Below are positions 1 to 64,000 of a DNA stretch of 64,000 nucleotides, piece after piece. How positions within the stretch are numbered: position 1 is the stretch's first letter; each line of letters starts with the position of its first letter. Origin of the DNA: Pseudomonadota bacterium (GTDB lineage Bacteria; Pseudomonadota; Gammaproteobacteria; Xanthomonadales; Wenzhouxiangellaceae); NCBI GenBank assembly GCA_013285445.1, contig CP053448.1, positions 186,001-250,000 of the forward strand, read 5' to 3'. The notes beneath the pieces are model-generated. The model ran no database searches. It was not told where the DNA came from and saw only the letters and a program-made list of their open reading frames with translations. The position numbers and the translations under genes are program-made.

Positions 1-1
1 C

Positions 2-850
2 ATCGATACCGGCTCCGGCGCGGTGACGCGCCTGGATACCATCAATGACGACATTCTGGCCGGCGTCGACATGGGCAGCTACGAGTCGGTGACCTATACC
101 GGCCATGACGGTGCCGACATTCAGATGTGGGTCAACTATCCACCGGGCTTCGACGAAAGCAAGGAATACCCGCTGTTCCTGCTCATTCACGGCGGTCCGC
201 ACGGCGCGATCTCCGACACCTTCCACTTCCGCTGGAACGCCCAGACCTTCGCCTCCTGGGGCTATGTCACCGCCTGGCACAACTTCCACGGATCGGCCAG
301 TTTCGGCCAGGAATTCACCGACTCGATCAACCCCGACTGGGTGACCGCGCCATACCATGACACCATTGCCGCGGCCGAGTGGTTTGCCAACAAGGACTGG
401 ATCGACGAGGAACGGATGGTCGCCGGTGGCGGCAGCTACGGCGGTTATCTCTCATCGATCCTGCTCGGCAAGGACCATCCGTTCAATGCGCTGCTGATTC
501 ACGCCCCGGTCTACAACATGTACTCGCAGATGGCCGCCGATTTCGCCGTGCATGCGCAGCGTTTCGGCGACTTCTGGGAAGTGCCCGAAATCTACCAGGC
601 GATCTCGCCACACTACTACGCAAAGGACTTCGACACCCCGGCGCTGATCATCCACGGTCAGAACGACCTGCGCGTGCCGGTTGGCCAGGCCTTCGAGCTG
701 TTCCGCACGCTGCAGAGCAAAGGCATTGAGTCGCGCCTGATCTACTTCCCCGACGAAAACCACTGGGTGCTCAAGCCGAACAACTCGATCTACTGGTACC
801 ACGAGGTCGAGAAGTGGATGGCGAAGTTCGCGGAGCCGGGCGGGCGATAG
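2..850 (+). CDS. S9 family prolyl oligopeptidase, C-terminal part (5' end outside window)
   Basis: The reading frame is open from the left edge of the window, so this is the C-terminal 282 residues of a longer protein. It shows the alpha/beta-hydrolase catalytic domain of S9 peptidases: an HGGPHG oxyanion region, the nucleophile Ser in GGGSYGG (codon 434-436), the acid Asp in GQNDLRVP (codon 665-667) and the His in DENHW (codon 761-763). These enzymes cut short peptides after proline or other residues; S9 proteins of this clade are often secreted, but the N-terminus is not visible here. It is the first of three S9 enzymes in the window. The stop is followed at once by a GC-rich palindromic repeat. 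Confidence 0.93.
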   Translation: MDTGSGAVTRLDTINDDILAGVDMGSYESVTYTGHDGADIQMWVNYPPGFDESKEYPLFLLIHGGPHGAISDTFHFRWNAQTFASWGYVTAWHNFHGSASFGQEFTDSINPDWVTAPYHDTIAAAEWFANKDWIDEERMVAGGGSYGGYLSSILLGKDHPFNALLIHAPVYNMYSQMAADFAVHAQRFGDFWEVPEIYQAISPHYYAKDFDTPALIIHGQNDLRVPVGQAFELFRTLQSKGIESRLIYFPDENHWVLKPNNSIYWYHEVEKWMAKFAEPGGR

Positions 851-880
851 GCCCGTTCCGGAACAACCAATCGGTCATCC

Positions 881-986
881 GTCGGGGCCGCGGCCCCGAC
901 CTACCGCCTTTCGCCTCGCACCTACCTGCGGGCATCGTCCGTGATGGTGACGCCGGACTCGTGGGTCGCGGTCGCATCCGCGACGG
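881..986. repeat. Dispersed GC-rich palindromic intergenic repeat, copy 1
   Basis: Positions 881-900 are a perfect 20-bp palindrome (GTCGGGG core). Positions 964-986 hold a second module, GGTCGCGGTCGCATCCGCG followed by ACGG. The same two modules recur at 55848-56035, and a partial copy lies at 4202-4225. In each case they directly follow a stop codon or fill a gene-end gap. No coding potential. They look like REP-type elements or gene-end hairpins. Confidence 0.7.
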
Positions 987-1065
987 ACGAGGCGCCGGAT
1001 CTGATCAATCTTTTCTCACATGTGATCTGCGCCGAATCGGAGACGCTTTCACTGGTGCGACTCGC

Positions 1066-2202
1066 TCAGACCTCCAATGCCTGGTCGAGGTCGCCCCACA
1101 GATCATCGACGCCTTCGATCCCCACCGACAGCCGCATCAGCCGATCGTCAATGCCCATCACCTTGCGCTGTTCAGCAGCGAGTTTGGCGTGACTGGTCCG
1201 CGAGGGCTGACAGATTGTGGTTTCGACCCCGCCCAGACTGACGGCCGGCCGGATGATGCCGAGTGCTTCGAGGAACGCGTCCGGCTCGGTCCGGGCGCCC
1301 AGCCAGAAGCTCAGCATTCCGCCGAAGCCGCTCATCTGCCGGGCCGCGACATCATGTCCGCGGTGAGCCGTCAGGCCCGGATAGCGCACTTCGTTGATGC
1401 GCGGGTCGTTCTCCAGCCGTCTGGCCAGCTCGGCGGCATTATCCGACGCGCGCCCGACGCGCACCGCCAGGGTCTTGATCGAGCGCTCGAGCAGGGCCAG
1501 GTCCTGGCCATTGAGCGTGGCGCCCAGGCGCACGATGTTGGGATGAATGCAGTCGATCATGGCCTTCGAACCGGCCAGGGCGCCGCAGAGCAGGTCGGAG
1601 TGGCCACCGAGGAATTTCGTGGCCGAATGCATGACCAGGTCGAAGCCCTGCTCGATCGGCTGCTGCAGTATGGGCGTGGCGAAGGTGTTGTCGACAAGAC
1701 TCACGACACCGTGGCGGCGGGCGATTTTTGCCGTCCGGGCAAGGTCGACGACTGCCAGCAGCGGGTTGGTGGGCGACTCGACCATCAGCAGGCGCGTGTC
1801 GTCCTCGAACAGCGCCCCGAGCGAGGCCGGTTGTCCGTCCCAGGTTGAAAACCGCATCCCCATCGGTTCGAGCAGGCCTTCGATGAGATCCGTCGTGCCA
1901 CCGTAGAGCCCCTCGAGCATCACCGCGTGGTCGCCGGGCTTCATCAGGCTCAGGAAAACGGCACTGATCGCGCCCATGCCCGAGGCGGTAACGCGCGCCG
2001 CCTCGGCTCCTTCGAGCGCGGCGAGTTTACCGGCGACAACATCGTGGTTGAGCGCGTTGACGTAGCGCGGGTACCGCACGCCGCCGGCGCGGTAGTCGAA
2101 GGCGGTACTGGTCACGATCGGGGTGTTGAGGCCGAGACGAATGTCGCCGTGCCGCTCACCGGCGTGCACGCAGGCGGTGTCGATCGAGGATTTCCGGGTC
2201 AT
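1066..2202 (-). CDS. PLP-dependent trans-sulfuration enzyme (cystathionine beta-lyase-like)
   Basis: The 378-residue length and fold are those of the Cys/Met metabolism PLP family. The Schiff-base lysine sits in HSATKFLGGHSD; the TASGMGAI, ESPTNPLL and VDNTFATP motifs and the C-terminal RLSVGIEGVDDL segment are all present. The family includes cystathionine gamma-synthase, beta- and gamma-lyase and O-acetylhomoserine sulfhydrylase, which cannot be told apart by motif alone. A separate cystathionine gamma-synthase lies at 26455-27663, so the beta-lyase step (cystathionine to homocysteine) is the most economical assignment. No clear Shine-Dalgarno precedes the ATG at 2202. Cytoplasmic. Confidence 0.85.
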   Translation of the reverse strand: MTRKSSIDTACVHAGERHGDIRLGLNTPIVTSTAFDYRAGGVRYPRYVNALNHDVVAGKLAALEGAEAARVTASGMGAISAVFLSLMKPGDHAVMLEGLYGGTTDLIEGLLEPMGMRFSTWDGQPASLGALFEDDTRLLMVESPTNPLLAVVDLARTAKIARRHGVVSLVDNTFATPILQQPIEQGFDLVMHSATKFLGGHSDLLCGALAGSKAMIDCIHPNIVRLGATLNGQDLALLERSIKTLAVRVGRASDNAAELARRLENDPRINEVRYPGLTAHRGHDVAARQMSGFGGMLSFWLGARTEPDAFLEALGIIRPAVSLGGVETTICQPSRTSHAKLAAEQRKVMGIDDRLMRLSVGIEGVDDLWGDLDQALEV

Positions 2203-2241
2203 GGTGCGGGACGGTCGGGGTTGCCCTCACTATAGCGCGGC

Positions 2242-2448
2242 TTACTTCCCGCCGCGCAGCGCCATGATCAGACCGACGACCAGCGCCGCGCCGCCGCCGA
2301 GCAGGTACCAGGTGGTCTCGTCGGTGAAGCGGCCGGTGAAGGTCTCGTGGACTTCCTCGGCCAGCGAGCCGGTGGCCTGAAGGCCGAAATACAGTAATCC
2401 GCCGCCGATGACGATCAGGATGATGCCGATCAGTCTGTTGGTGCTCAT
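2242..2448 (-). CDS. DUF3185 family small membrane protein
   Basis: A 68-residue protein beginning MSTNRLIGIILIV. It has one N-terminal membrane helix (about residues 4-22), a short polar loop with FTGRFTDETTW, and a second helix (about 45-62) ending RGGK. This is the layout of DUF3185 inner-membrane proteins, whose function is unknown. A longer frame opens at 2487, but the start at 2448 has an AGGGAG ribosome site about 8 bases upstream and gives the family's usual length. It lies 39 bp downstream of the trans-sulfuration gene, on the same strand. Confidence 0.8.
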   Translation of the reverse strand: MSTNRLIGIILIVIGGGLLYFGLQATGSLAEEVHETFTGRFTDETTWYLLGGGAALVVGLIMALRGGK

Positions 2449-2542
2449 GGATCTGCTCCCTGGATGAGACCCCTTCACACGGAGCATAGCTCGGCCGGGC
2501 CCGGGCTGTACAGTTCCCCTTCTTGGCGGCCGTGGCCCAAGA

Positions 2543-3355
2543 CTACCGCTGGCAATTCGGACAGTAGAACGTGCTGCGCTGTCCGATCACCTCGCGGCGG
2601 ACGGGTTTGCCGCAGCCGCGGCAGGGCTCACCGTCTCGCCCGTAGACCCTGAGTGATTGCCCGAAATACCCGGGCGTGCCGTCACCGACGGTAAAATCCC
2701 GCAGTGAGGTGCCGCCGAGCTCGATGGCATCGGACAGCGTCCGCCGGAGGGTTTTGGCGAGCATCTCGTAGCGCCGGCGGCTGACCCGGCCGGCCGGCCG
2801 GCGCGGATGGATGCCGGCGGCGAACAGGGCCTCCGAGGCGTAGATGTTGCCTACACCGACGACCGTTTTCGCGTCCATGACGAACAGCTTGACCGGCGCT
2901 TTCCGGCCCCGGCCGAGGCGCCAGAGCCATTCGCCGTCGAAAGCCTCGCCCAGGGGCTCGGGCCCCAGGGTGGCCAGGCGCGGGTGTCGCAGCGGATTCT
3001 CGCCGCCCCACAACAGTGCCCCGAAGCGGCGCGGGTCTGTATAGCGGATCAGGCAGCCGTCCTCGATTTGGAGGTCGACGTGGTCATGCGGACCCGGACC
3101 GGGCGGGTCCTGCCAGCCGCGAAACGAGCCGGACATGCCCAGATGCCACAGCAGCGAACCGGATTCCAGACGCCAGATGAGCCACTTGGCGCGCCGCTGA
3201 AGGGCGGTGATCGCCTGCCCGGCAATGCCGTGGACTTCCCGCGGGATCGGCCAGCGCAGCTGGTGCTGGCGAACGATGACCTCCGCAATGCGCCGGCCCT
3301 CAACCAGCGGGCCCAGGCCGCGGCGGGTGGTCTCGACTTCGGGTAACTCGGGCAT
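2543..3355 (-). CDS. mutM: Formamidopyrimidine-DNA glycosylase (Fpg/MutM)
   Basis: Base-excision repair glycosylase and AP lyase that removes 8-oxoguanine and formamidopyrimidines. The start at 3355 gives the obligatory mature N-terminus PELPEVETTRRG, where Pro1 is the nucleophile and Glu2 is catalytic. The beta-turn lysine is in RRAKWLIW, and the C-terminal zinc finger CRGCGKP...YCPNCQR is complete. At 270 residues it matches the family. The frame is open 49 codons further upstream, but that extension would bury the catalytic proline and is rejected. Confidence 0.97.
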   Translation of the reverse strand: MPELPEVETTRRGLGPLVEGRRIAEVIVRQHQLRWPIPREVHGIAGQAITALQRRAKWLIWRLESGSLLWHLGMSGSFRGWQDPPGPGPHDHVDLQIEDGCLIRYTDPRRFGALLWGGENPLRHPRLATLGPEPLGEAFDGEWLWRLGRGRKAPVKLFVMDAKTVVGVGNIYASEALFAAGIHPRRPAGRVSRRRYEMLAKTLRRTLSDAIELGGTSLRDFTVGDGTPGYFGQSLRVYGRDGEPCRGCGKPVRREVIGQRSTFYCPNCQR

Positions 3356-3713
3356 GTGCAGGACACCGGCGGCTCGGAGTGACCAGCGCATTATGGCGCA
3401 GCGCACCGCTTCAACGGTCGAGGTGCTGCATCGATTCTGACCTGCGCCTGCACAGAGACTCCGGGCGTGACCGGGTTGACCGTGTGGCCGACTGTCGAAC
3501 ACTCACTTGAGATTGGTCATGAAACCGGTCACGGCCATCATCAAGCCCTTCTGCGCTCGAGCGTCAGTCTGCGGGCTCACCTGGACGACGAGCTTGCCGG
3601 GCTCGACCGCGTCGACTGCGGCATGGCGGCCTATCCGGAATTTGCGCCCGCAGGCGGCGACTGAAACGTCGCCATGGCATGATGAGGCCGGGCTCAATTC
3701 GGATGGAGGCAGC
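3356..3713. other. Intergenic region between divergent mutM and macro-domain genes
   Basis: A 358-bp gap that should hold the promoters of mutM (minus) and the macro-domain gene (plus). I see no full gene in it. The one notable item is an eleven-codon stretch at 3519-3551 that reads like the start of a PII signalling gene (listed separately). Open frames running through the gap in both directions have no ribosome site and no recognisable domain. Confidence 0.6.
3519..3551 (+). pseudogene. Possible relic of a PII (glnB/glnK) gene start
   Basis: From the ATG at 3519 the sequence translates to MKPVTAIIKPF, which differs from the usual PII N-terminus MKxVTAIIKPF only where PII varies. The following codons (CARASVCG) do not resemble PII in any frame, and no Shine-Dalgarno is present. 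An eleven-residue match is unlikely by chance, but the fragment is too short to be functional. A decayed duplicate or a recombination scar is the simplest reading. Confidence 0.35.
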
Positions 3714-4205
3714 ATGCCGATCGAAATCGGAGCAGGCGATATCGCTAACCAGCCGGACCTGGGGGCGGTGGTCAACGCCGCCAACGCGCAACTCATGCCC
3801 GGCGGCGGTGTGGCCGGCGCCCTGCACCGAGCCGCCGGCCCGAAACTGGCCGAGGCCTGCCGTCCAATGGCGCCGATTCAGCCCGGTGAAGCGGTCATCA
3901 CCGAAGCCTTCGGCCTGCCCAACCGCTGGGTGATCCATGTGCTTGGCCCACGTTACGGCATCGACAAACCGGCCGACAGGCTGCTCGCAAGGGGTTATCG
4001 AAACGCCCTGGGTTTGTGCGAAAAGCACGGCGTGGAGTCGGTTGGTTTTCCGGCGCTTGCGGCCGGCGCCTTTGGCTACCCGATCAACGAGGCGGCCCGC
4101 ATCGGAATCGAGACGGTGCAACGGCACGCACCGACGGCGCTTGTTGTCCGCTTCGTGCTGTTCGATGAGAAGACGAAGGAGGCCTTCTTGGCGTTGTTGC
4201 GGTAG
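3714..4205 (+). CDS. Macro domain protein (ADP-ribose / O-acetyl-ADP-ribose hydrolase family)
   Basis: A 163-residue stand-alone macro domain. The start at 3714 is fixed by a GGAGG ribosome site at 3705-3709; the frame opens earlier but without one. The ADP-ribose pocket motif NAANAQLMPGGGVAGALH lies at about residues 22-39, and the phosphate-binding loop GFPALAAGAFGYP follows at about 110. Bacterial relatives (YmdB, Af1521 type) deacetylate O-acetyl-ADP-ribose or remove ADP-ribose from proteins in the cytoplasm. It stands alone, with no partner ADP-ribosyltransferase or sirtuin beside it, so its substrate is not indicated by context. Confidence 0.9.
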   Translation: MPIEIGAGDIANQPDLGAVVNAANAQLMPGGGVAGALHRAAGPKLAEACRPMAPIQPGEAVITEAFGLPNRWVIHVLGPRYGIDKPADRLLARGYRNALGLCEKHGVESVGFPALAAGAFGYPINEAARIGIETVQRHAPTALVVRFVLFDEKTKEAFLALLR

Positions 4206-4225
4206 GTCGTCGGGGCCGCGACCTG
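4202..4225. repeat. Partial copy of the GC-rich gene-end repeat
   Basis: GTAGGTCGTCGGGGCCGCG followed by ACCTG overlaps the stop codon of the macro-domain gene. It shares the GTCGGGGCCGCG core with the copies at 881-900 and 55916-56035, but the palindrome is incomplete. Confidence 0.45.
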
Positions 4226-4280
4226 GATCTGTAGGGCGAAGCCACCGGCTCGGCCGCTGCGGGTTTAATAACCCGGCAGG

Positions 4281-4304
4281 AAAAAGGCCCGGCGGTGCCG
4301 GGCC
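4281..4304 (-). terminator. Rho-independent terminator of the S9 peptidase gene
   Basis: On the minus strand a perfect 8-bp stem (GGCCCGGC / GCCGGGCC, 4286-4304) with a 3-base loop is followed by five T. It lies 30 bp past the stop of the peptidase gene at 4335. Confidence 0.85.
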
Positions 4305-4334
4305 TCTGTCACTGGATATCGCCAATTTCGCGCG

Positions 4335-7085
4335 TCACTCGCCCGCGCGGGTCAACTCCGTGCGGTACTCCCCGCCGCCCATCTGGGCCGGCAGATGGCC
4401 CGCCGCGCGCAATACCATGCGCGGGGGCTCGGCCGAGACCCAAAGCGTCAGGTCGCCGCCTTCGCCGTCGATGGCCTCGAGATCCACCTTCCAGGCGTCA
4501 TACTCGCCAGCTGGCACCTCGACGGATTCCCGGCCGGCCACGCTGATGGTGAAGTAGCGCACCCGCTGCTGCATGCCGACTTCGGCAATGCGCACCGGGG
4601 CGCTGTAGCCTTCGGCCAGCGGCAGGCCGAGGATTACCGCTTCGAGCGCCGCTTCACTGCCGTAGACCGGCGCGTCGAGTTCGATGTCGATCGGGATTTC
4701 CTGGCCCGCCTGGATGGTGCCGGTGACCTTGCGCGCGCCGTACTCGACGTCGATGACCGCCGGGCCCTGCGCGATCTTGCGGCTGACCGGCCTGAGCGTA
4801 TTGCCGTCGAGCACGATCTGATCGCTGGCCGCACCCATGGCCGAGCGGGTATCGCTGGTGATGACCATCATTTTGCCGTCGTCACCGTCCTCCATGACGA
4901 TCTTGCGCTCGGCTTCCATCTCCAGCTCGTTGCCCCGAATGTTCAGGGTGGTGGAGTAAGCGAAGCTGCCGGTAGCGATACTTTCGGCATCGCTGTTGGG
5001 CAGCGGCAGGGTCCTGGCCGCGTCGAGCTCGTCGGCCAGGTCCTCGACAGCGACCGAATCGACATCCACGGTGATTTCGGCCAGGCGCGCGGCGACGGCC
5101 TCTTCCATGCTGTCCTGGTGACGGCCGCCCAGGTGCGTGGCCAGGAACTCCTCGGTGCGTGCGAACATCGCCAGGCGGTTGTCGCGGCCGCGGAAACCAT
5201 GGCCCTCGTCGGGAGCGACAATGTATTCGATCGGCAAGCCGGCCTCGCGCATGGCGACGACGATCTGGTCGGATTCGGCCTGCTTGACGCGCGGATCATT
5301 GGCGCCCTGGATCACCAGCAGCGGAGCGGCGATCTGGTCGACGTGATTGAGGGGCGACTGGCGCTCGAGCTGCGCCCGCCCTTCCTCGGTGCTCGGGTCG
5401 CCCATGCGCAGGGTGAAGATCTTGCGAATCGGGCCCCAATACGGCGGAATCGAATTGAGCAGGGTGATCAGGTTCGACGGGCCGACGATATCCACGCCGC
5501 AGGCGTAGAGATCCGGCGTGAAGGTCATGCCGGCCAGCGTGGCGTAGCCACCGTAGGAGCCGCCCATGATGCACACGCGTTCGGGATCGACCAGACCCCG
5601 CTCGACCAGGTGATTGACGCCGTCGGTGATGTCGTCCTGCATGGCATCGCCCCACTCCTTGTTGCCGGCGTTCAGGAAGGCCTTGCCGTAGCCGGTCGAG
5701 CCGCGGAAGTTGGGCTGCAGCACCGCGTAGCCACGGTTGGCCAAGAACTGCGCCAGCGAGCTGTAGCCCCAGGTATCGCGTGCCCAGGGGCCGCCGTGGA
5801 TCAGCGCCACCAGGGCGAGTTTTTCACCCTCGACACCCTTGGGCGTGGTCAGGTAGGCGGGAATCTCCAGGCCGTCTCGGGCGGCATAGCGGATCGGCGT
5901 CATCTCGGCCATGTGTTCGACCGGGAGCTCCGGGCGCGAACGGTAGAGCTCGCGGACTTCCATCTCTTCCCAGTTGAACAGGTAGGTCGTGCCAGGGTCG
6001 ACATCGCGTGAGAGGCTCACGAGAGCGAGCGAGTCGTCGGCCGTTAGCGACCGCAGGCCGATTTCTCCTTCCGGCAGTTGCTCTCTCAGAAAAGCGAGTG
6101 CCCGCTCGAAGCGCTCGGCCTTGGGGTAGATGCGCGGCTTGTCGCCCACGTAGACGGTGGCGAGCAGTTCGTCGGTCGCGTTGGAGTAGACGGCGCCGCT
6201 GAAGTCGACCTCGCCCTCGGGGTCACGCTCTACGAACTCCAGCTCACCGGTTTCGATGTCCATCAGATACAGGCCGACCAGGTTGTTTTCCTCGCCCTTG
6301 TTGGTCTGGAACCAGACGCGATCGTTGTCGGCGTGGAAACGGTTGGGGCCGCAGGTCTCCTGCCAGGAGCAGGAATAGAGCGTCTCGCCGACCTCGCCGT
6401 CGCGCACGCGCAGGGTCTCGGTGCCGCCATCCTCGGTCTGGCGAACCGCCAGGCGCACCGTGCCCTCCAGGCCGACGCCCCAGCCGGCGATGTTCTGGGT
6501 ATTTTCGATCAACAGATCCCGTTCGCCGGATTCGATGTCGACCCGATAGACGTCGTGCAGGGCCGGATCGCGGTCATTGAGGCCGACGATGATCTCGCCC
6601 GGTGTCGACTTCGGCAGCGAATAGATCTGGGCGCGCACGCCGTCGATGTCGGTCAGATTGCGCGCTGCCGGTACGCTCTCGCCCTCGGCCGGCTCGGCAT
6701 CCGCGTCGACGGCCCAGACGTTGAAGTTCTCGTTGCCCCCCTTGTCCTGGACGTAGAGCACGTACTCGCTGTCGCGGCTCCAGAAGTAGCCGGGCACCGG
6801 ACGGTCGTCGTCGGTCAGGGGACGGGCGTCATCGAAGTCCTCGTCGATGCCCTTGATCCAGATGTTGCGGACGCCCTCGTACGGTCGCATGAAAGTCAGG
6901 TGCTTTCCGTCCGGCGAAATCTGGGCGCCGGAGATTTCGGGATCATCGAAGAACAGCTGTCGGTCGAGCAGCGGGGGCAGCTCATCGAGGTAGCTCAGCG
7001 CGCTGGCCGGGTTGGCCAGGGCGGCACCGATACTGCCCAGCGCCAGCAGCGCAACCAGCAGGCGGGTGAACGGAATGGTTTTCAT
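4335..7085 (-). CDS. Secreted S9 prolyl oligopeptidase fused to a C-terminal DUF3108-like domain
   Basis: A 916-residue exported peptidase. The signal peptide ([17 protein letters not shown]..., cut near ALA-N) fixes the start at 7085, which also has an AGGAG ribosome site; the longer frame does not. A beta-propeller spans about residues 30-400. The alpha/beta-hydrolase domain follows, with Ser in GGSYGG near 510, Asp in GANDPRV near 594 and His in DEGHGF near 627. About 230 extra residues (about 690-916) form a beta-rich domain ending in a [11 protein letters not shown]...LWVS pattern like DUF3108 periplasmic proteins. S9 enzymes usually end after the hydrolase domain, so this tail is unusual. 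It should act on oligopeptides in the periplasm. Confidence 0.92.
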
Positions 7086-7196
7086 GTGGGTAGACTCCTG
7101 GGGAAAGATCGGGCCGAAACTATGCGAACTCAATCACATCTTTGCAGCCTATCCTGCCCGCTTGCCGCGGCCAATAGGCCATTGGTCACGTTTCGG

Positions 7197-8657
7197 CTAG
7201 CCGCGCTTGAACAGCACCCCGAACAGGCCGCGCGAGATCTGTCGTCCCAGGCTGCTGCCGATGGTCCGCACGGTCGATTTGAGAAACGCTTCCGCGGCGC
7301 TCTGGCGGTTACTCGAGCGTTTGCGACCGGCCGGCCTGGACGCTCCTTTGGCCTTGGCTTCAGCCGCCGCCTTCGCAGCCGCTTCAGCCTGGGCCTTGAG
7401 CATTTCATGGGCGGACTCACGGTCAACCGGTTCATCGTAGCGGTCGCCGACCGGGCTGCGGTTGCGTGCGGCAGCGCGTTCCTCGTCGCTGATCACGCCC
7501 ATGCGACAGCGCGGCGGGGCGATGAGGGTCCGCTGCACAGGCTGGGGGATACCCTTGTCGCCCAGGGTCGAGACCAGCGCCTCGCCCACGCCCAGCGTGG
7601 TGATGGCTTCGACCACGTCAATGCCGGGGTTGGGCACGAAGGTCTCGGCCGCCGTGCGCACCGCCTTGCGGTCGCGGGGCGTGTAGGCGCGCAGCGCATG
7701 CTGCACGCGGTTGCCGAGCTGGCCGAGGATCTCGCCCGGCACGTCGTCGGGGTTCTGCGAGCAGAAATACACGCCCACGCCCTTGGAGCGGATCAGGCGC
7801 ACCACCTGCTCGACGCGCTGGCGCAGCGCCGGCGGACAATCGTCGAACAGCAAGTGGGCCTCGTCGAAGAAGAACACCAGGCGCGGACGATCCTGATCAC
7901 CAACCTCCGGCAGTTCCTCGAACAGCTCCGAGAGCAGCCACAGCAGGAAGGTCGAGTACAGGCGGGGCCTGAGAATCAGCGACTCGGCCGACATGATGTT
8001 GATGATGCCGCGCCCCGACAGGTCGGTGCGCATCAGGTCGCCGAGCCTGAGCGCCGGTTCGCCGAAGAACTGCGCGCCGCCAGCATCCTCGAGCGCCAGA
8101 AGACGCCGCTGAATGGCGCCAATGCTGGCGGTGTTGACCAGCCCGAATTCGGCGCTGACCGTCTGGCGGTTTTCGGCCACATGGGCCAGCAGGGCGCGCA
8201 GGTCCTTCAGGTCGATCAGCAGCAGACCGGCCTCGTCGGCGACGCGGAAGACCACGTTGAGCACGCCCTGCTGGGTGTCGTTGAGCTCGAGCATGCGGGC
8301 CAGCAGAACCGGACCGATCTCGGTCACGGTGGTGCGCACCGGATGCCCGGCTTGGCCCCACAGGTCCCAGAACACCACCGGGCTGGCTTCCTGGCGGTAG
8401 TCACCGATGCCGATCCTTTCCACCCGCTCGGTGATGCGCTCGTGCGGTGTGCCGGCCGCAGCCAGGCCGGCCACGTCACCCTTGGCGTCGGCCATGAACA
8501 CCGGCACCCCCAGGCGCGAGAATCCTTCGGCAAGCACCAGCAGGGTGACGGTCTTGCCGGTGCCGGTTGCCCCGGCAACCAGGCCATGACGGTTGGCGTA
8601 ACGGCCACGCAGAAAAACCTGTGAATCGGCGCCGCCGAGGAGGATGTCGTTGTTCAT
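7197..8657 (-). CDS. HerA-like helicase-domain ATPase (DUF853, YjgR-like)
   Basis: A 486-residue P-loop ATPase of the HerA/FtsK superfamily. Walker A is GATGTGKT near residue 30, Walker B is RLVFFFDEAHLLF, and an arginine-finger-type region follows (SKGVGVYFCSQNP). DUF853 members (E. coli YjgR) are widespread cytoplasmic proteins of unknown function, thought to work on nucleic acid by analogy with HerA. The C-terminal 90 residues are Ala/Lys/Arg-rich and probably flexible. No nuclease (NurA) gene is adjacent, so there is no HerA-NurA or Sir2-HerA defence pairing here. The ribosome site before the ATG is weak. Confidence 0.88.
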   Translation of the reverse strand: MNNDILLGGADSQVFLRGRYANRHGLVAGATGTGKTVTLLVLAEGFSRLGVPVFMADAKGDVAGLAAAGTPHERITERVERIGIGDYRQEASPVVFWDLWGQAGHPVRTTVTEIGPVLLARMLELNDTQQGVLNVVFRVADEAGLLLIDLKDLRALLAHVAENRQTVSAEFGLVNTASIGAIQRRLLALEDAGGAQFFGEPALRLGDLMRTDLSGRGIINIMSAESLILRPRLYSTFLLWLLSELFEELPEVGDQDRPRLVFFFDEAHLLFDDCPPALRQRVEQVVRLIRSKGVGVYFCSQNPDDVPGEILGQLGNRVQHALRAYTPRDRKAVRTAAETFVPNPGIDVVEAITTLGVGEALVSTLGDKGIPQPVQRTLIAPPRCRMGVISDEERAAARNRSPVGDRYDEPVDRESAHEMLKAQAEAAAKAAAEAKAKGASRPAGRKRSSNRQSAAEAFLKSTVRTIGSSLGRQISRGLFGVLFKRG

Positions 8658-8942
8658 TCAGTCGTCGCTTTAAGGCCCAGCCCGAAACGGGATTGCTCAT
8701 CATGGCCAAATCGGGGCAAGCCTTCAAGCGTTGCGCGGCAGGTGATGGGCAGATTTCAGGCGGCTTGTGAGCCTGCCATGAGGCTCGGCCTCGCTTTGCA
8801 CGGGTCGCGGCAATCGACAGAACCCCCGGCTCGATAGTATCTTCGGCGACAGATCCTGCCTGAAGTCCGGAGGCCGGCATACAGCCGAGCGGTTGCTGCG
8901 CTGGGTTCAGACGGAGCTGATCGACACTACGGAGAGGGAACG

Positions 8943-10103
8943 ATGATTGAAACACCAATGGCGGTTCTTGCCGTACTGGCTGGCGTGGCCGCCCTGTTTT
9001 TCTATCTTGAACAGAAGACGGGCTGGACCCTATTCAACTACTTTCCGCCGCTTTTGTTCATCTACGCCACGCCGGTGGTGCTCAACAATATCGGCGTCAT
9101 TCCGTCCGACTCGCCGGTCTACGGGGGGTTGAGCGACTACGCCCTGCCGGTGTTCATCGCCCTGATGCTGTTCAACGTCAACGTGCCCTCGGCGGTGCGC
9201 ATCATGGGCAAGGGGGTGCTGGTCATGCTGCTGGGCACCGTCGGCATCGTCGTCGGCGGCGTCGTCTCCTACGCCATCGTGCACAGCGGCCTCGATCCAC
9301 TGGCCTGGAAGGGCTACGGGGCGCTGGCCGGCAGCTGGATCGGCGGCACCGGCAACATGGCCGGCGTCGCCGGTGCGCTTGACACGCCGCCGGAAATGCT
9401 CGGACTGGCGGTGCTGGCCGACAACCTCGTTTACGTGGTCTGGCTGCCGATCCTGCTCGGCTCCAAGGCATTCGCCGATCGCTTCAACCGCTGGGCCAGG
9501 GTGCCGCCCGAGCGGATCGAGCGTATGGAAACGGCCGCTGCGGCCGAGACGCGCAGGGAAACCGTGCCGCGCATGCAGGACTATCTCTACTTGCTGTTCT
9601 GGGCGCTTTTCGTGGCCGCCGCCGCGAAGCTGATCGCGCCACTGTTGCCCGAAGTGGGCGAGGTGCTCACCACCTCGACCTGGACCGTGCTGCTGGTGAC
9701 CACCTTCGCTCTGGCCCTGTCGGCCACGCCGGTGCGGGGTGTGCCCGGCTCGCATGCCCTGGCCATGGCCATCATCTACGTGTTCGTCGCCGGCATGGGC
9801 GCGCGGGCCTCCCTGGCCGGCTTCGACCAGGCACCGCTGTTCTTGCTCGGCGCCTATATCTGGATTTTCATCCACGGTGCGTTCTGCCTGTTCGGCGCCT
9901 GGCTGTTCCGCGTCGACGTCCACTCGGCCGCAATTGCCTCGGCCGCCAACGTCGGCGGCGCGGCGTCGGCTCCCGTCGTGGCCGCCTACCATCGCGAGGC
10001 CCTGGTGCCGGTCGCCATCCTGATGGCCCTGATCGGCTATGCGCTGGGCAACTACCTGGCCATCCTGACCGCGCAGCTTTGCCAGTGGGTTGGCGCCCTG
10101 TAG
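8943..10103 (+). CDS. DUF819 family integral membrane protein
   Basis: A 386-residue polytopic protein with about 10-11 hydrophobic helices. It carries the family landmarks ALAGSWIGGTGNMAGVA and the repeat-related ASAANVGGAASAPVVAAY, which suggest an inverted-repeat carrier fold. DUF819 (YjcL-like) proteins are probable secondary transporters with unknown substrate. A GGAGAGGGA ribosome site precedes the ATG. The gene stands alone between two minus-strand neighbours. The 285-bp gap upstream holds no other gene that I can support. Confidence 0.85.
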   Translation: MIETPMAVLAVLAGVAALFFYLEQKTGWTLFNYFPPLLFIYATPVVLNNIGVIPSDSPVYGGLSDYALPVFIALMLFNVNVPSAVRIMGKGVLVMLLGTVGIVVGGVVSYAIVHSGLDPLAWKGYGALAGSWIGGTGNMAGVAGALDTPPEMLGLAVLADNLVYVVWLPILLGSKAFADRFNRWARVPPERIERMETAAAAETRRETVPRMQDYLYLLFWALFVAAAAKLIAPLLPEVGEVLTTSTWTVLLVTTFALALSATPVRGVPGSHALAMAIIYVFVAGMGARASLAGFDQAPLFLLGAYIWIFIHGAFCLFGAWLFRVDVHSAAIASAANVGGAASAPVVAAYHREALVPVAILMALIGYALGNYLAILTAQLCQWVGAL

Positions 10104-10244
10104 AAAGCGGATGCAGATGGCTTGTCTGGCCGAGGGAAGGGCCATCGCGATCAACAGCGCCGCCGCCTCCGAGGGCTTCCGGCCGCCGTTCCCGGGCGAC
10201 GGGGGTTTGCCGCGCCGTCGCGGCGCGCGGCCGGATGGCGCCGT

Positions 10245-11324
10245 TTACTTCGGCGATGCTGACTTGAAGGCGTAGAGTTTCTCGGCATAGCCCTTACGCT
10301 CTTCAACGTCGCTGTGCCGGACGGCCTGCACGAGGTAGCGCTTTGCGGCGCTGCGTTCACCCATACGGTCGAGCACACGCGCCAGCCGGGCATACATCAG
10401 CGCATCGGGCCGTTCGCTCAGCTGCACTGCTTGCCAGTAATGCTCGCGTGCTTGCTCGTATGCCCCGAGACTCTCGTGAAAGTGACCCAGCTCCAGCTGA
10501 AACCACGGATCCTGCGCACGCAGCCGGCTCACTCGCTGTCGATAGGCGGCCGCCGACTCGGTCCGGCCCTGACCCTGCAGCAGCCCGATCAGGTTGAGCA
10601 GCGCGTTGATGTTGTCGTCATCCATGGCCAGTACACGCTCGAAAGCGGCCTCTGCGGCTGACGGGTCTCCGAGCTTGCGTTCAATGACGCCCAGCGTGTT
10701 GATGGCGGCGGGCAGATCGGGGTCCAGCGCCAGTGCCTGCTCAATCCACAGGCGGGCAAGCCGGGCCTGCCCTTCGGTCAACAGTTCCGCGGCGCGATTG
10801 TTGTAGAAGTGCGCCAGTGCACGCGCGTCGCTGATGCGCTGGCCGCGAAAACTCGCAGCCAGCCGCTGTGCCCGCATCAGGTCCGGCTCGAAGTCCACCG
10901 TGGCCCTGCGGCCTCCGCCCTCGACACCCACGTTGACATGGCCGATGGAAAACACGATGGTGCCGTCCCGCCGCCGCGATTCCGGAACCCTGACCTCGCG
11001 CGGAAACGCGTTCAGGCCGGCCTCGCGCGCCATGGCGAGGAACAGCAGCGTGAAACTCAGACAATTGCCCCGGCCAGCTGACCAGGTCCCGGCGGCGTTG
11101 CGCGTGGGCAGGTCCTGATAGTCAAAGCCCAGGCCGGACTCCAGAAACATGTATTCGGTCAGCCGGTCGATACGCGCGGCCGGGGATGCCGTCGCTGCCA
11201 CGATATCGCGCTCGATTCTGGCGGCCAGCTCGGGCGGCAGCGCCATGACTGTTTCCGGCGCCGGCGGCAGCGCCTCGCCAAGAATAATGCCCAGCCAGGC
11301 GACGGGTGCAATCAGCCAGTCCAT
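10245..11324 (-). CDS. Transglutaminase-like domain protein with C-terminal TPR repeats
   Basis: A 359-residue protein with a hydrophobic, possibly exported, N-terminus. Residues 40-160 hold a transglutaminase/cysteine-protease-like core with the triad visible: Cys in RGNCLSF, His in SIGHVNV and Asp in TVDFEP. From about residue 175 onward there are tetratricopeptide repeats (for example ALDPDLPAAINTLGVIERKLG). The start lies 2 bp past the stop of the DUF2891 gene, so the two are almost certainly cotranscribed and coupled. The combination suggests a periplasmic protein-processing or scaffold role, but the substrate is unknown. Confidence 0.8.
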   Translation of the reverse strand: MDWLIAPVAWLGIILGEALPPAPETVMALPPELAARIERDIVAATASPAARIDRLTEYMFLESGLGFDYQDLPTRNAAGTWSAGRGNCLSFTLLFLAMAREAGLNAFPREVRVPESRRRDGTIVFSIGHVNVGVEGGGRRATVDFEPDLMRAQRLAASFRGQRISDARALAHFYNNRAAELLTEGQARLARLWIEQALALDPDLPAAINTLGVIERKLGDPSAAEAAFERVLAMDDDNINALLNLIGLLQGQGRTESAAAYRQRVSRLRAQDPWFQLELGHFHESLGAYEQAREHYWQAVQLSERPDALMYARLARVLDRMGERSAAKRYLVQAVRHSDVEERKGYAEKLYAFKSASPK

Positions 11325-11326
11325 GA

Positions 11327-12436
11327 CTATTGTGACCCTGGCAGGCCCCGACGGGTTTCAAGATAGACCGCAAAGCTGGCCAGCCAGTGACCGCCGGCAT
11401 AGTGGGCGTCGGTGACGCCGGCAAGCCCGGCCTCCGCATGCTCACGCACAGCCGAGGCAAGCGCTTGATGGCGCAAATCGCTCGCCGGCAGACCGGAGGC
11501 AATGCCCTCAAGCATCCAGGCACGCGACAGGTTGAGCCCGTCGATATGCGAGAGCTTGCCGTCGGCGCGATCGGTGACCACCGCGACCGGCAGCCAGTCG
11601 TCCTCGCCGATGGCGGGCAGGAAGCCCTCGAGCCAGTCGGCGAAGGCCCCGGGGGTCATGACCCGGCGCATGAAATCGGCTTCGGCCAGGCACGGCGACA
11701 GAAAGTCGTGGCCTGACGGCTCGTAGTCGAGCGGACAGTCGCGGTCGCTGGAATAGAAGCGCTCGGCGGCGTCGTCCAGGACGGCGACCAGGTCGTCGTT
11801 GCCGACCTGCCGGGCATAGTCGTGCGCCAGACCGAAGGCGAAGGCGGTCTGGTCGTGTTCGCCGATGCGGATCGGATAGTGCAGCTTCGGAATCCACTCG
11901 GAAAGCCGTTCGACGGCAATGGTCTCAAGCGGCCGCAGCCACGCGCGCCACTGGCTGGCCTGCGCGTCATTCCACTGATCGAGCTCGGTGACGAGCTGCA
12001 GCAGCCAGGCCAGGCCGTAGGGGCGCTCGAAGCCGGCGCGGTCGGGATGGCTGACGTAGGCGGCCTCGGCGAGCAGGTGCTCGCGCGTGAGGTTGGCACC
12101 AAGTTTCTCCCGGGCGGTTTCGGTGAATGCGGCGTCGGGGAACAGCCGCGCCAGTCGCGCCAGCAGCCAGTGGCCGTGGACCGCCGAGTGCCAGTCGAAG
12201 CAGCCGTAGAACCCCGGCGTGAGCTGGCGCGGCGGTGCGACATCGTCATCGCCGGAAAGCACGTGATGGATCAGGTTGGGGTATTCCCGATCAACGCAGT
12301 CCAGCGCCAGCGCGGCGAAGCGGCCGGCGGTCCCGACAGTGAGCTCACGCGGTGACTGTGCCTGGCTGGTGTCTGTCATCAGCAAGGCCAGCAGACCGCA
12401 AACCGGGGCAACTGCAAGACGGGCAAAGTGAGACAT
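11327..12436 (-). CDS. DUF2891 family exported protein
   Basis: A 369-residue protein with a signal peptide (MSHFARLAVAPVCGLLALLM..., predicted cut near SQAQ). The conserved patterns GCFDWHSAVHGHWLLARLAR and FLSPCLAEADFMRRVM, and a repeated helical-hairpin character, match DUF2891, an alpha/alpha-barrel-like family of unknown function. A TGGAG ribosome site precedes the ATG. It is the first gene of a two-gene unit with the transglutaminase-TPR protein. His/Asp-rich pockets hint at carbohydrate or metal binding, but this is only inference. Confidence 0.85.
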   Translation of the reverse strand: MSHFARLAVAPVCGLLALLMTDTSQAQSPRELTVGTAGRFAALALDCVDREYPNLIHHVLSGDDDVAPPRQLTPGFYGCFDWHSAVHGHWLLARLARLFPDAAFTETAREKLGANLTREHLLAEAAYVSHPDRAGFERPYGLAWLLQLVTELDQWNDAQASQWRAWLRPLETIAVERLSEWIPKLHYPIRIGEHDQTAFAFGLAHDYARQVGNDDLVAVLDDAAERFYSSDRDCPLDYEPSGHDFLSPCLAEADFMRRVMTPGAFADWLEGFLPAIGEDDWLPVAVVTDRADGKLSHIDGLNLSRAWMLEGIASGLPASDLRHQALASAVREHAEAGLAGVTDAHYAGGHWLASFAVYLETRRGLPGSQ

Positions 12437-12497
12437 GGCGGCTCCAGTTGTTCGATCATGTCGAAAGGGTAGCGCAAAACCGGGTCCCTGAATGCAA

Positions 12498-12521
12498 GGA
12501 ACCCCGCCGAGGCGGGGTTCC
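12498..12521 (-). terminator. Hairpin terminator downstream of the cold-shock gene
   Basis: A perfect 11-bp inverted repeat (GGAACCCCGCC / GGCGGGGTTCC, 2-base centre) lies 27 bp past the cold-shock gene stop. On the minus strand it is followed by TTGCATT, a weak U-tract. It separates the cold-shock transcript from the DUF2891 gene on the same strand. Confidence 0.75.
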
Positions 12522-12547
12522 TGGACACACGCTCTAAGAGCGTCTGC

Positions 12548-12757
12548 CTAGAGGGTCACGACATTGGCCGCCTGCGGACCCTTGGGCCCGTTGGTGACGT
12601 CAAAGCTGACCTTGGCGCCTTCGGCCAGGGACTTGAAGCCCGAGCCGGTCAGGGCGCTGAAGTGAACGAACACATCGGCGCCGCCGCCATCCTGGGAGAT
12701 GAAGCCAAATCCTTTTGCGTCATTGAACCACTTTACGGTTCCGGTGTTGCTGGACAT
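12548..12757 (-). CDS. Cold-shock domain protein (CspA family)
   Basis: A 69-residue OB-fold protein with both RNA-binding motifs, KGFGFI and DVFVHFSAL, and the family N-terminus [15 protein letters not shown]. It acts as an RNA chaperone that melts secondary structure, in cold or general growth. The frame extends 16 codons upstream, but the family start is the ATG at 12757. A long leader is likely: a TATAGT box on the minus strand near 12910 would give an mRNA leader of about 150 bases, as in cspA, but no cold-box was verified. It is divergent from an RNA-recognition-motif gene. Confidence 0.95.
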
Positions 12758-13127
12758 GATGTCTTTATACCTTTTCAAACGTAAATGAGCAGGGCGCGGC
12801 CACACGGCCGTTCCCGGTGATGCTGTAGATCCAGAATGGTGGAAAATGAGGGTAAACGGGAAGGAATACTTCAGTTTCGACCACTGCCTTGTTCCGCAGC
12901 GCCGCCCACTATACAGGCTTCCATCTCAAAAGGGTAGCTTTTTGTGCCTGCCGGTCTTGCAACTGGGACCGACTGCACCCACGATAGGGGGACACCGGCC
13001 CCGATGGCGCCGGTCGCGCACCCAAGCTTTCCGACGGCACTGCAACTGCCCATCGCCCGCGCCGCGTCATCCGATGACCTGGCGGAGATGTCCGTCACCC
13101 ATGTTCGGCCCGGAGGCCGCCACCGAT
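12758..13127. other. Divergent regulatory gap between cold-shock and RRM genes
   Basis: 370 bp without a gene. The left part is probably the long untranslated leader of the cold-shock mRNA. The right part should hold the promoter of the RRM gene, whose GGAGG ribosome site is at 13112-13116. Open frames running in from 12846 lack ribosome sites and domains. Confidence 0.5.
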
Positions 13128-13391
13128 ATGAAAACCCTGTTTGTCCGCAATATTCATCCCGAAACGCGCGAAAAGGATCTGCGCGAGCTGTTCTCCCGCC
13201 ACGGCACCGTACGCGGTCTCAAGCTGCCGATGGATATCTTTACCCGTCGCTGCAAGGGTGTGGCGATGATCGACATGGAAGGCCACGAAGCGCGTGCCGC
13301 ACTGGCCGGTCTTGACGGCGCCATGCTCAACGGCCAGCAGATTCAGGTCCGTGAGGAACGCCCGCGTGGCAAGCGCGGCGGCCGTCGTTAG
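13128..13391 (+). CDS. RNA recognition motif (RRM) protein
   Basis: A single 87-residue RRM. RNP2 is LFVRNI at residues 4-9 and the RNP1 region is CKGVAMIDM near 44. RNP1 is atypical because the usual aromatic residues are replaced by Ala/Ile/Met. The C-terminus is basic (RPRGKRGGRR), which favours RNA binding. The start is set by GGAGG 11 bases upstream; the frame is open further up without support. Bacterial single-RRM proteins are often cold-induced, and the divergent cold-shock gene fits that, but the target RNA is unknown. Confidence 0.88.
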   Translation: MKTLFVRNIHPETREKDLRELFSRHGTVRGLKLPMDIFTRRCKGVAMIDMEGHEARAALAGLDGAMLNGQQIQVREERPRGKRGGRR

Positions 13392-13531
13392 TCTGCCCGG
13401 ACTGGAGGCTCTCGTCCAGATAGTGACAGGCTGACTGGCGGATCCGTGACTCGCGACTGCGGTTATGCGATACGGCGATGCCGGGCCCTTGTGAACTCCA
13501 CCATACAGATAGCCGACCGGCCCTGCCGGCG

Positions 13532-14494
13532 TCAGCGTCCGGTGTGCTCGGCCAGCCACTCGTCGTCGGAGCCCTCGTGGATGTCCTCGAACAGGAAGGT
13601 TGAGATGTAGCGTTCGCCGGTATCCGGCAGCATGGCCAGAATGGACGCACCCGACTCGGCGCTCACCGCAGTTTTAAGCGCCGCGGCCACGGTGCCTCCG
13701 CCGGAGATACCGGTCAGAATGCCCTCTCTGCTGGCCAGCGCCAGGGCAGTGTCGCGGGCTTCCTCGTCGGTGACGGTCACGATCCGGTCGGCAATGTCGA
13801 CCTTGAGCACCTTGGGCAGAAAGTCCGGGGTCCAGCCCTGGATCTTGTGCGACTGCCACGGCTTGCCGGCCATCAGAGAAGCCTGCTCCGGCTCGGTCGC
13901 GATGATGCGGATATCCGGCCGGGCCAGTTTGAGCATTTCGCCGGCGCCGGTCAGCGTGCCGCCGGTGCCCCAGCCGGACACGAAGTAGTCCAGCCGGCGA
14001 CCAGCGAAATCGCGCAGGATTTCCGGGCCGGTCGTGTTGCGGTGGTAGGCCGGGTTGGCCTCGTTCTCGAACTGTCGGGCCAGGAACCAGCCGTTCTTTT
14101 CGGCCAGTTCGGCGGCTTTTTCGACCATGCCGGTGCCGCGCTTTTCCGCCGGCGTGAGGATCAGCTTGGCGCCGAGGGCGCGCATCAGCTTGCGCCGCTC
14201 GACCGAGAAGGTCTCGACCATCACGGCGACAAAGGGATAGCCCTTGGCCGCGCACACCATGGCCAGCGCAATGCCGGTGTTGCCGGAGGTGGCCTCGACC
14301 ACCGTCTGGCCCTTCTTGAGTGAACCGCTGCGTTCGGCGTCCTCGATGATGCCGATGGCCAGTCGGTCCTTGACCGATGAGAGGGGGTTGAAGAACTCGG
14401 CCTTGACGTAGAAATCCACATGCGCCGGGGCCAGCCGGTTGATGCGGATCACCGGCGTGCGGCCGATGGTCTCTAGGATGTTGTCGTGGATCAT
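13532..14494 (-). CDS. cysK: Cysteine synthase A (O-acetylserine sulfhydrylase)
   Basis: A 320-residue fold-type II PLP enzyme that makes cysteine from O-acetylserine and sulfide. The PLP lysine is in NPLSSVKDR, the substrate loop is EATSGNTGIA, the phosphate-binding loop is GWGTGGTLTG, and GISGGG is near the C-terminus. CysK and CysM are close relatives. The NTTGPEI segment fits CysK, but I would not exclude CysM. A GGAG ribosome site precedes the ATG. It lies 32 bp downstream of cysG on the same strand, probably as one operon. Confidence 0.93.
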   Translation of the reverse strand: MIHDNILETIGRTPVIRINRLAPAHVDFYVKAEFFNPLSSVKDRLAIGIIEDAERSGSLKKGQTVVEATSGNTGIALAMVCAAKGYPFVAVMVETFSVERRKLMRALGAKLILTPAEKRGTGMVEKAAELAEKNGWFLARQFENEANPAYHRNTTGPEILRDFAGRRLDYFVSGWGTGGTLTGAGEMLKLARPDIRIIATEPEQASLMAGKPWQSHKIQGWTPDFLPKVLKVDIADRIVTVTDEEARDTALALASREGILTGISGGGTVAAALKTAVSAESGASILAMLPDTGERYISTFLFEDIHEGSDDEWLAEHTGR

Positions 14495-14526
14495 GATCGA
14501 ATCGCTCCGCGTGAGTGAGTTGCCGT

Positions 14527-15984
14527 TCAGGCCAGTGCCGCCGCGCTCGGTGCTTGACTGGCGCTCAGTTGCAGTGGCTTGTCACCGTACCATCCGAGTC
14601 TGACGGCCAGTGCCGCCACCTCGCCGACGAATAACATGGCCGGCGCCTTGATGGCGTGAGCATCGGCCAGCGCCTCCAGCTCGCCCAGCCGGCCGACGGC
14701 CACGCGCTGACCGGCGCGCGTGCCGTTTTCGACCAGCGCCACCGGCGTGTCCGGCGAGCGGCCGTGGGCAATCAGTCTGGACTCGGTGACGCCGAGCCGC
14801 GATACGGCCATGTAGAAGGCCAGCGTCTGGTAGTCGGCGGCCAGCGCCGGCCAGTCGAGGCAGTCGATCGAGCGCTCGCAGTGGGCGGTGATCAGACGCA
14901 CCGACTGGGCCATGCCGCGCTGGGTCAGCGGCAGTCCGGCATAGGCGGCGCAGGCGGCCGCGGCAGTGACCGCCGGCACCACGTCGTAGTCGACATCATG
15001 GGCGCGCAGCCAGGCCAGTTCTTCGCCGCCGCGGCCGAAGATCATCGGATCGCCGCCTTTCAGGCGCACCACCCGGCGGCCGGCGCGCGCCTGCTCGACA
15101 AGTATGCGGTGGATCTCGTCCTGACTGACGCGGCAGTTTCCGGGGCGCTTGGACACGTCGATCAGTTCGGCATCGCGGCGCGCGTAGTCGAGAATGCGGG
15201 CATCGACCAGCCCGTCGTGGACGATGACATCGGCCGACTGAATGCGCTCAAGCGCTCGCAGCGTGACCAGTTCGGGCTCGCCGGGACCGGCGCCGACCAG
15301 GCTGACCCGCCCGGGCAGCGCCATCTCGTCGGCGTCCAGCGCCTGTCCGATCTGCACCCGGGCCGCCGCCTCGCGCCCGGCGGCGACGGCGTCGGCAGGC
15401 GGGCCGGTCAGCACCCAGTCGAGAAACTGCCGTCGCCGCGCCACCTCCGGCAGCCGGCGGCGGATGCGCTGCTGCAGTTCGCCGACCAGGGCTGCCAGCC
15501 GGCCGAGGCTGCGCGGCAAGAGCTGCTCGATGCGGCTGCGGATCATGCGCGCCAGCTCCGGCGCCTGCCCCGCCGAACCGATGGCAATGGTCAGCGGGGC
15601 GCGATCGACGACCGCCGGCACGATGGCCGACGAGGCCGCGAGCTGGTCGACCACGTTGATCAGCACATCGTTGGCCTCGGCCCAGTCGCGAGCGCGATCG
15701 CGCGTGGCCGCATCGGCCTCGGCCACCAGGATCAGGATATGGCCGGGCAGATGGGTCGAGTCGAGCGACCGGCCCAGCCAGCGGATGCGGCCGGCGTCGG
15801 CCAGCGCCTGCAGGCCGTCATCGAGCGCATCGGCGACCACATCGACCCCGGCGCCGGCGCGCAGCAGGCGGCCGATCTTGCGGCCGGCGATCGCGCCGCC
15901 GCCGATGACCAGCACGCGCCGCCCGTGCAGATCCACGAACAGCGGAAAGAAGGCCGACTCGGATTGAATGGCGGCTTGCGACAT
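14527..15984 (-). CDS. cysG: Siroheme synthase CysG (trifunctional)
   Basis: 485 residues. The N-terminal half (about 1-215) is the precorrin-2 dehydrogenase/sirohydrochlorin ferrochelatase part, with a Rossmann loop VLVIGGGAIAGRK. The C-terminal half (about 218-470) is the uroporphyrinogen-III methyltransferase, with GAGPGEPELVTLRAL and LKGGDPMIFGRGGEE. Together they make siroheme, the cofactor of the sulfite reductase encoded divergently at cysI. The full-length fusion is the standard gammaproteobacterial form. Probably cotranscribed with cysK downstream. Confidence 0.96.
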   Translation of the reverse strand: MSQAAIQSESAFFPLFVDLHGRRVLVIGGGAIAGRKIGRLLRAGAGVDVVADALDDGLQALADAGRIRWLGRSLDSTHLPGHILILVAEADAATRDRARDWAEANDVLINVVDQLAASSAIVPAVVDRAPLTIAIGSAGQAPELARMIRSRIEQLLPRSLGRLAALVGELQQRIRRRLPEVARRRQFLDWVLTGPPADAVAAGREAAARVQIGQALDADEMALPGRVSLVGAGPGEPELVTLRALERIQSADVIVHDGLVDARILDYARRDAELIDVSKRPGNCRVSQDEIHRILVEQARAGRRVVRLKGGDPMIFGRGGEELAWLRAHDVDYDVVPAVTAAAACAAYAGLPLTQRGMAQSVRLITAHCERSIDCLDWPALAADYQTLAFYMAVSRLGVTESRLIAHGRSPDTPVALVENGTRAGQRVAVGRLGELEALADAHAIKAPAMLFVGEVAALAVRLGWYGDKPLQLSASQAPSAAALA

Positions 15985-16185
15985 GCCGACAGACTAATGA
16001 CGGCATGCGAAAAGCGGAAATATTTCGTGGTCAGGGCCTTATGCACATTGGTTATATCAGGCCTTACCCAAAGCACTGACACGCCCGACCCATACGGATC
16101 GGCATAAGCGTATAACCATCAAATCGTTCCGTTGCGCGCCGTCGCTGGCTAGGCTGACGGTTCGTTTGCAACAGGATCGAATCCG
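15985..16185. promoter_or_regulatory. Divergent cysG / cysJIH control region
   Basis: A 201-bp gap shared by two divergent sulfur-assimilation operons. It contains an inverted pair TGGTTATA (16049-16056) and TATAACCA (16111-16118), each pointing at its own operon. The TATAAC parts could be -10 elements with poor -35 boxes, as expected for activator-dependent promoters. CysB (encoded at 23988-24995) is the natural candidate activator. The binding site is inference. Confidence 0.4.
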
Positions 16186-17982
16186 ATGGCGCTGTCGCCG
16201 GCCCGTCAGCAGGAAATCGAAACGCAGCTCGGCGCGTTGAGCGAATCGCTGGCGCCCGACGAACTGCTGTGGGCCTCCGGCTACATGGCCGGACTGGCCG
16301 CGGCCGATGGCCCGGCTGACGCGACTTCCGCGCTGCCGGCCGCCGGCGAGATCCTTGCCGTCTGGTACGCAACCGAAACCGGCAACGCCCGCGGCGTGGC
16401 CGAGCGCCTGGCTGACGCTGCCCGGGAAATCGGTTACGCCGTCGAGCTGGCCAGCCTGGCCGACGTGCCGCCGCGCCGGATCGGCAAGGTCGATCTGTTG
16501 ATGCTGGTCGTGGCCACCCACGGCGAGGGCGATCCGCCCGAGGGCACGGAAGCCTTCTTCGAGTATCTGGCCTCCGATCGGGCGCCGCAGCTCGATGCGC
16601 TGCGCTACGCGGTGTTCGCGCTCGGCGATTCCTCGTATCCGGACTTCTGCCAGGTCGGTCGCGATGTCGATGCGCGTCTGCAATCGCTCGGCGCCCAGCG
16701 CCTGCTCGATCGGATCGACAGCGACGTCGATATCGAAACCCACGAGGATCCCTGGCGTGCCAGGGTCCTGGACAAGATCGCGCCGCTGTTCGGCAACGAA
16801 GCTGGCGAATCAGCTCACATCGGGCCGCGTCTCCATGTGGTGCGTGAGGACAAAGCGGCACCGGCCCGGCATGACCGGCGAAATCCTTTTCATGCCGAGG
16901 TTCTGGGCGTGTCGCCGCTGACGGTAGCCCCATCGAACAAACGCGTCGCCCACGTCGCGCTGCTGCTCGAAGGCAGTGGCCTGGCCTACCAGCCCGGCGC
17001 CGCCCTCGGGGTGTGGCCGACCAACGACGCCCGGCTGGTCGACGAGATTCTCGAGCTGACCGGCGCCGATGCCGGGGCGGTGGTCGAACGCGACGGGCAG
17101 TCGCTGCCGCTTTCGACCTGGCTGAGCGAACGTCTGGAACTGACCCAGGTGGTGCGGCCCTTCCTCGAAGCCTGGGCGGAGCAGTCGCGGGCGCGCGAGC
17201 TGGCCGAACTGCTCGACGACCGCGAGCGGCTGCAGGCATTCGTAACCCAGCGCCAGGTCGCCGACATCATCCGTGCCTATCCGGTCACCGGCATCGAACC
17301 GGCCACCCTGGTCGGCGCGCTGCGGGGCATCGCCCCGCGGCTGTATTCGATTGCCTCCAGCCCGCTGGTCGCCGACGACGAGGTCCACCTGACCGTCAAG
17401 CTCGAAGGCGGCGCGCGCGACGGACTGCTGCGCGCCGGCGCGGCGTCCTGGCAGCTCGTCGAGCGGCTCGCGCCCGGCGACACGCTGCCGGTCTACATCG
17501 AGCCGAACGACCGTTTCTGTCTGCCCGCCGACGGCGACCGGCCGATCATCATGATCGGGCCGGGCACCGGCGTGGCACCGTTCCGCGCCTTCGTCGGCCA
17601 TCGCCAGGCGCTCGGTCACAGCGGGCGCAACTGGCTGCTCTTCGGCGAGCAGCATCGGCGCACCGACTTTCTCTATCAGCTTGACTGGCAGCGTTTCCTG
17701 AAAGAAGGCGCGCTCGATCGCCTGTCGGTCGCCTTCTCGCGCGACCCGGCGAGCAGGATCTACGTGCAGCACCGCATTCGGGAGCAAGGCCGCGAACTCT
17801 ATGCCTGGATCGAAGACGGCGCACACGTCTACGTATGCGGCAGTGGTCGGGGCATGGCCGCCGATGTTCACAGCGCGCTGGTCGAGGTCATCGCAGAGCA
17901 TGCCGGCCGGACGCCCGAGGCCGCCGGGGAGGTGCTTACGCAGATGAAGCATGATCGCCGCTATCAGAGGGATGTCTACTGA
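16186..17982 (+). CDS. cysJ: Sulfite reductase flavoprotein subunit CysJ
   Basis: 598 residues. The FMN-binding flavodoxin domain (about 60-200) starts with VWYATETGNARGVAE. A connecting/FAD domain follows, with the FAD motif RLYSIASSP near residue 385. The NADPH-binding region has GPGTGVAPFRAF near 460, and the C-terminus ends KHDRRYQRDVY as in CysJ. It passes electrons from NADPH to the siroheme subunit CysI. An AGGA ribosome site precedes the ATG. Its stop overlaps the cysI start by one base (TGATG), so the two are translationally coupled. Confidence 0.97.
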   Translation: MALSPARQQEIETQLGALSESLAPDELLWASGYMAGLAAADGPADATSALPAAGEILAVWYATETGNARGVAERLADAAREIGYAVELASLADVPPRRIGKVDLLMLVVATHGEGDPPEGTEAFFEYLASDRAPQLDALRYAVFALGDSSYPDFCQVGRDVDARLQSLGAQRLLDRIDSDVDIETHEDPWRARVLDKIAPLFGNEAGESAHIGPRLHVVREDKAAPARHDRRNPFHAEVLGVSPLTVAPSNKRVAHVALLLEGSGLAYQPGAALGVWPTNDARLVDEILELTGADAGAVVERDGQSLPLSTWLSERLELTQVVRPFLEAWAEQSRARELAELLDDRERLQAFVTQRQVADIIRAYPVTGIEPATLVGALRGIAPRLYSIASSPLVADDEVHLTVKLEGGARDGLLRAGAASWQLVERLAPGDTLPVYIEPNDRFCLPADGDRPIIMIGPGTGVAPFRAFVGHRQALGHSGRNWLLFGEQHRRTDFLYQLDWQRFLKEGALDRLSVAFSRDPASRIYVQHRIREQGRELYAWIEDGAHVYVCGSGRGMAADVHSALVEVIAEHAGRTPEAAGEVLTQMKHDRRYQRDVY

Positions 17983-19667
17983 TGATCAGCCGGCTCGATA
18001 TCGAACGGCTCAAGGCCGACAGCCGCGGGCTGCGCGGCACGCTGAAGGAGAGTCTGCAGGATCCGGCCACCGGGGCGGTCGCCGAGGCCGACACGGCGCT
18101 GACCAAGTTTCACGGTCTGTATCAGCAAGATGACCGCGAGCGCCGCGCCGGGCGTCGCCAGGCCCGCCTGGAGCCGCTCTACCAGTTCATGCTCCGGCTG
18201 CGAATTCCGGGCGGCGTGGTCAGCCGGGACCAGTGGCGAGCGCTCGACGCCGTCGCCGGCGAGATCGCCAATGGCACGATCCGGCTGACCACCCGGCAGA
18301 CGGTGCAGTTCCACGGTGTGGCCAAGGAGAATTTGCGCACGCTAATGCGGCGCATCGATTCGGTCGGCCTCGACTCGATGGCCGCCTGCGGCGACGTCAA
18401 TCGCAACGTCATGTGCCACATCCAGCCCGAGGCCGGACCAATACACGAGCAGACGCTGGTCTGGGCGCGCCGGATCAGCGCCCATCTGCTGCCAGGAACC
18501 CGCGCCTGGCGCGAGATCTGGATCGACGGCGAGCGAGTTGAGCCGGCCGGCATTTTCGAGGTCGAACCGCTCTACGGGACGACCTACCTGCCGCGCAAGT
18601 TCAAGATCGGTATCGCCCTGCCGCCGGTCAACGACATCGACGTGTTCAGCCAGGATCTCGGCTTCATCGCCATCGCCCAAGACGACCGGCTCGAAGGGTT
18701 CAACGTGGTTGCCGGCGGCGGCATGGGCTGCACACCGGGCGAGCCAGAGACCTATCCGCGCCTCGGCAACGTCATCGGTTTCGTCCGGTCCGCCGACCTG
18801 ATCAGCGTCGCCGAGGCGGTGGCGACCATCCAGCGCGATTTTGGCGACCGCGGCCAACGCAGGCACGCGCGCTTCAAATACACCCTGGAGCAGATGGGTA
18901 TTGACCACTTCCGGCGCGAGCTTGAATGGCGCGCCCGCACGCGCCTCGAACCGGCCCGGGCCTTCGTGTTCGAGCACAATGGTGATCGCTACGGCTGGAT
19001 CGCCCAGCGCGACGGCCGCTGGCAGCTGACCATGTTTGTCGAGAACGGCCGTCTGTTGCCGGATCACCGTGCCGCGCTCGGCGAAATCATCGAGCGCCAT
19101 GCCGGCGACGTGCGCCTGACGCCGAACCAGAATCTCGTCATCACCGGTGTGGCGGGCCAGCAGCGCGCAGCCGTCGATGCGCAGATCGCGCAGGCCGGGC
19201 TCGGCCACGCCCGGCGCTCGTCGATCCGGATCCACTCGATGGCCTGTGTGGCGCTGCCGACCTGCGGCCTGGCCATGGCCGAAGCCGAACGCTATCTGCC
19301 GGATCTGATCACGCTCATCGAGGAATTGGCCATCAAGCACGGGCTTGGCGACCAGCCGATCACCGTGCGCATGTCCGGTTGCCCAAACGGCTGCTCGCGG
19401 CCCTATCTGGCCGAAATCGGCCTGGTCGGACGCGCCATTGGCCGCTACAACCTGTACCTCGGGGCGGCCTTCGACGGATCGCGACTGAACCGGCTCTATC
19501 TCGACAACGCCGACGAGGCGGCCATTCTGGCCGAAATCGATGCCTTGTTCGCGCGCTACGGCGCCGAACGGGGGCCCGGTGAGGCGTTTGGCGATTTCCT
19601 GGTGCGTGCCGGCATCATCGAGGCCGTCGAGCACGGCAGTCAGGTCAACCGTCCCGGCCGGCCATGA
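17982..19667 (+). CDS. cysI: Sulfite reductase hemoprotein subunit CysI
   Basis: 561 residues, the usual CysI length. It reduces sulfite to sulfide by six electrons at a siroheme-[4Fe-4S] centre. Cluster ligands are in CVALPTCGLA and SGCPNGCSRP near the C-terminus. Siroheme/substrate motifs such as RLTTRQTVQFHG and CGDVNRNVMC are intact. It is coupled to cysJ by a one-base overlap and to cysH by an ATGA overlap, giving a compact cysJIH operon. Confidence 0.97.
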   Translation: MISRLDIERLKADSRGLRGTLKESLQDPATGAVAEADTALTKFHGLYQQDDRERRAGRRQARLEPLYQFMLRLRIPGGVVSRDQWRALDAVAGEIANGTIRLTTRQTVQFHGVAKENLRTLMRRIDSVGLDSMAACGDVNRNVMCHIQPEAGPIHEQTLVWARRISAHLLPGTRAWREIWIDGERVEPAGIFEVEPLYGTTYLPRKFKIGIALPPVNDIDVFSQDLGFIAIAQDDRLEGFNVVAGGGMGCTPGEPETYPRLGNVIGFVRSADLISVAEAVATIQRDFGDRGQRRHARFKYTLEQMGIDHFRRELEWRARTRLEPARAFVFEHNGDRYGWIAQRDGRWQLTMFVENGRLLPDHRAALGEIIERHAGDVRLTPNQNLVITGVAGQQRAAVDAQIAQAGLGHARRSSIRIHSMACVALPTCGLAMAEAERYLPDLITLIEELAIKHGLGDQPITVRMSGCPNGCSRPYLAEIGLVGRAIGRYNLYLGAAFDGSRLNRLYLDNADEAAILAEIDALFARYGAERGPGEAFGDFLVRAGIIEAVEHGSQVNRPGRP

Positions 19668-20398
19668 CCGCGCCGGCACCGAGCCCGTGCCACAGGCCGG
19701 TCGATCTGGCCAGGGTCAACCGGACCCTGGCCGCGCTCGATGCCCGTGATCGCATCGCCTGGGCCCTGGAGTGCCTGCCGGGCGGCCACGTGCTCTCGTC
19801 GAGCTTCGGGGTGCAGGCCGCGCTGATGCTGCACCTGGTCGGCGAGGTCGCACCGGGCCTGCCGGTGATTTTCATCGATACCGGCTATCACTTTGCCGAG
19901 ACCTACCGCTTCGTCGACAAACTCAGCGAACGGCTGGAAGTGAACCTGAAGGTGTACCGCCCACGGCTGTCGGCCGCCTGGCAGGAAGCGCGCCATGGCC
20001 GGCGCTGGGAGCAGGGGCGTGACGGCCTGGAGCGCTACAACCGCGACAGCAAGGTCGAACCAATGCAGCGCGCCCTCGGCGAGCTGCGCGCCGGCACGTG
20101 GCTGTCCGGACTGCGGCGCAGCCAGTCGGCAACGCGCGCGCAGCTCGATTTCGTGACGCGGCAGTGGCGCTGCATCAAGGTCCATCCGGTTGCAGACTGG
20201 TCCGACCGCGACGTCCACGCCTATCTGACCCGACACGCGCTGCCCTACCATCCGCTGCGCGAACGCGGTTATGTCAGTATCGGCGACTGGCACACGACGC
20301 GTTCCCTCAGCGAGGTCGACAGCGAGGACCAGGCACGCTTTTTCGGACTGATGCGTGAATGTGGTCTGCACCGACAGACCGGGCGACACTCACGGTAG
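19664..20398 (+). CDS. cysH: Phosphoadenylyl-sulfate (PAPS) reductase CysH
   Basis: 244 residues, the same length as E. coli CysH. It reduces PAPS to sulfite with thioredoxin. The PP-loop-like SSSFGVQAAL and the catalytic ECGLH near the C-terminus are present. The two cysteine pairs that bind the 4Fe-4S cluster of APS reductases are absent, so PAPS rather than APS is the expected substrate. The ATGA overlap with cysI couples translation. The sulfate-activating genes (cysDNC) are not in this window. Confidence 0.95.
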   Translation: MTAPAPSPCHRPVDLARVNRTLAALDARDRIAWALECLPGGHVLSSSFGVQAALMLHLVGEVAPGLPVIFIDTGYHFAETYRFVDKLSERLEVNLKVYRPRLSAAWQEARHGRRWEQGRDGLERYNRDSKVEPMQRALGELRAGTWLSGLRRSQSATRAQLDFVTRQWRCIKVHPVADWSDRDVHAYLTRHALPYHPLRERGYVSIGDWHTTRSLSEVDSEDQARFFGLMRECGLHRQTGRHSR

Positions 20399-20474
20399 AG
20401 CAGAGAAACCCCGGCGTCATATCCGGCCGCTACAATGCCGGCCGTTCCGATTCGCCACCTTCAGGAAGCCCTTG

Positions 20475-23400
20475 ATGCGCGCAAACCCCGTGAGATTGTT
20501 GCCGTTCGTTGCCGCGGCGCTGCTGCTGGCCGGCCTCCAGGCCCGGGCCGGCTCCACGATACCCTGGTTCAGCGAAGACTTCGCCGCCTTCGAAGGCAGC
20601 GGTTTTTCGGCGACGCCAGGCGCCGGCCAGCTCGACTCCGCCCGCTGGCGCGCGCTCGGCCTGTCCGACGGCGACGGCAGTTTCGGGGGGCAGCATGATT
20701 CAGGCGACTTCGCCCGTGGCGCTTCGCCCGGAGGCGTGACCACGGGCGGTGTCTATGCCTTTGATGTTGGCAGCGCGACCCTGCTTGGCGTGCAGCCGGC
20801 CGGCTCGGACTTCACGCCCGGCAGCTTCGGTCTGCGGCTGGAGAACACCAGCGGTGCGTTTGTCGACGCCGTCGAGCTGAGTTACCGTATCGGCGTCTAC
20901 AACGACCAGGGACGCGCCAACTCGCTCGAGCTTGCCTGGTCGACCGATGATTCGGCCTATACTGCGGTGAGCGCGCTGGACTACACCACCCCCGGGGCCG
21001 CCGATGCCAGCCCGGCCTGGCAGCTCATCGATCGTTCGACCATGCTGACCGGTCTGGGTCTGGACCCGGGCGATACGCTCTACCTGCGCTGGCAAAGCGA
21101 TGACGTCAGCGGTGGCGGCAGTCGCGATGAGCTTGGCATCACCGGGATCGAGGTCGATATCATCCAGGCGCCGGCCGTGTCCATCGCCAAGTCCGGCCCC
21201 GAATTCGCAACGGATGGCGACAGCCTGAGCTTCGAGTTGGTCGTGTCCAATCTGGACGGCAGCGCACCTCTGACCAACCTCGTCGTGACCGATGAACTGC
21301 CTGCAGGCCTGGTGTATGTCTCCGATACCAGCGGCACGACGCCGACCGAGCCACAGCCCGGTACCCTGGTCTGGTCGCTGGCCGACCTGGCCGCCGGCGG
21401 CAGCGTTTCCTTCACGCTCGTGGCCAGCGTCAGCGCCGGTACCGCACCGGCGAGTCTGGTCAACCAGGCCGAAGTGACCGCAGAGCTCAACGGGTCTCCG
21501 GTCGATGATCAGGCCGACTGGTCGGTTGACGTCTACGAGCTGGTATCGATTTTCGACATTCAGACCGTCGCCGATCCCTCGGCCGATGACGGCTCGCCGC
21601 TGCTGGGAAGCACGGTATTCGTCGACGGGGTGGTAACGGCGGCGCCCGGCGAAATCGAGGGTCCGGGCGTGGCGGTGATCCAGGATGGCCTGGGCGGACC
21701 CTACAGCGGTCTGGTCGTCAACGCCGATTTTTCGGCGCTGTCGGTGGCGCGCGGCGATGAGCTGCGGGTGCTCGGCGAGGTGATCGAACCATTCGGACTG
21801 ACCCGGATTGCCGGGCTGGCCGTCGAGGTGCGCGGCTCGCCCGGACCCCTGGCGCCGGCCCCGCTGACGACGGCCGATTTTCCGGATGCGCTGCCGGCCG
21901 CGTCAGAACCCTGGGAAGGCGTATTGCTGGCGTTTACCGATGTCGAGGTCACCGGTCTGCCGGGCTTCGGGGAGTGGCTGTTCGACGACGGCAGCGGTCC
22001 GGCACGCGCTGACGATGCCGGCAGCATCACCGTCACGCCGCAGGTCGGCGATCAATACGCCTTTTTGCGCGGGATCGGCTGGTATTCCTTTGACAACTAC
22101 AAGATCCAGCCGCGCAGCAATGCCGACATCGATTTCGTGCCCGAGCTCCGCGACATCCACGAGATCCAGGGCGAAGGACTGCGCTCGCCCTTTGCGCCGG
22201 TCTCGGGCAACGACCCCGGGACGGTCGTGCGTACCGAGCACAATATCGTGACGGCACTGGCCGGTAACGGGTTCTTCATCCAGATGCCCGACGACCGCGA
22301 TTCCAGCGACCTGCCGCTGGCCTCTCGTGGGCTGTTCGTGTTCACCGGCTCGGCGCCGGCCGTGGCCGTGGGTGACCAAGTGCACGTCACCGGCGCGGTC
22401 GCCGAGTTCCATGACTTCAGCCAGATCGCCAATCCCGATTCGGTTGAGGTGATCGCCAGCGGCCAGCCCCTGCCGCTGCCCGTGGTTTACGACGCCAACA
22501 CGCCATCGCCGGACCCGGCGGTCCCGAGCTGCGGAATCAACAACTTCGAGTGTTTCGAGGGCATGCGGATCAGCGTCCCCGGCGGCCTGATCACGGCGCC
22601 CAATCAGCGATTCGGCTCCGATCCGGTCGCCGAGGCGTTCCTCACCGCCACCGGCATGCGCGCTGTGCGCGGCCCAGGTGTCGCCTATCCGGGTCTCGGC
22701 GCCGCCTGTCCGACCTGCCCGGTGTGGTCCGGCGCCCCGGAGGTCTTCGAGATCGACTTCGATCGCCTTGGTCTGACCAACCCCACCGTCGCCGCCGGCA
22801 CCACTGTTTCGGCCACCGGCGTGCTCGGGTTCGAATTCAGCGGCTACGAGCTGTGGCCGACCGACTACGCCCTGGGTGCCGCGCCAGCGCTGCCGGTGGC
22901 CGCACCCCAGGCAGGGGTCGATGAACTCAGCATCGGATCGCTCAACGCGCTGGATCTGTTCGATAGCCAGCTGGACGGACCGCGGCCGATTCCGGCCTGC
23001 GGCGCCGGTTACATCGCCAATGATCGCGAGGTGCTCTCGCCGGCCGAATACGCCACCAAGCTCGACAAGCTGGCCGCCACGATTGTCGAGGCGCTCAACG
23101 CCCCCGACGTGCTGGCGCTGCAGGAAGTCGAGAGCGAGTCGACGCTGCAGGATCTGGCCGACCAGGTCGGGATCCTGACGGCCGGCGCTCTCGTCTACAC
23201 GCCCTATCTGCTGCCGGGCAACGATCGTGGCAACATCAACAATGGATTCCTGGTCAACACCGATCGGGTCGCGGTCGACGCCGTAACCCAGCTTGGCGCC
23301 GATGAATGCCTGAGCTTGGACGACACGCCGCTGCATGATCGTCCGCCGCTGCTGCTGGAGGCGCGCTTCATTGCCGGTGGCGACAGCTGGCCGTTCGTGG

Positions 23401-23966
23401 TCATGAACAATCACCTGCGCTCGCTCGGCGGCATCGACTCGAGTGCGCGCACCCGTCTGAAGCGTCACGAGCAGGCCCAGTCGGTGGCCGCCAGCGTTCA
23501 GGCCCTGCAGCAGGCCGATCCGCTGCTGCCGATCGTGCTTGTCGGCGACAAGAACGCGTTCCAGTTCTCCGACGGGTATGTCGACGTGATCGGGCTGATT
23601 CGCGGCCTTGCCAATCCCGCTGAGAACTTCGTCAACATCGAAAACGCCGGCACGCCCGGATTCGATCCGGACAATCGGGTCAGCCCGCCGCTGGTCAGCC
23701 CGCTTGACTCGCTGCCGGCCGGGCAGCGCTATTCGTTCATCTTCCGCGGCGTCTCCCAGGTGCTCGACCATGCCCTGCTCAGTCGTGCCGCGAGCTGGTA
23801 TTTCAGTGATTTCGGCTACATGCGCGGCAATGCCGACTACTGGGTCGGGTTTGGCGATGACGACAGCACCCTGGCGCGTTCGTCCGATCATGACGGTCTG
23901 GTGGTGGTGCTCGCGCCCGGTCGGGATATCGACTCAGTCTTCGCCGACCGCTTCAGGGCGCCCTGA
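20475..23966 (+). CDS. Secreted ExeM/NucH-type nuclease with DUF11 and endonuclease/exonuclease/phosphatase domains
   Basis: 1163 residues. The start at 20475 begins a signal peptide (MRANPVRLLPFVAAALLLAG..., cut near ARA-G) and has an AGGA ribosome site; the frame opens 40 codons earlier without one. After an N-terminal beta-sandwich there is a DUF11 repeat (about 232-355), an OB-fold-like segment (about 355-458), an ExeM-type region (about 560-810) and an EEP phosphodiesterase domain (about 815-1150). EEP motifs are LQEVE near 881, GDKNAF near 1023 and SSDHDG near 1136. It should degrade extracellular DNA. The protein ends VFADRFRAP, with no known anchor. Confidence 0.9.
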   Translation: MRANPVRLLPFVAAALLLAGLQARAGSTIPWFSEDFAAFEGSGFSATPGAGQLDSARWRALGLSDGDGSFGGQHDSGDFARGASPGGVTTGGVYAFDVGSATLLGVQPAGSDFTPGSFGLRLENTSGAFVDAVELSYRIGVYNDQGRANSLELAWSTDDSAYTAVSALDYTTPGAADASPAWQLIDRSTMLTGLGLDPGDTLYLRWQSDDVSGGGSRDELGITGIEVDIIQAPAVSIAKSGPEFATDGDSLSFELVVSNLDGSAPLTNLVVTDELPAGLVYVSDTSGTTPTEPQPGTLVWSLADLAAGGSVSFTLVASVSAGTAPASLVNQAEVTAELNGSPVDDQADWSVDVYELVSIFDIQTVADPSADDGSPLLGSTVFVDGVVTAAPGEIEGPGVAVIQDGLGGPYSGLVVNADFSALSVARGDELRVLGEVIEPFGLTRIAGLAVEVRGSPGPLAPAPLTTADFPDALPAASEPWEGVLLAFTDVEVTGLPGFGEWLFDDGSGPARADDAGSITVTPQVGDQYAFLRGIGWYSFDNYKIQPRSNADIDFVPELRDIHEIQGEGLRSPFAPVSGNDPGTVVRTEHNIVTALAGNGFFIQMPDDRDSSDLPLASRGLFVFTGSAPAVAVGDQVHVTGAVAEFHDFSQIANPDSVEVIASGQPLPLPVVYDANTPSPDPAVPSCGINNFECFEGMRISVPGGLITAPNQRFGSDPVAEAFLTATGMRAVRGPGVAYPGLGAACPTCPVWSGAPEVFEIDFDRLGLTNPTVAAGTTVSATGVLGFEFSGYELWPTDYALGAAPALPVAAPQAGVDELSIGSLNALDLFDSQLDGPRPIPACGAGYIANDREVLSPAEYATKLDKLAATIVEALNAPDVLALQEVESESTLQDLADQVGILTAGALVYTPYLLPGNDRGNINNGFLVNTDRVAVDAVTQLGADECLSLDDTPLHDRPPLLLEARFIAGGDSWPFVVMNNHLRSLGGIDSSARTRLKRHEQAQSVAASVQALQQADPLLPIVLVGDKNAFQFSDGYVDVIGLIRGLANPAENFVNIENAGTPGFDPDNRVSPPLVSPLDSLPAGQRYSFIFRGVSQVLDHALLSRAASWYFSDFGYMRGNADYWVGFGDDDSTLARSSDHDGLVVVLAPGRDIDSVFADRFRAP

Positions 23967-23987
23967 ACGATCGGCCAGCGATCCGGT

Positions 23988-24995
23988 TCAGCCGGATTGC
24001 CGGCCTGACCCGGCCGGTCCGGTCAGCAGCGGCAGCTCGACTCCGGCCAGTCGACGGTGGATATCGGCCTGGGGCTGCCGGCGGCACAGGTCGTCGAGCA
24101 GCCCGTCGTCGAGATGTGGTGCAAGCAGCCTGATGAAGTTACAGTGATAGCGCTTGAGTAGCAGGTCCTCGGGGAAGCCCAGCCAGGTCGTCAGACGCGC
24201 AAACAGGTCCGATGCGTCGACGGCCACGAGGTCGTCGTCGGCATCCGGCTCGACCGCCATGCTGGCCAGCACGCCGACCCCCAGCCCCATCCGAACATAG
24301 GTCTTGATGATATCGGCATCACGTGCGGTAAAGGCGATGCGCGGGGTCAGGCCATGCTCGGTGAAGGCGCTCATCAGCGATGACTCGGGCCGGTCGCTGA
24401 ACAGATAGGTCACCAGCGGGTAGCGGGCCAGCGCCTCGAGATCCGGCGATTCCGCCGCCGCCAGCGGATGGTCTTCCGGCACCAGAATGACGCGGTCCCA
24501 CTGATAGATGGGTAGCGTCACCAGCGTGGTGAACGCATCGGACCGGCCTGACAACAGCGCGAACTCCACCTGGCGTTCGGCGATCATCCGGCCAATCTGC
24601 TCGGAGGTGCCCTGATGGAGATGAAAGTCGACATCGGGGAACTGACGGCGGAAAGCATCGATCACCTGCGGCAGCACGTAGCGCGCCTGGGTCTGCGTGG
24701 TGGCCAACCGGATTTCGCCAGCCTGCTCGCCGCGCAGATCGCCGGCCATGGCTTTCATGTGCTCGACTTCCCTGAGCACGCGCTCGGCCCGTGCCGCGAT
24801 TTGCTCGCCGGCCGGCGTCAGCGATTCGAGCCGCTTGCCGCGGCGCACGAACAGCTTCAGTCCGAGCTCGTCCTCGAGCAGGCGGATCTGTTTGCTCACC
24901 CCGGGCTGCGAAGTGAACAGGGCTTCGGCCGCGGCTGTGATGTTGAGGCCGCTGTTGATCACGGCGACCAGAAAACGGAGCTGCTGCAGTTTCAT
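23988..24995 (-). CDS. cysB: LysR-family transcriptional regulator CysB
   Basis: 335 residues starting MKLQQLRFLVAVINSG, the characteristic CysB/Cbl N-terminus. The helix-turn-helix covers residues 1-60 (AAEALFTSQPGVSKQIRLLE), and an inducer-binding domain runs to about 310. CysB activates sulfur-assimilation genes when O-acetylserine or N-acetylserine signals sulfur shortage. The frame is open far upstream to 25490, but that part overlaps the riboswitch and has no CysB similarity. It faces the nuclease gene convergently and is divergent from the met operon. Cbl would be the alternative name, but a sole copy beside cysJIH fits CysB. Confidence 0.93.
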   Translation of the reverse strand: MKLQQLRFLVAVINSGLNITAAAEALFTSQPGVSKQIRLLEDELGLKLFVRRGKRLESLTPAGEQIAARAERVLREVEHMKAMAGDLRGEQAGEIRLATTQTQARYVLPQVIDAFRRQFPDVDFHLHQGTSEQIGRMIAERQVEFALLSGRSDAFTTLVTLPIYQWDRVILVPEDHPLAAAESPDLEALARYPLVTYLFSDRPESSLMSAFTEHGLTPRIAFTARDADIIKTYVRMGLGVGVLASMAVEPDADDDLVAVDASDLFARLTTWLGFPEDLLLKRYHCNFIRLLAPHLDDGLLDDLCRRQPQADIHRRLAGVELPLLTGPAGSGRQSG

Positions 24996-25252
24996 GGCAT
25001 CGTCCCGAGTGCATGCGGGGCCGATCGAGCCGGTGCGGGGGTCAGGACAAAAGAGGAAGGCGGCAAGGCCGACCGCTTTAGCTGAACTTTTAAAGCGCCC
25101 GCAAGCTGGCTCAAATCGGCGCTGCGCCCAACTATCCTCAACCCCGGCATCAATGTCAAGCGCCTGTGCCGGCTTCTGTGAGCGCTGGCCAGTCGGGATA
25201 TAACGAAAACTTCGTTGTCCCTGGCGCGCGATGACGTTAGGGTAATGCGCAA

Positions 25253-25370
25253 AGCTCATCAAGACCGGCTGAGGGACAGGCCCTTTGACGCCGGGGCAAC
25301 CAGCAAACCCGTTTTGCCAGGTGCCAATTCCTGCGGCGGAACCCGATCGGTTCCGGCCGAGAGATGAGTG
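25253..25370 (+). ncRNA. SAM-I (S-box) riboswitch upstream of metX-metB-hom
   Basis: The conserved S-box blocks are present in order: CTCATC (25255-25260) and its P1 partner GATGAG (25363-25368), the GAGGGAC-GGCCC segment with TGACGCC and GGGGCAACCAGC, then AGGTGCCAATTCCTGC and GAGAGATGAG. S-adenosylmethionine binding to this leader normally turns methionine genes off. There is no T-run after the downstream hairpin, so control is probably on translation. A CCTCCT just past P1 could pair with the GGAGG ribosome site at 25471-25475. Recognised by sequence consensus and pairing of P1. Confidence 0.93.
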
Positions 25371-25483
25371 TCCCTCCTGCCCCGGCTGATTGCGCCCGGG
25401 TTCCGGGCGACACCGACCCATCTCTTGCGCGCCGCCGGCTTGATCGAGCCCGTTTATTCGGCTTGACGACGGAGGAAGCCAAG

Positions 25484-26458
25484 GTGACAACCCAGTGCAT
25501 TGCGTCGGCCCGGGTGCCGGCTTTTCAGGCCACCGTGCCGCAGTCCGGTCGCCGTGATGGCACGCTGCGACAGACGATCAGCTATGCGGCCGGCCAGCGC
25601 CGGCCGGTGACGGTCCGCTACAGTCTTTGGGGGCCGCCGGGCGCGCCGGTTGTGATCGCCCTGGGCGGCATCAGCGCAACCCGGCGCTGCGATCGCTGGT
25701 GGCCGGCTGTGTTCGGCAACGGTCTCGATCCAGTCCGATGGCGAATTCTGGGCATGGACTGGCTGGGTCGCTTTTGGCCCGACGGCAGCGCGGTCACAAC
25801 AATCCAGCAGGCAACGGCCCTGGCCAGCGTTCTCGACCGACTCGGGCTGACCACCGTTCATGGGCTAATTGGCGCGTCTTACGGCGCCATGATCGGGCTG
25901 GCCTTTGCGGCCCGATTTCCGGAACGTCTCGAACGGCTGCTGGCGATCAGCGGCGCCCATCGGACGCATCCGATGGCCGTGGCGCGGCGTCTGATCCAGC
26001 GTCGCATTGTCGATCTGGGCATCGCGGCCGGGCGTGCGGCGGAGGGCCTCGAGCTTGCCCGCGCCCTGGCGCTGACCACGTATCGACCCGACCGCCTGTT
26101 CGCCGAGCAGTTCGGGCACGACGATCCCGGCCAGGTGCTCGAGTCACTGGCCGGCTATTTCCGGCGCCAGGGTCAACGGTTTCAGGCCGGTTTCAGCGCC
26201 GCCCGCTATCGCTGCCTGTCCGAATCGCTCGATCGCCACCGGGTCGATCCCGCCGCGGTTCGCTGCAGCGTTGATCTCGTCGCGGCCGACAGCGATGCCC
26301 TGGTGCCCCCTGAACAGCTGCGCGCCCTGGCCAATCAACTTGGACCACGCGCCCGCTATCACGAGATTCACTCGCGCTTCGGACATGATGCATTTCTCAA
26401 GGAGGATCGGACCATCAATGCCCTGATCGAACACACACTCGGCGGAGACCGCCGATGA
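25484..26458 (+). CDS. metX: Homoserine O-acyltransferase (MetX family)
   Basis: 324 residues, starting at a GTG. An upstream ATG at 25364 is inside the riboswitch P1 stem and is not a real start, while GTG 25484 has GGAGG at 25471-25475 with 8-base spacing. The alpha/beta-hydrolase triad is visible: Ser in GASYGAMIG, Asp in AADSDALVPP and His in SRFGHDAFL. It activates homoserine by O-acylation. MetX proteins of Xanthomonadales-type gammaproteobacteria are reported to use succinyl-CoA, so acetyl or succinyl donor cannot be settled here. First gene of the SAM-riboswitch operon, with an ATGA overlap into metB. Confidence 0.9.
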   Translation: MTTQCIASARVPAFQATVPQSGRRDGTLRQTISYAAGQRRPVTVRYSLWGPPGAPVVIALGGISATRRCDRWWPAVFGNGLDPVRWRILGMDWLGRFWPDGSAVTTIQQATALASVLDRLGLTTVHGLIGASYGAMIGLAFAARFPERLERLLAISGAHRTHPMAVARRLIQRRIVDLGIAAGRAAEGLELARALALTTYRPDRLFAEQFGHDDPGQVLESLAGYFRRQGQRFQAGFSAARYRCLSESLDRHRVDPAAVRCSVDLVAADSDALVPPEQLRALANQLGPRARYHEIHSRFGHDAFLKEDRTINALIEHTLGGDRR

Positions 26459-27663
26459 ATGCCCGCTACGGCCCGGCCACCACCGCGGCGCGTGCCGGAA
26501 TCGAGTCCGACACGCAGTTCGGCGCCGTGGTGCCGCCGCTTCATCTGAGCACCACCTATTCCTTTGCCGGGTTCGGCCGCAAGCGGGTCCACGACTACAG
26601 CCGTTCAGGCAACCCGACCCGCGATCTGCTGGCTGGCGCACTGGCCGAGCTGGAGTGCGGCCGGTCGGCCGTTGTCACGGCCACCGGCATGGCCGCCATC
26701 ACCACCGTGCTGCAGCTGCTGGTGCCCGGCGACCGGCTGCTGGCGCCGCATGACTGCTACGGTGGCACCTTCCGGCTGCTCGATGCCTGCGCCCGTCGCG
26801 GCGCCTTTGTTCTGGAGTGGCTGGATTTCAGCGACAGCCGGGCGCTGGCTGCCGCGCTGGCCAGCCGGCCGCGCATGGTCTGGCTGGAGACCCCGTCCAA
26901 TCCGCTGCTGCGGGTGACCGACATTCAGGCCGTGGCGGGCCAGGCGCACAAACGTGACGCGCTGGTGGTGGTCGACAACACCTTTCTGTCGCCGGCGCTG
27001 CAGCGGCCGTTGACGCTTGGAGCCGACATCGTCGTCCACTCGACGACCAAGTACATCAACGGCCACAGCGATGTCGTCGGTGGCGCGGTGATCGCCGTCG
27101 AGCAAAGCGTTGGTGAGCAGCTGGCCTGGTGGGCCAACTGCATTGGCGTGACGGCTTCGGCGTTTGACAGCTGGCTGACCCTGCGCGGTCTGCGCACGCT
27201 GTCGGCCCGTCTGGCGGTTCATCAACACAATGCAGCCCGGCTTGTCGCGCTGCTTCAACGCCACCCGGCGGTGGAGCGGGTGCACTACCCGGGCCTGCCT
27301 GGTCACCCCGGCCATCTGCTGGCGCGCCGACAGCAGGACGGTTTCGGTGCCATGGTCAGCTTCGAGCTCAAGGGCGGCGAGCCGGCGGTGCGGCGTCTGC
27401 TCGAGGGGCTCGAGTGCTTTTCGCTGGCCGAATCCCTGGGCGGGGTGGAAAGCCTGATCGCGCATCCGTCAACCATGACCCACGCCGCCATGCCGGCCGA
27501 GGATCGCGCCCGGGCGGGGATCGGCGAGGACCTGCTGCGGCTGTCGGTGGGGCTGGAGGCGGCCAGTGATCTGGTGGCTGACCTGTCGGCCGGCCTCGAC
27601 CGGGCACTGGCGCTGCCGGGCGGCCGTGCCCCCGGCGTGGAGAAACGACATGTCCGGCGTTGA
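26455..27663 (+). CDS. metB: Cystathionine gamma-synthase (trans-sulfuration PLP enzyme)
   Basis: 402 residues of the Cys/Met PLP family. The PLP lysine is in HSTTKYINGHSD; YSRSGNPTRDLL, ATGMAAI and ETPSNPLL are family motifs, and the C-terminal RLSVGLEAASDL is typical of MetB. It joins O-acylhomoserine with cysteine to form cystathionine. Sulfhydrylase activity (direct use of sulfide) cannot be excluded by sequence. It overlaps metX by 4 bp and homoserine dehydrogenase by 14 bp, so the three are expressed as one riboswitch-controlled unit. Confidence 0.9.
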   Translation: MNARYGPATTAARAGIESDTQFGAVVPPLHLSTTYSFAGFGRKRVHDYSRSGNPTRDLLAGALAELECGRSAVVTATGMAAITTVLQLLVPGDRLLAPHDCYGGTFRLLDACARRGAFVLEWLDFSDSRALAAALASRPRMVWLETPSNPLLRVTDIQAVAGQAHKRDALVVVDNTFLSPALQRPLTLGADIVVHSTTKYINGHSDVVGGAVIAVEQSVGEQLAWWANCIGVTASAFDSWLTLRGLRTLSARLAVHQHNAARLVALLQRHPAVERVHYPGLPGHPGHLLARRQQDGFGAMVSFELKGGEPAVRRLLEGLECFSLAESLGGVESLIAHPSTMTHAAMPAEDRARAGIGEDLLRLSVGLEAASDLVADLSAGLDRALALPGGRAPGVEKRHVRR

Positions 27664-28735
27664 ACGGCTCAGCCGTCGCGGGCGATACGCGCAGGCAGTG
27701 CCGGGCACGGCCGTCGGCCTGATCGGATCCGGCAAGGTGGGCAGTCGGGTGCTCTCACGGCTGGCAGACCAGCGCCCGGAGGGGGTGACCGTGGTCGGGC
27801 TGGCCAACTCGCGCCGGATGCTGCTGGCCCCGGGTGATCTGGCCGCTCCGGACTGGAAGCCTCGCCTGGCTGCTGCCGGGGCGCGTTCGGACATCGAGCG
27901 GCTGGCTGCCCATGTTGGCCGCCAGCCGCACGCCCGCCACGTGATAGTCGATGTCACTGGCTCGCGCGCCGTGGCCGAACGCCATCCCGGCTGGCTGGCT
28001 GACGGTTTCGCCATCGTGACCGCCAACAAGTGGGCGGCTTGCGGCCCGGCCGCCAGCTGGGCGCGACTGGACTGCAGCGCCTATTTCGACGCCACGACCG
28101 TCGGTGCCGGACTCCCGATTCTCGACGCCCTGCGCGCCCTGCGTCGTGCCGGTGACCGGGTCGAGCGCATCGATGGCGTCCTGTCGGGCACTCTGAGCGC
28201 GCTGCTCGCCGAGGTTGCCAACGGTCGCTCGTTCGCCGACAGCCTGCTGCGAGCGCACCGCGACGGGCTGACCGAGCCTGATCCCCGCCTGGATCTCGGC
28301 GGCATGGACGTTGCCCGCAAGCTGGTCATCGCGGCCCGGGCCGGCGGACTGGCGCTCGAGCTCGATGAGGTGGAGGTTCAGGCGTGGCTCGATCCGGATC
28401 TGGCCGGACTGCCGTTGCCGGCATTCCTCGCGGCGCACAGGCGCATCGATGATGCCTGGTCAGGCGCGGTCGCGGCAGCCCCCGGTCAGGGCGAGATGCT
28501 CTGCCATGTCGGCGAAGTGGCCCGCACGGTTGATGGCGCAGCGCGTGCCCGCGTTGGACTGCGGCGCGTGAGCAGGCTTCATCCGTTTGCGGCTATCGGT
28601 GCCGGCGAGAACATCGTTGCCATCCACAGTGCCGGCTATGCGCCGAAGCCGATCTGGATTCGCGGTCCCGGTGCCGGAGCCGGCGTGACGGCGCTGCAGA
28701 TCTGTGCCGGGCTGGCTGCGACCGCTCGGCAGTGA
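27650..28735 (+). CDS. hom: Homoserine dehydrogenase (stand-alone)
   Basis: 361 residues. The start ATG at 27650 has a GGAG ribosome site at 27638-27641 and lies inside the end of metB. The NAD(P)-binding loop is GLIGSGKVGSRVL, and the catalytic region has TANKWA, GAGLPI and GVLSGTLSALL. It reduces aspartate semialdehyde to homoserine, the substrate of metX. No aspartokinase domain is fused and no ACT domain is seen. With 361 residues it resembles the C-terminal part of ThrA/MetL. Having its own copy in the methionine operon dedicates homoserine supply to methionine. Confidence 0.9.
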   Translation: MSGVERLSRRGRYAQAVPGTAVGLIGSGKVGSRVLSRLADQRPEGVTVVGLANSRRMLLAPGDLAAPDWKPRLAAAGARSDIERLAAHVGRQPHARHVIVDVTGSRAVAERHPGWLADGFAIVTANKWAACGPAASWARLDCSAYFDATTVGAGLPILDALRALRRAGDRVERIDGVLSGTLSALLAEVANGRSFADSLLRAHRDGLTEPDPRLDLGGMDVARKLVIAARAGGLALELDEVEVQAWLDPDLAGLPLPAFLAAHRRIDDAWSGAVAAAPGQGEMLCHVGEVARTVDGAARARVGLRRVSRLHPFAAIGAGENIVAIHSAGYAPKPIWIRGPGAGAGVTALQICAGLAATARQ

Positions 28736-28769
28736 CCGTAACCCGCCCGTCCAGCGGCCGGAAAAGACA

Positions 28770-28797
28770 GCGGGCGTCCGGCTTGCCGGACGCCCGC
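28770..28797 (-). terminator. Bidirectional hairpin between convergent hom and nidogen-domain genes
   Basis: A perfect 12-bp stem (GCGGGCGTCCGG / CCGGACGCCCGC) with a 4-base loop. Read on the minus strand it is followed by TGTCTTTTCC, a fair U-tract, so it mainly terminates the minus-strand gene. It may also stop plus-strand transcription from hom. Confidence 0.8.
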
Positions 28798-28818
28798 ACA
28801 GGCTTGCTCAGCAGTTTC

Positions 28819-29682
28819 CTAGCTGAAGCGACGAACGACCAGGGTGCCTGCTGTGATCAGGGCCAGCACCAGCAGCAGCCAGGTCAGCAATGAACCGGCC
28901 GGGACCGGAATCGGGTCGAAGGGCTCGGGGCCGCCGATCGCGCCGCCGCGCGACTGGAAAATGTATCGCCCGTCGATATTGCTGTTGAGGCGATTGGAGA
29001 CCAGTGCGTCGGGGCCACCGTCGAGGAAGGCGCCGTTGACCGCTGAACCGGGCAGCTCGAAGAAGGTGTCGGGGTCGCCGGTGCCGTTGGAGTAGCCGAC
29101 CCGGGCCGAGTCACCGCCCAGCCCATCGGCATCGCCGCCGCTGGCTTCACCGGTCTCCCACTGGATCTGGTCGTAGTTGAAGACGATATCGAATTCGCCG
29201 GCGCCGATATCGGAGCGATCGACCAGAATCAGCTGAAAGCTGTTGCGGTTGGTGTGGGCCGCACTGCTGCTGAAGTAATCGACGTTGATCCAGTTGACGC
29301 CAAACGCGGGCCGTCCCTCGAAGGTGCCTGGCCCGTAGGTGACCGGGTCGCCGGCATTGCGGGTATCGACGTCGGCGAAGAACGGGGCGATGATTTCCTG
29401 CCCGGTCGAGGTCAGGTCGAACGGCGTAAACGTGCTCAGTGCCGCGTCGAAGGTGACATTGCCGTTGTTGTTGACCCACAGTTGATTGCGGGTAACGCCG
29501 AAAAAGTTGACGTCGAAGCCGAGCGCGACCGGCCCGGCCGAGCCATCGTCGTTCGGCGGCAGGGTATTGGCATTGAAGCCGGACTCGATGGCCTGGCCGA
29601 ACGCCGACCCGCCGATCAGGACGCCGACGATGGCAACGGCCGGGATGAAGCGGGCCGCTGCAGTGTTGCGAATTGAGAGCAT
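28819..29682 (-). CDS. Secreted nidogen-like (NIDO) domain protein with an IPTL-CTERM-like sorting tail
   Basis: 287 residues. The start at 29682 gives a signal peptide (MLSIRNTAAARFIPAVAIVG..., cut near AFGQ-A) and has GGAGGG 8 bases upstream. Residues about 45-245 resemble the NIDO extracellular domain (FGVTRNQLWVNNNGNVTF, PFFADVDTR, GEFDIVFNYDQIQWETGEA). The C-terminus is IPVPAGSLLTW followed by a membrane helix and RRFS, the proline-helix-arginine layout of IPTL-CTERM signals processed by exosortase-like enzymes. No exosortase is in the window. It probably sits on the cell surface and may contribute to adhesion or matrix. Confidence 0.82.
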   Translation of the reverse strand: MLSIRNTAAARFIPAVAIVGVLIGGSAFGQAIESGFNANTLPPNDDGSAGPVALGFDVNFFGVTRNQLWVNNNGNVTFDAALSTFTPFDLTSTGQEIIAPFFADVDTRNAGDPVTYGPGTFEGRPAFGVNWINVDYFSSSAAHTNRNSFQLILVDRSDIGAGEFDIVFNYDQIQWETGEASGGDADGLGGDSARVGYSNGTGDPDTFFELPGSAVNGAFLDGGPDALVSNRLNSNIDGRYIFQSRGGAIGGPEPFDPIPVPAGSLLTWLLLVLALITAGTLVVRRFS

Positions 29683-29853
29683 GTGGTTGTCCCTCCAGTG
29701 CGTGTGAACAGAGGCGGTTGTTGTCGTGCGCCCGTCGCGAGCCACGACACCCGACCCCATAACGTAGTGTGCACCCGAATCCTGCCATCTTGCAAGCTGC
29801 GCCACATGTCCGGATGACGCATCAGGTCGCCACGATTGTGCCGTCCGACCCGA

Positions 29854-30072
29854 TCAAAGGGCATACTGGATAATCAGCTCCATCAGTTCATCGCGGGTAA
29901 TCACGCCGTCATGGTTGCTGTCGAACTCGTTGAACACGCGCGCACTGACGCCGACGCCGTGTTCCCCGGTCAGGCAGCGCATCAGCTCGACGAACTCGCC
30001 GCGAGAGAGTACGCCGTCGCCGTTCGTATCCACTTCCCGAAACAGGGCGTCAACCAGCTCCTCTCGCTCCAT
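29854..30072 (-). CDS. EF-hand calcium-binding protein (calmodulin-like)
   Basis: 72 residues with two complete EF-hand loops, DTNGDGVLSRGE and DSNHDGVITRDE, each with the Asp/Asn ligands at positions 1, 3 and 5 and Glu at 12. There is no signal peptide, so it is probably a cytoplasmic calcium sensor or buffer. The frame begins 8 codons earlier at 30096, but the ATG at 30072 has AGGA about 8 bases upstream whereas the first ATG has none. It lies 47 bp downstream of the anti-sigma-like gene, on the same strand, suggesting a calcium link to that unit. Confidence 0.85.
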   Translation of the reverse strand: MEREELVDALFREVDTNGDGVLSRGEFVELMRCLTGEHGVGVSARVFNEFDSNHDGVITRDELMELIIQYAL

Positions 30073-30119
30073 TTGGCACTTCCTGGATAGGGACATGAAG
30101 GCGCTGATTGTAGCGAAGT

Positions 30120-30761
30120 TCAGTCTGCTTCAGCCAGTGCCTCGCGGATGGCGGACGGAATTTCGGCCCCGGGATGGGCTGTCAGCAGCCGCTCGAGTTC
30201 GCGCCGCGCCCGTTCGGTCTCGCCGCGCTCGATCAGCGTTTCAATCGTTTGCAGCCAGTCATCGGGTTCCGGCAGTGCGTCGGCCTGTTCTTCCGCCGCG
30301 CGCGGCATCCGGGGCGCGATCCGGGATTGTTCGGCTGAGGCGCGGGCAGCGGTCGGTTCGGCGACCTGATCGGTGGCGCCGGCCTCTCGGTGCTCGGAAA
30401 CCTCGAATCGATCGCTGGCCTGGGGTGCCCGCCGCCGGGGCGCTGGCGGCGAAGGCGAGCCGGCGGGTTCTTCGGTCCGGACCGTTTCGTCGCGATCGGC
30501 TTTGTGGAGCGCGGGCGGACCGGATTGCGGCGGCATCTGCCGAACCACCACGCCAATGGCCAGCACCGCCACGCAGGCGGTTGCGACCGCCCCGATCCAG
30601 CGAACGGGTGTGCGCTGCTTGTGCCGTCGGGCAGACTCGGCGGCGCGGGCCAGGACCACTCGGTCGATGTCGGCCGGTGGTTCCAGATCGGGCTGTTTGC
30701 GGTAGAGCGCGGCGAGGCGCTCGCGTTGGTCCGGCGGCAGCTGGCTCTTGGGATCGTTCAT
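30120..30761 (-). CDS. Membrane-anchored anti-sigma-like protein
   Basis: 213 residues with one transmembrane helix (about 54-74, WIGAVATACVAVLAIGVVV). A cytoplasmic basic N-terminus precedes it, and a Pro/Glu-rich, probably periplasmic, region ends in a helical segment (TIETLIERGETERARRELERLL). It overlaps the sigma factor stop by ATGA, the usual ECF sigma/anti-sigma arrangement. No zinc-binding HxxxCxxC motif or known anti-sigma domain is visible, so the role comes from context and topology only. Confidence 0.7.
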   Translation of the reverse strand: MNDPKSQLPPDQRERLAALYRKQPDLEPPADIDRVVLARAAESARRHKQRTPVRWIGAVATACVAVLAIGVVVRQMPPQSGPPALHKADRDETVRTEEPAGSPSPPAPRRRAPQASDRFEVSEHREAGATDQVAEPTAARASAEQSRIAPRMPRAAEEQADALPEPDDWLQTIETLIERGETERARRELERLLTAHPGAEIPSAIREALAEAD

Positions 30762-31321
30762 GGTGGCTCCGGCTGAGCGTCCGGCGACAGTCGCTCACGC
30801 AGTTTGCGCACGGCATATCGCAGCCGACTCTTGATCGTTTCGTGCCCGACCCCCTGGCGTTCGGCAATATCGGTCAGCGACAGGCCGGCCTCCTGCTGAA
30901 GCAGGAATGCCGAACGCTGTTCGACCGGCAGCGACATCAGCGCGTGCCTGAGCGCGGCTGCGCGATCGTGGCGTTCGGCCGCCCGCTCCGGCGTGGCCTG
31001 TTCGTCGACCAGCCCGGCGGTGGCGTCGCTGTCGTGCTGGCCCTGGCGTGCCCGCCGGCGCCAGTGGTCGACAACCCGGTTGTGGGCAATCCGGAAGGCG
31101 TAACGGCGAAAGCCCTGCTTGCGGCGAAAGCGATCGCGGTGGTCGATGATGGCCGCCCACACCTCCTGATACAGGTCGTCGGCCAGCGTGCGGTCACCGA
31201 CCGCGTGCACCAGATAGCGGTAGAGCGGCTGACGATAGCGGTCATGGAGCATCTCGAAGGCACGCACATCACCGCCGGCATAGGCCAGCATGAGCTCATC
31301 ATCGCAGCGCGGGTCGGGCAT
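30758..31321 (-). CDS. ECF-type RNA polymerase sigma factor
   Basis: 187 residues with sigma region 2 (about 10-90, FEMLHDRYRQPLYRYLVHA, DDLYQEVW) and region 4 (about 125-178, LPVEQRSAFLLQQEAGLSLTDIAERQ). No region 1.1 or 3, as expected for the extracytoplasmic-function group. It directs transcription of a small regulon when released by its anti-sigma partner, here the membrane protein encoded next with a 4-bp overlap. A vWA lipoprotein gene lies 56 bp upstream on the same strand. No good Shine-Dalgarno is seen at the ATG. Confidence 0.93.
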   Translation of the reverse strand: MPDPRCDDELMLAYAGGDVRAFEMLHDRYRQPLYRYLVHAVGDRTLADDLYQEVWAAIIDHRDRFRRKQGFRRYAFRIAHNRVVDHWRRRARQGQHDSDATAGLVDEQATPERAAERHDRAAALRHALMSLPVEQRSAFLLQQEAGLSLTDIAERQGVGHETIKSRLRYAVRKLRERLSPDAQPEPP

Positions 31322-31377
31322 GAACCGAGCTTAGCGAACCGAACGCCCGAGCGCCAGCGCCCGGGCGCAGATTCCGA

Positions 31378-33384
31378 TCAGGCCCTGTCGGCCGGCGACA
31401 GGCTGTCGGCCAGGCGCAGCAGCTGCAGGAACTCCCCGCGGTAGCCGGATGGATCCTCGCCGCGCGAGCGGCTGGCCAGCTCGTGAATGGCCGACAGATC
31501 ATAGCCTTCCAGATAGCGGCCGCCGCGCAGATACTGTCCGAAGGCCGCAACGGCGGCGGCAAAACCGATGCGATAGCCTGTGTCGTCGCGTTCTTGACGC
31601 TCGATGGCCTGCTCGATCAGACGACTGCTGTCGTCGCCGGGACGCTTGTAGCGCAGGCGCAGAAAGCCCAGCTCGCGTGATGAGCCGTCGATTGTCGTGG
31701 CGCGCGATCGGGAACCGTAGCGCAAGACGTCCACGCGCTCGCCGCCGGAGCCGGTCAGTGCGATTTCATACAGCGCGGTGACGGTGTGGCCGGCACCGAT
31801 ATCGCCGGCATCGACCGCATCATTGTTGAAGTCCTCGCGTCTGAGCGCCCGGTTCTCGTAGCCGATCAGCCGATACTCCGCGACCACGGCAGGATTGAAC
31901 TCGAGCTGGATCTTGACGTCGCGGGCGATGGTCATCAGCGTGGCGTGCATTTCCTCAACCAGCACCTTGCGGGCCTCGTTGAGCGTATCGATATAGGCGT
32001 GGTTGCCGTCCCCGGCATCGGCCAGCTGTTCCATCAGGTGGTCGTTGTAGTTGCCGGTGCCGAAGCCGAGCGTGGTCAGGGCGATACCGGATTTGCGTTG
32101 GCGCTTGACCTGGTCGAGCAGGGCCTCGAAGCTGACCGTGCCGACATTGAAGTCGCCGTCGGTGGCCAGCACGATCCGGTTGATCCCGCCCTCGATGAAA
32201 CCCTGGCGCGCCTGCGCATAGGCCAGCGCGATTCCGGCACCGCCGTTGGTGCTGCCGCCGGCGCTGAGCCGGTCAATGGCGGCGTTGATGGTTCCGTGGC
32301 GGTCGCCGGGTGTCGATTCGAGCACGACCGCGGTGGTGCCGGCATAGACCACCATGGCAACGCGGTCGTGGGCATCGAGCTGGCCGACGAGCAGTTTGAG
32401 ACCATTTCTCAGCAGACCGAGCTTGTCGGCCGAGTTCATCGAACCGGAGACATCGATCAGGAAGACCAGATTGGCCGGCGGGATGGCTTCGGTGGGGGGG
32501 CTTGCGCCGCGAATGCCGATCTGCAGCAGGCGCGTTGCGGGGTTCCAGGGCGTGGGCGCCTGTTCCACGGTCACGCTGAACGGCGCCTGGCCCGCTGCCG
32601 GCGCGGGATAGTCGTAGTCGAAGTAATTGATCATCTCCTCGACCCGGACCGCATCGGTCGGCGGCAGCCGGCCCTGGCCCAGCATGCGGCGCACGTTGGC
32701 GTAGCTGCCGGTGTCGACATCGATCGAAAACGTCGAAACGGGCCGTTCGGCGACCCGGTGCACCGGGTTGTCGTCGAAGGCATGATAGTTCTCGCGATCG
32801 ACCACCTGCTGAAGGCGCTGCGGCATCGGCGGCGCTGCGGCATGGCTCCGGGCGGCCTCGCGAACCCGGGCGGTCGGCAGCATCGCGACATCAGCGGCCT
32901 CATGCCGGGGTTCGGGCCGGGCCTGCAGGCGGTCGGGCGATTGCCGGGGAGTCGGGTTGTCCGGCTCGATCGCGCTGGGCCGGGAATCCTCTTCACCGCT
33001 GTCGGCTGGCTCGTCCAGGCCGGGACCCGTGCTACAGGCCGTCAGCATGATTAACCCGGCAACCATACAAATCGCGTGCAGACGTGCCGTGCATCCCGAC
33101 AGCAAGGCAGCCAAACGCCGCTGTAGTGGTGGGGCTACAGCAAGTTTCGACAAGGCCGTCTGTCGGGAGGCACAGCCCGGCCTGTCTTTCAATGTCAACA
33201 AGTCAGGGGCTCCGGAAATGGCCTCGCTTGGCGTTGTCGCTGTTGCAACGGGGATCATCCTTCCCGGCGAGCGACGCCCTGATTCGAGCCATTCCTGAAG
33301 CCCTGAATGCGATCTGTATGATTGCCGGGTTAATGGCAGCGCCTGCAGGATCGGCGCGCGGCCACTGCGATTCATTGCCTGCAT
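31378..33384 (-). CDS. von Willebrand factor A domain protein (YfbK-like), N-terminus disrupted by an inverted-repeat block
   Basis: 668 codons from an ATG at 33384 with a strong AAGGAG site 7 bases upstream. A lipobox (LIMLTAC, Cys117) lies 116 residues in, which is abnormal for a lipoprotein. The DNA between encodes no known domain and is bounded by 26-bp inverted repeats (33050-33075, 33309-33334). Downstream are the YfbK N-terminal region (STFSIDVDTGSYANVRRML), a vWA domain with intact MIDAS (DVSGS near residue 310; ATDGDF) and a DUF3520-like C-terminus. YfbK-type proteins are envelope proteins of unknown role. An internal start near 33066 (no ribosome site) would give a 562-residue protein. 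Confidence 0.82.
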   Translation of the reverse strand: MQAMNRSGRAPILQALPLTRQSYRSHSGLQEWLESGRRSPGRMIPVATATTPSEAISGAPDLLTLKDRPGCASRQTALSKLAVAPPLQRRLAALLSGCTARLHAICMVAGLIMLTACSTGPGLDEPADSGEEDSRPSAIEPDNPTPRQSPDRLQARPEPRHEAADVAMLPTARVREAARSHAAAPPMPQRLQQVVDRENYHAFDDNPVHRVAERPVSTFSIDVDTGSYANVRRMLGQGRLPPTDAVRVEEMINYFDYDYPAPAAGQAPFSVTVEQAPTPWNPATRLLQIGIRGASPPTEAIPPANLVFLIDVSGSMNSADKLGLLRNGLKLLVGQLDAHDRVAMVVYAGTTAVVLESTPGDRHGTINAAIDRLSAGGSTNGGAGIALAYAQARQGFIEGGINRIVLATDGDFNVGTVSFEALLDQVKRQRKSGIALTTLGFGTGNYNDHLMEQLADAGDGNHAYIDTLNEARKVLVEEMHATLMTIARDVKIQLEFNPAVVAEYRLIGYENRALRREDFNNDAVDAGDIGAGHTVTALYEIALTGSGGERVDVLRYGSRSRATTIDGSSRELGFLRLRYKRPGDDSSRLIEQAIERQERDDTGYRIGFAAAVAAFGQYLRGGRYLEGYDLSAIHELASRSRGEDPSGYRGEFLQLLRLADSLSPADRA
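33050..33334. mobile_element. 285-bp block with 26-bp terminal inverted repeats (MITE-like)
   Basis: The ends, 33050-33075 and 33309-33334, are inverted copies that match at 24 of 26 positions, each starting ATTAACCCGGCAA. There is no transposase inside. An imperfect hairpin lies at 33151-33186. AT dinucleotides at the two outer edges could be a 2-bp target duplication. The block lies within the vWA reading frame without introducing a stop. Confidence 0.5.
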
Positions 33385-33518
33385 CGGTGTTCTCCTTGGG
33401 TTGTGTTCTGCCCTGTTCGGAATGTTCAGGACTCGTCAGTAACAACGCCCGGGCCATGGAAAAGGGGTTGATCGTCTGCTAGGGTTGGTGCAGATCGTGC
33501 GGCACGGAGCGTTCTGCG

Positions 33519-34271
33519 ATGAATCGAGCCCTGTACCTGATGATCCTGGTTTTCGGCATGGTCCTGGCCCTGAGCGCAGCGGCCGAGGTCCGGCTGTTGC
33601 TTGAAGGCGGCGGACAAGCGCCGCAGCAGTTTCCCGAGACGCGCCTGGCCGAGCGGCAGCAGATGGTCGAACAGCAGATTACTGCGCGCGGCGTGTCCGC
33701 CGAGGACGTGCTGAACGTCATGCGGGCCGTGCCGCGTCACTGGTTCGTGCCCGAACGGCTGCAGCGTCGCGCCTACGCTGACCACCCGCTGCCGATTGGC
33801 CACGGCCAGACGATCTCCCAGCCCTACATCGTGGCCGTCATGACCGAAGAGCTCGGAGTCGGCCGGGGCGACCGCGTACTGGAGGTCGGCACCGGCTCGG
33901 GCTATCAGGCAGCAGTGCTGGCGGCCCTGGGTGTCGATGTGGTCAGCATCGAGATCATCGAACCGCTGGCCGAGACCGCCGCCGAGCGACTCGAGCATCG
34001 GGGCTTTGGCTCGATTCGTCTGCTGCACGGCGACGGCTACTACGGTGACCCCGAACACGCACCCTACGATGCGATTATCGTGACCGCCGCGGCCGGACAT
34101 GTGCCGCCGCCGCTGATCGAACAGCTCAAGCCCGGCGGACGCATGGTCATCCCGGTGGGTCGTGCCGGCTGGACGCAGAATCTGCTGCGCGTCGAAAAGA
34201 CCGGGGACGGCAAGACCCGGACGCGCAATCTCATGGCGGTCTCCTTCGTCCCGCTGACCGGCGATCATTGA
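33519..34271 (+). CDS. pcm: Protein-L-isoaspartate O-methyltransferase, probably exported
   Basis: 250 residues. A hydrophobic signal sequence (MNRALYLMILVFGMVLALSA) precedes a standard PIMT domain: PRHWFVPERLQRRAYAD, QTISQPYIVAVM, the SAM-binding loop VLEVGTGSGYQAAVLA and post-loop acidic IEIIEPL. It methylates isoaspartate in aged proteins to start their repair. Most bacterial Pcm is cytoplasmic, so the signal peptide is unusual and points to periplasmic or membrane-attached repair, where SAM supply would be a puzzle. A GGAG ribosome site lies 9 bases before the ATG. Confidence 0.9.
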   Translation: MNRALYLMILVFGMVLALSAAAEVRLLLEGGGQAPQQFPETRLAERQQMVEQQITARGVSAEDVLNVMRAVPRHWFVPERLQRRAYADHPLPIGHGQTISQPYIVAVMTEELGVGRGDRVLEVGTGSGYQAAVLAALGVDVVSIEIIEPLAETAAERLEHRGFGSIRLLHGDGYYGDPEHAPYDAIIVTAAAGHVPPPLIEQLKPGGRMVIPVGRAGWTQNLLRVEKTGDGKTRTRNLMAVSFVPLTGDH

Positions 34272-34320
34272 ACGCATTCTCCGTGGGTCGTCACGGGGTG
34301 ACACCCGCCTGCAGCGCCGC

Positions 34321-36690
34321 ATGCCGAAACGCCCGATCATGACTGACCCGACCCCGCGTCGTTTCGATCTGGCCGCGCTGGCCGTCGTGTCCGGTTCGGT
34401 ACTGGCTTTTGAAATTGCCCTGCTCAGGCTGTTCGAGTTCAGCCACTGGCATCACTTCGCCGGGTTGTCGATCGCGCTGGCTCTGCTCGGTCTGGGTGCC
34501 GCCGGCACCGTCCTGGCGTTGGTCGGGCAACGCGCGCTCGCCGGGGGCGATTGCTGGTTCGGCGCCGGGATGCTGATTGCCGCGGCAGGGTTTGTGCTGG
34601 TGCTGTGGCTCAACTCACGCATCGCGCTGAGACCGCTGCTGGCGGCCTGGGATGGCACCGAGCTGCTGCGTGTGCTGGCCGTGGACCTGGCCGCGTTTCT
34701 GCCGTTTTTTGGCGCCGGCCTGGCCATCGGCCAGGTCTTCCCGCGCTGGCGGTCGCACACCGGCCGGCTCTACAGCGTCAATCTGATCGGCTCCGGCCTG
34801 GGCGCCGTGACGGCCAGCGCTGCGCTGGCTTTTGTTTCGCCTGAACGGGCGGTGGCCGCACTGGCCCTGCTGCTGGCCGTGGCGGTGCTGCTGCTGGCGT
34901 TGGCACGACGCCAGCGCGCGCTGCTGCTGGCGAGCCTGCTGCTGGCGATGCTTGCCGGCCCGCTGGCGTATGCGCCGCCGCCGCCGGCGGTGTCAGATTT
35001 CAAGGCCCTGGCCAGGCTGGGCGAACTGCCTGGAATCCGGCTGCTGTCGCTTGAGTTCGGGCTGTCGGGCCGGCTCAGCGAACTGCGCTCACCCAGCCTG
35101 CGCATTGCCCCCGGACTGAGCCTGAACTATACCGGTGAAGTGCCGGTGCGTGACGTTGCCGTCATCGGCAGCGACCAGGTCGTGGTGCTGCCCTCGGCGG
35201 CTCCGGTTGGCGAGGCGTTCAGGGCCGCCACCCTGGGTGGCCTGGCGTTGCGGCTGCGCCCGACCGGCGCGGTGCTGGCAGTTGGCAGCTCCACCTGGTC
35301 GACGCCCCTGCTTGCAACCGGGCGGGAGTTGAGCTGGCTGGAGCCGGATCGGCGCATCACCGAACTTGTGCGTTCGCGCGGAGTCTCTTTCCGGCCGCTG
35401 AGCGATGGCTACTATCGTTACCTGCGCACGGCATCGACGCGTTTCGAAGTGATCAGCCTTGATCATGCCTATCGCGGTGGCGATGCAGCCGGCGAGGCGC
35501 CGGTTCTGACCCGCGAAGGCATCGCGGCCGCCCTGGCCCGGCTGGCCCCCGGCGGCCTGTTGGCCATACCGATCAAGACCAGTTATCCGCCGCGTGACGG
35601 GCCGCGATTGTTCGCGACCGTCGCCGCTGCGCTCGATCGCCAGGGCGCCGAGACTCCGGCGGCGCACGTTGCCGCCCTGCGCGGCTTGCAGTCGCTGCTG
35701 GTCGTCGTCGGCGAGCGTCCGCTCGGGCCCGGCGACCTCCGGAAGATCGAGCGTTTTGCTGAACGATGGAGTTTTGATCGGGTCTGGTTGCCCGGCATCC
35801 AGGGCGATCAGGTCAACCGTCACCACCAGCTCAATGAACCGCTTTTCTTCCAGGCCGCATCGGCGGTCTTCGGAGAGCGGCCGATGCCGGCGGGAGCCGC
35901 CTGGTTCGCGACCGAACCGGCCACGCTCGATCGTCCCTACTTCTGGCACGCGATGCGGTGGAGCAAACTGCCTGACCTGTACGAGCGGCTCGGCCGGCGT
36001 GTGGCAAGCCTGCTCGACTGGACGCTGGTGATGTCACTGGCCGCGATGATCGTCGTGAGCCTGCTGGCCGCTGTTCTGATTGTGCTGCCGCTGGGGCGCA
36101 TGCCACCGCTGCGGCCGCCGCTGCGCGCCCGCTCGCGGCTGGCCGGTTATTTTCTGGCGCTGGGTCTGGGTTTCATGCTGGTCGAGATGGCGGTTTTCCA
36201 GCGCAGCGTGCTGTATCTGGAGCGGCCGCTAGTCGCCGCCACGGTCGTGTTTTCGGTTTTCCTTCTGGGCGCAGGGGCAGGTGCGGCCATGCCGCCACGC
36301 CGGTCTGCCATCCTCCGGATTTTCGGTGCCTTGGCTTTGGCCGGCGTCCTGGCTGCGGCCGTGCTGTGGCTGGCCACCGACGCGCTGCTGCACTGGCCCG
36401 AGGGCGTTCGGATCGCCGCGCTGGTGGCGGCGCTCGCGCCGCTGGCCTGGGCCATGGGGCGGCCGTTTCCCTGGGCGCTTGCCCAGCTCGTCGGTCAGCC
36501 GCGCTGGATGCCCTGGGGCTGGGCCATCAACGGCTTTGCGTCGGTGGCCGCTGCCGCGCTGGCGCCGCTGGTGGCGGTGCACGCCGGCCAGCTGGCGACC
36601 CTGGCCGCAGGATTTGCTGGCTATGTCGTAGCGGCGGGACTGGCCTTGAGCTGGCGCGGCGATGCCAGGCCCCGTGATCGGTTAGCATGA
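34321..36690 (+). CDS. Polytopic membrane protein with a degenerate spermidine-synthase-like domain
   Basis: 789 residues: about 6 membrane helices at the N-terminus, a soluble middle region (about 230-555), then about 6 more helices. The middle region keeps the fold pattern of spermidine/spermine synthases, but the glycine-rich SAM-type loop is changed to VGSSTWSTP and the acidic DH motif reads SLDHAYRGG, so aminopropyl transfer is doubtful. Proteins of this layout are often called fused MFS/spermidine synthase. Two in-frame ATGs (34321, 34339) both lack a clear ribosome site. The gene ends 6 bp before tRNA-Arg. Confidence 0.8.
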   Translation: MPKRPIMTDPTPRRFDLAALAVVSGSVLAFEIALLRLFEFSHWHHFAGLSIALALLGLGAAGTVLALVGQRALAGGDCWFGAGMLIAAAGFVLVLWLNSRIALRPLLAAWDGTELLRVLAVDLAAFLPFFGAGLAIGQVFPRWRSHTGRLYSVNLIGSGLGAVTASAALAFVSPERAVAALALLLAVAVLLLALARRQRALLLASLLLAMLAGPLAYAPPPPAVSDFKALARLGELPGIRLLSLEFGLSGRLSELRSPSLRIAPGLSLNYTGEVPVRDVAVIGSDQVVVLPSAAPVGEAFRAATLGGLALRLRPTGAVLAVGSSTWSTPLLATGRELSWLEPDRRITELVRSRGVSFRPLSDGYYRYLRTASTRFEVISLDHAYRGGDAAGEAPVLTREGIAAALARLAPGGLLAIPIKTSYPPRDGPRLFATVAAALDRQGAETPAAHVAALRGLQSLLVVVGERPLGPGDLRKIERFAERWSFDRVWLPGIQGDQVNRHHQLNEPLFFQAASAVFGERPMPAGAAWFATEPATLDRPYFWHAMRWSKLPDLYERLGRRVASLLDWTLVMSLAAMIVVSLLAAVLIVLPLGRMPPLRPPLRARSRLAGYFLALGLGFMLVEMAVFQRSVLYLERPLVAATVVFSVFLLGAGAGAAMPPRRSAILRIFGALALAGVLAAAVLWLATDALLHWPEGVRIAALVAALAPLAWAMGRPFPWALAQLVGQPRWMPWGWAINGFASVAAAALAPLVAVHAGQLATLAAGFAGYVVAAGLALSWRGDARPRDRLA

Positions 36691-36696
36691 CCGCAT

Positions 36697-36773
36697 GCGC
36701 CCGTAGCTCAATTGGATAGAGCACCAGGCTTCGAACCTGGCGGTTGGGGGTTCGAGTCCCTCCGGGCGCGCCA
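36697..36773 (+). tRNA. tRNA-Arg (anticodon TCG)
   Basis: A complete cloverleaf with GCGCCCG/CGGGCGC acceptor stem, D-arm TAGCTCAATTGGATAGAGCA, anticodon stem-loop CCAGG-CTTCGAA-CCTGG (TCG, reads CGA) and T-arm GGGGG-TTCGAGT-CCCTC. The CCA end is encoded. Confidence 0.96.
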
Positions 36774-36794
36774 GCCATTCGGTCCCGGGGAGGA

Positions 36795-36870
36795 TGGTGG
36801 AGCCGAGGGGAGTCGAACCCCTGACCTCAGCAATGCGAATGCTGCGCTCTCCCAACTGAGCTACGGCCCC
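36795..36870 (-). tRNA. tRNA-Ala (anticodon CGC)
   Basis: On the minus strand: acceptor GGGGCCG/CGGCTCC, D-arm TAGCTCAGTTGGGAGAGC, anticodon stem-loop CAGCA-TTCGCAT-TGCTG (CGC, reads GCG), T-arm AGGGG-TTCGACT-CCCCT and encoded CCA. It converges on tRNA-Arg with a 21-bp gap. Confidence 0.95.
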
Positions 36871-37056
36871 ACAGGATCAGGCTGGCCGGGCATTTTAACC
36901 AATTTCGTGTCCGAAAGTCACCTGGCCCGCCGGCCCCCGTCGGTCTCAAAGGTCGCGTTTGCGTCCCGGTTCGGAGGAAACGTCGGGGCCCGCGTGGCCG
37001 CTGATTCGTCGACAGGTCGCAGACGGTGTCAGATTGCAGGCGCAGGCGAGGTCAGT

Positions 37057-37488
37057 TCAGCGCTCGGCGACGATCGTGTCTTCGCCGCGGAGCAGCAGAC
37101 GGCCGGCCTGGTCGAATTCGATGCGCCAGGATCCGGCCAGCAGGCGAAGAAAATGCTGCTCCTGTTCCGACAGTGCCGGATCGGCGCAGGCCATTCGGGT
37201 GACGGCCGACAGCTGGATCTGCAGCTGATCGCCGGTCAGCTCGAAACTGCCGCTGTAGTTGTTGCAGGTGGCGTTGCCGGTCACCCGGTGATGCTCGCTT
37301 CTGAACTGGAGCGTGATTCGGGAGTTCTTCGCAATGGGCTGACCGGCCAGACTCCGAACCTGCCACGGCTGGCCGGTCAGCAATTCCGTCAAGGCGCCGG
37401 CCTCGCTGGCTGCCGGTGTTCGTTCGCCATTCGTGCAGGCGATCAGCAGCGCCGATGCGCCCGCGATCAGGGCCAGGGTTCGGTTCAT
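37057..37488 (-). CDS. META domain (HslJ-like) lipoprotein
   Basis: 143 residues. The lipoprotein signal MNRTLALIAGASALLIAC gives Cys18 as the acylation site. The META/DUF306 pattern follows: GQPWQVRSLAGQPI, RVTGNATCNNYSGSFEL and AVTRMACADPALSEQEQHF. HslJ-type META proteins are outer-membrane or periplasmic and linked in E. coli to novobiocin resistance and heat shock, though the mechanism is unknown. It is 207 bp downstream of an S9 peptidase gene on the same strand. An AGGCGG ribosome site precedes the ATG. Confidence 0.9.
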   Translation of the reverse strand: MNRTLALIAGASALLIACTNGERTPAASEAGALTELLTGQPWQVRSLAGQPIAKNSRITLQFRSEHHRVTGNATCNNYSGSFELTGDQLQIQLSAVTRMACADPALSEQEQHFLRLLAGSWRIEFDQAGRLLLRGEDTIVAER

Positions 37489-37695
37489 GATCCGCCTGTT
37501 GATGACGACCTCGCCTCACTCTACACCAAACCCGGCGCCGTTGACACGCAGGTAGACTCAGTCAGCGGCCCGCGTCGCTTGACAGGCAACCGCCTGCCAT
37601 CAGCGATCCCGATCAGCCGCGTGAATATGAGGTTTTCGTTATCCAATCGCCCGGGCCAGGATTGCCGACCACGGCGCGGCTGGGGGCGCAGGCTG

Positions 37696-39774
37696 TCAGT
37701 CACCGCCGAGATAAGTGGCCAGCCACACATGCACCTGCTCCCAGAAGTAGCGTGCCTCCTTGCCGTTCATGATCCAGTGATCGGCGTCGTGGAAGACCAG
37801 CAGGCGGGACGGCACCTGCATGCGCTGCAGGTAGGTCCAGGCGGCGAGCGTCTGGTTGAGTGGCACCCGGTAGTCCTTCTCCCCAATGGTCAGCATGGTC
37901 GGTGTCGAGAAACTGCTGGCGTAGGTCGACGGGCTCTGGTCCGTCCAGACCTCACTTTCCCAGGGCAGGCCATCGTTCATGCGCTCGCGATGGTAGACCA
38001 CGTCGCTGGTGGCCCACTGACCTTCGAGATCGACCAGGCCGGCGTGGCCGACCAGGACATCGAAGCGGTCGGTGGTTGCCAGCAGCCAGTTGACCAGGTG
38101 GCCGCCGTAGCTCGCACCCGTGGCTGCCTGGTGATTCGGATCGATAAAGGCGAAGCGCTCGATGGCGGCGTCGGCGGCCTCGATCAGCTCCTCTCCGGGC
38201 GTGGCCAGAGGATCGCCTTCGATATTGCGCGAGAACTCGGCGCCGTAGCCGACCGAGCCGGTGTAGTCGGTCAGTAGCACGACGTAGCCCGGTGCGGCCA
38301 GCAGATGCGGGCTCCAGCGCACGTGGTCGGCGTCGAGCGATGAACTGAACGGCCCGCCATGGATGAACAGGACCAGCGGATAGCGTTCATTCTCATCGAA
38401 GCCCGGCGGCAGGACCAGCCAGCTATGGATATCCCGACCCTTCCTGGAGGTGAACCAGAAGCTCTTGAACGCCGGCCGGTCCAGACCCTCCAGACGCTCG
38501 GCATTGAATGCGCTCAGCGCCGAACGGTTGCCGCTGTCCGGTTCGACCCGAACCACTTCGGCCGGCACCGTCGAGCTTTCCCAGACCGCAAGCAGCGCAC
38601 CGTCGGCAGCCTTGACCCCCGAATAGACGCCGGCGCTTTCGGCGTCAAGCGGATCGGCCTGCCCACCGCCGGCGGGCAGCGTGAACAGACGCCCGCGGCC
38701 ATGATCCAGGGCCGTCAGATAGAGCCGTTTCCCGTCGGGGCTGAGGTCGAAATCGCGCACCGAGCGATCGAACTCGCCGGTCAGCACCTGCAGCTCACTG
38801 TCGATGCCGCTGTTGCTCCAGCCGATGCGGGCAATCTCCGTGTGGTTGTAGACCCACTCGTTGATCGGCGACAAGGCGCAGTAGAGCCAGTCGCCGGCAG
38901 CCGAAAACATCGGCCCCGTGCAGCTCAACGATGCGTCTCCGACCAGGCGCTCGGCTTCGCCGCCCTGCGCGGACACGCGATAGATGTGGCGGCGCACCAC
39001 CGAGTGGGCGGCCTCATGCAGGTTTTCGGTCGCGGTGAAGACCAGCGCTTTGCCGTCCGGTGTCCAGGCCGCCTCCAGGCCGCCCTCGTAGCCCGGCCCC
39101 GAGACCAGCTCGGTGCCGAACAGCAGGTCGGCCGGCTCGGCCCCGGCCTGCGCGGCCTGGACGAACAGTCGCAGCTGTTTCTCGTCGCGCCAGGCGTTCC
39201 AGTCACGAACCGGGAAATACTCGTAGCGCGAGACGTTGATGCCGTCTTCCTCTTCCTGCTTGCTGCGCTCGGTGTTGGCCTCGTCGCCGGCGGCATCGGG
39301 CCAGACCCGACTCTCGAAAGCGATGCGCTGGCCGTCCGGGCTCCATTTCGGGTTCGACGCGCCGGTTGAGAGGTTCGTGATGCGCTGGGCCTCGCCCGGA
39401 CCGGTCATGTCCATGACGTAGATCTGGGGCTGGGCGTTTTCGTCCTGGCCGCGCTTGGCGCTGAAGGCGATCGCGCCGCCGTCGGGCCGCCAGTCGACGC
39501 CCGATTCGCCTTCGGGCGTGGCGGTGAGCCGGCGCGGCGGCGCAGAACCATCGACGGTAATCAGCCAGAGATCCGAGACTTCTTCGTCCTGCTCGTAGGC
39601 CGGCTCGGTCACCGCGACCACGGCCAGGCGGCCATTCGGGCTGACCGCCGGTCCACTCAGCCGCTTCATCAGCCACACGTCCTGGTGGGACACGGGCCGC
39701 AGTTGAGCATCCTGGGCCGCCAGCGGCGCGGCGAGCAGCAGGATGCAGACAAGCATCGACAGGTGCCTGATCAT
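37696..39774 (-). CDS. Secreted S9 family peptidase (prolyl oligopeptidase / acylaminoacyl peptidase type)
   Basis: 692 residues. The start at 39774 begins a signal peptide (MIRHLSMLVCILLLAAPLAAQ) and has GGAGAAG upstream; the frame is open to 39855 without support. A TolB-like beta-propeller spans about 35-420 with repeated WSPDG, LSPDGK and WTPDGK blades. The hydrolase domain follows, with HGGPF, Ser in GASYGG, Asp in GEKDYRVP and His in DADHW. It hydrolyses oligopeptides in the periplasm or outside the cell. Third S9 enzyme of the window. Confidence 0.93.
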   Translation of the reverse strand: MIRHLSMLVCILLLAAPLAAQDAQLRPVSHQDVWLMKRLSGPAVSPNGRLAVVAVTEPAYEQDEEVSDLWLITVDGSAPPRRLTATPEGESGVDWRPDGGAIAFSAKRGQDENAQPQIYVMDMTGPGEAQRITNLSTGASNPKWSPDGQRIAFESRVWPDAAGDEANTERSKQEEEDGINVSRYEYFPVRDWNAWRDEKQLRLFVQAAQAGAEPADLLFGTELVSGPGYEGGLEAAWTPDGKALVFTATENLHEAAHSVVRRHIYRVSAQGGEAERLVGDASLSCTGPMFSAAGDWLYCALSPINEWVYNHTEIARIGWSNSGIDSELQVLTGEFDRSVRDFDLSPDGKRLYLTALDHGRGRLFTLPAGGGQADPLDAESAGVYSGVKAADGALLAVWESSTVPAEVVRVEPDSGNRSALSAFNAERLEGLDRPAFKSFWFTSRKGRDIHSWLVLPPGFDENERYPLVLFIHGGPFSSSLDADHVRWSPHLLAAPGYVVLLTDYTGSVGYGAEFSRNIEGDPLATPGEELIEAADAAIERFAFIDPNHQAATGASYGGHLVNWLLATTDRFDVLVGHAGLVDLEGQWATSDVVYHRERMNDGLPWESEVWTDQSPSTYASSFSTPTMLTIGEKDYRVPLNQTLAAWTYLQRMQVPSRLLVFHDADHWIMNGKEARYFWEQVHVWLATYLGGD

Positions 39775-39838
39775 GGTCTTCTCCGGGTTTTGACCGGGGC
39801 ATTGTAGCCACCATGAAGTCAACGGCTGAGCTTTCCGG

Positions 39839-42004
39839 CTAGGACCGGCCGCCAAACCACGTCGTCGCTGGCCGGAAGTCCGCGACCTCGGCGGCCGGCA
39901 TCGGCCTGGCCAGCAGGAAGCCCTGGACCAGGTCGCAGCCGTTGTCGCGGAGGAGCTCGAGCTGTTCAGGCGATTCCACGCCCTCGGCGATCACCCGCAT
40001 GCCCACCGAATGGGCCATGGCGATGATCGCCGAGCTCAACGCCAGGTCGTCCGCGTCGGTCAGGATGTCGGCAATAAAGCTGCGGTCGATTTTGACCCCG
40101 GTCACGCGCAGCTGCCGCAGGTGGTTCAGGCCCGAAAAGCCGGTGCCGAAATCATCCAGCCAGACGTTGATGCCGCGCCCGCGCAGCCCGAGCAGGGTCT
40201 CGCCCGCCAGATCGCGGTCGTGCAGCAGGGTCGACTCGGTCAGCTCCAGGCTCAGGCAGTCTGCCGGCAGGCCAGTGCTGGCCATGGCGCGTTCGACCAG
40301 GTCGACCAGATTGCGGCGCAGCAGCTGACGCCCGGAGATGTTGATGCCCACCCGAAGACCCGGTCGCCTGTCCTGCCAGCCAGCGGCATCGCGACAGGCC
40401 TGGTCGAGGACGAAGCGACCCAGCTCGTCGATCAGGGTGCTTGATTCGGCCACCGTGATGAACCGCTCCGGATCAACCTGACCCAGCTCGGAATGGCGCC
40501 AGCGCAGCAGTGCCTCGGCCCCGATGACCTGCCCGCTGGCCAGCTCCACGATCGGCTGGTAGTGGAGGGCCACTTCGCCGCGTTCGAGCGCCTCGCGCAA
40601 CAATTGTTCGAGACGCAGGTTTTCCTCTGCCGCGGCCCTGAGGTGATCGCGGTAGTAGAACAGGCCGTTCTTGCCCTCCAGCTTGGCCTGGTACATGGCC
40701 AGGTCGCCGCATTTGAGCAGTTGCCGGGCCGAACGGGCGTCTTCCGGAAACCCCGACACCCCGATGCTGGCGCTCAAGAACAGCTGGCGCTCGCCGGCCT
40801 GGAACGGCTCGCGCAGGCCCGTCAGGATGACGCGCGCTAGGTCGCCGCAGCGTTCCTTGACCGCCGTGCCGCTGAGCAGGGCTACGAATTCGTCGCCGCC
40901 CAGACGTGCGATCAGGGGGGATTCAATCTCCGATTCACCGGCAAAGATGGCTGCCTGTGACTGCAGGCGACGAGCAAATTCGACCAGCACGCCGTCACCG
41001 GCATCGTGGCCGAGCGTGTCGTTGATGCGCTTGAAATTGTCGAGGTCGATGAACAGCAGGCCCAGGCCGGTGAGCTCCTGCTCCTGCTCGGCTACGGCCT
41101 GGTCGAGCAGCTCGCGAAACATCAGCCGATTGGGTAGACCGGTCAGTGGGTCCTGGTAGGCCAGGTGCCGGATCTCGCGGTCGTGGTCACGCAACGCCAC
41201 GGCCATGCGATTGAATGACTGCACCAGTCGCCCGAGCTCGTCTCTGCGTCTGACCCGACTCTCGACCGGCTCGAACTGCCCCCGCTCGATGCGATCGGCC
41301 GCCGCCGCCAGCGCGCGGATCGGGCGCAGCAGTCCGCGTGCGATTAGCCAGGCAGCCGCCGCCGCACCCAGCACCAGCAGGCTGAAGGCGATCAGCAACC
41401 AATGCATCTGGGACTCGAATCGGGCTCGCAGTCGGTCGGTCAGTTCGGCCTGCTCCCGCGCCACGGTCTGGTCGGCGGTTGCGCGCGACAGGCCTATGCG
41501 AACGCCGCCAAGGGGGACGCTGCCGAGCATCAGCGTGCGGCTGAGATCAAGCCGGTCGGCGTTCCATAGCACCTTCGGCTGATCGGCAGCCTGACCGATC
41601 GCGGCAATCACCGGCCCGGCGAGCTCATCGTCCATCGGCTCGCCAAAGCGTTCGAGCACGCGGGTGCCGTCGTGGATCAGGCGGCCCTCGAGGTCAAACA
41701 CCTGCACATACTCGACGTCGCCGCGCGCCAGCACCGGCGCCAGCGCAGAGCGCAGGCCGGAAAAATCGTAGAAATAGACCAGGTTGGGCAGATCTTCGGC
41801 CAGGTGTTCGAGCGTGACCTCTCCGCGCAGGCGCAGATCCGACAGGGCGTTGTCCAGGATCGCCTGACTGCTCTGCTCGACCAGAGCCTCGTTGTTACGC
41901 GTCCCGGTGACCCAAAGCAGGGCCAGCGCAACGACCAGGGTCACGGCAGCGATCACAACGGAGATGCCGAGCTTGGTGCCGAGCCCCGGCGCGAACGCTT
42001 TCAC
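39839..42004 (-). CDS. Membrane-bound GGDEF-EAL protein with HAMP domain
   Basis: 721 residues. There is a first membrane helix (about 13-33), a periplasmic sensor (about 35-200), a second helix (about 203-223) and a HAMP linker to about 280. The GGDEF domain (about 285-455) has an intact RLGGDEF; the EAL domain (about 465-710) has an intact AEALLRW, ELTES and DDFGTGFS. It could both make and break cyclic di-GMP; which activity dominates cannot be read from sequence. Its ATG overlaps by 4 bp the stop of a PhnD-like binding-protein gene, suggesting that the periplasmic protein feeds a signal to this receptor. Confidence 0.94.
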
Positions 42005-42918
42005 TGCAGCTCCCGACGCACGCGCCGGACCATTGGCCTGAGCATTTCAAGCTGGCGCTCGATCTCGGGCGTGTAGGGCGTGAAGCGATCGGTTCGGAAG
42101 AAGCTGTCGAGGACCGGTCTGGCTTGGGGGTCCTTCCCGGCATTCAGCAGCACCTCAAGCAGGCGCCGACGGATCGGTTCCGGCAGATCCTGGCGGGCCA
42201 GTTCCAGGGCGCGCGGATAGTCCGGGCTCCGCCCGATGATGTGCAGGTCAGCGCGGTAGTCGGGCACCGGCTCGATCAGGTCGGAAAAATCCTGATTGCT
42301 GATCGAGGCGACGTCGACGAGGCGCTGGTGCACCCAGGCCACCGAGTTGGCCTCGTCGCCGGTGAAGGCATAGCCGACCCGATCGGTCGGCGCCGGGTCC
42401 AGCGGTGAGAGCAGACCGGCAAAAGACAAGCCGCGTTCGAGCAGCACGCCGGCCGGCACCAGGTAGGCGCTGGTCGAATTGGGGTGCTGGAACGCAATGG
42501 CATGACCCTTCAGCTCGTCCAGTGAGCCGATGCCGCTGTCGCGCCGGGCGAGGAATACGCTGTAGTAGCGTTGCTCGCCCCCGCGCCAGCTCAGCGCCAG
42601 GGGTTGCGCGCTGCCGAGATCGATCAGGTCCATGGCCGCACCGGCGGTCTCTGTGACCCAGTCGACCTGGCCCTGGCGCAGGTAGCTGGCCATGGCCGCC
42701 GTGTCGGGAGCCATCAGCACCCGGCCTTCGCGAATTCCCAGGTCGCCCATGCGTGTGACCACGTAGTCAAGCAGGGGTTTGAGCCGGTCGTAGTGGGCCG
42801 CCGGGTTGTTGCTGACCCGCCCCAGCACCAGGACATCGGACTGCGCGTGCAGTGAACATGCCCCGAGCAGCAGCGCAAGGGCCAGAAGACAGCGAGCGAG
42901 CGAGGCGGCAATCGACAT
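42001..42918 (-). CDS. PhnD-like periplasmic substrate-binding protein
   Basis: 305 residues with a signal sequence ([21 protein letters not shown]) that ends in a possible lipobox LGAC. It shows the two-lobed phosphate/phosphonate-binding fold: [24 protein letters not shown], then [34 protein letters not shown] and [22 protein letters not shown]. No ABC permease or ATPase follows. Instead the next gene, overlapping by ATGA, is a HAMP-GGDEF-EAL receptor, so this is more likely a sensory binding protein than a transport component. The ligand (phosphonate, phosphite or another anion) is not resolved. Confidence 0.85.
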
Positions 42919-43324
42919 GCGTGTCCACGTCCCCTTGAGCGTCGGGACAGACCCCGAAGGGCGGAACGCGCCGCCCGGGGCGTATCCCCTTGACGCGATT
43001 ATATCGCCAGTACGGCGCCGATTCGACGTTTGCGGTCTGCGGAGATGAAGTCATCCGGCGAGAGTGAACCGCGTCACGCACCGGCTGGCCGCATGAATGG
43101 CTGCCCCGGCAGGTTACGGCGACAACCGACAAGCTGCTGGTTTCAGCGGGTCACCGCTGTGCGGCAACGCCACCGCTAATGTGTGATGTTGTTCCGAAAA
43201 CCCCCGCTGAATCTTCGACCAGCGCCCGACGCCCGGGCGGGTTGGCACGGTTATTGAACCTTATCTCCTCAGGAAGAATGCACAAACAAGTTTTTTCGCC
43301 AAACCAAATTTCGGGAGTTAGAAG
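42919..43324. other. Divergent intergenic region upstream of PhnD-like and EAL genes
   Basis: 406 bp without a supportable gene. The right end holds a GGGAG ribosome site for the EAL gene. Positions 43243-43258 (TGGCACGGTTATTGAA) resemble a sigma-54 -24/-12 promoter with the GG and the second element 12 bp apart, but the -12 box reads GA rather than GC. The left part should carry the promoter for the PhnD-like/GGDEF-EAL pair; nothing clear is seen. Confidence 0.45.
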
Positions 43325-44119
43325 ATGAACCGTCATGCTGCCACCCGCCACTGCCCCAGCCGACTGAGCGATTATGCTTCGGTCATCGATGTTGGCATCT
43401 GCTTCGCTTTTCAGCCCCTTGTGGATGCGGAAACCGGACAGGTCACCGGGCATGAAGCGCTGGTGCGCGGTTGTTCCGGTGAGTCAGCCTTGCAGATTAT
43501 TGCCGGCGTGTTGCCAGAAAACCTGTTCTACTTCGACCAGGCCTGCCGGCTGGGCGCCATCCGTGACGCCGATCGGGCCGGCCTGGAGGGGGATCTGCAT
43601 CTCAACTGCACGGAAGTCGACCCTGATACGATCGAACTGGCGCTGGCTTCCACCGCCGAGGCGGTGGCGGCCAGCGGCCTGTCGCCCCATCAGATCGTGC
43701 TCGAGTTCAGCTCCCTGCAGCGGCTTGGCGATCCGCGTCAGCTGGCGGCGGTGCGTGCCCAGTCCAATCGTCACGGTTTCCGGGTGCTGGCCGACAACTA
43801 CGGCACCGGCGAGGCCGGTCTCAAGCGCCTGGCCGTGTTCCGGCCCGAGATGCTCAAACTCGACCGGGAAGTCGTCAGCAACGTGCATCAGAGCCCGCGC
43901 CGCCAGGCCATGGTGCTGGGTATTCTGGCGACCTGTCGCGTGCTGGGGATTACCCCGATTGCCACTGGCGTCGAACAGGAAGAAGAAGTCAGCTGGCTGC
44001 GCCAGGCGGGTGTGGAACGCTTTCAGGGTTACTTCTTTGCCCGGCCAAAGCGCAGCGAGCAGCCGCAGGTGGCGCCGGAACTGCTCGCGCATGAGGCGCT
44101 TAGCGCTTGCGCCGCCTGA
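43325..44119 (+). CDS. Stand-alone EAL domain protein with altered active site
   Basis: 264 residues, a single EAL domain with no sensor. The EAL triplet is present (E44-A45-L46, GHEALVRG), as are LHLNCTE and LKLDRE. The usual DDFGTG motif, however, reads DNYGTG (D157, N158) and AEGVE reads ATGVE (T214). Those positions bind metal or serve catalysis in active cyclic-di-GMP phosphodiesterases, so this protein is probably a weak enzyme or a cyclic-di-GMP-binding or protein-binding effector. A GGGAG site precedes the ATG. Its 3' end overlaps the convergent hisIE gene by 20 bp. Confidence 0.88.
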   Translation: MNRHAATRHCPSRLSDYASVIDVGICFAFQPLVDAETGQVTGHEALVRGCSGESALQIIAGVLPENLFYFDQACRLGAIRDADRAGLEGDLHLNCTEVDPDTIELALASTAEAVAASGLSPHQIVLEFSSLQRLGDPRQLAAVRAQSNRHGFRVLADNYGTGEAGLKRLAVFRPEMLKLDREVVSNVHQSPRRQAMVLGILATCRVLGITPIATGVEQEEEVSWLRQAGVERFQGYFFARPKRSEQPQVAPELLAHEALSACAA

Positions 44120-44717
44120 TCAGTTCGGCCAGCGCACCGTCGAGATCGCTGCCTGCCGCATGCAGGCAGACGATCAGGTGGTAGATCAGATCGGCCGCCT
44201 CGGCGTTGAGCGAATCAACTTCGCCGGCGACCGCAGCCAGCGCAACCTCCACCCCTTCTTCACCGACCTTTTGGGCGCAGCGCGCCACGCCCGCCTTGAG
44301 CAGGTTTGCGGTGTAGCTCTCCGACCCGTCGGCATCGCCGCGCCGGGCGACCAGACGGTCGAGCTGTGTGAGTATGCTCGCCGCCGGGCGGCCGGTGTTG
44401 CCGAAGCAGGTTTCGGTGCCGGTGTGGCACACCGGTCCGTGCGGACGGGCCAGCACCAGCAGGGTGTCACGGTCGCAGTCGGCGACCAGGTCCACAAGCT
44501 CGAGGTGGTTGCCGGATGTTTCACCCTTGGTCCAGAGCCGTTGCCGGCTTCTTGAAAAGAACGTCACGCGCCTGCTTGAGTGGGTCTTTTCCAGTGCCTC
44601 GGCGTTCATGTAGCCGAGCATCAGCACCCGCCCATCATCGACGTCCTGGACGATGGCCGGCAGGAGGCCGTTGCCCTTGGTCCAATCGAGATCTTCGGGT
44701 TCGCGTCGCTGTGTCAT
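44100..44717 (-). CDS. hisI: Bifunctional phosphoribosyl-AMP cyclohydrolase / phosphoribosyl-ATP pyrophosphatase
   Basis: 205 residues from 44717, close to the 203 of E. coli HisIE. Steps 2 and 3 of histidine synthesis are on one chain. The cyclohydrolase has DLDWTKGNGLLPAIVQD and zinc cysteines in DCDRDT...GPVCHTGTETCF. The pyrophosphohydrolase has LLKAGVARCAQKVGEEGVE and EAADLIYHL. A longer start at 44774 (ATGA overlap with hisF) would add 19 residues encoded by a CTGAATC-type intergenic repeat. The start at 44717 has GGAG upstream and better fits the family. Last gene of the his operon. Confidence 0.93.
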   Translation of the reverse strand: MTQRREPEDLDWTKGNGLLPAIVQDVDDGRVLMLGYMNAEALEKTHSSRRVTFFSRSRQRLWTKGETSGNHLELVDLVADCDRDTLLVLARPHGPVCHTGTETCFGNTGRPAASILTQLDRLVARRGDADGSESYTANLLKAGVARCAQKVGEEGVEVALAAVAGEVDSLNAEAADLIYHLIVCLHAAGSDLDGALAELIRRRKR

Positions 44718-44770
44718 ATCTCTCGGGCTCCGCTGTTCTTTGGCAGATTCAGGATTCAGGAAGGGTTTTT

Positions 44771-45538
44771 TCATCCCCGCACCACTACGCCGCGCTTGCC
44801 CAGCCAGGCCTTGAGTTCGGGAATTGCGATCTGCCCGGAGTGGAAGACCGTGGCCGCCAGCGCGCCGTCGACGTCGGCCTGATCGAAGACCGAGTAAAAA
44901 TGTTCGGGCGCACCGGCGCCGCCGGAAGCGATCAGCGGCACATGGCAGGCCGCTCGCACCGCTTCAAGCTGTGCGATATCGTAACCGGCGCGCACGCCGT
45001 CGGCGTCCATGCAGTTCATGACGATTTCGCCAGCACCCAGGCGCTGGACCTCGCTGACCCAGCTCAGGGTATCGCGCCGTGGGTCGATCATGTTGTCGGG
45101 ATCGCCCGTGTACTGGCGCACCCGCCATTGCCCGCGCTCGCGGATCGAGTCGATGCCGACAACGACGCATTGCGAGCCGAAGCTGTCGGCAAGCTCGGCA
45201 ATCAGGACCGGGCGCTCGAGCGCCGGTGAATTGACCGAGATCTTGTCGGCGCCAGCGTTTAGCACGAGCCGCGCGGTTTCGGCATTCCGAATGCCCCCGG
45301 CCACCGTGAAGGGAATGTCGATTGCAGCGGCCACTCGTTCGATCCAGACCCGGTCGACGCTGCGGCGCTCGGGACTGGCAGTGATGTCATAGAACACCAG
45401 CTCGTCGGCGCCGGCGTCGCGATAGCGCTCGGCCAGGGCCACGATATCGCCCATGTCGCGGTGATTGCGAAAGCGCACCCCCTTGACCACGCGGCCCTGG
45501 CGCACGTCCAGGCAGGGGATGATTCTTACCGCGACCAT
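44771..45538 (-). CDS. hisF: Imidazole glycerol phosphate synthase cyclase subunit HisF
   Basis: 255 residues, a TIM barrel. Catalytic aspartates are in [10 protein letters not shown] and VVVGIDS, phosphate loops in TVAGGIRN and [10 protein letters not shown]. It takes ammonia from HisH and closes the imidazole ring. The start at 45538 is the family start; the frame extends upstream only inside hisA. It overlaps hisA by 13 bp. Together with hisH it forms the heterodimeric synthase. Confidence 0.97.
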
Positions 45539-46260
45539 CGCCGGATCTCCTCGAGCCCGACCCGGCCCTCCAGAAGCGCCCGGCCGACGATGCAGGCTGA
45601 GACGCCCGTGCGTGCCACCTCTTCGATGTCGCCGGCCGAACTGATGCCGCCGGAAGCCTGAATGGCGAGCTCGGGGTAGCGCTCGGCGAGCTGTGCATAC
45701 AGGGCCAGGCTGGGCCCGGCGTAAACGCCATCGCGCTGGATGTCGGTGCACAGCAGATGCCTCAGGCCACTGCCGGTGAGCTGGTCGAGCAGGTCGACCA
45801 GGTCCCGTTCGCCGGCCTCGGTCCAGCCTGTCGCGCGCGGGATCCATCGACCCTGCTCATCGGCGGTGACGTCCAGACCGGCGACGATGGTGTCGGCGTC
45901 GACCCGGTCCAGCCAGCCGGCCACGCGCTGGGGCTCGCGCACGCACAGGCTGCCAAGTACCACGCGCATGGCGCCGGCATCGAGCCGTCTTCGCAGGTCG
46001 GCGGCATCACGCACGCCGCCGCCGGTTTGGACCCGCAGATTGACCCGGCTGCACAGCATCTCGATGGTATCGAGATTGGCCGCGCCACCGTCTCGCGCAC
46101 TGTCGAGATCGACGACGTGCAGCAGGGTCGCGCCGGCGTCGCGATAGCGCTCGGCAACGACCAGCGGGTCGTCGTCATAGCGGGTCTCACGCGCGTAGTC
46201 GCCCTGTTGCAGGCGCACCACGCGCCCGCCCCTGAGGTCGATGGCCGGAATCAGCTGCAT
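45526..46260 (-). CDS. hisA: ProFAR isomerase HisA
   Basis: 244 residues, a TIM barrel beginning [20 protein letters not shown]. Catalytic aspartates are in AIDLRGG and VAGLDV; phosphate-binding segments are QTGGGVRD and QASGGISS. It isomerises the aminoaldose to the aminoketose (ProFAR to PRFAR). The frame is open to 46614 but only the start at 46260 fits the family. It is separated from hisH by 163 bp, the only sizeable gap within the operon. Confidence 0.97.
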
Positions 46261-46423
46261 GAAACTGCTCCCGAGTGGATGTGGTCCGGAACCGCCGAAG
46301 TCACCGCATGCGGCCAAGGAACACCGGGAACCAGGCTGAGCGGACATCGTCTGTTTGCTCCAGGGTGGGATAAGCGGGCTGCAGGTCTTTTCATCTTCGG
46401 TGTCCTCGGTGGCCCCAAGGTGT

Positions 46424-47011
46424 TCAGGAATCGAGAAAGTTGCGCAGGATCCGCGCGCCGGCGCCGGCGGATTTCTCCGGGTGAAACTGGCAGGCGACAA
46501 AGTTGCCGCGGCGCACGATCGCGGCGAAGCGCTGGCCGTGTTCGCTGACCGCCACGGCATGCTTGACCGGCGCGGCGAAACCGTGCACGAAGTAGAACCA
46601 CTCCTCGCCGCCAAGACCGCGGGTCAGGGGATCGTCGCTGACCCATTCAAGCCGGTTCCAGCCCATGTGCGGCAGCCGAAGCCCTGTACCGGCCTTGAGC
46701 TTTCGCACGCGTCCCGGAATCAGGCCCAGGCAGTCAACCTGGCCTTCTTCGGAGGACTCGAACAGCAGCTGCAGGCCCAGGCAGATGCCCAGCACCGGCT
46801 GGGTCAGGCCCTGGACGACCTCGACCAGCATCGCCTCGCGCAGCGCGTTCATCGCCCGGGCCGCCGCGCCGACGCCGGGCAGGATTACCCTGTCGGCCGC
46901 GCGGATGATCGCGGCATTTTTGGTCAGCACCGAATCGACGCCGAGCCGGTGCAGGGCATGCTGAACGGAGCTGAGGTTGGCGCCGCCGGAGTTGATCACC
47001 GCGATGGTCAC
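46424..47011 (-). CDS. hisH: Imidazole glycerol phosphate synthase glutaminase subunit HisH
   Basis: 195 residues, a class-I glutamine amidotransferase. The nucleophile Cys is in GICLGLQLL, and the His/Glu pair is in CQFHPEKS. PGVGAA marks the oxyanion strand. It releases ammonia from glutamine and channels it to HisF. It overlaps hisB by 4 bp (ATGA). Confidence 0.96.
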   Translation of the reverse strand: MTIAVINSGGANLSSVQHALHRLGVDSVLTKNAAIIRAADRVILPGVGAAARAMNALREAMLVEVVQGLTQPVLGICLGLQLLFESSEEGQVDCLGLIPGRVRKLKAGTGLRLPHMGWNRLEWVSDDPLTRGLGGEEWFYFVHGFAAPVKHAVAVSEHGQRFAAIVRRGNFVACQFHPEKSAGAGARILRNFLDS

Positions 47012-48066
47012 AGCACCCCCTTGGTCGAAGGGGTGCCGTAGCCGCTGCGCGCCAGCGCCGGCCGCAGGGCACGCCCCACCCCCTTGAAGCAGGCCTCGAC
47101 CATGTGGTGGGTGTTCTCGCCCTCGACCTTGATGTGGATGGCCGCCCGCAGGGTCTGGGCAAGGGAGGCGAAGAAGTGTTCAACCATTTCGGTGTGCAGG
47201 CCGCCGACCGACTCGCGCGGAAAGTCGGCGCTGAAAACGATGGCCGGGCGGCCGGACAGGTCAACGGCGACCTGGGCCAGCGACTCGTCCATGGGCAGCA
47301 GGAAGCCGTAGCGGCCAATACCGCTGCGGTCGCCCAGGGCCTGGTCGAGCGCTGAACCCAGCGCCAGCGCGCAGTCTTCGACGGTGTGGTGCTCGTCGAC
47401 TTCCAGGTCGCCCCTGCACTCCAGCGCCAGCGCAAAGCCGCCGTGCGCGGCGACCTGTTCGAGCATGTGGTCGAAAAAGCCGATGCCGGTGTCGATGCGG
47501 ACCGGCGCGGTGGCATCCAGGTCGACGCGCACCGAAATGTCGGTTTCGCGCGTCTGACGGCAGACTTCGCCGGTGCGGGTGGTACCGAGGATGGCGCGCG
47601 CGATACCCGGCCAGTCGAGGTCGGTGCCGATGCGATAGCCCCTGAGCCCCATGTTGTCGGCCAGCTCGAGGTCGGTCTGACGATCGCCGATAACCGCCGA
47701 CTGCCGCCGGTCGAGCTCGGGGTCACGCAGGTAGTCGAGCAGCATGCCGATGCCCGGCTTGCGCGTCGGCGCGTTGTCTTCGGGCCGGGTCGGATCGATA
47801 TGCACGGCGTCGAAGCGAATGCCCTGGCTTTCGAGAATCTGCAGCAGCAGGTTCTGCGGCCCGACAAAGTCTCGCTCCGGAAACGACTCGCTGCCCAGCC
47901 CGTCCTGATTGCTGACCATGATGAATCGGAAACCCGCGGCCTGCAGCTGAAGCAGAGCCGGAATCGTGCCCGGCATCAGCCGGAACTTGTCGAAGGAGTC
48001 GACCTGCTTGTCATCGGGCTCCTCGATCAGGCAGCCGTCGCGGTCGATGAACAGGATCTTTTTCAT
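47008..48066 (-). CDS. hisB: Bifunctional histidinol-phosphatase / imidazoleglycerol-phosphate dehydratase HisB
   Basis: 352 residues. The N-terminal HAD phosphatase (about 1-165) has the nucleophile motif FIDRDGCL, and the C-terminal dehydratase (about 166-352) has FDHMLEQ and the metal-binding HHTVEDCALALG and HHMVEACFKG. The fusion is the gammaproteobacterial form and covers two steps of histidine synthesis (dehydratase and phosphatase). It overlaps both hisC and hisH by 4 bp. Confidence 0.96.
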   Translation of the reverse strand: MKKILFIDRDGCLIEEPDDKQVDSFDKFRLMPGTIPALLQLQAAGFRFIMVSNQDGLGSESFPERDFVGPQNLLLQILESQGIRFDAVHIDPTRPEDNAPTRKPGIGMLLDYLRDPELDRRQSAVIGDRQTDLELADNMGLRGYRIGTDLDWPGIARAILGTTRTGEVCRQTRETDISVRVDLDATAPVRIDTGIGFFDHMLEQVAAHGGFALALECRGDLEVDEHHTVEDCALALGSALDQALGDRSGIGRYGFLLPMDESLAQVAVDLSGRPAIVFSADFPRESVGGLHTEMVEHFFASLAQTLRAAIHIKVEGENTHHMVEACFKGVGRALRPALARSGYGTPSTKGVL

Positions 48067-49127
48067 GTGCTCCAGCCCTTGAGAAATCCGATCAATGCGC
48101 TGTTTTCCTCGGGCGTGCCGAGCGTGATGCGCACGCAGTCGGCCAGGCCCGGCTGGGCGGACTGGTTACGCAGGCGGATGCCGGCCGCAGCCGCGTCACG
48201 CACCAGCCCCGGGCCGTCGACGGCACGCACCAGCACGAAATTGGCCTCGCCCGGCCAGACGCGGCGAATCGAGGGGTGCGACGCCAGCGTCTCGACCAGA
48301 TGACGCTTGCCGTCCATCAGCAGGTCGAGCTGTTCACGCCGCCCGGCAATCGCCGCCGGTTCCAGTGCCGCCTCGGCGGCGGCCACGGCCGGGGTCGGCA
48401 GCGGATAGGGCGGAATGATGCGTCTGAGCAGCCCGATCACCTCGGCGGCGGCAATCAGCGCGCCAAGGCGACAACCGGCCAGGCCAAAGGCTTTGGACAG
48501 GGTGCGCAGTACCACCAGGTTGGACTGGCCGACCACGCGTGAGGCCAGCGAGGGCCGCTCGCAGAATTCGATATAGGCCTCGTCGAGCACGACCAGGCCG
48601 GTCTGCTCGCGCTGGCGCGCCAGGTCGAGCACGGGTTCGGCTGCCAGGCCGTTCCCTGTCGGGTTGTTGGGCGAGCACAGGAACAACAGTTTTGCCGGGC
48701 CGGCGGTTGATAGCCCATCCCGATCCAGGACGAAACCCTCGTCGGTCTCTTGCAGCGGCACTTCGACCAGCTCCGCTCCCTGGATGCGTGCCGACAGGGC
48801 GTACATGCCGAAGCACGGCGGGCAGGTGATCACGCGGTCGGCGCCGGGTCGGACAAACGCGCGCTCGAGCAGGTCAATGCCTTCGTCGCTGCCCCGGGTG
48901 AGCAGAAGGTTGGCTTCGTCGATGCCGTAGTGTGCCGCGAGTTTCCGCCTCAGCCCGGACGGCTGCGGCTCGGGGTAGCGATTGAGATTCAGGCCGTTGT
49001 CGCCTGCCGGTGGCCACGGGTTTTCGTTGGCGTTGAGCAGGATGCCGGTGCTGTCGGCCAGGGCCCGTGCTGAAGCGTAGGGCGCCAGGGCGCGGATCTC
49101 CGGCCTTGCCAGGTCGATGATGCTCAT
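48063..49127 (-). CDS. hisC: Histidinol-phosphate aminotransferase HisC
   Basis: 354 residues, a fold-type I PLP aminotransferase. The PLP lysine is in RTLSKAFGLAGCRLG; NANENPWPP near the N-terminus and SPNNPTGNG are substrate and cofactor motifs. It converts imidazole-acetol phosphate to histidinol phosphate with glutamate. The start at 49127 is the family start and overlaps hisD by 4 bp. The frame is open further upstream only within hisD. Confidence 0.95.
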   Translation of the reverse strand: MSIIDLARPEIRALAPYASARALADSTGILLNANENPWPPAGDNGLNLNRYPEPQPSGLRRKLAAHYGIDEANLLLTRGSDEGIDLLERAFVRPGADRVITCPPCFGMYALSARIQGAELVEVPLQETDEGFVLDRDGLSTAGPAKLLFLCSPNNPTGNGLAAEPVLDLARQREQTGLVVLDEAYIEFCERPSLASRVVGQSNLVVLRTLSKAFGLAGCRLGALIAAAEVIGLLRRIIPPYPLPTPAVAAAEAALEPAAIAGRREQLDLLMDGKRHLVETLASHPSIRRVWPGEANFVLVRAVDGPGLVRDAAAAGIRLRNQSAQPGLADCVRITLGTPEENSALIGFLKGWST

Positions 49128-50434
49128 CTCGATGCCCCGTCGAGGCGGTCCAGCCGAAGCTCGATGGCGATGCGGTGGGCATCCAGACCCTCGTGAGCAG
49201 CCAGTCGCGCGCCGTCGGGTCCGAGCGTTTTCAGACCGATAGGGGTGGCTTCCTGAACGGTCATGCGCCGCATGAAGTCGGTCAGCGACAAACCGGCATG
49301 CGAGCGCGCCCAGCCACCGGTCGGCAGCACGTGGTTGGTGCCGGAGATATAGTCGCCCAGGGCCTCGGGCGTGTAGTGGCCGAGAAACACCGAGCCGGCG
49401 CTGGTGATGGCAGCACACAGCTCGCGCGCGTTTTCCGTGGCAATGATCAGGTGCTCGGGTGCGTAGTCGTTGGCCACCGCGAGTGCCTGATTGAGCGAGT
49501 CGACGGTGATGATGGCACCGTGCTCAAGCGCCCGGGCCGCCGTGTCGCTGCGCGGCAGGGTCGGGGTGAGACGTCCGAGCGCGGCAACGACCAGGCCGGC
49601 CAGCCGCTCGGAATCAGTGACCAGGAAGACCTGCGAGTCCGGTCCATGCTCGGCCTGACTGAGCAGGTCGATGGCGACAAACGCCGGGTCGGCAGAATCA
49701 TCGGCGATGACCAGGACCTCGGAGGGGCCGGCCGGCAGGTCCATGGCCGCGCCGCAGGGGTCCTGGGCGACCTGGCGCTTGGCCTCGGCGACAAAGCGGT
49801 TGCCGGGTCCGAACACGCGAACCACCTTCGGGACCGATTCGGTGCCGTAGGCCATCGCCGCAACGGCCTGGGCGCCGCCGGCGACCAGCACAGTGGTGAT
49901 GTCCAGGCGGCTGGCAATGTAGCGAACGGCCGCGTCGGCGCGCCCGTCGGTGCCCGGCGGCGTGGCCATCACGACCCGGCGGCAGCCGGCCAGTCGAGCC
50001 GGAACGCCCAGCATCACTGCCGTCGATGGCAGCGGTGCGGTGCCGGCCGGCACGTACAGGCCGACGGGATCGAGCGCGCGCCAGCGCGCCTCGCAGATCA
50101 TCCCAGGAGCGGTTTCGACCCGCAGGTCTTGCGGACGGGCAGCCTCGTGAAAACGGGTCACGGTCTCGATCGCCCTGTCAATGGCGCGCCGGAGCGATTC
50201 GTCGAGCTCGCCGGCCGCCGCGGCCAGTTCGTCCGGACCGGCCAGCAGCGAGTCCGGGGCGCGGCCGTCAAATCGCCGGCTGCATTCGATGACGGCCTGA
50301 TCACCGCCGCAACGGACCGTTGCGATGATTTCGGCCACGGCCGCGCGCAGCGCTTCATTGGCCTCCAGGGCGGGCCGGGCGAGCAGGCTAGCACGGGCGT
50401 CTGCCTGCAGCCTATTCCAGGCGACGGTTTTCAT
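49124..50434 (-). CDS. hisD: Histidinol dehydrogenase HisD
   Basis: 436 residues. A zinc-dependent NAD enzyme that oxidises histidinol to histidine in two steps. Recognisable segments are VGLYVPAGTAPLPSTAVML, FGPGNRFVAEAKRQV, DLPAGPSEVLVIAD, LLSQAEHGPDSQ (zinc ligands Gln/His) and PEHLII. The start at 50434 is the family start and overlaps hisG by 4 bp. Confidence 0.97.
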   Translation of the reverse strand: MKTVAWNRLQADARASLLARPALEANEALRAAVAEIIATVRCGGDQAVIECSRRFDGRAPDSLLAGPDELAAAAGELDESLRRAIDRAIETVTRFHEAARPQDLRVETAPGMICEARWRALDPVGLYVPAGTAPLPSTAVMLGVPARLAGCRRVVMATPPGTDGRADAAVRYIASRLDITTVLVAGGAQAVAAMAYGTESVPKVVRVFGPGNRFVAEAKRQVAQDPCGAAMDLPAGPSEVLVIADDSADPAFVAIDLLSQAEHGPDSQVFLVTDSERLAGLVVAALGRLTPTLPRSDTAARALEHGAIITVDSLNQALAVANDYAPEHLIIATENARELCAAITSAGSVFLGHYTPEALGDYISGTNHVLPTGGWARSHAGLSLTDFMRRMTVQEATPIGLKTLGPDGARLAAHEGLDAHRIAIELRLDRLDGASR

Positions 50435-51333
50435 GCCAGCATCTTCTCTACCGGCAGCACCAGCACCGCCGAGGCGCCGGCGGACTTGAGCTCCTCGAGG
50501 TGTTCCCAGAAGACCTGCTCGGTGCACACGGCATGCACGGCCACCCGGTCGGTCTGACCTTCCAGCGGCAGAACGGTAGGCGATTCGGCGCCGGGCAGAA
50601 TCGAGGCGATCTCGGTCAGGCGCGAGCGCGGCGCGTGCAGCATGACGTATTTGGTCTCGGCGGCCTGCCGCACGCCCTGGATGCGGGTCAACAGCTTGGC
50701 CAGCAGGGTTTCGCGCTCGTTGTCGAGGCGCTGTGGGCAGCGGAAGAGGGCGGCCTGGCTGGTCATGACCGGCTCGATCGCCTTGAGATGGTTGGCCCTG
50801 AGGGTGGTGCCGGTAGAGACCAGATCGACGATGCCGTCGGCCGTGCCCAGGCTGGGCGCGATCTCGACCGCACCATTGAGCGTGACGACCTCGGCCTTGA
50901 CTGCGTTGTCGTCGAGAAACCTTCGCGTCAGCTGCGGATAGCTGGTCGCCAGACGTGCACCGGCCAGATCGGCGATGCTGCTCGCCGTCGAATCCTCGGG
51001 CACTGCCAGTTTGAGCTGGCAGTGACCGAAATCCAGCGGCAGCAGGCACTCGAGCCGGGTTTCCGGCCGCCGCTGGCGGATCTCGAGCAGCTTCTCCTCA
51101 GCCACGTTTTCGCCAACGATGCCGAGCTGGCACACGCCCTCGGCCAGCAGTCGGGGGATGTCGTCGTCGCGCACCAGCAGCAGGTCGACGGGCAGGTTGC
51201 GACCGTACCAGAACAGCTTGTCCTTGCTGCGCGCGAACTGCAGGCCGGAGCGTTCGAGCAGGCTCAGGGAGCGGTCGGCCAGCCGGCCGGACTTCTGGAT
51301 GGCGATCTGGATTCGGTTCATTTCGGTGCTCAT
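50431..51333 (-). CDS. hisG: ATP phosphoribosyltransferase HisG (long form)
   Basis: 300 residues, the long, single-chain form with a C-terminal histidine-binding regulatory domain (about 225-300). No hisZ is needed or seen. Motifs: IQKSGRLADRSLSLL, the phosphoribosyl-binding ADGIVDLVSTGTTLRAN and a C-terminal EHLEELKSAGASAVLVLP. It catalyses the first step of histidine synthesis and is the feedback-inhibited enzyme. The start has no strong ribosome site; a 24-bp CCTGAACC/CCTGAGTCC-type repeat lies just upstream. Confidence 0.96.
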   Translation of the reverse strand: MSTEMNRIQIAIQKSGRLADRSLSLLERSGLQFARSKDKLFWYGRNLPVDLLLVRDDDIPRLLAEGVCQLGIVGENVAEEKLLEIRQRRPETRLECLLPLDFGHCQLKLAVPEDSTASSIADLAGARLATSYPQLTRRFLDDNAVKAEVVTLNGAVEIAPSLGTADGIVDLVSTGTTLRANHLKAIEPVMTSQAALFRCPQRLDNERETLLAKLLTRIQGVRQAAETKYVMLHAPRSRLTEIASILPGAESPTVLPLEGQTDRVAVHAVCTEQVFWEHLEELKSAGASAVLVLPVEKMLA

Positions 51334-51381
51334 CAGGACTCAGGTTGCAGGGTTCAGGCAGGTGGCCGGCTGGGCTGTCAT

Positions 51382-51699
51382 CTACCTGGCGCTGGTCTCT
51401 TTTAGCCTTTCCAGCGCCAGGCGGTAGCCGCCGTTGCCATGTTCCAGGTAGCGCGCCACGCGGCCGATGGTCGTTACACTGACCCCGGTCAGGTCATGAA
51501 TCTCGCGGTAGGGTTTGTCCTGGTCGAGATAGCGCACCACGCGCCAGCGGTCGACCAGGGCCTCGAGTTCGGCCGGCGTGGTCAGGTCCTTGAGCAAGGC
51601 GCGCATCTCGTCCGGGCTGCGCATGGACAGCAACGCCTCGGCCAGGCTGGAGCGCGCCGCCCGGTTGGCTTCGATTTGTTTCGGTTCGAGCGCTTTCAT
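51382..51699 (-). CDS. TrpR/YerC family transcriptional repressor, probable regulator of the his operon
   Basis: 105 residues of the TrpR superfamily (YerC/YecD type). The helix-turn-helix is PYREIHDLTGVSVTTIGRVARYL near residues 62-84, preceded by an all-helical dimerisation part (MRALLKDLTTPAELEALVDRW). It is the first gene of the his operon, 48 bp before hisG. A perfect palindrome lies between candidate -35 and -10 boxes just upstream, so autoregulation and histidine-dependent repression are likely. The name hisR has been used for such regulators in Xanthomonadales; I give none because the effector is not shown. Confidence 0.88.
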   Translation of the reverse strand: MKALEPKQIEANRAARSSLAEALLSMRSPDEMRALLKDLTTPAELEALVDRWRVVRYLDQDKPYREIHDLTGVSVTTIGRVARYLEHGNGGYRLALERLKETSAR

Positions 51700-51710
51700 G
51701 GCGTAGTAAT

Positions 51711-51738
51711 GTAATAGCGTGTTAACACGTTAACACAA
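51711..51738 (-). promoter_or_regulatory. Promoter and operator of the his operon
   Basis: On the minus strand TTGTGT (51733-51738) and TATTAC (51711-51716) are spaced 16 bp. The perfect palindrome GTGTTAAC-AC-GTTAACAC fills 51719-51736 between and over them. A repressor bound there would block polymerase. The predicted transcript start is within a few bases of the ATG at 51699 and there is no Shine-Dalgarno, so the first mRNA may be leaderless. Confidence 0.7.
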
Positions 51739-51806
51739 ACAGCAGGCTGGCGCAAGTCGTCCGAGAGTGGGTGCCGATTCCGTTTGGTTCGTTGCGAGCC
51801 GGATCC

Positions 51807-52169
51807 TCAGCGACGAGGTCGGTCGGGCGTGTCGCGGTAGCCGCGCAGCTTGCTGCGGCGGCAGCGCGTCAGGTGCTGGTCGCGCTGTTCGACCCGCGCA
51901 TAGATCCGGCGTGGATTGGTGCGCAATGCCCAGCGGTAGTGGACCTCCCAATCCAGCGTCCAGTGCTGGCCGGCAAAGCCGCAAACCATGTCGCGGGCCT
52001 GGCGGACCTGACGCAGGGATTCGTCGGCATACCAGTAGGCCAGCCGGGCTTGCGGATGCTCGCCGCGATAGCCCGGTGGGGGAAAGCGCTCGTTGTCGTC
52101 ACGCCACTGCGCCGTGGCGGCAAGCGGCGCGAGCACGGTCAGCAAGAGCAGGCAGTGCCAGAACTTCAT
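51807..52169 (-). CDS. Small exported protein of unknown function
   Basis: 120 residues with a clear signal peptide (MKFWHCLLLLTVLAPLAATA-Q). The mature part is polar and basic, rich in Arg, Trp and Tyr (YWYADESLRQVRQARDMVCGFAGQHW), with three cysteines. I do not recognise a family. A GGGAGG lies 14 bases before the ATG at 52169, a little far. The frame opens at 52208 inside a palindromic repeat, which supports the later start. Its downstream neighbour is the his operon regulator on the same strand. Confidence 0.65.
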   Translation of the reverse strand: MKFWHCLLLLTVLAPLAATAQWRDDNERFPPPGYRGEHPQARLAYWYADESLRQVRQARDMVCGFAGQHWTLDWEVHYRWALRTNPRRIYARVEQRDQHLTRCRRSKLRGYRDTPDRPRR

Positions 52170-52204
52170 GGTAGCGCTGATTATCCTCCCGGGCCCTGAA
52201 TCGC

Positions 52205-52240
52205 TCATGAATAATGTGGGCTAGCCCGCATTATTCATGA
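52205..52240. repeat. 36-bp palindrome (TCATGAATAATG... type)
   Basis: A near-perfect palindrome with a GGGCTAGCCC centre and arms TCATGAATAATG / CATTATTCATGA, with one mismatched pair. Half of the same sequence recurs in direct orientation at 52370-52389. Confidence 0.85.
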
Positions 52241-52270
52241 ATTCACTCGCCCCCTTGCTTGCGCCTTGCC

Positions 52271-52339
52271 CGCACAGCGGATTTTCCTCCCTCGGAAATA
52301 CAGCCTGGTATTCCGCTCGGTCGGAAAATCCGCTGTGCG
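52271..52339. repeat. Large hairpin with 17-bp perfect arms
   Basis: Arms at 52271-52287 and 52323-52339 (CGCACAGCGGATTTTCC and its complement) flank a 35-base loop. The loop itself can fold (GGAAATAC / GGTATTCC with one bulge). It lies between the palindrome at 52205 and the half copy at 52370. It resembles a REP/MITE-type non-coding element or a cruciform. Confidence 0.8.
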
Positions 52340-52369
52340 AACAATCCCCTGCGCAATCATCGCGGCGAT

Positions 52370-52389
52370 TCATGAATAATGCGGGCTAG
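52370..52389 (+). repeat. Half-copy of the TCATGAATAATG palindrome
   Basis: TCATGAATAATGCGGGCTAG, a direct copy of the left half of the 52205 palindrome with one base changed. It runs into the stop codon of the EamA transporter gene. Confidence 0.75.
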
Positions 52390-53282
52390 GCCGCTGGCGG
52401 TGAGGCGGCTGGTCGCACGCGCGGCCGCTGCCGGGCGCGCAGGGTGATCCACAATACGCCCAGCAGGACCAGGGCGCCACCCCCGAGCAGGCGTGGCCCG
52501 GGGCGGTCGCCCCAGAACACAACGCCCAGCGCGACAGCCAGCACTGGCACCAGCAGCAGGAATGGCGTGACCTTGTTGACCTCGTGACGCTGGATCAGCC
52601 AGTAAAAGCCGCCGTGCCCGATGATCGATGCGCCGATCGCCGAATAGCCCACCGCCAGCCACACCGCGGGCACCTGCCGGGTTGCGGCTGCAAGATCGAA
52701 CGAGTCCTCGAGTGCGACCGCCAGGGCTGCCAGCGGGATGATCGACAGCAGGGCGTTCCAGGCTTGAAAGCTGAACACCCCGATCCCGGTCAGCCGTCGC
52801 ATCAGGATGGTGCCCAGGGCCAGGAAGAACGCGGAGACCAGCACCAGTGCCATCACATCGAGTTGGTCGAGCAGCAGCGGGTCAAGCCCCATGACCAACA
52901 CGCCGGCAAATGCGATGGCGATGCCGCAGGCCGTGCGCCAGCCGATCCGCTCGCCGAGCAGCAGCACCGCCAGCAGCGTTGCCAGGGGCACGTAGACCTG
53001 CATCAGCAAAGCGATCGACGACACGTCGTGGGAGCGTCCGAGCGCGAGGAACACCAGTCCGAAGTGAATCGCGCCCATGCACCAGCAGCAGGCCAGCAGC
53101 CGAAGCCACTGGTCGCGGGCCGGCAGGCGCAGCATCGGCAGCAGCAAGACCAGCACCAGCGCGAATCGCACTACCGTGAAGACGACGGGATCTAGCACCC
53201 GGACCGCCCAGGCCGCGGCGATGAAGTTGCCGGCCCAGACCAGACAGATCAGCGCCAGCAGGACAGCGTGGGCAAACGGCAT
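52386..53282 (-). CDS. EamA family (DMT superfamily) transporter
   Basis: 298 residues with ten hydrophobic helices arranged as two EamA repeats (about 5-140 and 150-280). The typical start is LLALICLVWAGNFIAAAWAV, with VNKVTPFLLLVPVLAVALGVVFWGD near the end. These are inner-membrane exporters of amino acids or other metabolites; the substrate is unknown here. The C-terminus (RARQRPRVRPAAS) is basic and cytoplasmic. No strong ribosome site at the ATG. The stop codon lies inside a repeated element. Confidence 0.9.
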   Translation of the reverse strand: MPFAHAVLLALICLVWAGNFIAAAWAVRVLDPVVFTVVRFALVLVLLLPMLRLPARDQWLRLLACCWCMGAIHFGLVFLALGRSHDVSSIALLMQVYVPLATLLAVLLLGERIGWRTACGIAIAFAGVLVMGLDPLLLDQLDVMALVLVSAFFLALGTILMRRLTGIGVFSFQAWNALLSIIPLAALAVALEDSFDLAAATRQVPAVWLAVGYSAIGASIIGHGGFYWLIQRHEVNKVTPFLLLVPVLAVALGVVFWGDRPGPRLLGGGALVLLGVLWITLRARQRPRVRPAASPPAA

Positions 53283-53356
53283 GGGGCGTGACGGGTCGTC
53301 CGGGCAGGCTATTGTGCCCGAAAGCCGCCCGAAAGTGGACGCAGGCCGTCCACTTG

Positions 53357-53373
53357 GTGACGAAAACTGTCAC
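53357..53373 (+). promoter_or_regulatory. Inverted repeat, candidate activator site upstream of a sigma-54 promoter
   Basis: GTGAC-GAAAACT-GTCAC, a 5-bp inverted repeat with a 7-base centre, about 72-88 bp upstream of the -24/-12 element. This is within the range used by sigma-54 enhancer-binding proteins. The activator is not identified. Confidence 0.35.
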
Positions 53374-53428
53374 ATCTTTCGCGAATTGTGACCGCATGGT
53401 TCAGCAATTGCGCGGTTTTTGCGAGGCT

Positions 53429-53445
53429 GGCACGGGATCTGCATG
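53429..53445 (+). promoter_or_regulatory. Sigma-54 (RpoN) type -24/-12 promoter
   Basis: TGGCACGGGATCTGCAT matches the RpoN consensus TGGCAC-N5-TTGCA at nearly every position, with GG and GC 12 bp apart. The predicted start of transcription is near 53455, giving a leader of about 27 bases to the ATG at 53482. Confidence 0.75.
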
Positions 53446-53481
53446 AATGGTGGCGTGACCGATCAACTGAGGAGCCTGACC

Positions 53482-53643
53482 ATGGCCCACGACAACCTGG
53501 CAATCGATCTGGAACCGGACGTTCAACTGGCCGCCAACGCAGACACGCTGCAATTTGACAACCTGCTGGCCGACGACGTGATCATGGACTGGCTGATGCA
53601 GCTCGAGCGCGAACAGAACGCGCACGCAGCCGCCGTCGGCTGA
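53482..53643 (+). CDS. 53-residue acidic protein under sigma-54 promoter, unknown function
   Basis: The start ATG at 53482 has GAGGAG at the right distance. The product begins MAHDNLAIDLEP and ends QNAHAAAVG. It has 11 Asp/Glu against one Arg, a hydrophobic patch (VIMDWLMQLE) and no Cys, Ser or Lys. The promoter, ribosome site and a strong terminator bracket it exactly, so it is a separate transcription unit and very likely real. I recognise no family. It could be a small regulatory protein or a peptide precursor; no maturation enzyme is adjacent. Confidence 0.72.
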   Translation: MAHDNLAIDLEPDVQLAANADTLQFDNLLADDVIMDWLMQLEREQNAHAAAVG

Positions 53644-53733
53644 ATGGCTTGAGCAAGGAATCTGGGAAGGGGAACCCAGGGTGCGCTTCGCGCGCACTCA
53701 ACTGACCGGCTCTAGTCCGAAGCCGGCAAGCGG

Positions 53734-53765
53734 CGCCCGCCTTCACGGCGGGCGTTTGTCTTTTT
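53734..53765 (+). terminator. Rho-independent terminator of the small acidic protein gene
   Basis: Stem CGCCCGCC / GGCGGGCG (8 bp, loop TTCAC) followed by TTTGTCTTTTT. It lies 90 bp past the stop at 53643 and just upstream of the DUF1295 gene, which must therefore use its own promoter or readthrough. Confidence 0.9.
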
Positions 53766-53779
53766 GCTAATCTCACGCC

Positions 53780-54553
53780 ATGGAACTCTGGATCGCACTG
53801 GCCGGCTGTGCGGCGTTCATGATGGCGCTGTGGGCCTGGCAGCGGCGCTCGGCCCGGGCCGACTGGGTCGATGTGGCCTGGGCCGCGCTGATCGGTGTCC
53901 AGGCGCTGGCATTTGCTGTTACCGGTGACGGTAGTCTGGAAAAGCGCTTACTGGCGGTGTTGCTGGCGGGTACCTGGTCGCTGCGCCTGACCCGGCACCT
54001 GGCGGTGCGCCTGGCCGGTGAAGCGAAGGAGGATGGCCGCTACCGTGCGATGCGCGAGCACTTCGGGCGGCGTCAGCACCTGTGGTTCTTCGTATTCTTC
54101 ATGGCCCAGGCGCTGGTCGCCTGGCTGTTCGCGCTGCCGGCCTGGGTGGTCGCCAATGATGCATCGGCAGCGCTCGATATCTGGGTGGTGCTCGGCGTTG
54201 CGGTATGGTTCGTCAGCCTGGTCGGAGAGTCCGTGGCCGATCGCCAGCTGGCCGCCTTCCGTGCCGACCCGGCCAACCGCGGCCGGGTCTGCAATATCGG
54301 GCTGTGGCGCTATTCACGCCATCCCAACTACTTCTTCGAGTGGCTGCACTGGTTCAGCTACCCGCTGGTCGCCCTCGGTGCTCCGGGCCAGTGGCTGGCC
54401 TGGCTGGGGCCGGTGGTCATGCTGCTGTTCCTGTATCGCGTCAGCGGGATTCCCTATACCGAAAGGCAGTCCCTGAAATCGCGCGGTGAGGCCTATCGTG
54501 AATACCAGCGGACCACCTCCCCGTTCATTCCCTGGCCGCCACGAAACGGTTGA
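53780..54553 (+). CDS. DUF1295 family membrane protein (steroid 5-alpha-reductase / ICMT-like)
   Basis: 257 residues with about six membrane helices. The C-terminal half shows the family signature GLWRYSRHPNYFFEW followed by FLYRVSGIPYTERQSLKSRGEAYREYQ. This fold is shared by steroid 5-alpha reductases and isoprenylcysteine methyltransferases, so a lipid or isoprenoid substrate in the membrane is plausible, but bacterial DUF1295 proteins are uncharacterised. The ATG comes 15 bp after a terminator and has no clear ribosome site. The 210 bp that follow hold no gene. Confidence 0.87.
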   Translation: MELWIALAGCAAFMMALWAWQRRSARADWVDVAWAALIGVQALAFAVTGDGSLEKRLLAVLLAGTWSLRLTRHLAVRLAGEAKEDGRYRAMREHFGRRQHLWFFVFFMAQALVAWLFALPAWVVANDASAALDIWVVLGVAVWFVSLVGESVADRQLAAFRADPANRGRVCNIGLWRYSRHPNYFFEWLHWFSYPLVALGAPGQWLAWLGPVVMLLFLYRVSGIPYTERQSLKSRGEAYREYQRTTSPFIPWPPRNG

Positions 54554-54763
54554 GCTGACAGCAATCTGCAGTGCCGCCGGGTCAATGTATCCATCTCGCA
54601 CGGTGCGATCCTCGGACATAACGCGCTGATCGTTCTTCCGGCAGGCACTTCTTGCCCTGCGGGCATACCGTACCCGCCTGCACAACGGCGCTGCGGCCAT
54701 GGCCGCTCGGCTCGCACCACACGTTCTCAAGGCCTGTCCGACTGAAACGCGCTCCGCGCAGGG

Positions 54764-55774
54764 TTATTCAGAGGGTCCCCGGGGCAGAACGGCCTGCCCG
54801 AGATAGTTGGTGTCGGTGCCGAACCACAGGCTGGACGACGAGTCATCGAACCACATATGACGCACCGTGCCACCGCCGCTGGGTACGGTGCCGGCCGCGA
54901 AAAACGACTCGCTGCCGGGGTCGAAGCCGACCAGACGATTGGGGTCCTGCCAGGTCTCGAAGGCCCAGACACGGCCCTGGTCGTCGGCCATGAGCGCATA
55001 GGGTCCGGATTGATCGCCACCGGGCAGCCGCCACTCGTCGATGCTGCCGTTGCCGGGCACATAGCGGCCAAGGTAACCCTGGTTGTAGTCGCCGTACCAT
55101 ACGCCGTCTTCGGTCCAGGCGATGCGCCGCGGTCGCGCCTGTTCGCGCGGCAGATCGATTTCGGTCAGCTCGAAGGTCTCGGCGTCGACGCGAGCAATCT
55201 TGTTCGTTCCGAACAGGGCGACCCAGGCGTTGTCGGCATTGTCGACGACGATCCCGTAGGGCCTGGCCCGCTCGGTGGGTACAGCAACCAGCTCGATGTC
55301 GCCGGTCTTACGGTCGTAGCGACCGACGTGATTGCCCCATTGCGCAGTAAACCAGATGCGACCGGTCGAATCTTCGACAAAGGTGTGCGGATCCTGGGCG
55401 CCGTCTTCCGGGGTTTCCACACGCTCGATCTCGCCGCTGTCCGGGTCCAGGTGGCCGAGGTGGCTGTCGCGGTTGCCGGCATACCAGATCTGCTGGTCCG
55501 CGGTGACGATGACCGTGTGCGGGCCCGCGCCCTCGGGCAAATCGAAGCGGGTGAAGGATTCCTCGTCGGGATCGAACACGGCGACGTAGTCGGCGGCCTG
55601 GCCGACGAACCAGACCCGGCCGTCAGCGGCCACCGCCGGATCGCGCGGCCGGCTCTTCTCCCAGGGAACCTGCCATTCGCGGATTTCGATTTCGGTTGCG
55701 GAGAGCTGCGGGTCCCGGGCCAGAGCAGGAAAGACGGCCAGCAGGCCGGCCAGTGCGGTCATGATGCTTCGCAT
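54764..55774 (-). CDS. Exported streptogramin-lyase-like (virginiamycin B lyase fold) beta-propeller
   Basis: 336 residues. The start at 55774 gives a signal peptide (MRSIMTALAGLLAVFPALA-R) and has GAGG 7 bases upstream; the frame runs to 56008 through repeat DNA. The mature part has six or seven blades with repeats such as RVWFVGQAADYVAVFDPD, QIWYAGNRDSHLGHLDPD and RIWFTAQWGNHVGRYD, as in the Vgb/NHL group. True Vgb enzymes inactivate streptogramin B, but most relatives with signal peptides have unknown substrates. Drug inactivation should not be assumed. Confidence 0.85.
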   Translation of the reverse strand: MRSIMTALAGLLAVFPALARDPQLSATEIEIREWQVPWEKSRPRDPAVAADGRVWFVGQAADYVAVFDPDEESFTRFDLPEGAGPHTVIVTADQQIWYAGNRDSHLGHLDPDSGEIERVETPEDGAQDPHTFVEDSTGRIWFTAQWGNHVGRYDRKTGDIELVAVPTERARPYGIVVDNADNAWVALFGTNKIARVDAETFELTEIDLPREQARPRRIAWTEDGVWYGDYNQGYLGRYVPGNGSIDEWRLPGGDQSGPYALMADDQGRVWAFETWQDPNRLVGFDPGSESFFAAGTVPSGGGTVRHMWFDDSSSSLWFGTDTNYLGQAVLPRGPSE

Positions 55775-55847
55775 GGTGTGCCTCGGTTGTCGACGAGAAT
55801 CCCATTTTAGCGCGGCCATACGGTGTCGTGGTAGGCGCCGGATGGGC

Positions 55848-56035
55848 AGGTCGCGGTCGCACCCGCGACGGTTCGGAGGGAGTCCCGTCGCGCGCGCCGG
55901 TTCCGCACCTTGTCCGTCGGGGACGCGGCCCCGACCTGCGGGCGGGCATCGCCCGTGGTGGTGGCGCCGGATGGGTAGGTCGCGGTCGCATCCGCGACGG
56001 TCGAGCACCTCGTCCGTCGGGGGCGCGGCCCCGGC
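55848..56035. repeat. Dispersed GC-rich palindromic intergenic repeat, tandem copies
   Basis: Two units, each with the GGTCGCGGTCGCAYCCGCG module (55848-55871, 55977-56000) and the GTCGGGGxCGCGGCCCC module (55916-55935, 56016-56035). The same modules lie at 881-986. The last unit abuts the stop codon of the ABC permease gene at 56036. Confidence 0.75.
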
Positions 56036-57205
56036 CTACGCGGAGGTGAAGATCAACCGCGGCCGGTTGTACAGTGTTCCTGCCAGTGCCGCCAGCAGGC
56101 CGGCCAGCAGTGCAGTGGTTCCGATTGACAGCCCGAACCAGGCGAGGTTGACCGGCTCACCGCGCACCAGCTCGAGGATCAGCACGCTCTGGCTGAGCAG
56201 CGGGATCATCGTCATCCAGGTCTCGGCACGGCTCGGGTCGATCATGATCCAGAAGCTGGGAATCATCGGGATGATCACCACCAGGCCCATGTAGCTCTGT
56301 GCCTCGCGAAAGCTCTTGGCGAACGAGGCCAGGATGGTCAGCAGGGCGGCCGCCAGCAGGGCCGCCGGAGCGACCAGCAAGAAGGCCAGCGCGGCCACGC
56401 GCAGGTCGAGATTGAGCGCCATGTCCATGTCGGCCACCGGCATGAAGTCCATGGCAAACACGAAGGCGATCAGGCCAAGCGCCAGGGTGGTCAGGGCGAA
56501 GAAGGTGGTCGCCATGAGTTTGCCGGCCATGATCTGCCAGCGCGGCAGCGGGCTGATCAGCAGCGGCTCGAGGGACTTGCGCTCGCGCTCACCGGCGGTC
56601 GTGTCGATGGCCATGTGCATGGAGCCCATGAACACGGTGATGAGAATGAAGTAGGGCAGAAAGGCCAGCAGCGTGCCGCCGCGCGATTCGGGCGTGGACA
56701 GGTCGGTCACGACGGCGTTGATCGGGCGGGTGATTTCCGGATGCACCCCGCGCAGCTGCAGGCGAAGCTGGCTGATCTGCCGGCTGTAGCCATTGAGGTA
56801 GGCGCGCACCCGGCTGATGGAGGTGCCGGCATAGCGACGCGACTGGTCGGCGATGATCTCGACCGGAGCGGGTCTGCCAGCCTCCCAGGCTTCGGGAAAA
56901 TCCGGGCCGATGCGCAGGATGACTTCTTCGGCCTCGCTGCGAATGGCGGCTTCCGGTTCATCCGGCGGCGCCTTGATGACCACGCCCTGGCGCTCCAGAA
57001 AGGCGATCAGGTTGGGCGCCTGTTCGGCACCGACCACCGGCAGTTCGAGCGCCGATTCCATGCGCTCGGTTGCCTGCCTGGCGATGAACGAGATCAGGAT
57101 GACGAAAATGAACGGACCGATCAGCGGCCCGATGACCAGCGTATTGAGAATCACCCGCCGGTCACGGAAATTGTCGAGCAGTTCCTTGAAAAAGACGGTG
57201 TTCAT
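56036..57205 (-). CDS. ABC-2 type transporter permease (NatB-like)
   Basis: 389 residues. An N-terminal membrane helix (about 22-42) is followed by a large extracytoplasmic loop (about 45-190) and a C-terminal block of five helices. The family hallmark MAIDTTAGERERKSLEPLLISPLPRW is near residue 205. The layout matches NatB sodium-efflux permeases and their relatives. It pairs with the ATPase encoded just upstream, overlapping by 4 bp, and with an alpha/beta hydrolase in the same operon. The exported substrate is not identified. Confidence 0.9.
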   Translation of the reverse strand: MNTVFFKELLDNFRDRRVILNTLVIGPLIGPFIFVILISFIARQATERMESALELPVVGAEQAPNLIAFLERQGVVIKAPPDEPEAAIRSEAEEVILRIGPDFPEAWEAGRPAPVEIIADQSRRYAGTSISRVRAYLNGYSRQISQLRLQLRGVHPEITRPINAVVTDLSTPESRGGTLLAFLPYFILITVFMGSMHMAIDTTAGERERKSLEPLLISPLPRWQIMAGKLMATTFFALTTLALGLIAFVFAMDFMPVADMDMALNLDLRVAALAFLLVAPAALLAAALLTILASFAKSFREAQSYMGLVVIIPMIPSFWIMIDPSRAETWMTMIPLLSQSVLILELVRGEPVNLAWFGLSIGTTALLAGLLAALAGTLYNRPRLIFTSA

Positions 57206-57942
57206 GCCAGCAGCCCCTCGGCTGATCCGATCAGATTGACGAAGGCATCCTCCAGATTGTTCTCACCGGAGCGCGCCAGCAGCTGATCGGCGCTGCCCTC
57301 GGCGGCGATACGACCGTCGGCGATGATAATGATGCGGTCGCACAGGGCGGCGACCTCCTGCATGATGTGGGTCGACAGCACCACGCAGCGCCCCTCCGAG
57401 CGCAGGCGGCGCAGGAACTCACGCAGTGCACGGGTGGTCATCACGTCCAGGCCGTTGGACGGCTCGTCGAGCAGCACCGTTCGCGGTTCATGAATCAGCG
57501 CCCGCGCAATGGCGACCTTGACCCGCTGGCCCTGCGAGAACCCGGCTGTTTTCCGATCAATGAACTCGTCCATGTCGAGAATGCCGGCCAGCTCCTTGAT
57601 GCGGGCATCGATATCGGTTTTCGCCATGCCCTGCAGGCGGCCGTAGTAGGCGATGTTCTCGCGTGCAGTCAGGCGATCGTAAAGGCCGCGCGAGTCCGGT
57701 ACCACCCCCAGGGCGCGCTTGATCGCCAGCGGCTCGATGGCCGGATCAATGCCGTCGATGCGCATGCTGCCGGCATCGGGCCGAAGCAGCGTGTAGAGCA
57801 TGCGCAGGGTGGTGGTCTTGCCGGCGCCGTTCGGTCCGAGCAGGCCGGTGATTTCGCCGTCGCGGGCAGTGAAGCTGACCTCGTCGACGGCCACGACCCG
57901 GCCCTTGTCGAAGGTCTTGCGCAGATTGCGAACCTCGATCAT
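57202..57942 (-). CDS. ABC transporter ATP-binding protein (NatA-like)
   Basis: 246 residues. Walker A is GLLGPNGAGKTTT, the signature is FSQGQRVKVAIARAL, Walker B is RTVLLDEPSNGLD and the H-loop is in LSTHIMQE. The start at 57942 (MIEVRNLRKTF) is the family start; its ATG overlaps the upstream hydrolase stop by 4 bp, and its own stop overlaps the permease ATG. It energises export by the NatB-like permease. Confidence 0.94.
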   Translation of the reverse strand: MIEVRNLRKTFDKGRVVAVDEVSFTARDGEITGLLGPNGAGKTTTLRMLYTLLRPDAGSMRIDGIDPAIEPLAIKRALGVVPDSRGLYDRLTARENIAYYGRLQGMAKTDIDARIKELAGILDMDEFIDRKTAGFSQGQRVKVAIARALIHEPRTVLLDEPSNGLDVMTTRALREFLRRLRSEGRCVVLSTHIMQEVAALCDRIIIIADGRIAAEGSADQLLARSGENNLEDAFVNLIGSAEGLLA

Positions 57943-59411
57943 GGTGCCGGCCCCAGCAGATCGAGGAAAAACGGCTCGGGCCCGACGCTGTCGAGGCATT
58001 CAGCATCGAGCCCGTCGACGGCGGCCGAGTCGACGAATTCGGCGACGACCCCGCTCAGGCAAGGCAGCGTCAGCACGATATGGCCGCGGCCGGGCGCGAT
58101 CAGGTGGCGCGCATTGTCGAACTGCGCTGCGACTTCCTCGCCGTAGGACGGCGGGGTCACCGGGTCGAATTCACCCGACAGCAGCAGCACCGGAACGTCC
58201 GGGGAGACCGGCTGATGGAAACCGGGGTCCACCTCGCCGGCCGGCCACCAGGGACAGACTCGCGCGTAGAGCTCGCGCATGCTGTTGCCCAGCAGGGTTT
58301 GCGACTGGTCGCTGTCGGGCCAGCCCGGCCAGTCCTCGCTGCAGCCGACGGCGAAATTCAGCCCGATGGCGATCATGTCGCTCATCTGGTCGCTGACGAT
58401 CAGTGCCTGGCTGGCCAGGCGCTCAGGGCTGCCCGTTGTCGCCGCCTCGTGTACCAGGTAGGGAATCATCATCTGGGTTTCCGGGCTGTAGGCCAGAAAA
58501 CGCAGCGCAGCGGCCAGCACGTCGCGGGTAAACGTCATGTCCATGCCCTTGCCGGTGCGCGGGTGGGTGACGACCAGCTGCGGGCCACCGTCACCGCGAT
58601 AGCGGGACTTGAGCGCCGCGAAGGCCTCGCCCAGTCCCGGAAAGGTTTCGCTACACTCGGGCTGCTGCCGGCAGGCTTCGAACAGGCGCTCCAGCGCCCG
58701 GTCGAGCATGGGGCCGTGTTCGGCGCCCAGGTGCAGGCGCATCGGCACAATACCGTCGAGCACGACGCTGCGTACCCGCTCGGGATAGCGCCGGAGATAG
58801 ACCTGGGCCATGCGCGTGCCGTATGAACCGCCAATCAGGTTGAGCTGTTCGATGCCGAAGGCTTCCCGCAGCCTGTCGAGATCGTCGGCGCCGTGACGGG
58901 TGGTGTAGTAGCGGACGTCGGCGTCCCACTGGTCCAGGCACTCGCGCAGTGCGGCAATGGCTTCGTCCCAGTCCGGCTCCAGCCAGACCTCGCCGGTCTC
59001 GTCCAGCTCGCAGTCGAGCGGGTTCGATCCACCAGTGCCGCGCTGGTCGAGAAAAATCAGATCGCGCGTCCGATTGATATCCCGCAGGGCGCGCTGCATG
59101 ATGGGCAGCGTGTCGCGCGCCGACTGCCCGGGACCGCCGGCCAGGAACGCCACCGGGTCGGGTTGTGGCGTGCCAACGCGCGCCGGCGAAACGGCAAAAG
59201 CCAGCTCGATGCGTCGACCGTCGGGGCTGTCGGGATTTTCCGGGACGCTCAGCGTGCCGCAGCGTGCCGAGGCGGTGGCCTGGCCTCCGGGGGTCGACAG
59301 CTCGCAGGACTCGAGCGCGTCCCAGCGTGTGCCCGGCTCACTGGCCGCAGCGCCGGACAACACCATCGGCAGCATCAGCAGCGGTGCGGCAAGATGCAGA
59401 TTGATGTTCAA
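57939..59411 (-). CDS. Exported alpha/beta hydrolase of the tripeptidyl aminopeptidase (TAP) family
   Basis: 490 residues with a signal peptide (MNINLHLAAPLLMLPMVLSGAAA). The hydrolase triad is visible: Ser in GGSYGTRMAQ, Asp in LSGEFDPVTPP and His in GRGHIVL. The oxyanion segment is AGGPGQSA, and a TAP-like C-terminal part contains CLSGVV. These enzymes cleave N-terminal tri- or single residues, or proline, from peptides in the periplasm. It is translationally coupled to a NatAB-type exporter, an unusual partnership. Confidence 0.88.
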   Translation of the reverse strand: MNINLHLAAPLLMLPMVLSGAAASEPGTRWDALESCELSTPGGQATASARCGTLSVPENPDSPDGRRIELAFAVSPARVGTPQPDPVAFLAGGPGQSARDTLPIMQRALRDINRTRDLIFLDQRGTGGSNPLDCELDETGEVWLEPDWDEAIAALRECLDQWDADVRYYTTRHGADDLDRLREAFGIEQLNLIGGSYGTRMAQVYLRRYPERVRSVVLDGIVPMRLHLGAEHGPMLDRALERLFEACRQQPECSETFPGLGEAFAALKSRYRGDGGPQLVVTHPRTGKGMDMTFTRDVLAAALRFLAYSPETQMMIPYLVHEAATTGSPERLASQALIVSDQMSDMIAIGLNFAVGCSEDWPGWPDSDQSQTLLGNSMRELYARVCPWWPAGEVDPGFHQPVSPDVPVLLLSGEFDPVTPPSYGEEVAAQFDNARHLIAPGRGHIVLTLPCLSGVVAEFVDSAAVDGLDAECLDSVGPEPFFLDLLGPAP

Positions 59412-59520
59412 TGCAATCAGCCCTAGATCACGGAAATTCGGAGCCGTATGAACGGCAGGCTGCTACTGTACCTGCCCCGAGCCGGGAAACCAATAGGTCT
59501 TTTGTCATGGTTGAACCGTC

Positions 59521-60447
59521 ATGAACGCGCTTGAAGTACGCAACCTCAGAAAGGTGTATCGCAACGGCGTCGTGGCGCTGCGCGATATCGATCTGGCGGT
59601 GGCCGAGGGTGACTTCTTCGCCCTGCTCGGCCCGAACGGCGCCGGCAAGTCGACGCTGATCGGCATCGTCAGCTCCCTGGTCAACGCGACCTCGGGTGAG
59701 GCCAGCGTGTTCGGCATCAGCGTGCGCCGGCATCGATCGCGGGCCATGGCCGAGATCGGCCTGGTGCCCCAGGAGGTCAACTTCAACCAGTTCGAGACGC
59801 CGTTCGAGATAGTCGTCAACCAGGGTGGCTACTACGGGGTGCCGCGCCGGGTTGCGCGCGAGCGGGCCGAGTACTACCTCAGGCAGCTGAGCCTGTGGGA
59901 CAAGGCCTTCGAGGTGTCGCGGCAGCTCTCGGGCGGCATGAAGCGGCGTCTGCTGATCGCCCGGGCCATGGTCCACCAGCCGCGGCTGCTCATTCTCGAC
60001 GAACCAACGGCCGGAGTCGATATCGAGATCCGTCGTTCCATGTGGCGTTTCATTTCCAAGATCAATGCGTCCGGCACCACGGTCATACTGACCACGCACT
60101 ATCTCGAGGAAGCCGAGAATCTGTGCCGCAACATCGCCATCATCGACCACGGCGAAATTATCGAGCACACCACGATCAAGGACCTGCTGTCCAGGCTCGA
60201 TGTCGAAACCTTCGTGCTGGACCTGCGCATGCCGCTGGAGCAGCCGCCGCGTATCGACGGCATTCAGGTGGTGCTGCGAGATGCCACAACCCTGGAAGTC
60301 AGCGTGCCCAAGTCGCGCAGCCTCAACCGGCTTTTTCGTGCACTCGAGGACGACGGTGTCGAGGTGGTATCGATGCGCAACAAGGCCAACCGGCTCGAGG
60401 AACTGTTCATGCGCCTGGTCGGCATCGAGTCGGAGGTGGCGGCGTGA
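59521..60447 (+). CDS. ABC transporter ATP-binding protein (YadG-like)
   Basis: 308 residues. Walker A is LLGPNGAGKST, the Q-loop is in LVPQEVNFN, the signature is LSGGMKRRLLIARAM, Walker B is LLILDEPTAGVD and the H-loop is in TTHYLEEAE. A C-terminal extension of about 80 residues is usual for the YadG/drug-export subgroup. It overlaps the permease gene by 4 bp. It lies divergently from the TAP hydrolase/NatAB operon, so two ABC-2 exporters face away from one control region. Confidence 0.94.
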   Translation: MNALEVRNLRKVYRNGVVALRDIDLAVAEGDFFALLGPNGAGKSTLIGIVSSLVNATSGEASVFGISVRRHRSRAMAEIGLVPQEVNFNQFETPFEIVVNQGGYYGVPRRVARERAEYYLRQLSLWDKAFEVSRQLSGGMKRRLLIARAMVHQPRLLILDEPTAGVDIEIRRSMWRFISKINASGTTVILTTHYLEEAENLCRNIAIIDHGEIIEHTTIKDLLSRLDVETFVLDLRMPLEQPPRIDGIQVVLRDATTLEVSVPKSRSLNRLFRALEDDGVEVVSMRNKANRLEELFMRLVGIESEVAA

Positions 60448-61229
60448 GCGTGCAGGTCTCCCCCGGAAGCTTCTGGATTGGCTACCTGACGATCGTGATC
60501 AAGGAGGTCAAGCGGATCCTGAGAATCTGGCCGCAGACCCTGATTCCGCCGGTCATCACCATGAGTCTGTATTTCGTCATATTCGGCTCGATCATCGGCC
60601 GGCGCGTCGGCGAAATGAGCGGCATCGACTACATGGAATTCATCGTGCCGGGGCTGATCATGCTGTCGGTGATCACCAACGCCTACGGCAACATCACCAG
60701 CTCGTTTTTCGGCGCCAAGTTCGGCCGCCACGTCGAGGAACTGCTGGTCTCGCCGCTGCCGCCGTGGATCATCCTGGCCGGCTATGTTTCCGGTGCGCTG
60801 TTCAGGGCCCTTGCCGTCGGCGTGCTGGTCTGGGTCGTGGCCGGATTGTTTTCCGGGTTTCACATGCACAGTGTTCCCATCACGCTCTCCATCCTGGTGC
60901 TGACGGCGGTCGTGTTTGCGCTCGCCGGACTCATCAACGCGGTCTACGCCCAGAAATTCGATGACATCACCATTGTTCCGACCTTCGTGCTCCAGCCGAT
61001 GACCTACCTCGGCGGCGTGTTCTTCTCGGTCACCCTGCTGCCCGGCCTCTGGCAGCAGGCCGCCCTGGCCAACCCCATCCTCTACATGGTCAACGCGCTG
61101 CGCTACGGCATGCTGGGCATTTCCGACGTCTCCCTGTGGCTGGCCTATGCCATGGTGCTGGGCTTCGGTGCCGCGCTGGCGGCCTGGGCGCTGACGCTGC
61201 TGTCGCGCGGCACGGGGCTGCGCAGCTGA
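60444..61229 (+). CDS. ABC-2 type transporter permease (YadH-like)
   Basis: 261 residues with six membrane helices. It starts at GTG 60444, fixed by GGAGG at 60432-60436 and the GTGA overlap with the ATPase stop; the frame is open far upstream, out of register with the ATPase gene. Family pattern: SLYFVIFGSIIGRRVGEMSGIDYMEFIVPGL and LTYLGGVFF-type helix (PMTYLGGVFFSVTLLP). It forms an exporter with the preceding ATPase; the substrate, as for YadGH, is unknown. Confidence 0.92.
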   Translation: MSVQVSPGSFWIGYLTIVIKEVKRILRIWPQTLIPPVITMSLYFVIFGSIIGRRVGEMSGIDYMEFIVPGLIMLSVITNAYGNITSSFFGAKFGRHVEELLVSPLPPWIILAGYVSGALFRALAVGVLVWVVAGLFSGFHMHSVPITLSILVLTAVVFALAGLINAVYAQKFDDITIVPTFVLQPMTYLGGVFFSVTLLPGLWQQAALANPILYMVNALRYGMLGISDVSLWLAYAMVLGFGAALAAWALTLLSRGTGLRS

Positions 61230-61490
61230 TCATGAAACGGTCGCCGGAGTGCCGACCGGTACGCTAAAACGCGTGCTGATTTGACGCCGGCACACAGATC
61301 GGCTAAGTTGAGCGCTCGCTGCGGTCTGCTGGAACACCGGAGGTTCCGGCTGGCCGGTTTGACTTGATCAGCGAAAGCAGCATCAAAAATGCGCTTTTTA
61401 CCGCACCGGAGGCGGTTTGGCGGCGGCAATCGTCGCCTCCCGCATGCGGTGAGCATCAAAACAATCAATACCTTATTTCAGGGAGTTCGC

Positions 61491-64000
61491 ATGAAAACCA
61501 GACATCTGATCCTCGCCGTGCTGACCGGGCTGGCGCTGGCCGTGGTGGCCATCGCCGGGCCGGTGCAGGCCACCAGTGAGCCGGTCGCCGATCGGTCGCT
61601 TGGCAAGCAGCGACCGTTCGTCGACCCGGTCCTGAGGCAGAACATCGAGGCGCGGGGCAGCGCCGACATGTTCATCTATCTCAAGGCGCGCGCCGACCTG
61701 TCGCCCGCGCTGGGCATGGGCTGGCAGGAACGCGGTCAGTTCGTCTACGAGACGCTCTCGCAGATGGCGCGCGAATCCCAGGCGGACCTGCGCGCGGAAC
61801 TCGATGCCCTGGGCGCCGATTACCAGGCATTCTGGATCGACAACGTGATCTCGGTCGACAACGCGACCGCGCCCATGCTCAACGCATTGGCCCAGCGCAA
61901 TGATGTTCAGGCGATCATCCAGGAGCCGGTGGCTTTCGTTCCCGATCCCGAGCGCATGCCCAACAGCGATTCTGGCACCAGCAGCGATGACAGCTCGATC
62001 AACGCGCCGGTGTCCAGCCTGGTCCAGATCAACGCGCCGGACGTCTGGGCGCTGGGCTACACCGGTCAGGGCGTGACCGTTGGTATCATCGATTCCGGCA
62101 CGCGCTACACGCATGACGCCCTGGTCAATCAGTACCGCGGCAATCTCGGCGGCGGTTCTTTTGATCACAACTACAACTGGTTCGACGTCGGCGGCTCGAC
62201 CTCGCCCCAGTGGCCCAACCCGCACGGCACGCACGTGACCGGCACGGCGGTCGGCGACGACGGCGGCGCCAACCAGGTCGGCGTCGCGCCGGGCGCGGAA
62301 TGGATCTCCTGCCTGGGCTGTACCAGTTCAAGTTGCCCGGGCGCCAACCTGCTGGCCTGCGCCCAGTTCATGGCCGCACCGACCGACCTGGCCGGCAGCA
62401 ACCCCAACCCGAGCCTGCGCCCGCAGGTGGTCAATAACTCCTGGGGCGATTGCGGCACGACCTACGACAACTGGTACCAGGGCTCTGTAGACGCCTGGGT
62501 GGCCGCCGGAATCGTGCCGATGGTCTCCAACGGCAATGCCAGCAACTGCGGCTATTCCAGTCCGCCAGGGCCGAACACGGTCGGCAATCCGGCCCGCTAT
62601 GGTTCGGTGATGGGCATCGGTTCGTCGGGCAACAGCAACGGGCAGTACGCCAATCATTCCAACTGGGGGCCGACCGACAACCCCAACGACGGCACCAATC
62701 CCGCGCTGCCGGATCCGATGGGCTTTTTCGACCTCAAGCCGAACGTGATCGCGCCGGGTGTCAGCATCTGCTCGGCCTATTCGACCGGTGACAGCAACTA
62801 CACTTGCGGCTTTACCGGCACCTCGATGTCTTCGCCGGCCGCGACCGGACTGGTGGCGCTGATGCTCAGCGCGGCGCCAAGCCTGATGGGCGACTACGCC
62901 ACGCTCGGCACCATCATCATGCAGACGGCCACCCCGATCCCCTACGCCACGGGTGTCGGCGGCGAAGGCCCGGGCAACGTGCCCAACTACGCCACCGGCT
63001 GGGGTGAAATCAATGCCCTGGCCGCGGTGCAGGGCGCCATAGCGGCAGCGGGCCCGCTGGGCACCATTGCCGGCACCGTCACAGAAGACGGCACCGGGCT
63101 GCCGATCAGCGGCGCCGACGTGGAAATCACCGACGGCGTCGACAGCTGGCAGACCACCACCGCCGAAGACGGCAGCTACAGCCAGGATGTGCCCGAAGCC
63201 ACGGGCTACACGGTCAATTTCGCCGCGTTCGGTTACCAGGCCGACTCGGCGACCGCTGTCGACGTGATCGAGGACCAGACCACAACGGTCGATGCACAGC
63301 TGCTGGCTGCGGCCGATCATGTGGTATCCGGCACCGTCACCGACAGCACCACCGGCTGGCCGCTGCACGCAGAAATCGGAATCGACGGATTCCCCGGCAG
63401 CCCGATCTATACCGATCCGGCCGACGGCACCTATTCGGTTACGCTGCCCGAAGGCATGGCCTTTGACTTCACCGTCACCGCCCTGAGCGGCGGCTACGAT
63501 TTCGAAACCCGCACCGTCGGTCCGCTGACCGGCGCGCAGGTCGAGAACTTCGGTCTGGATGCCGATTTGAACAGCTGCGAGGCGCCGGGCTATTCGGCCG
63601 GTGCGTCGACCGTGCTGTTCGAGGACTTCGAAAGCACCTTCCCGCCTGCCGGCTGGACGGTTAATAACCTGGGCGGCGATTGTGACTGGGCCCGCAACGA
63701 TGCTGCTGGACGGCCCAATTATGCCGGCGGCAACGGTTTCTCAGCCAACGGCGACAGCGATGCCTGCGGTTCCGGCACCACGATGGACACCGAGCTGGTC
63801 TCGCCCTCGTTCGCGCTCGGGGCGTCTGCCGACCTGGAGTTCATCCTGTCGTATCGACATCTGGGCAGCAGCCAGCTCGATGTTGATGTCTCGACCGACG
63901 GCGGCAGCAGCTGGAGCACTGTCACCAGCTATACCGCCAGTATCGACGCGACGGGTCCCGGCGCTCCTCAATCGCTGGACCTCAGCGCCTTTGCCGGTCA
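61491..64000 (+). CDS. Secreted S8 subtilisin-like protease with carboxypeptidase-regulatory domains (3' end outside window)
   Basis: Open to the window end, at least 836 residues. GGGAG precedes the ATG, and the signal peptide is MKTRHLILAVLTGLALAV... An inhibitor-I9-like propeptide covers about 40-150. The subtilase domain has Asp201 (GIIDSG), His245 (NPHGTHVTGT) and Ser445 (GTSMSSPAATG), plus the oxyanion Asn in PQVVNNSWG. Two carboxypeptidase-regulatory-like beta-sandwiches follow (about 523-605 and 606-690; GTIAGTV, HVVSGTV starts), then a domain beginning LFEDFESTFPPAGW. It is an extracellular protease, fitting the peptide-scavenging lifestyle suggested by the S9 enzymes. Confidence 0.93.
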   Translation, partial: MKTRHLILAVLTGLALAVVAIAGPVQATSEPVADRSLGKQRPFVDPVLRQNIEARGSADMFIYLKARADLSPALGMGWQERGQFVYETLSQMARESQADLRAELDALGADYQAFWIDNVISVDNATAPMLNALAQRNDVQAIIQEPVAFVPDPERMPNSDSGTSSDDSSINAPVSSLVQINAPDVWALGYTGQGVTVGIIDSGTRYTHDALVNQYRGNLGGGSFDHNYNWFDVGGSTSPQWPNPHGTHVTGTAVGDDGGANQVGVAPGAEWISCLGCTSSSCPGANLLACAQFMAAPTDLAGSNPNPSLRPQVVNNSWGDCGTTYDNWYQGSVDAWVAAGIVPMVSNGNASNCGYSSPPGPNTVGNPARYGSVMGIGSSGNSNGQYANHSNWGPTDNPNDGTNPALPDPMGFFDLKPNVIAPGVSICSAYSTGDSNYTCGFTGTSMSSPAATGLVALMLSAAPSLMGDYATLGTIIMQTATPIPYATGVGGEGPGNVPNYATGWGEINALAAVQGAIAAAGPLGTIAGTVTEDGTGLPISGADVEITDGVDSWQTTTAEDGSYSQDVPEATGYTVNFAAFGYQADSATAVDVIEDQTTTVDAQLLAAADHVVSGTVTDSTTGWPLHAEIGIDGFPGSPIYTDPADGTYSVTLPEGMAFDFTVTALSGGYDFETRTVGPLTGAQVENFGLDADLNSCEAPGYSAGASTVLFEDFESTFPPAGWTVNNLGGDCDWARNDAAGRPNYAGGNGFSANGDSDACGSGTTMDTELVSPSFALGASADLEFILSYRHLGSSQLDVDVSTDGGSSWSTVTSYTASIDATGPGAPQSLDLSAFAG

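Follow-up and report, generated by a model that had tools for sequence, protein, structure and literature searches.

A compact sigma-54 transcription unit (53357–53765, + strand) was recognized in the analyzed window, i.e., the whole stretch of 64,000 nucleotides representing positions 186001–250000 of a single-contig genome of 3.49 Mb. With a probability of roughly 0.6, this unit forms a PilR/sigma-54-controlled two-part transcript, which would provide a small, helical, acidic protein together with a regulatory RNA borne in its 3'-UTR. The transcript is regarded as two-part because its 3' portion harbours a conserved structured RNA. The gene itself, its conservation, its promoter, the activator site held in common with pilin genes and the fold of the RNA are apparent from sequence comparison. 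Taken as a whole, the unit probably serves as an overlooked element in the control of pilus or surface behaviour.

Organization of the transcription unit

All elements of the unit are encoded on the + strand in the following order: (i) a putative upstream activator site (UAS) of the type GTGAC-N7-GTCAC (GTGACGAAAACTGTCAC, 53357–53373), probably recognized by PilR and recurring as TGAC-N7-GTCA upstream of prepilin genes, (ii) a sigma-54 (-24/-12) promoter (TGGCACGGGATCTGCA, 53428–53443) agreeing with the consensus at 11 of 12 positions, (iii) a ribosome-binding site in the GAGGAG region (CTGAGGAG, 53472–53477; CTGAGGAGCCTGACC ahead of the ATG at 53482), (iv) a 53-codon gene for a small acidic protein (53482–53643, stop codon at 53641–53643), (v) three RNA hairpins, and (vi) an intrinsic terminator (53732–53765) composed of a 10-bp stem (hairpin 53732–53756) and a subsequent T-run. 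Every part of the sigma-54 unit claimed in the preceding sequence-only reading (repeat, ribosome site, 53-codon frame and terminator) could be located, and the 53-residue product indeed contains 11 acidic residues and a single arginine. An in-frame ATG had been placed at 53419, but the codon at this position is TTG; the upstream in-frame ATG (53443) lies right on the border of the -12 element. The idea of a self-contained single-gene unit was borne out, except that a conserved structured RNA, overlooked in the earlier reading, occupies the region from the stop codon to the terminator.

Elsewhere in the window, two classes of riboswitches are located back to back on opposite strands, i.e., SAM_alpha (RF00521; 25057–25132, - strand, 41.7 bits) and SAM (RF00162; 25253–25370, + strand, 83.7 bits).

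Small acidic protein

Homologues of the small gene were detected in 26 of 43 Wenzhouxiangellaceae genomes by tblastn and, as a minimum number, in 28 of the 43 by profile search, with several genomes harbouring tandem double copies. Since at least four genera possess the gene, conservation of the frame is not limited to very close relatives. When 299 genomes of the order were searched with the profile, all matches fell within the Wenzhouxiangellaceae, and no protein relatives were found in the viral contigs searched. A pattern-limited scan of genome contigs returned only Wenzhouxiangella records and one gammaproteobacterial MAG. The product had been described as a protein without known family, which agrees with the lack of significant profile or sequence family matches in Pfam, NCBIfam, PHROGs and PDB.

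The frame is subject to purifying selection (median pN/pS of 0.38 in pairwise comparisons, the pairs being mutually non-independent), and the pairwise differences at codon positions 1, 2 and 3 (771, 504 and 1324, respectively) reveal an excess at the third position. Its conservation marks the 53-codon frame as a genuine gene. The conserved C-terminal stretch of the protein reads F-x-x-L-L-[AS]-[DE]-E-V-V-x-x-W-L-x-x-L-E (LLADDVIMDWLMQLE), and structure prediction yielded a single confident amphipathic helix (residues 31–52) preceded by a poorly ordered N-terminus. Of the roles suggested earlier, small effector and anti-activator are conceivable; an involvement as peptide precursor finds no support, since a leader/core pattern is absent and so are modification genes in the neighbourhood: the conserved neighbours of the small gene encode an EamA transporter, a DUF1295 protein and GlmS, rather than the adjacent modification and export functions of a RiPP precursor.

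Sigma-54 promoter and activator site

Each of the 29 family loci examined is preceded, 32–79 bp ahead of the start codon, by a -24/-12 site that agrees with the consensus at 10 or more of the 12 positions; hence, the promoter is conserved along with the protein. RpoN is encoded in the own genome. The TGAC-N7-GTCA half-sites are complete (8 of 8 bases) in 19 of the 29 family loci and match at 7 of 8 bases in the other 10.

The composite pattern of repeat, 40–101 bp and sigma-54 site was scanned in 43 genomes, with the reversed pattern serving as control. In the own 3.49-Mb genome, the composite site occurs only three times, namely upstream of the small gene, of pilA and of a second prepilin gene. 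As the reversed pattern had no match in any of the 43 genomes, the composite site is more than a product of chance. Among the 53 composite matches listed (two patterns, 43 genomes), 20 belong to the small-gene family and 23 to prepilin genes, while 7 are located elsewhere and 3 are uninspected. Upstream of pilA (major type IV pilin; Pfam Pilin, E 3e-22), TGACAAATTTTGTCA is followed by the sigma-54 site TGGCACGCTTTGTGCA; the corresponding elements of the second prepilin gene are TGACGAAAATTGTCA and the sigma-54 site TGGCATGAAAAATGCA. By its genomic distribution, TGAC-N7-GTCA serves the type IV pilin regulon as an activator site. RpoN had been considered with respect to nitrogen, motility, pili or envelope stress; of these roles pili are favoured, because the small gene and the pilin genes share the activator site, and the list can be narrowed to the type IV pilin regulon.

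The second prepilin (L166/L085; G000:C1:1727772-1727853, - strand) has the N-terminus MNTNIRSSQGGFTLIELVIVIVILGIL, and prepilins resembling it are located behind the same activator site in other genomes. The pilA promoter (L035, 1367–1400; G000:C1:1298823-1298856) displays two close activator-like sites (CAAACTGTCATAAGGTGACAAATTTTGTCA), one of them a full repeat and the other half-like. In relatives, composite sites were also observed ahead of other genes (L196, L152, L173, L176 and L178), the products of which are secreted-looking proteins, a UspA-like protein and a response-regulator-like protein; these sites may mark additional members of the regulon or have arisen by chance.

PilS/PilR as candidate activator system

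The genes for PilS (6TM_PilS) and PilR are adjacent in the genome (G000:C1:2388.5-2391.7 kb). The unit was counted in 29 genomes, comprising 28 of the 34 with PilS above the cut-off and 1 of the 9 without; this co-occurrence is significant across the 43 genomes if relatedness is left uncorrected (Fisher p = 0.00016). The sole unit-bearing genome without PilS above the cut-off is an incomplete one, and 6 PilS-containing genomes have no detected unit. From the position of the site ahead of pilins we infer that PilR is likely the activator of the small gene, since the composite site precedes members of the small-gene family or prepilin genes in 43 of the 53 listed matches.

A different sigma-54 activator driving both the pilins and the small gene appears unlikely. 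Such an activator could be recruited from the six clear sigma-54 activator domains which the own genome encodes besides PilR, and MSHA-type prepilins could have an activator of their own. However, the PilS/PilR pair is encoded in the genome, the unit co-occurs with PilS, and in Pseudomonas, PilR acting with sigma-54 is an established regulator of pilA (PMC6058289).

With regard to sigma-54 activators of the genome, one strong domain match (L134; G000:C1:1567433-1567900, - strand) resides in an open frame of just 207 aa, which is possibly a truncated or frame-shifted activator. Two sigma-54 activators (L135 and L136; G000:C1:3272-3280 kb and 2446-2456 kb) possess N-termini that are FHA-like by our reading, and one of the two adjoins a frame reading like a protein kinase.

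Conserved 3' RNA

The stretch from the stop codon to the terminator constitutes a conserved structured RNA consisting of hairpin 1, two covarying hairpins and the terminator. Its 5' part, GGGAAGGGGAACC(C/U), is invariant or nearly so across the loci and corresponds to the invariant hairpin 1 (GGGAAGGGGAACCC, 53664–53677). In the 43 genomes, the 13-mer GGGAAGGGGAACC is almost confined to small-gene loci, and a search with it led to L204, a diverged unit that possesses a repeat, a promoter and a frame of its own and that had been missed by the protein profile. One occurrence of the 13-mer without promoter or frame (L199) was judged to be due to chance.

Hairpin 2 (GGTGCGC-loop-GCGCACT, 53680–53698) and hairpin 3 (CCGGCT-loop-AGCCGG, 53706–53726) show two-sided changes in 5 of 7 and 5 of 8 pairs, respectively, among 17 relatives. 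In the alignment of these 17 RNAs, which was fitted to the structure and hence favours the result, 92.7 % of the cells are paired, as opposed to no more than 51.4 % after sliding of the partner. Two-sided changes are carried by 10 of the 18 pairs overall, and the covariation score amounts to 0.422 as compared to at most 0.096 after sliding and 0.157 after shuffling. Using a model of 17 RNAs from which the window RNA was left out (R2), the latter was retrieved as the only match in its own genome. Tandem gene copies are mostly each accompanied by their own RNA. The RNA is absent from some units, i.e., L078 and one tandem copy (L029), even though promoter and frame are present; thus, the protein can exist without the RNA. 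The folding energy of the whole transcript is ordinary (z = -0.12), and complementarity of the G-rich motif to the co-regulated pilin leaders is not in excess (mean longest run of 5.24 vs. 5.23 for shuffled sequences).

A candidate pseudoknot is visible in which the hairpin 2 loop would pair with a stretch 3' of hairpin 3. Its register differs between clades, being UGUCUG/CAGACA in one of them and, in tandem copies, CAGGU/ACCUG or CAGGC/GCCUG. In a second genus (L020, L021, L023, L025 and L204), the hairpin 2 loop (G)GGGUU(C) might base-pair with the GAACC/GAGCC stretch in hairpin 1, representing a possible alternative or kissing contact.

No Rfam family matched the window RNA at threshold. 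The Pseudomonas rnk leader (RF01772) scored only 24 bits (E 0.051) at 53671–53765 as compared to a curated cut-off of 55 bits, and likewise had no match at threshold in 20 related loci. With regard to a candidate CsrA/RsmA target, the G-rich motif contains two GGA triplets, and the ANGGA core is absent. RNA matches in two other families (G200 and G256) had E values of 0.004–0.009 per genome, which over 299 genomes corresponds to chance level; in case of G256 (L248), a G-rich stretch is similar to the RNA motif, without further support.

Alternative interpretations of the unit

In the window and in close relatives, a DUF1295 gene starts right after the terminator (53780), which might point to the 3' RNA as a riboswitch or attenuator leader of that gene rather than as a part of the small gene. 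This is highly improbable, given that in other lineages the unit is followed by a convergent glmS gene or by another copy of itself, and the RNA remains associated with the small gene. Since the downstream gene varies, the RNA is assigned to the small-gene transcript.

The purifying selection on the frame and the two units in which promoter and frame occur but the RNA motif does not (L078 and L029) are compatible with the protein being the whole function, e.g., as an anti-activator or motor modulator within the pilin regulon, and with a 3' structure merely stabilising the mRNA or providing insulation or termination. We consider this somewhat doubtful, as a terminator or stabiliser would require neither an invariant stretch of 13 nt, which hardly recurs elsewhere in the 43 genomes, nor two more covarying hairpins in fixed order. 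Conversely, the main product could be the RNA (a sigma-54-dependent sRNA), with the frame as the lesser part of a dual-function transcript resembling SgrS/SgrT; the motif is conserved better than the frame, and it was the motif that caught the diverged unit L204. Conservation of the frame across genera at a pN/pS of ~0.38 and its persistence in units without RNA render a main role of the RNA quite improbable.

Proposed function of the two-part transcript

According to the preferred reading of a PilR/sigma-54-controlled two-part transcript, phosphorylated PilR bound to TGAC-N7-GTCA would render sigma-54 RNA polymerase active at 53428–53443, thereby co-activating the small gene, pilA and the second prepilin gene. 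The resulting single-gene transcript of ~310 nt would be a member of the type IV pilin (PilSR) regulon. Its translation would yield a small cytoplasmic acidic protein with a disordered N-terminus and one conserved amphipathic helix, the latter probably representing a docking peptide by which a partner protein involved in the biogenesis of pili or its control is bound. The 3' end would form a structured RNA, probably a 3'-UTR-derived regulatory RNA or a protein-binding RNA, that may adjust other genes upon pilin induction. Along with PilR as activator, the partner of the protein and any liberation or activity of the RNA are what we infer here.

One may speculate, rather tentatively, that the unit belongs to a new class of control elements, i.e., PilR-induced bipartite transcripts in which a protein and a partly pseudoknotted RNA jointly link pilin production to other functions. 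For example, the RNA could sequester a protein or sRNA, and the protein could dock on the pilus or PilSR machinery.

The newly recognized RNA family is absent from Rfam and the protein family from Pfam and NCBIfam. The PilR regulon past pilA consists largely of hypothetical proteins, and sequence evidence on its own now connects a compact conserved gene with it. Should the RNA be functional, it would represent a pilin-controlled structured RNA of a 3'-UTR and provide a direct handle on the coupling of type IV pilus output to the rest of the cell. Short frames and RNAs behind such frames can escape notice together.

Comparison with known systems

In Pseudomonas aeruginosa, PilR and sigma-54 likewise activate pilA and further genes, and these pilin-responsive genes beyond pilA are mostly hypothetical (PMC6058289). 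In contrast, the small-gene family described here was found only in Wenzhouxiangellaceae. To our knowledge, neither a structured 3' RNA in the PilSR regulon of P. aeruginosa nor a relatedness of its pilin-responsive genes to the small gene is known.

Dual-function RNAs of the SgrS/SgrT type combine a small protein and a regulatory RNA on one short transcript. The window unit differs in that frame and RNA lie apart and base-pairing is putative, and we know of no sequence relation between the two systems. RNAs originating from the 3' part of an mRNA offer a further comparison. The glnA gene is a sigma-54/NtrC target. The 3' UTR of glnA gives rise to the regulatory RNA GlnZ, which has a conserved seed and for which release and targets are proven (PMC9731577). 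The window unit resembles glnA as a protein-coding mRNA also yielding a 3'-UTR RNA, the release of which is only proposed in the present case, whereas host gene, promoter activator and RNA are all different. In Campylobacter jejuni, CJnc230 (FlmE) is derived from the 3' end of the RpoN-dependent flagellar flgE mRNA, with processing and targets proven (PMC11187230). An origin from the 3' end of an RpoN-dependent mRNA of a surface motility organelle would be common to both, a likeness by description rather than by sequence, and the flagellar host mRNA flgE sets CJnc230 apart. As expected for a 3'-UTR-derived RNA, the window unit carries a conserved structured element with a terminator behind its coding frame.
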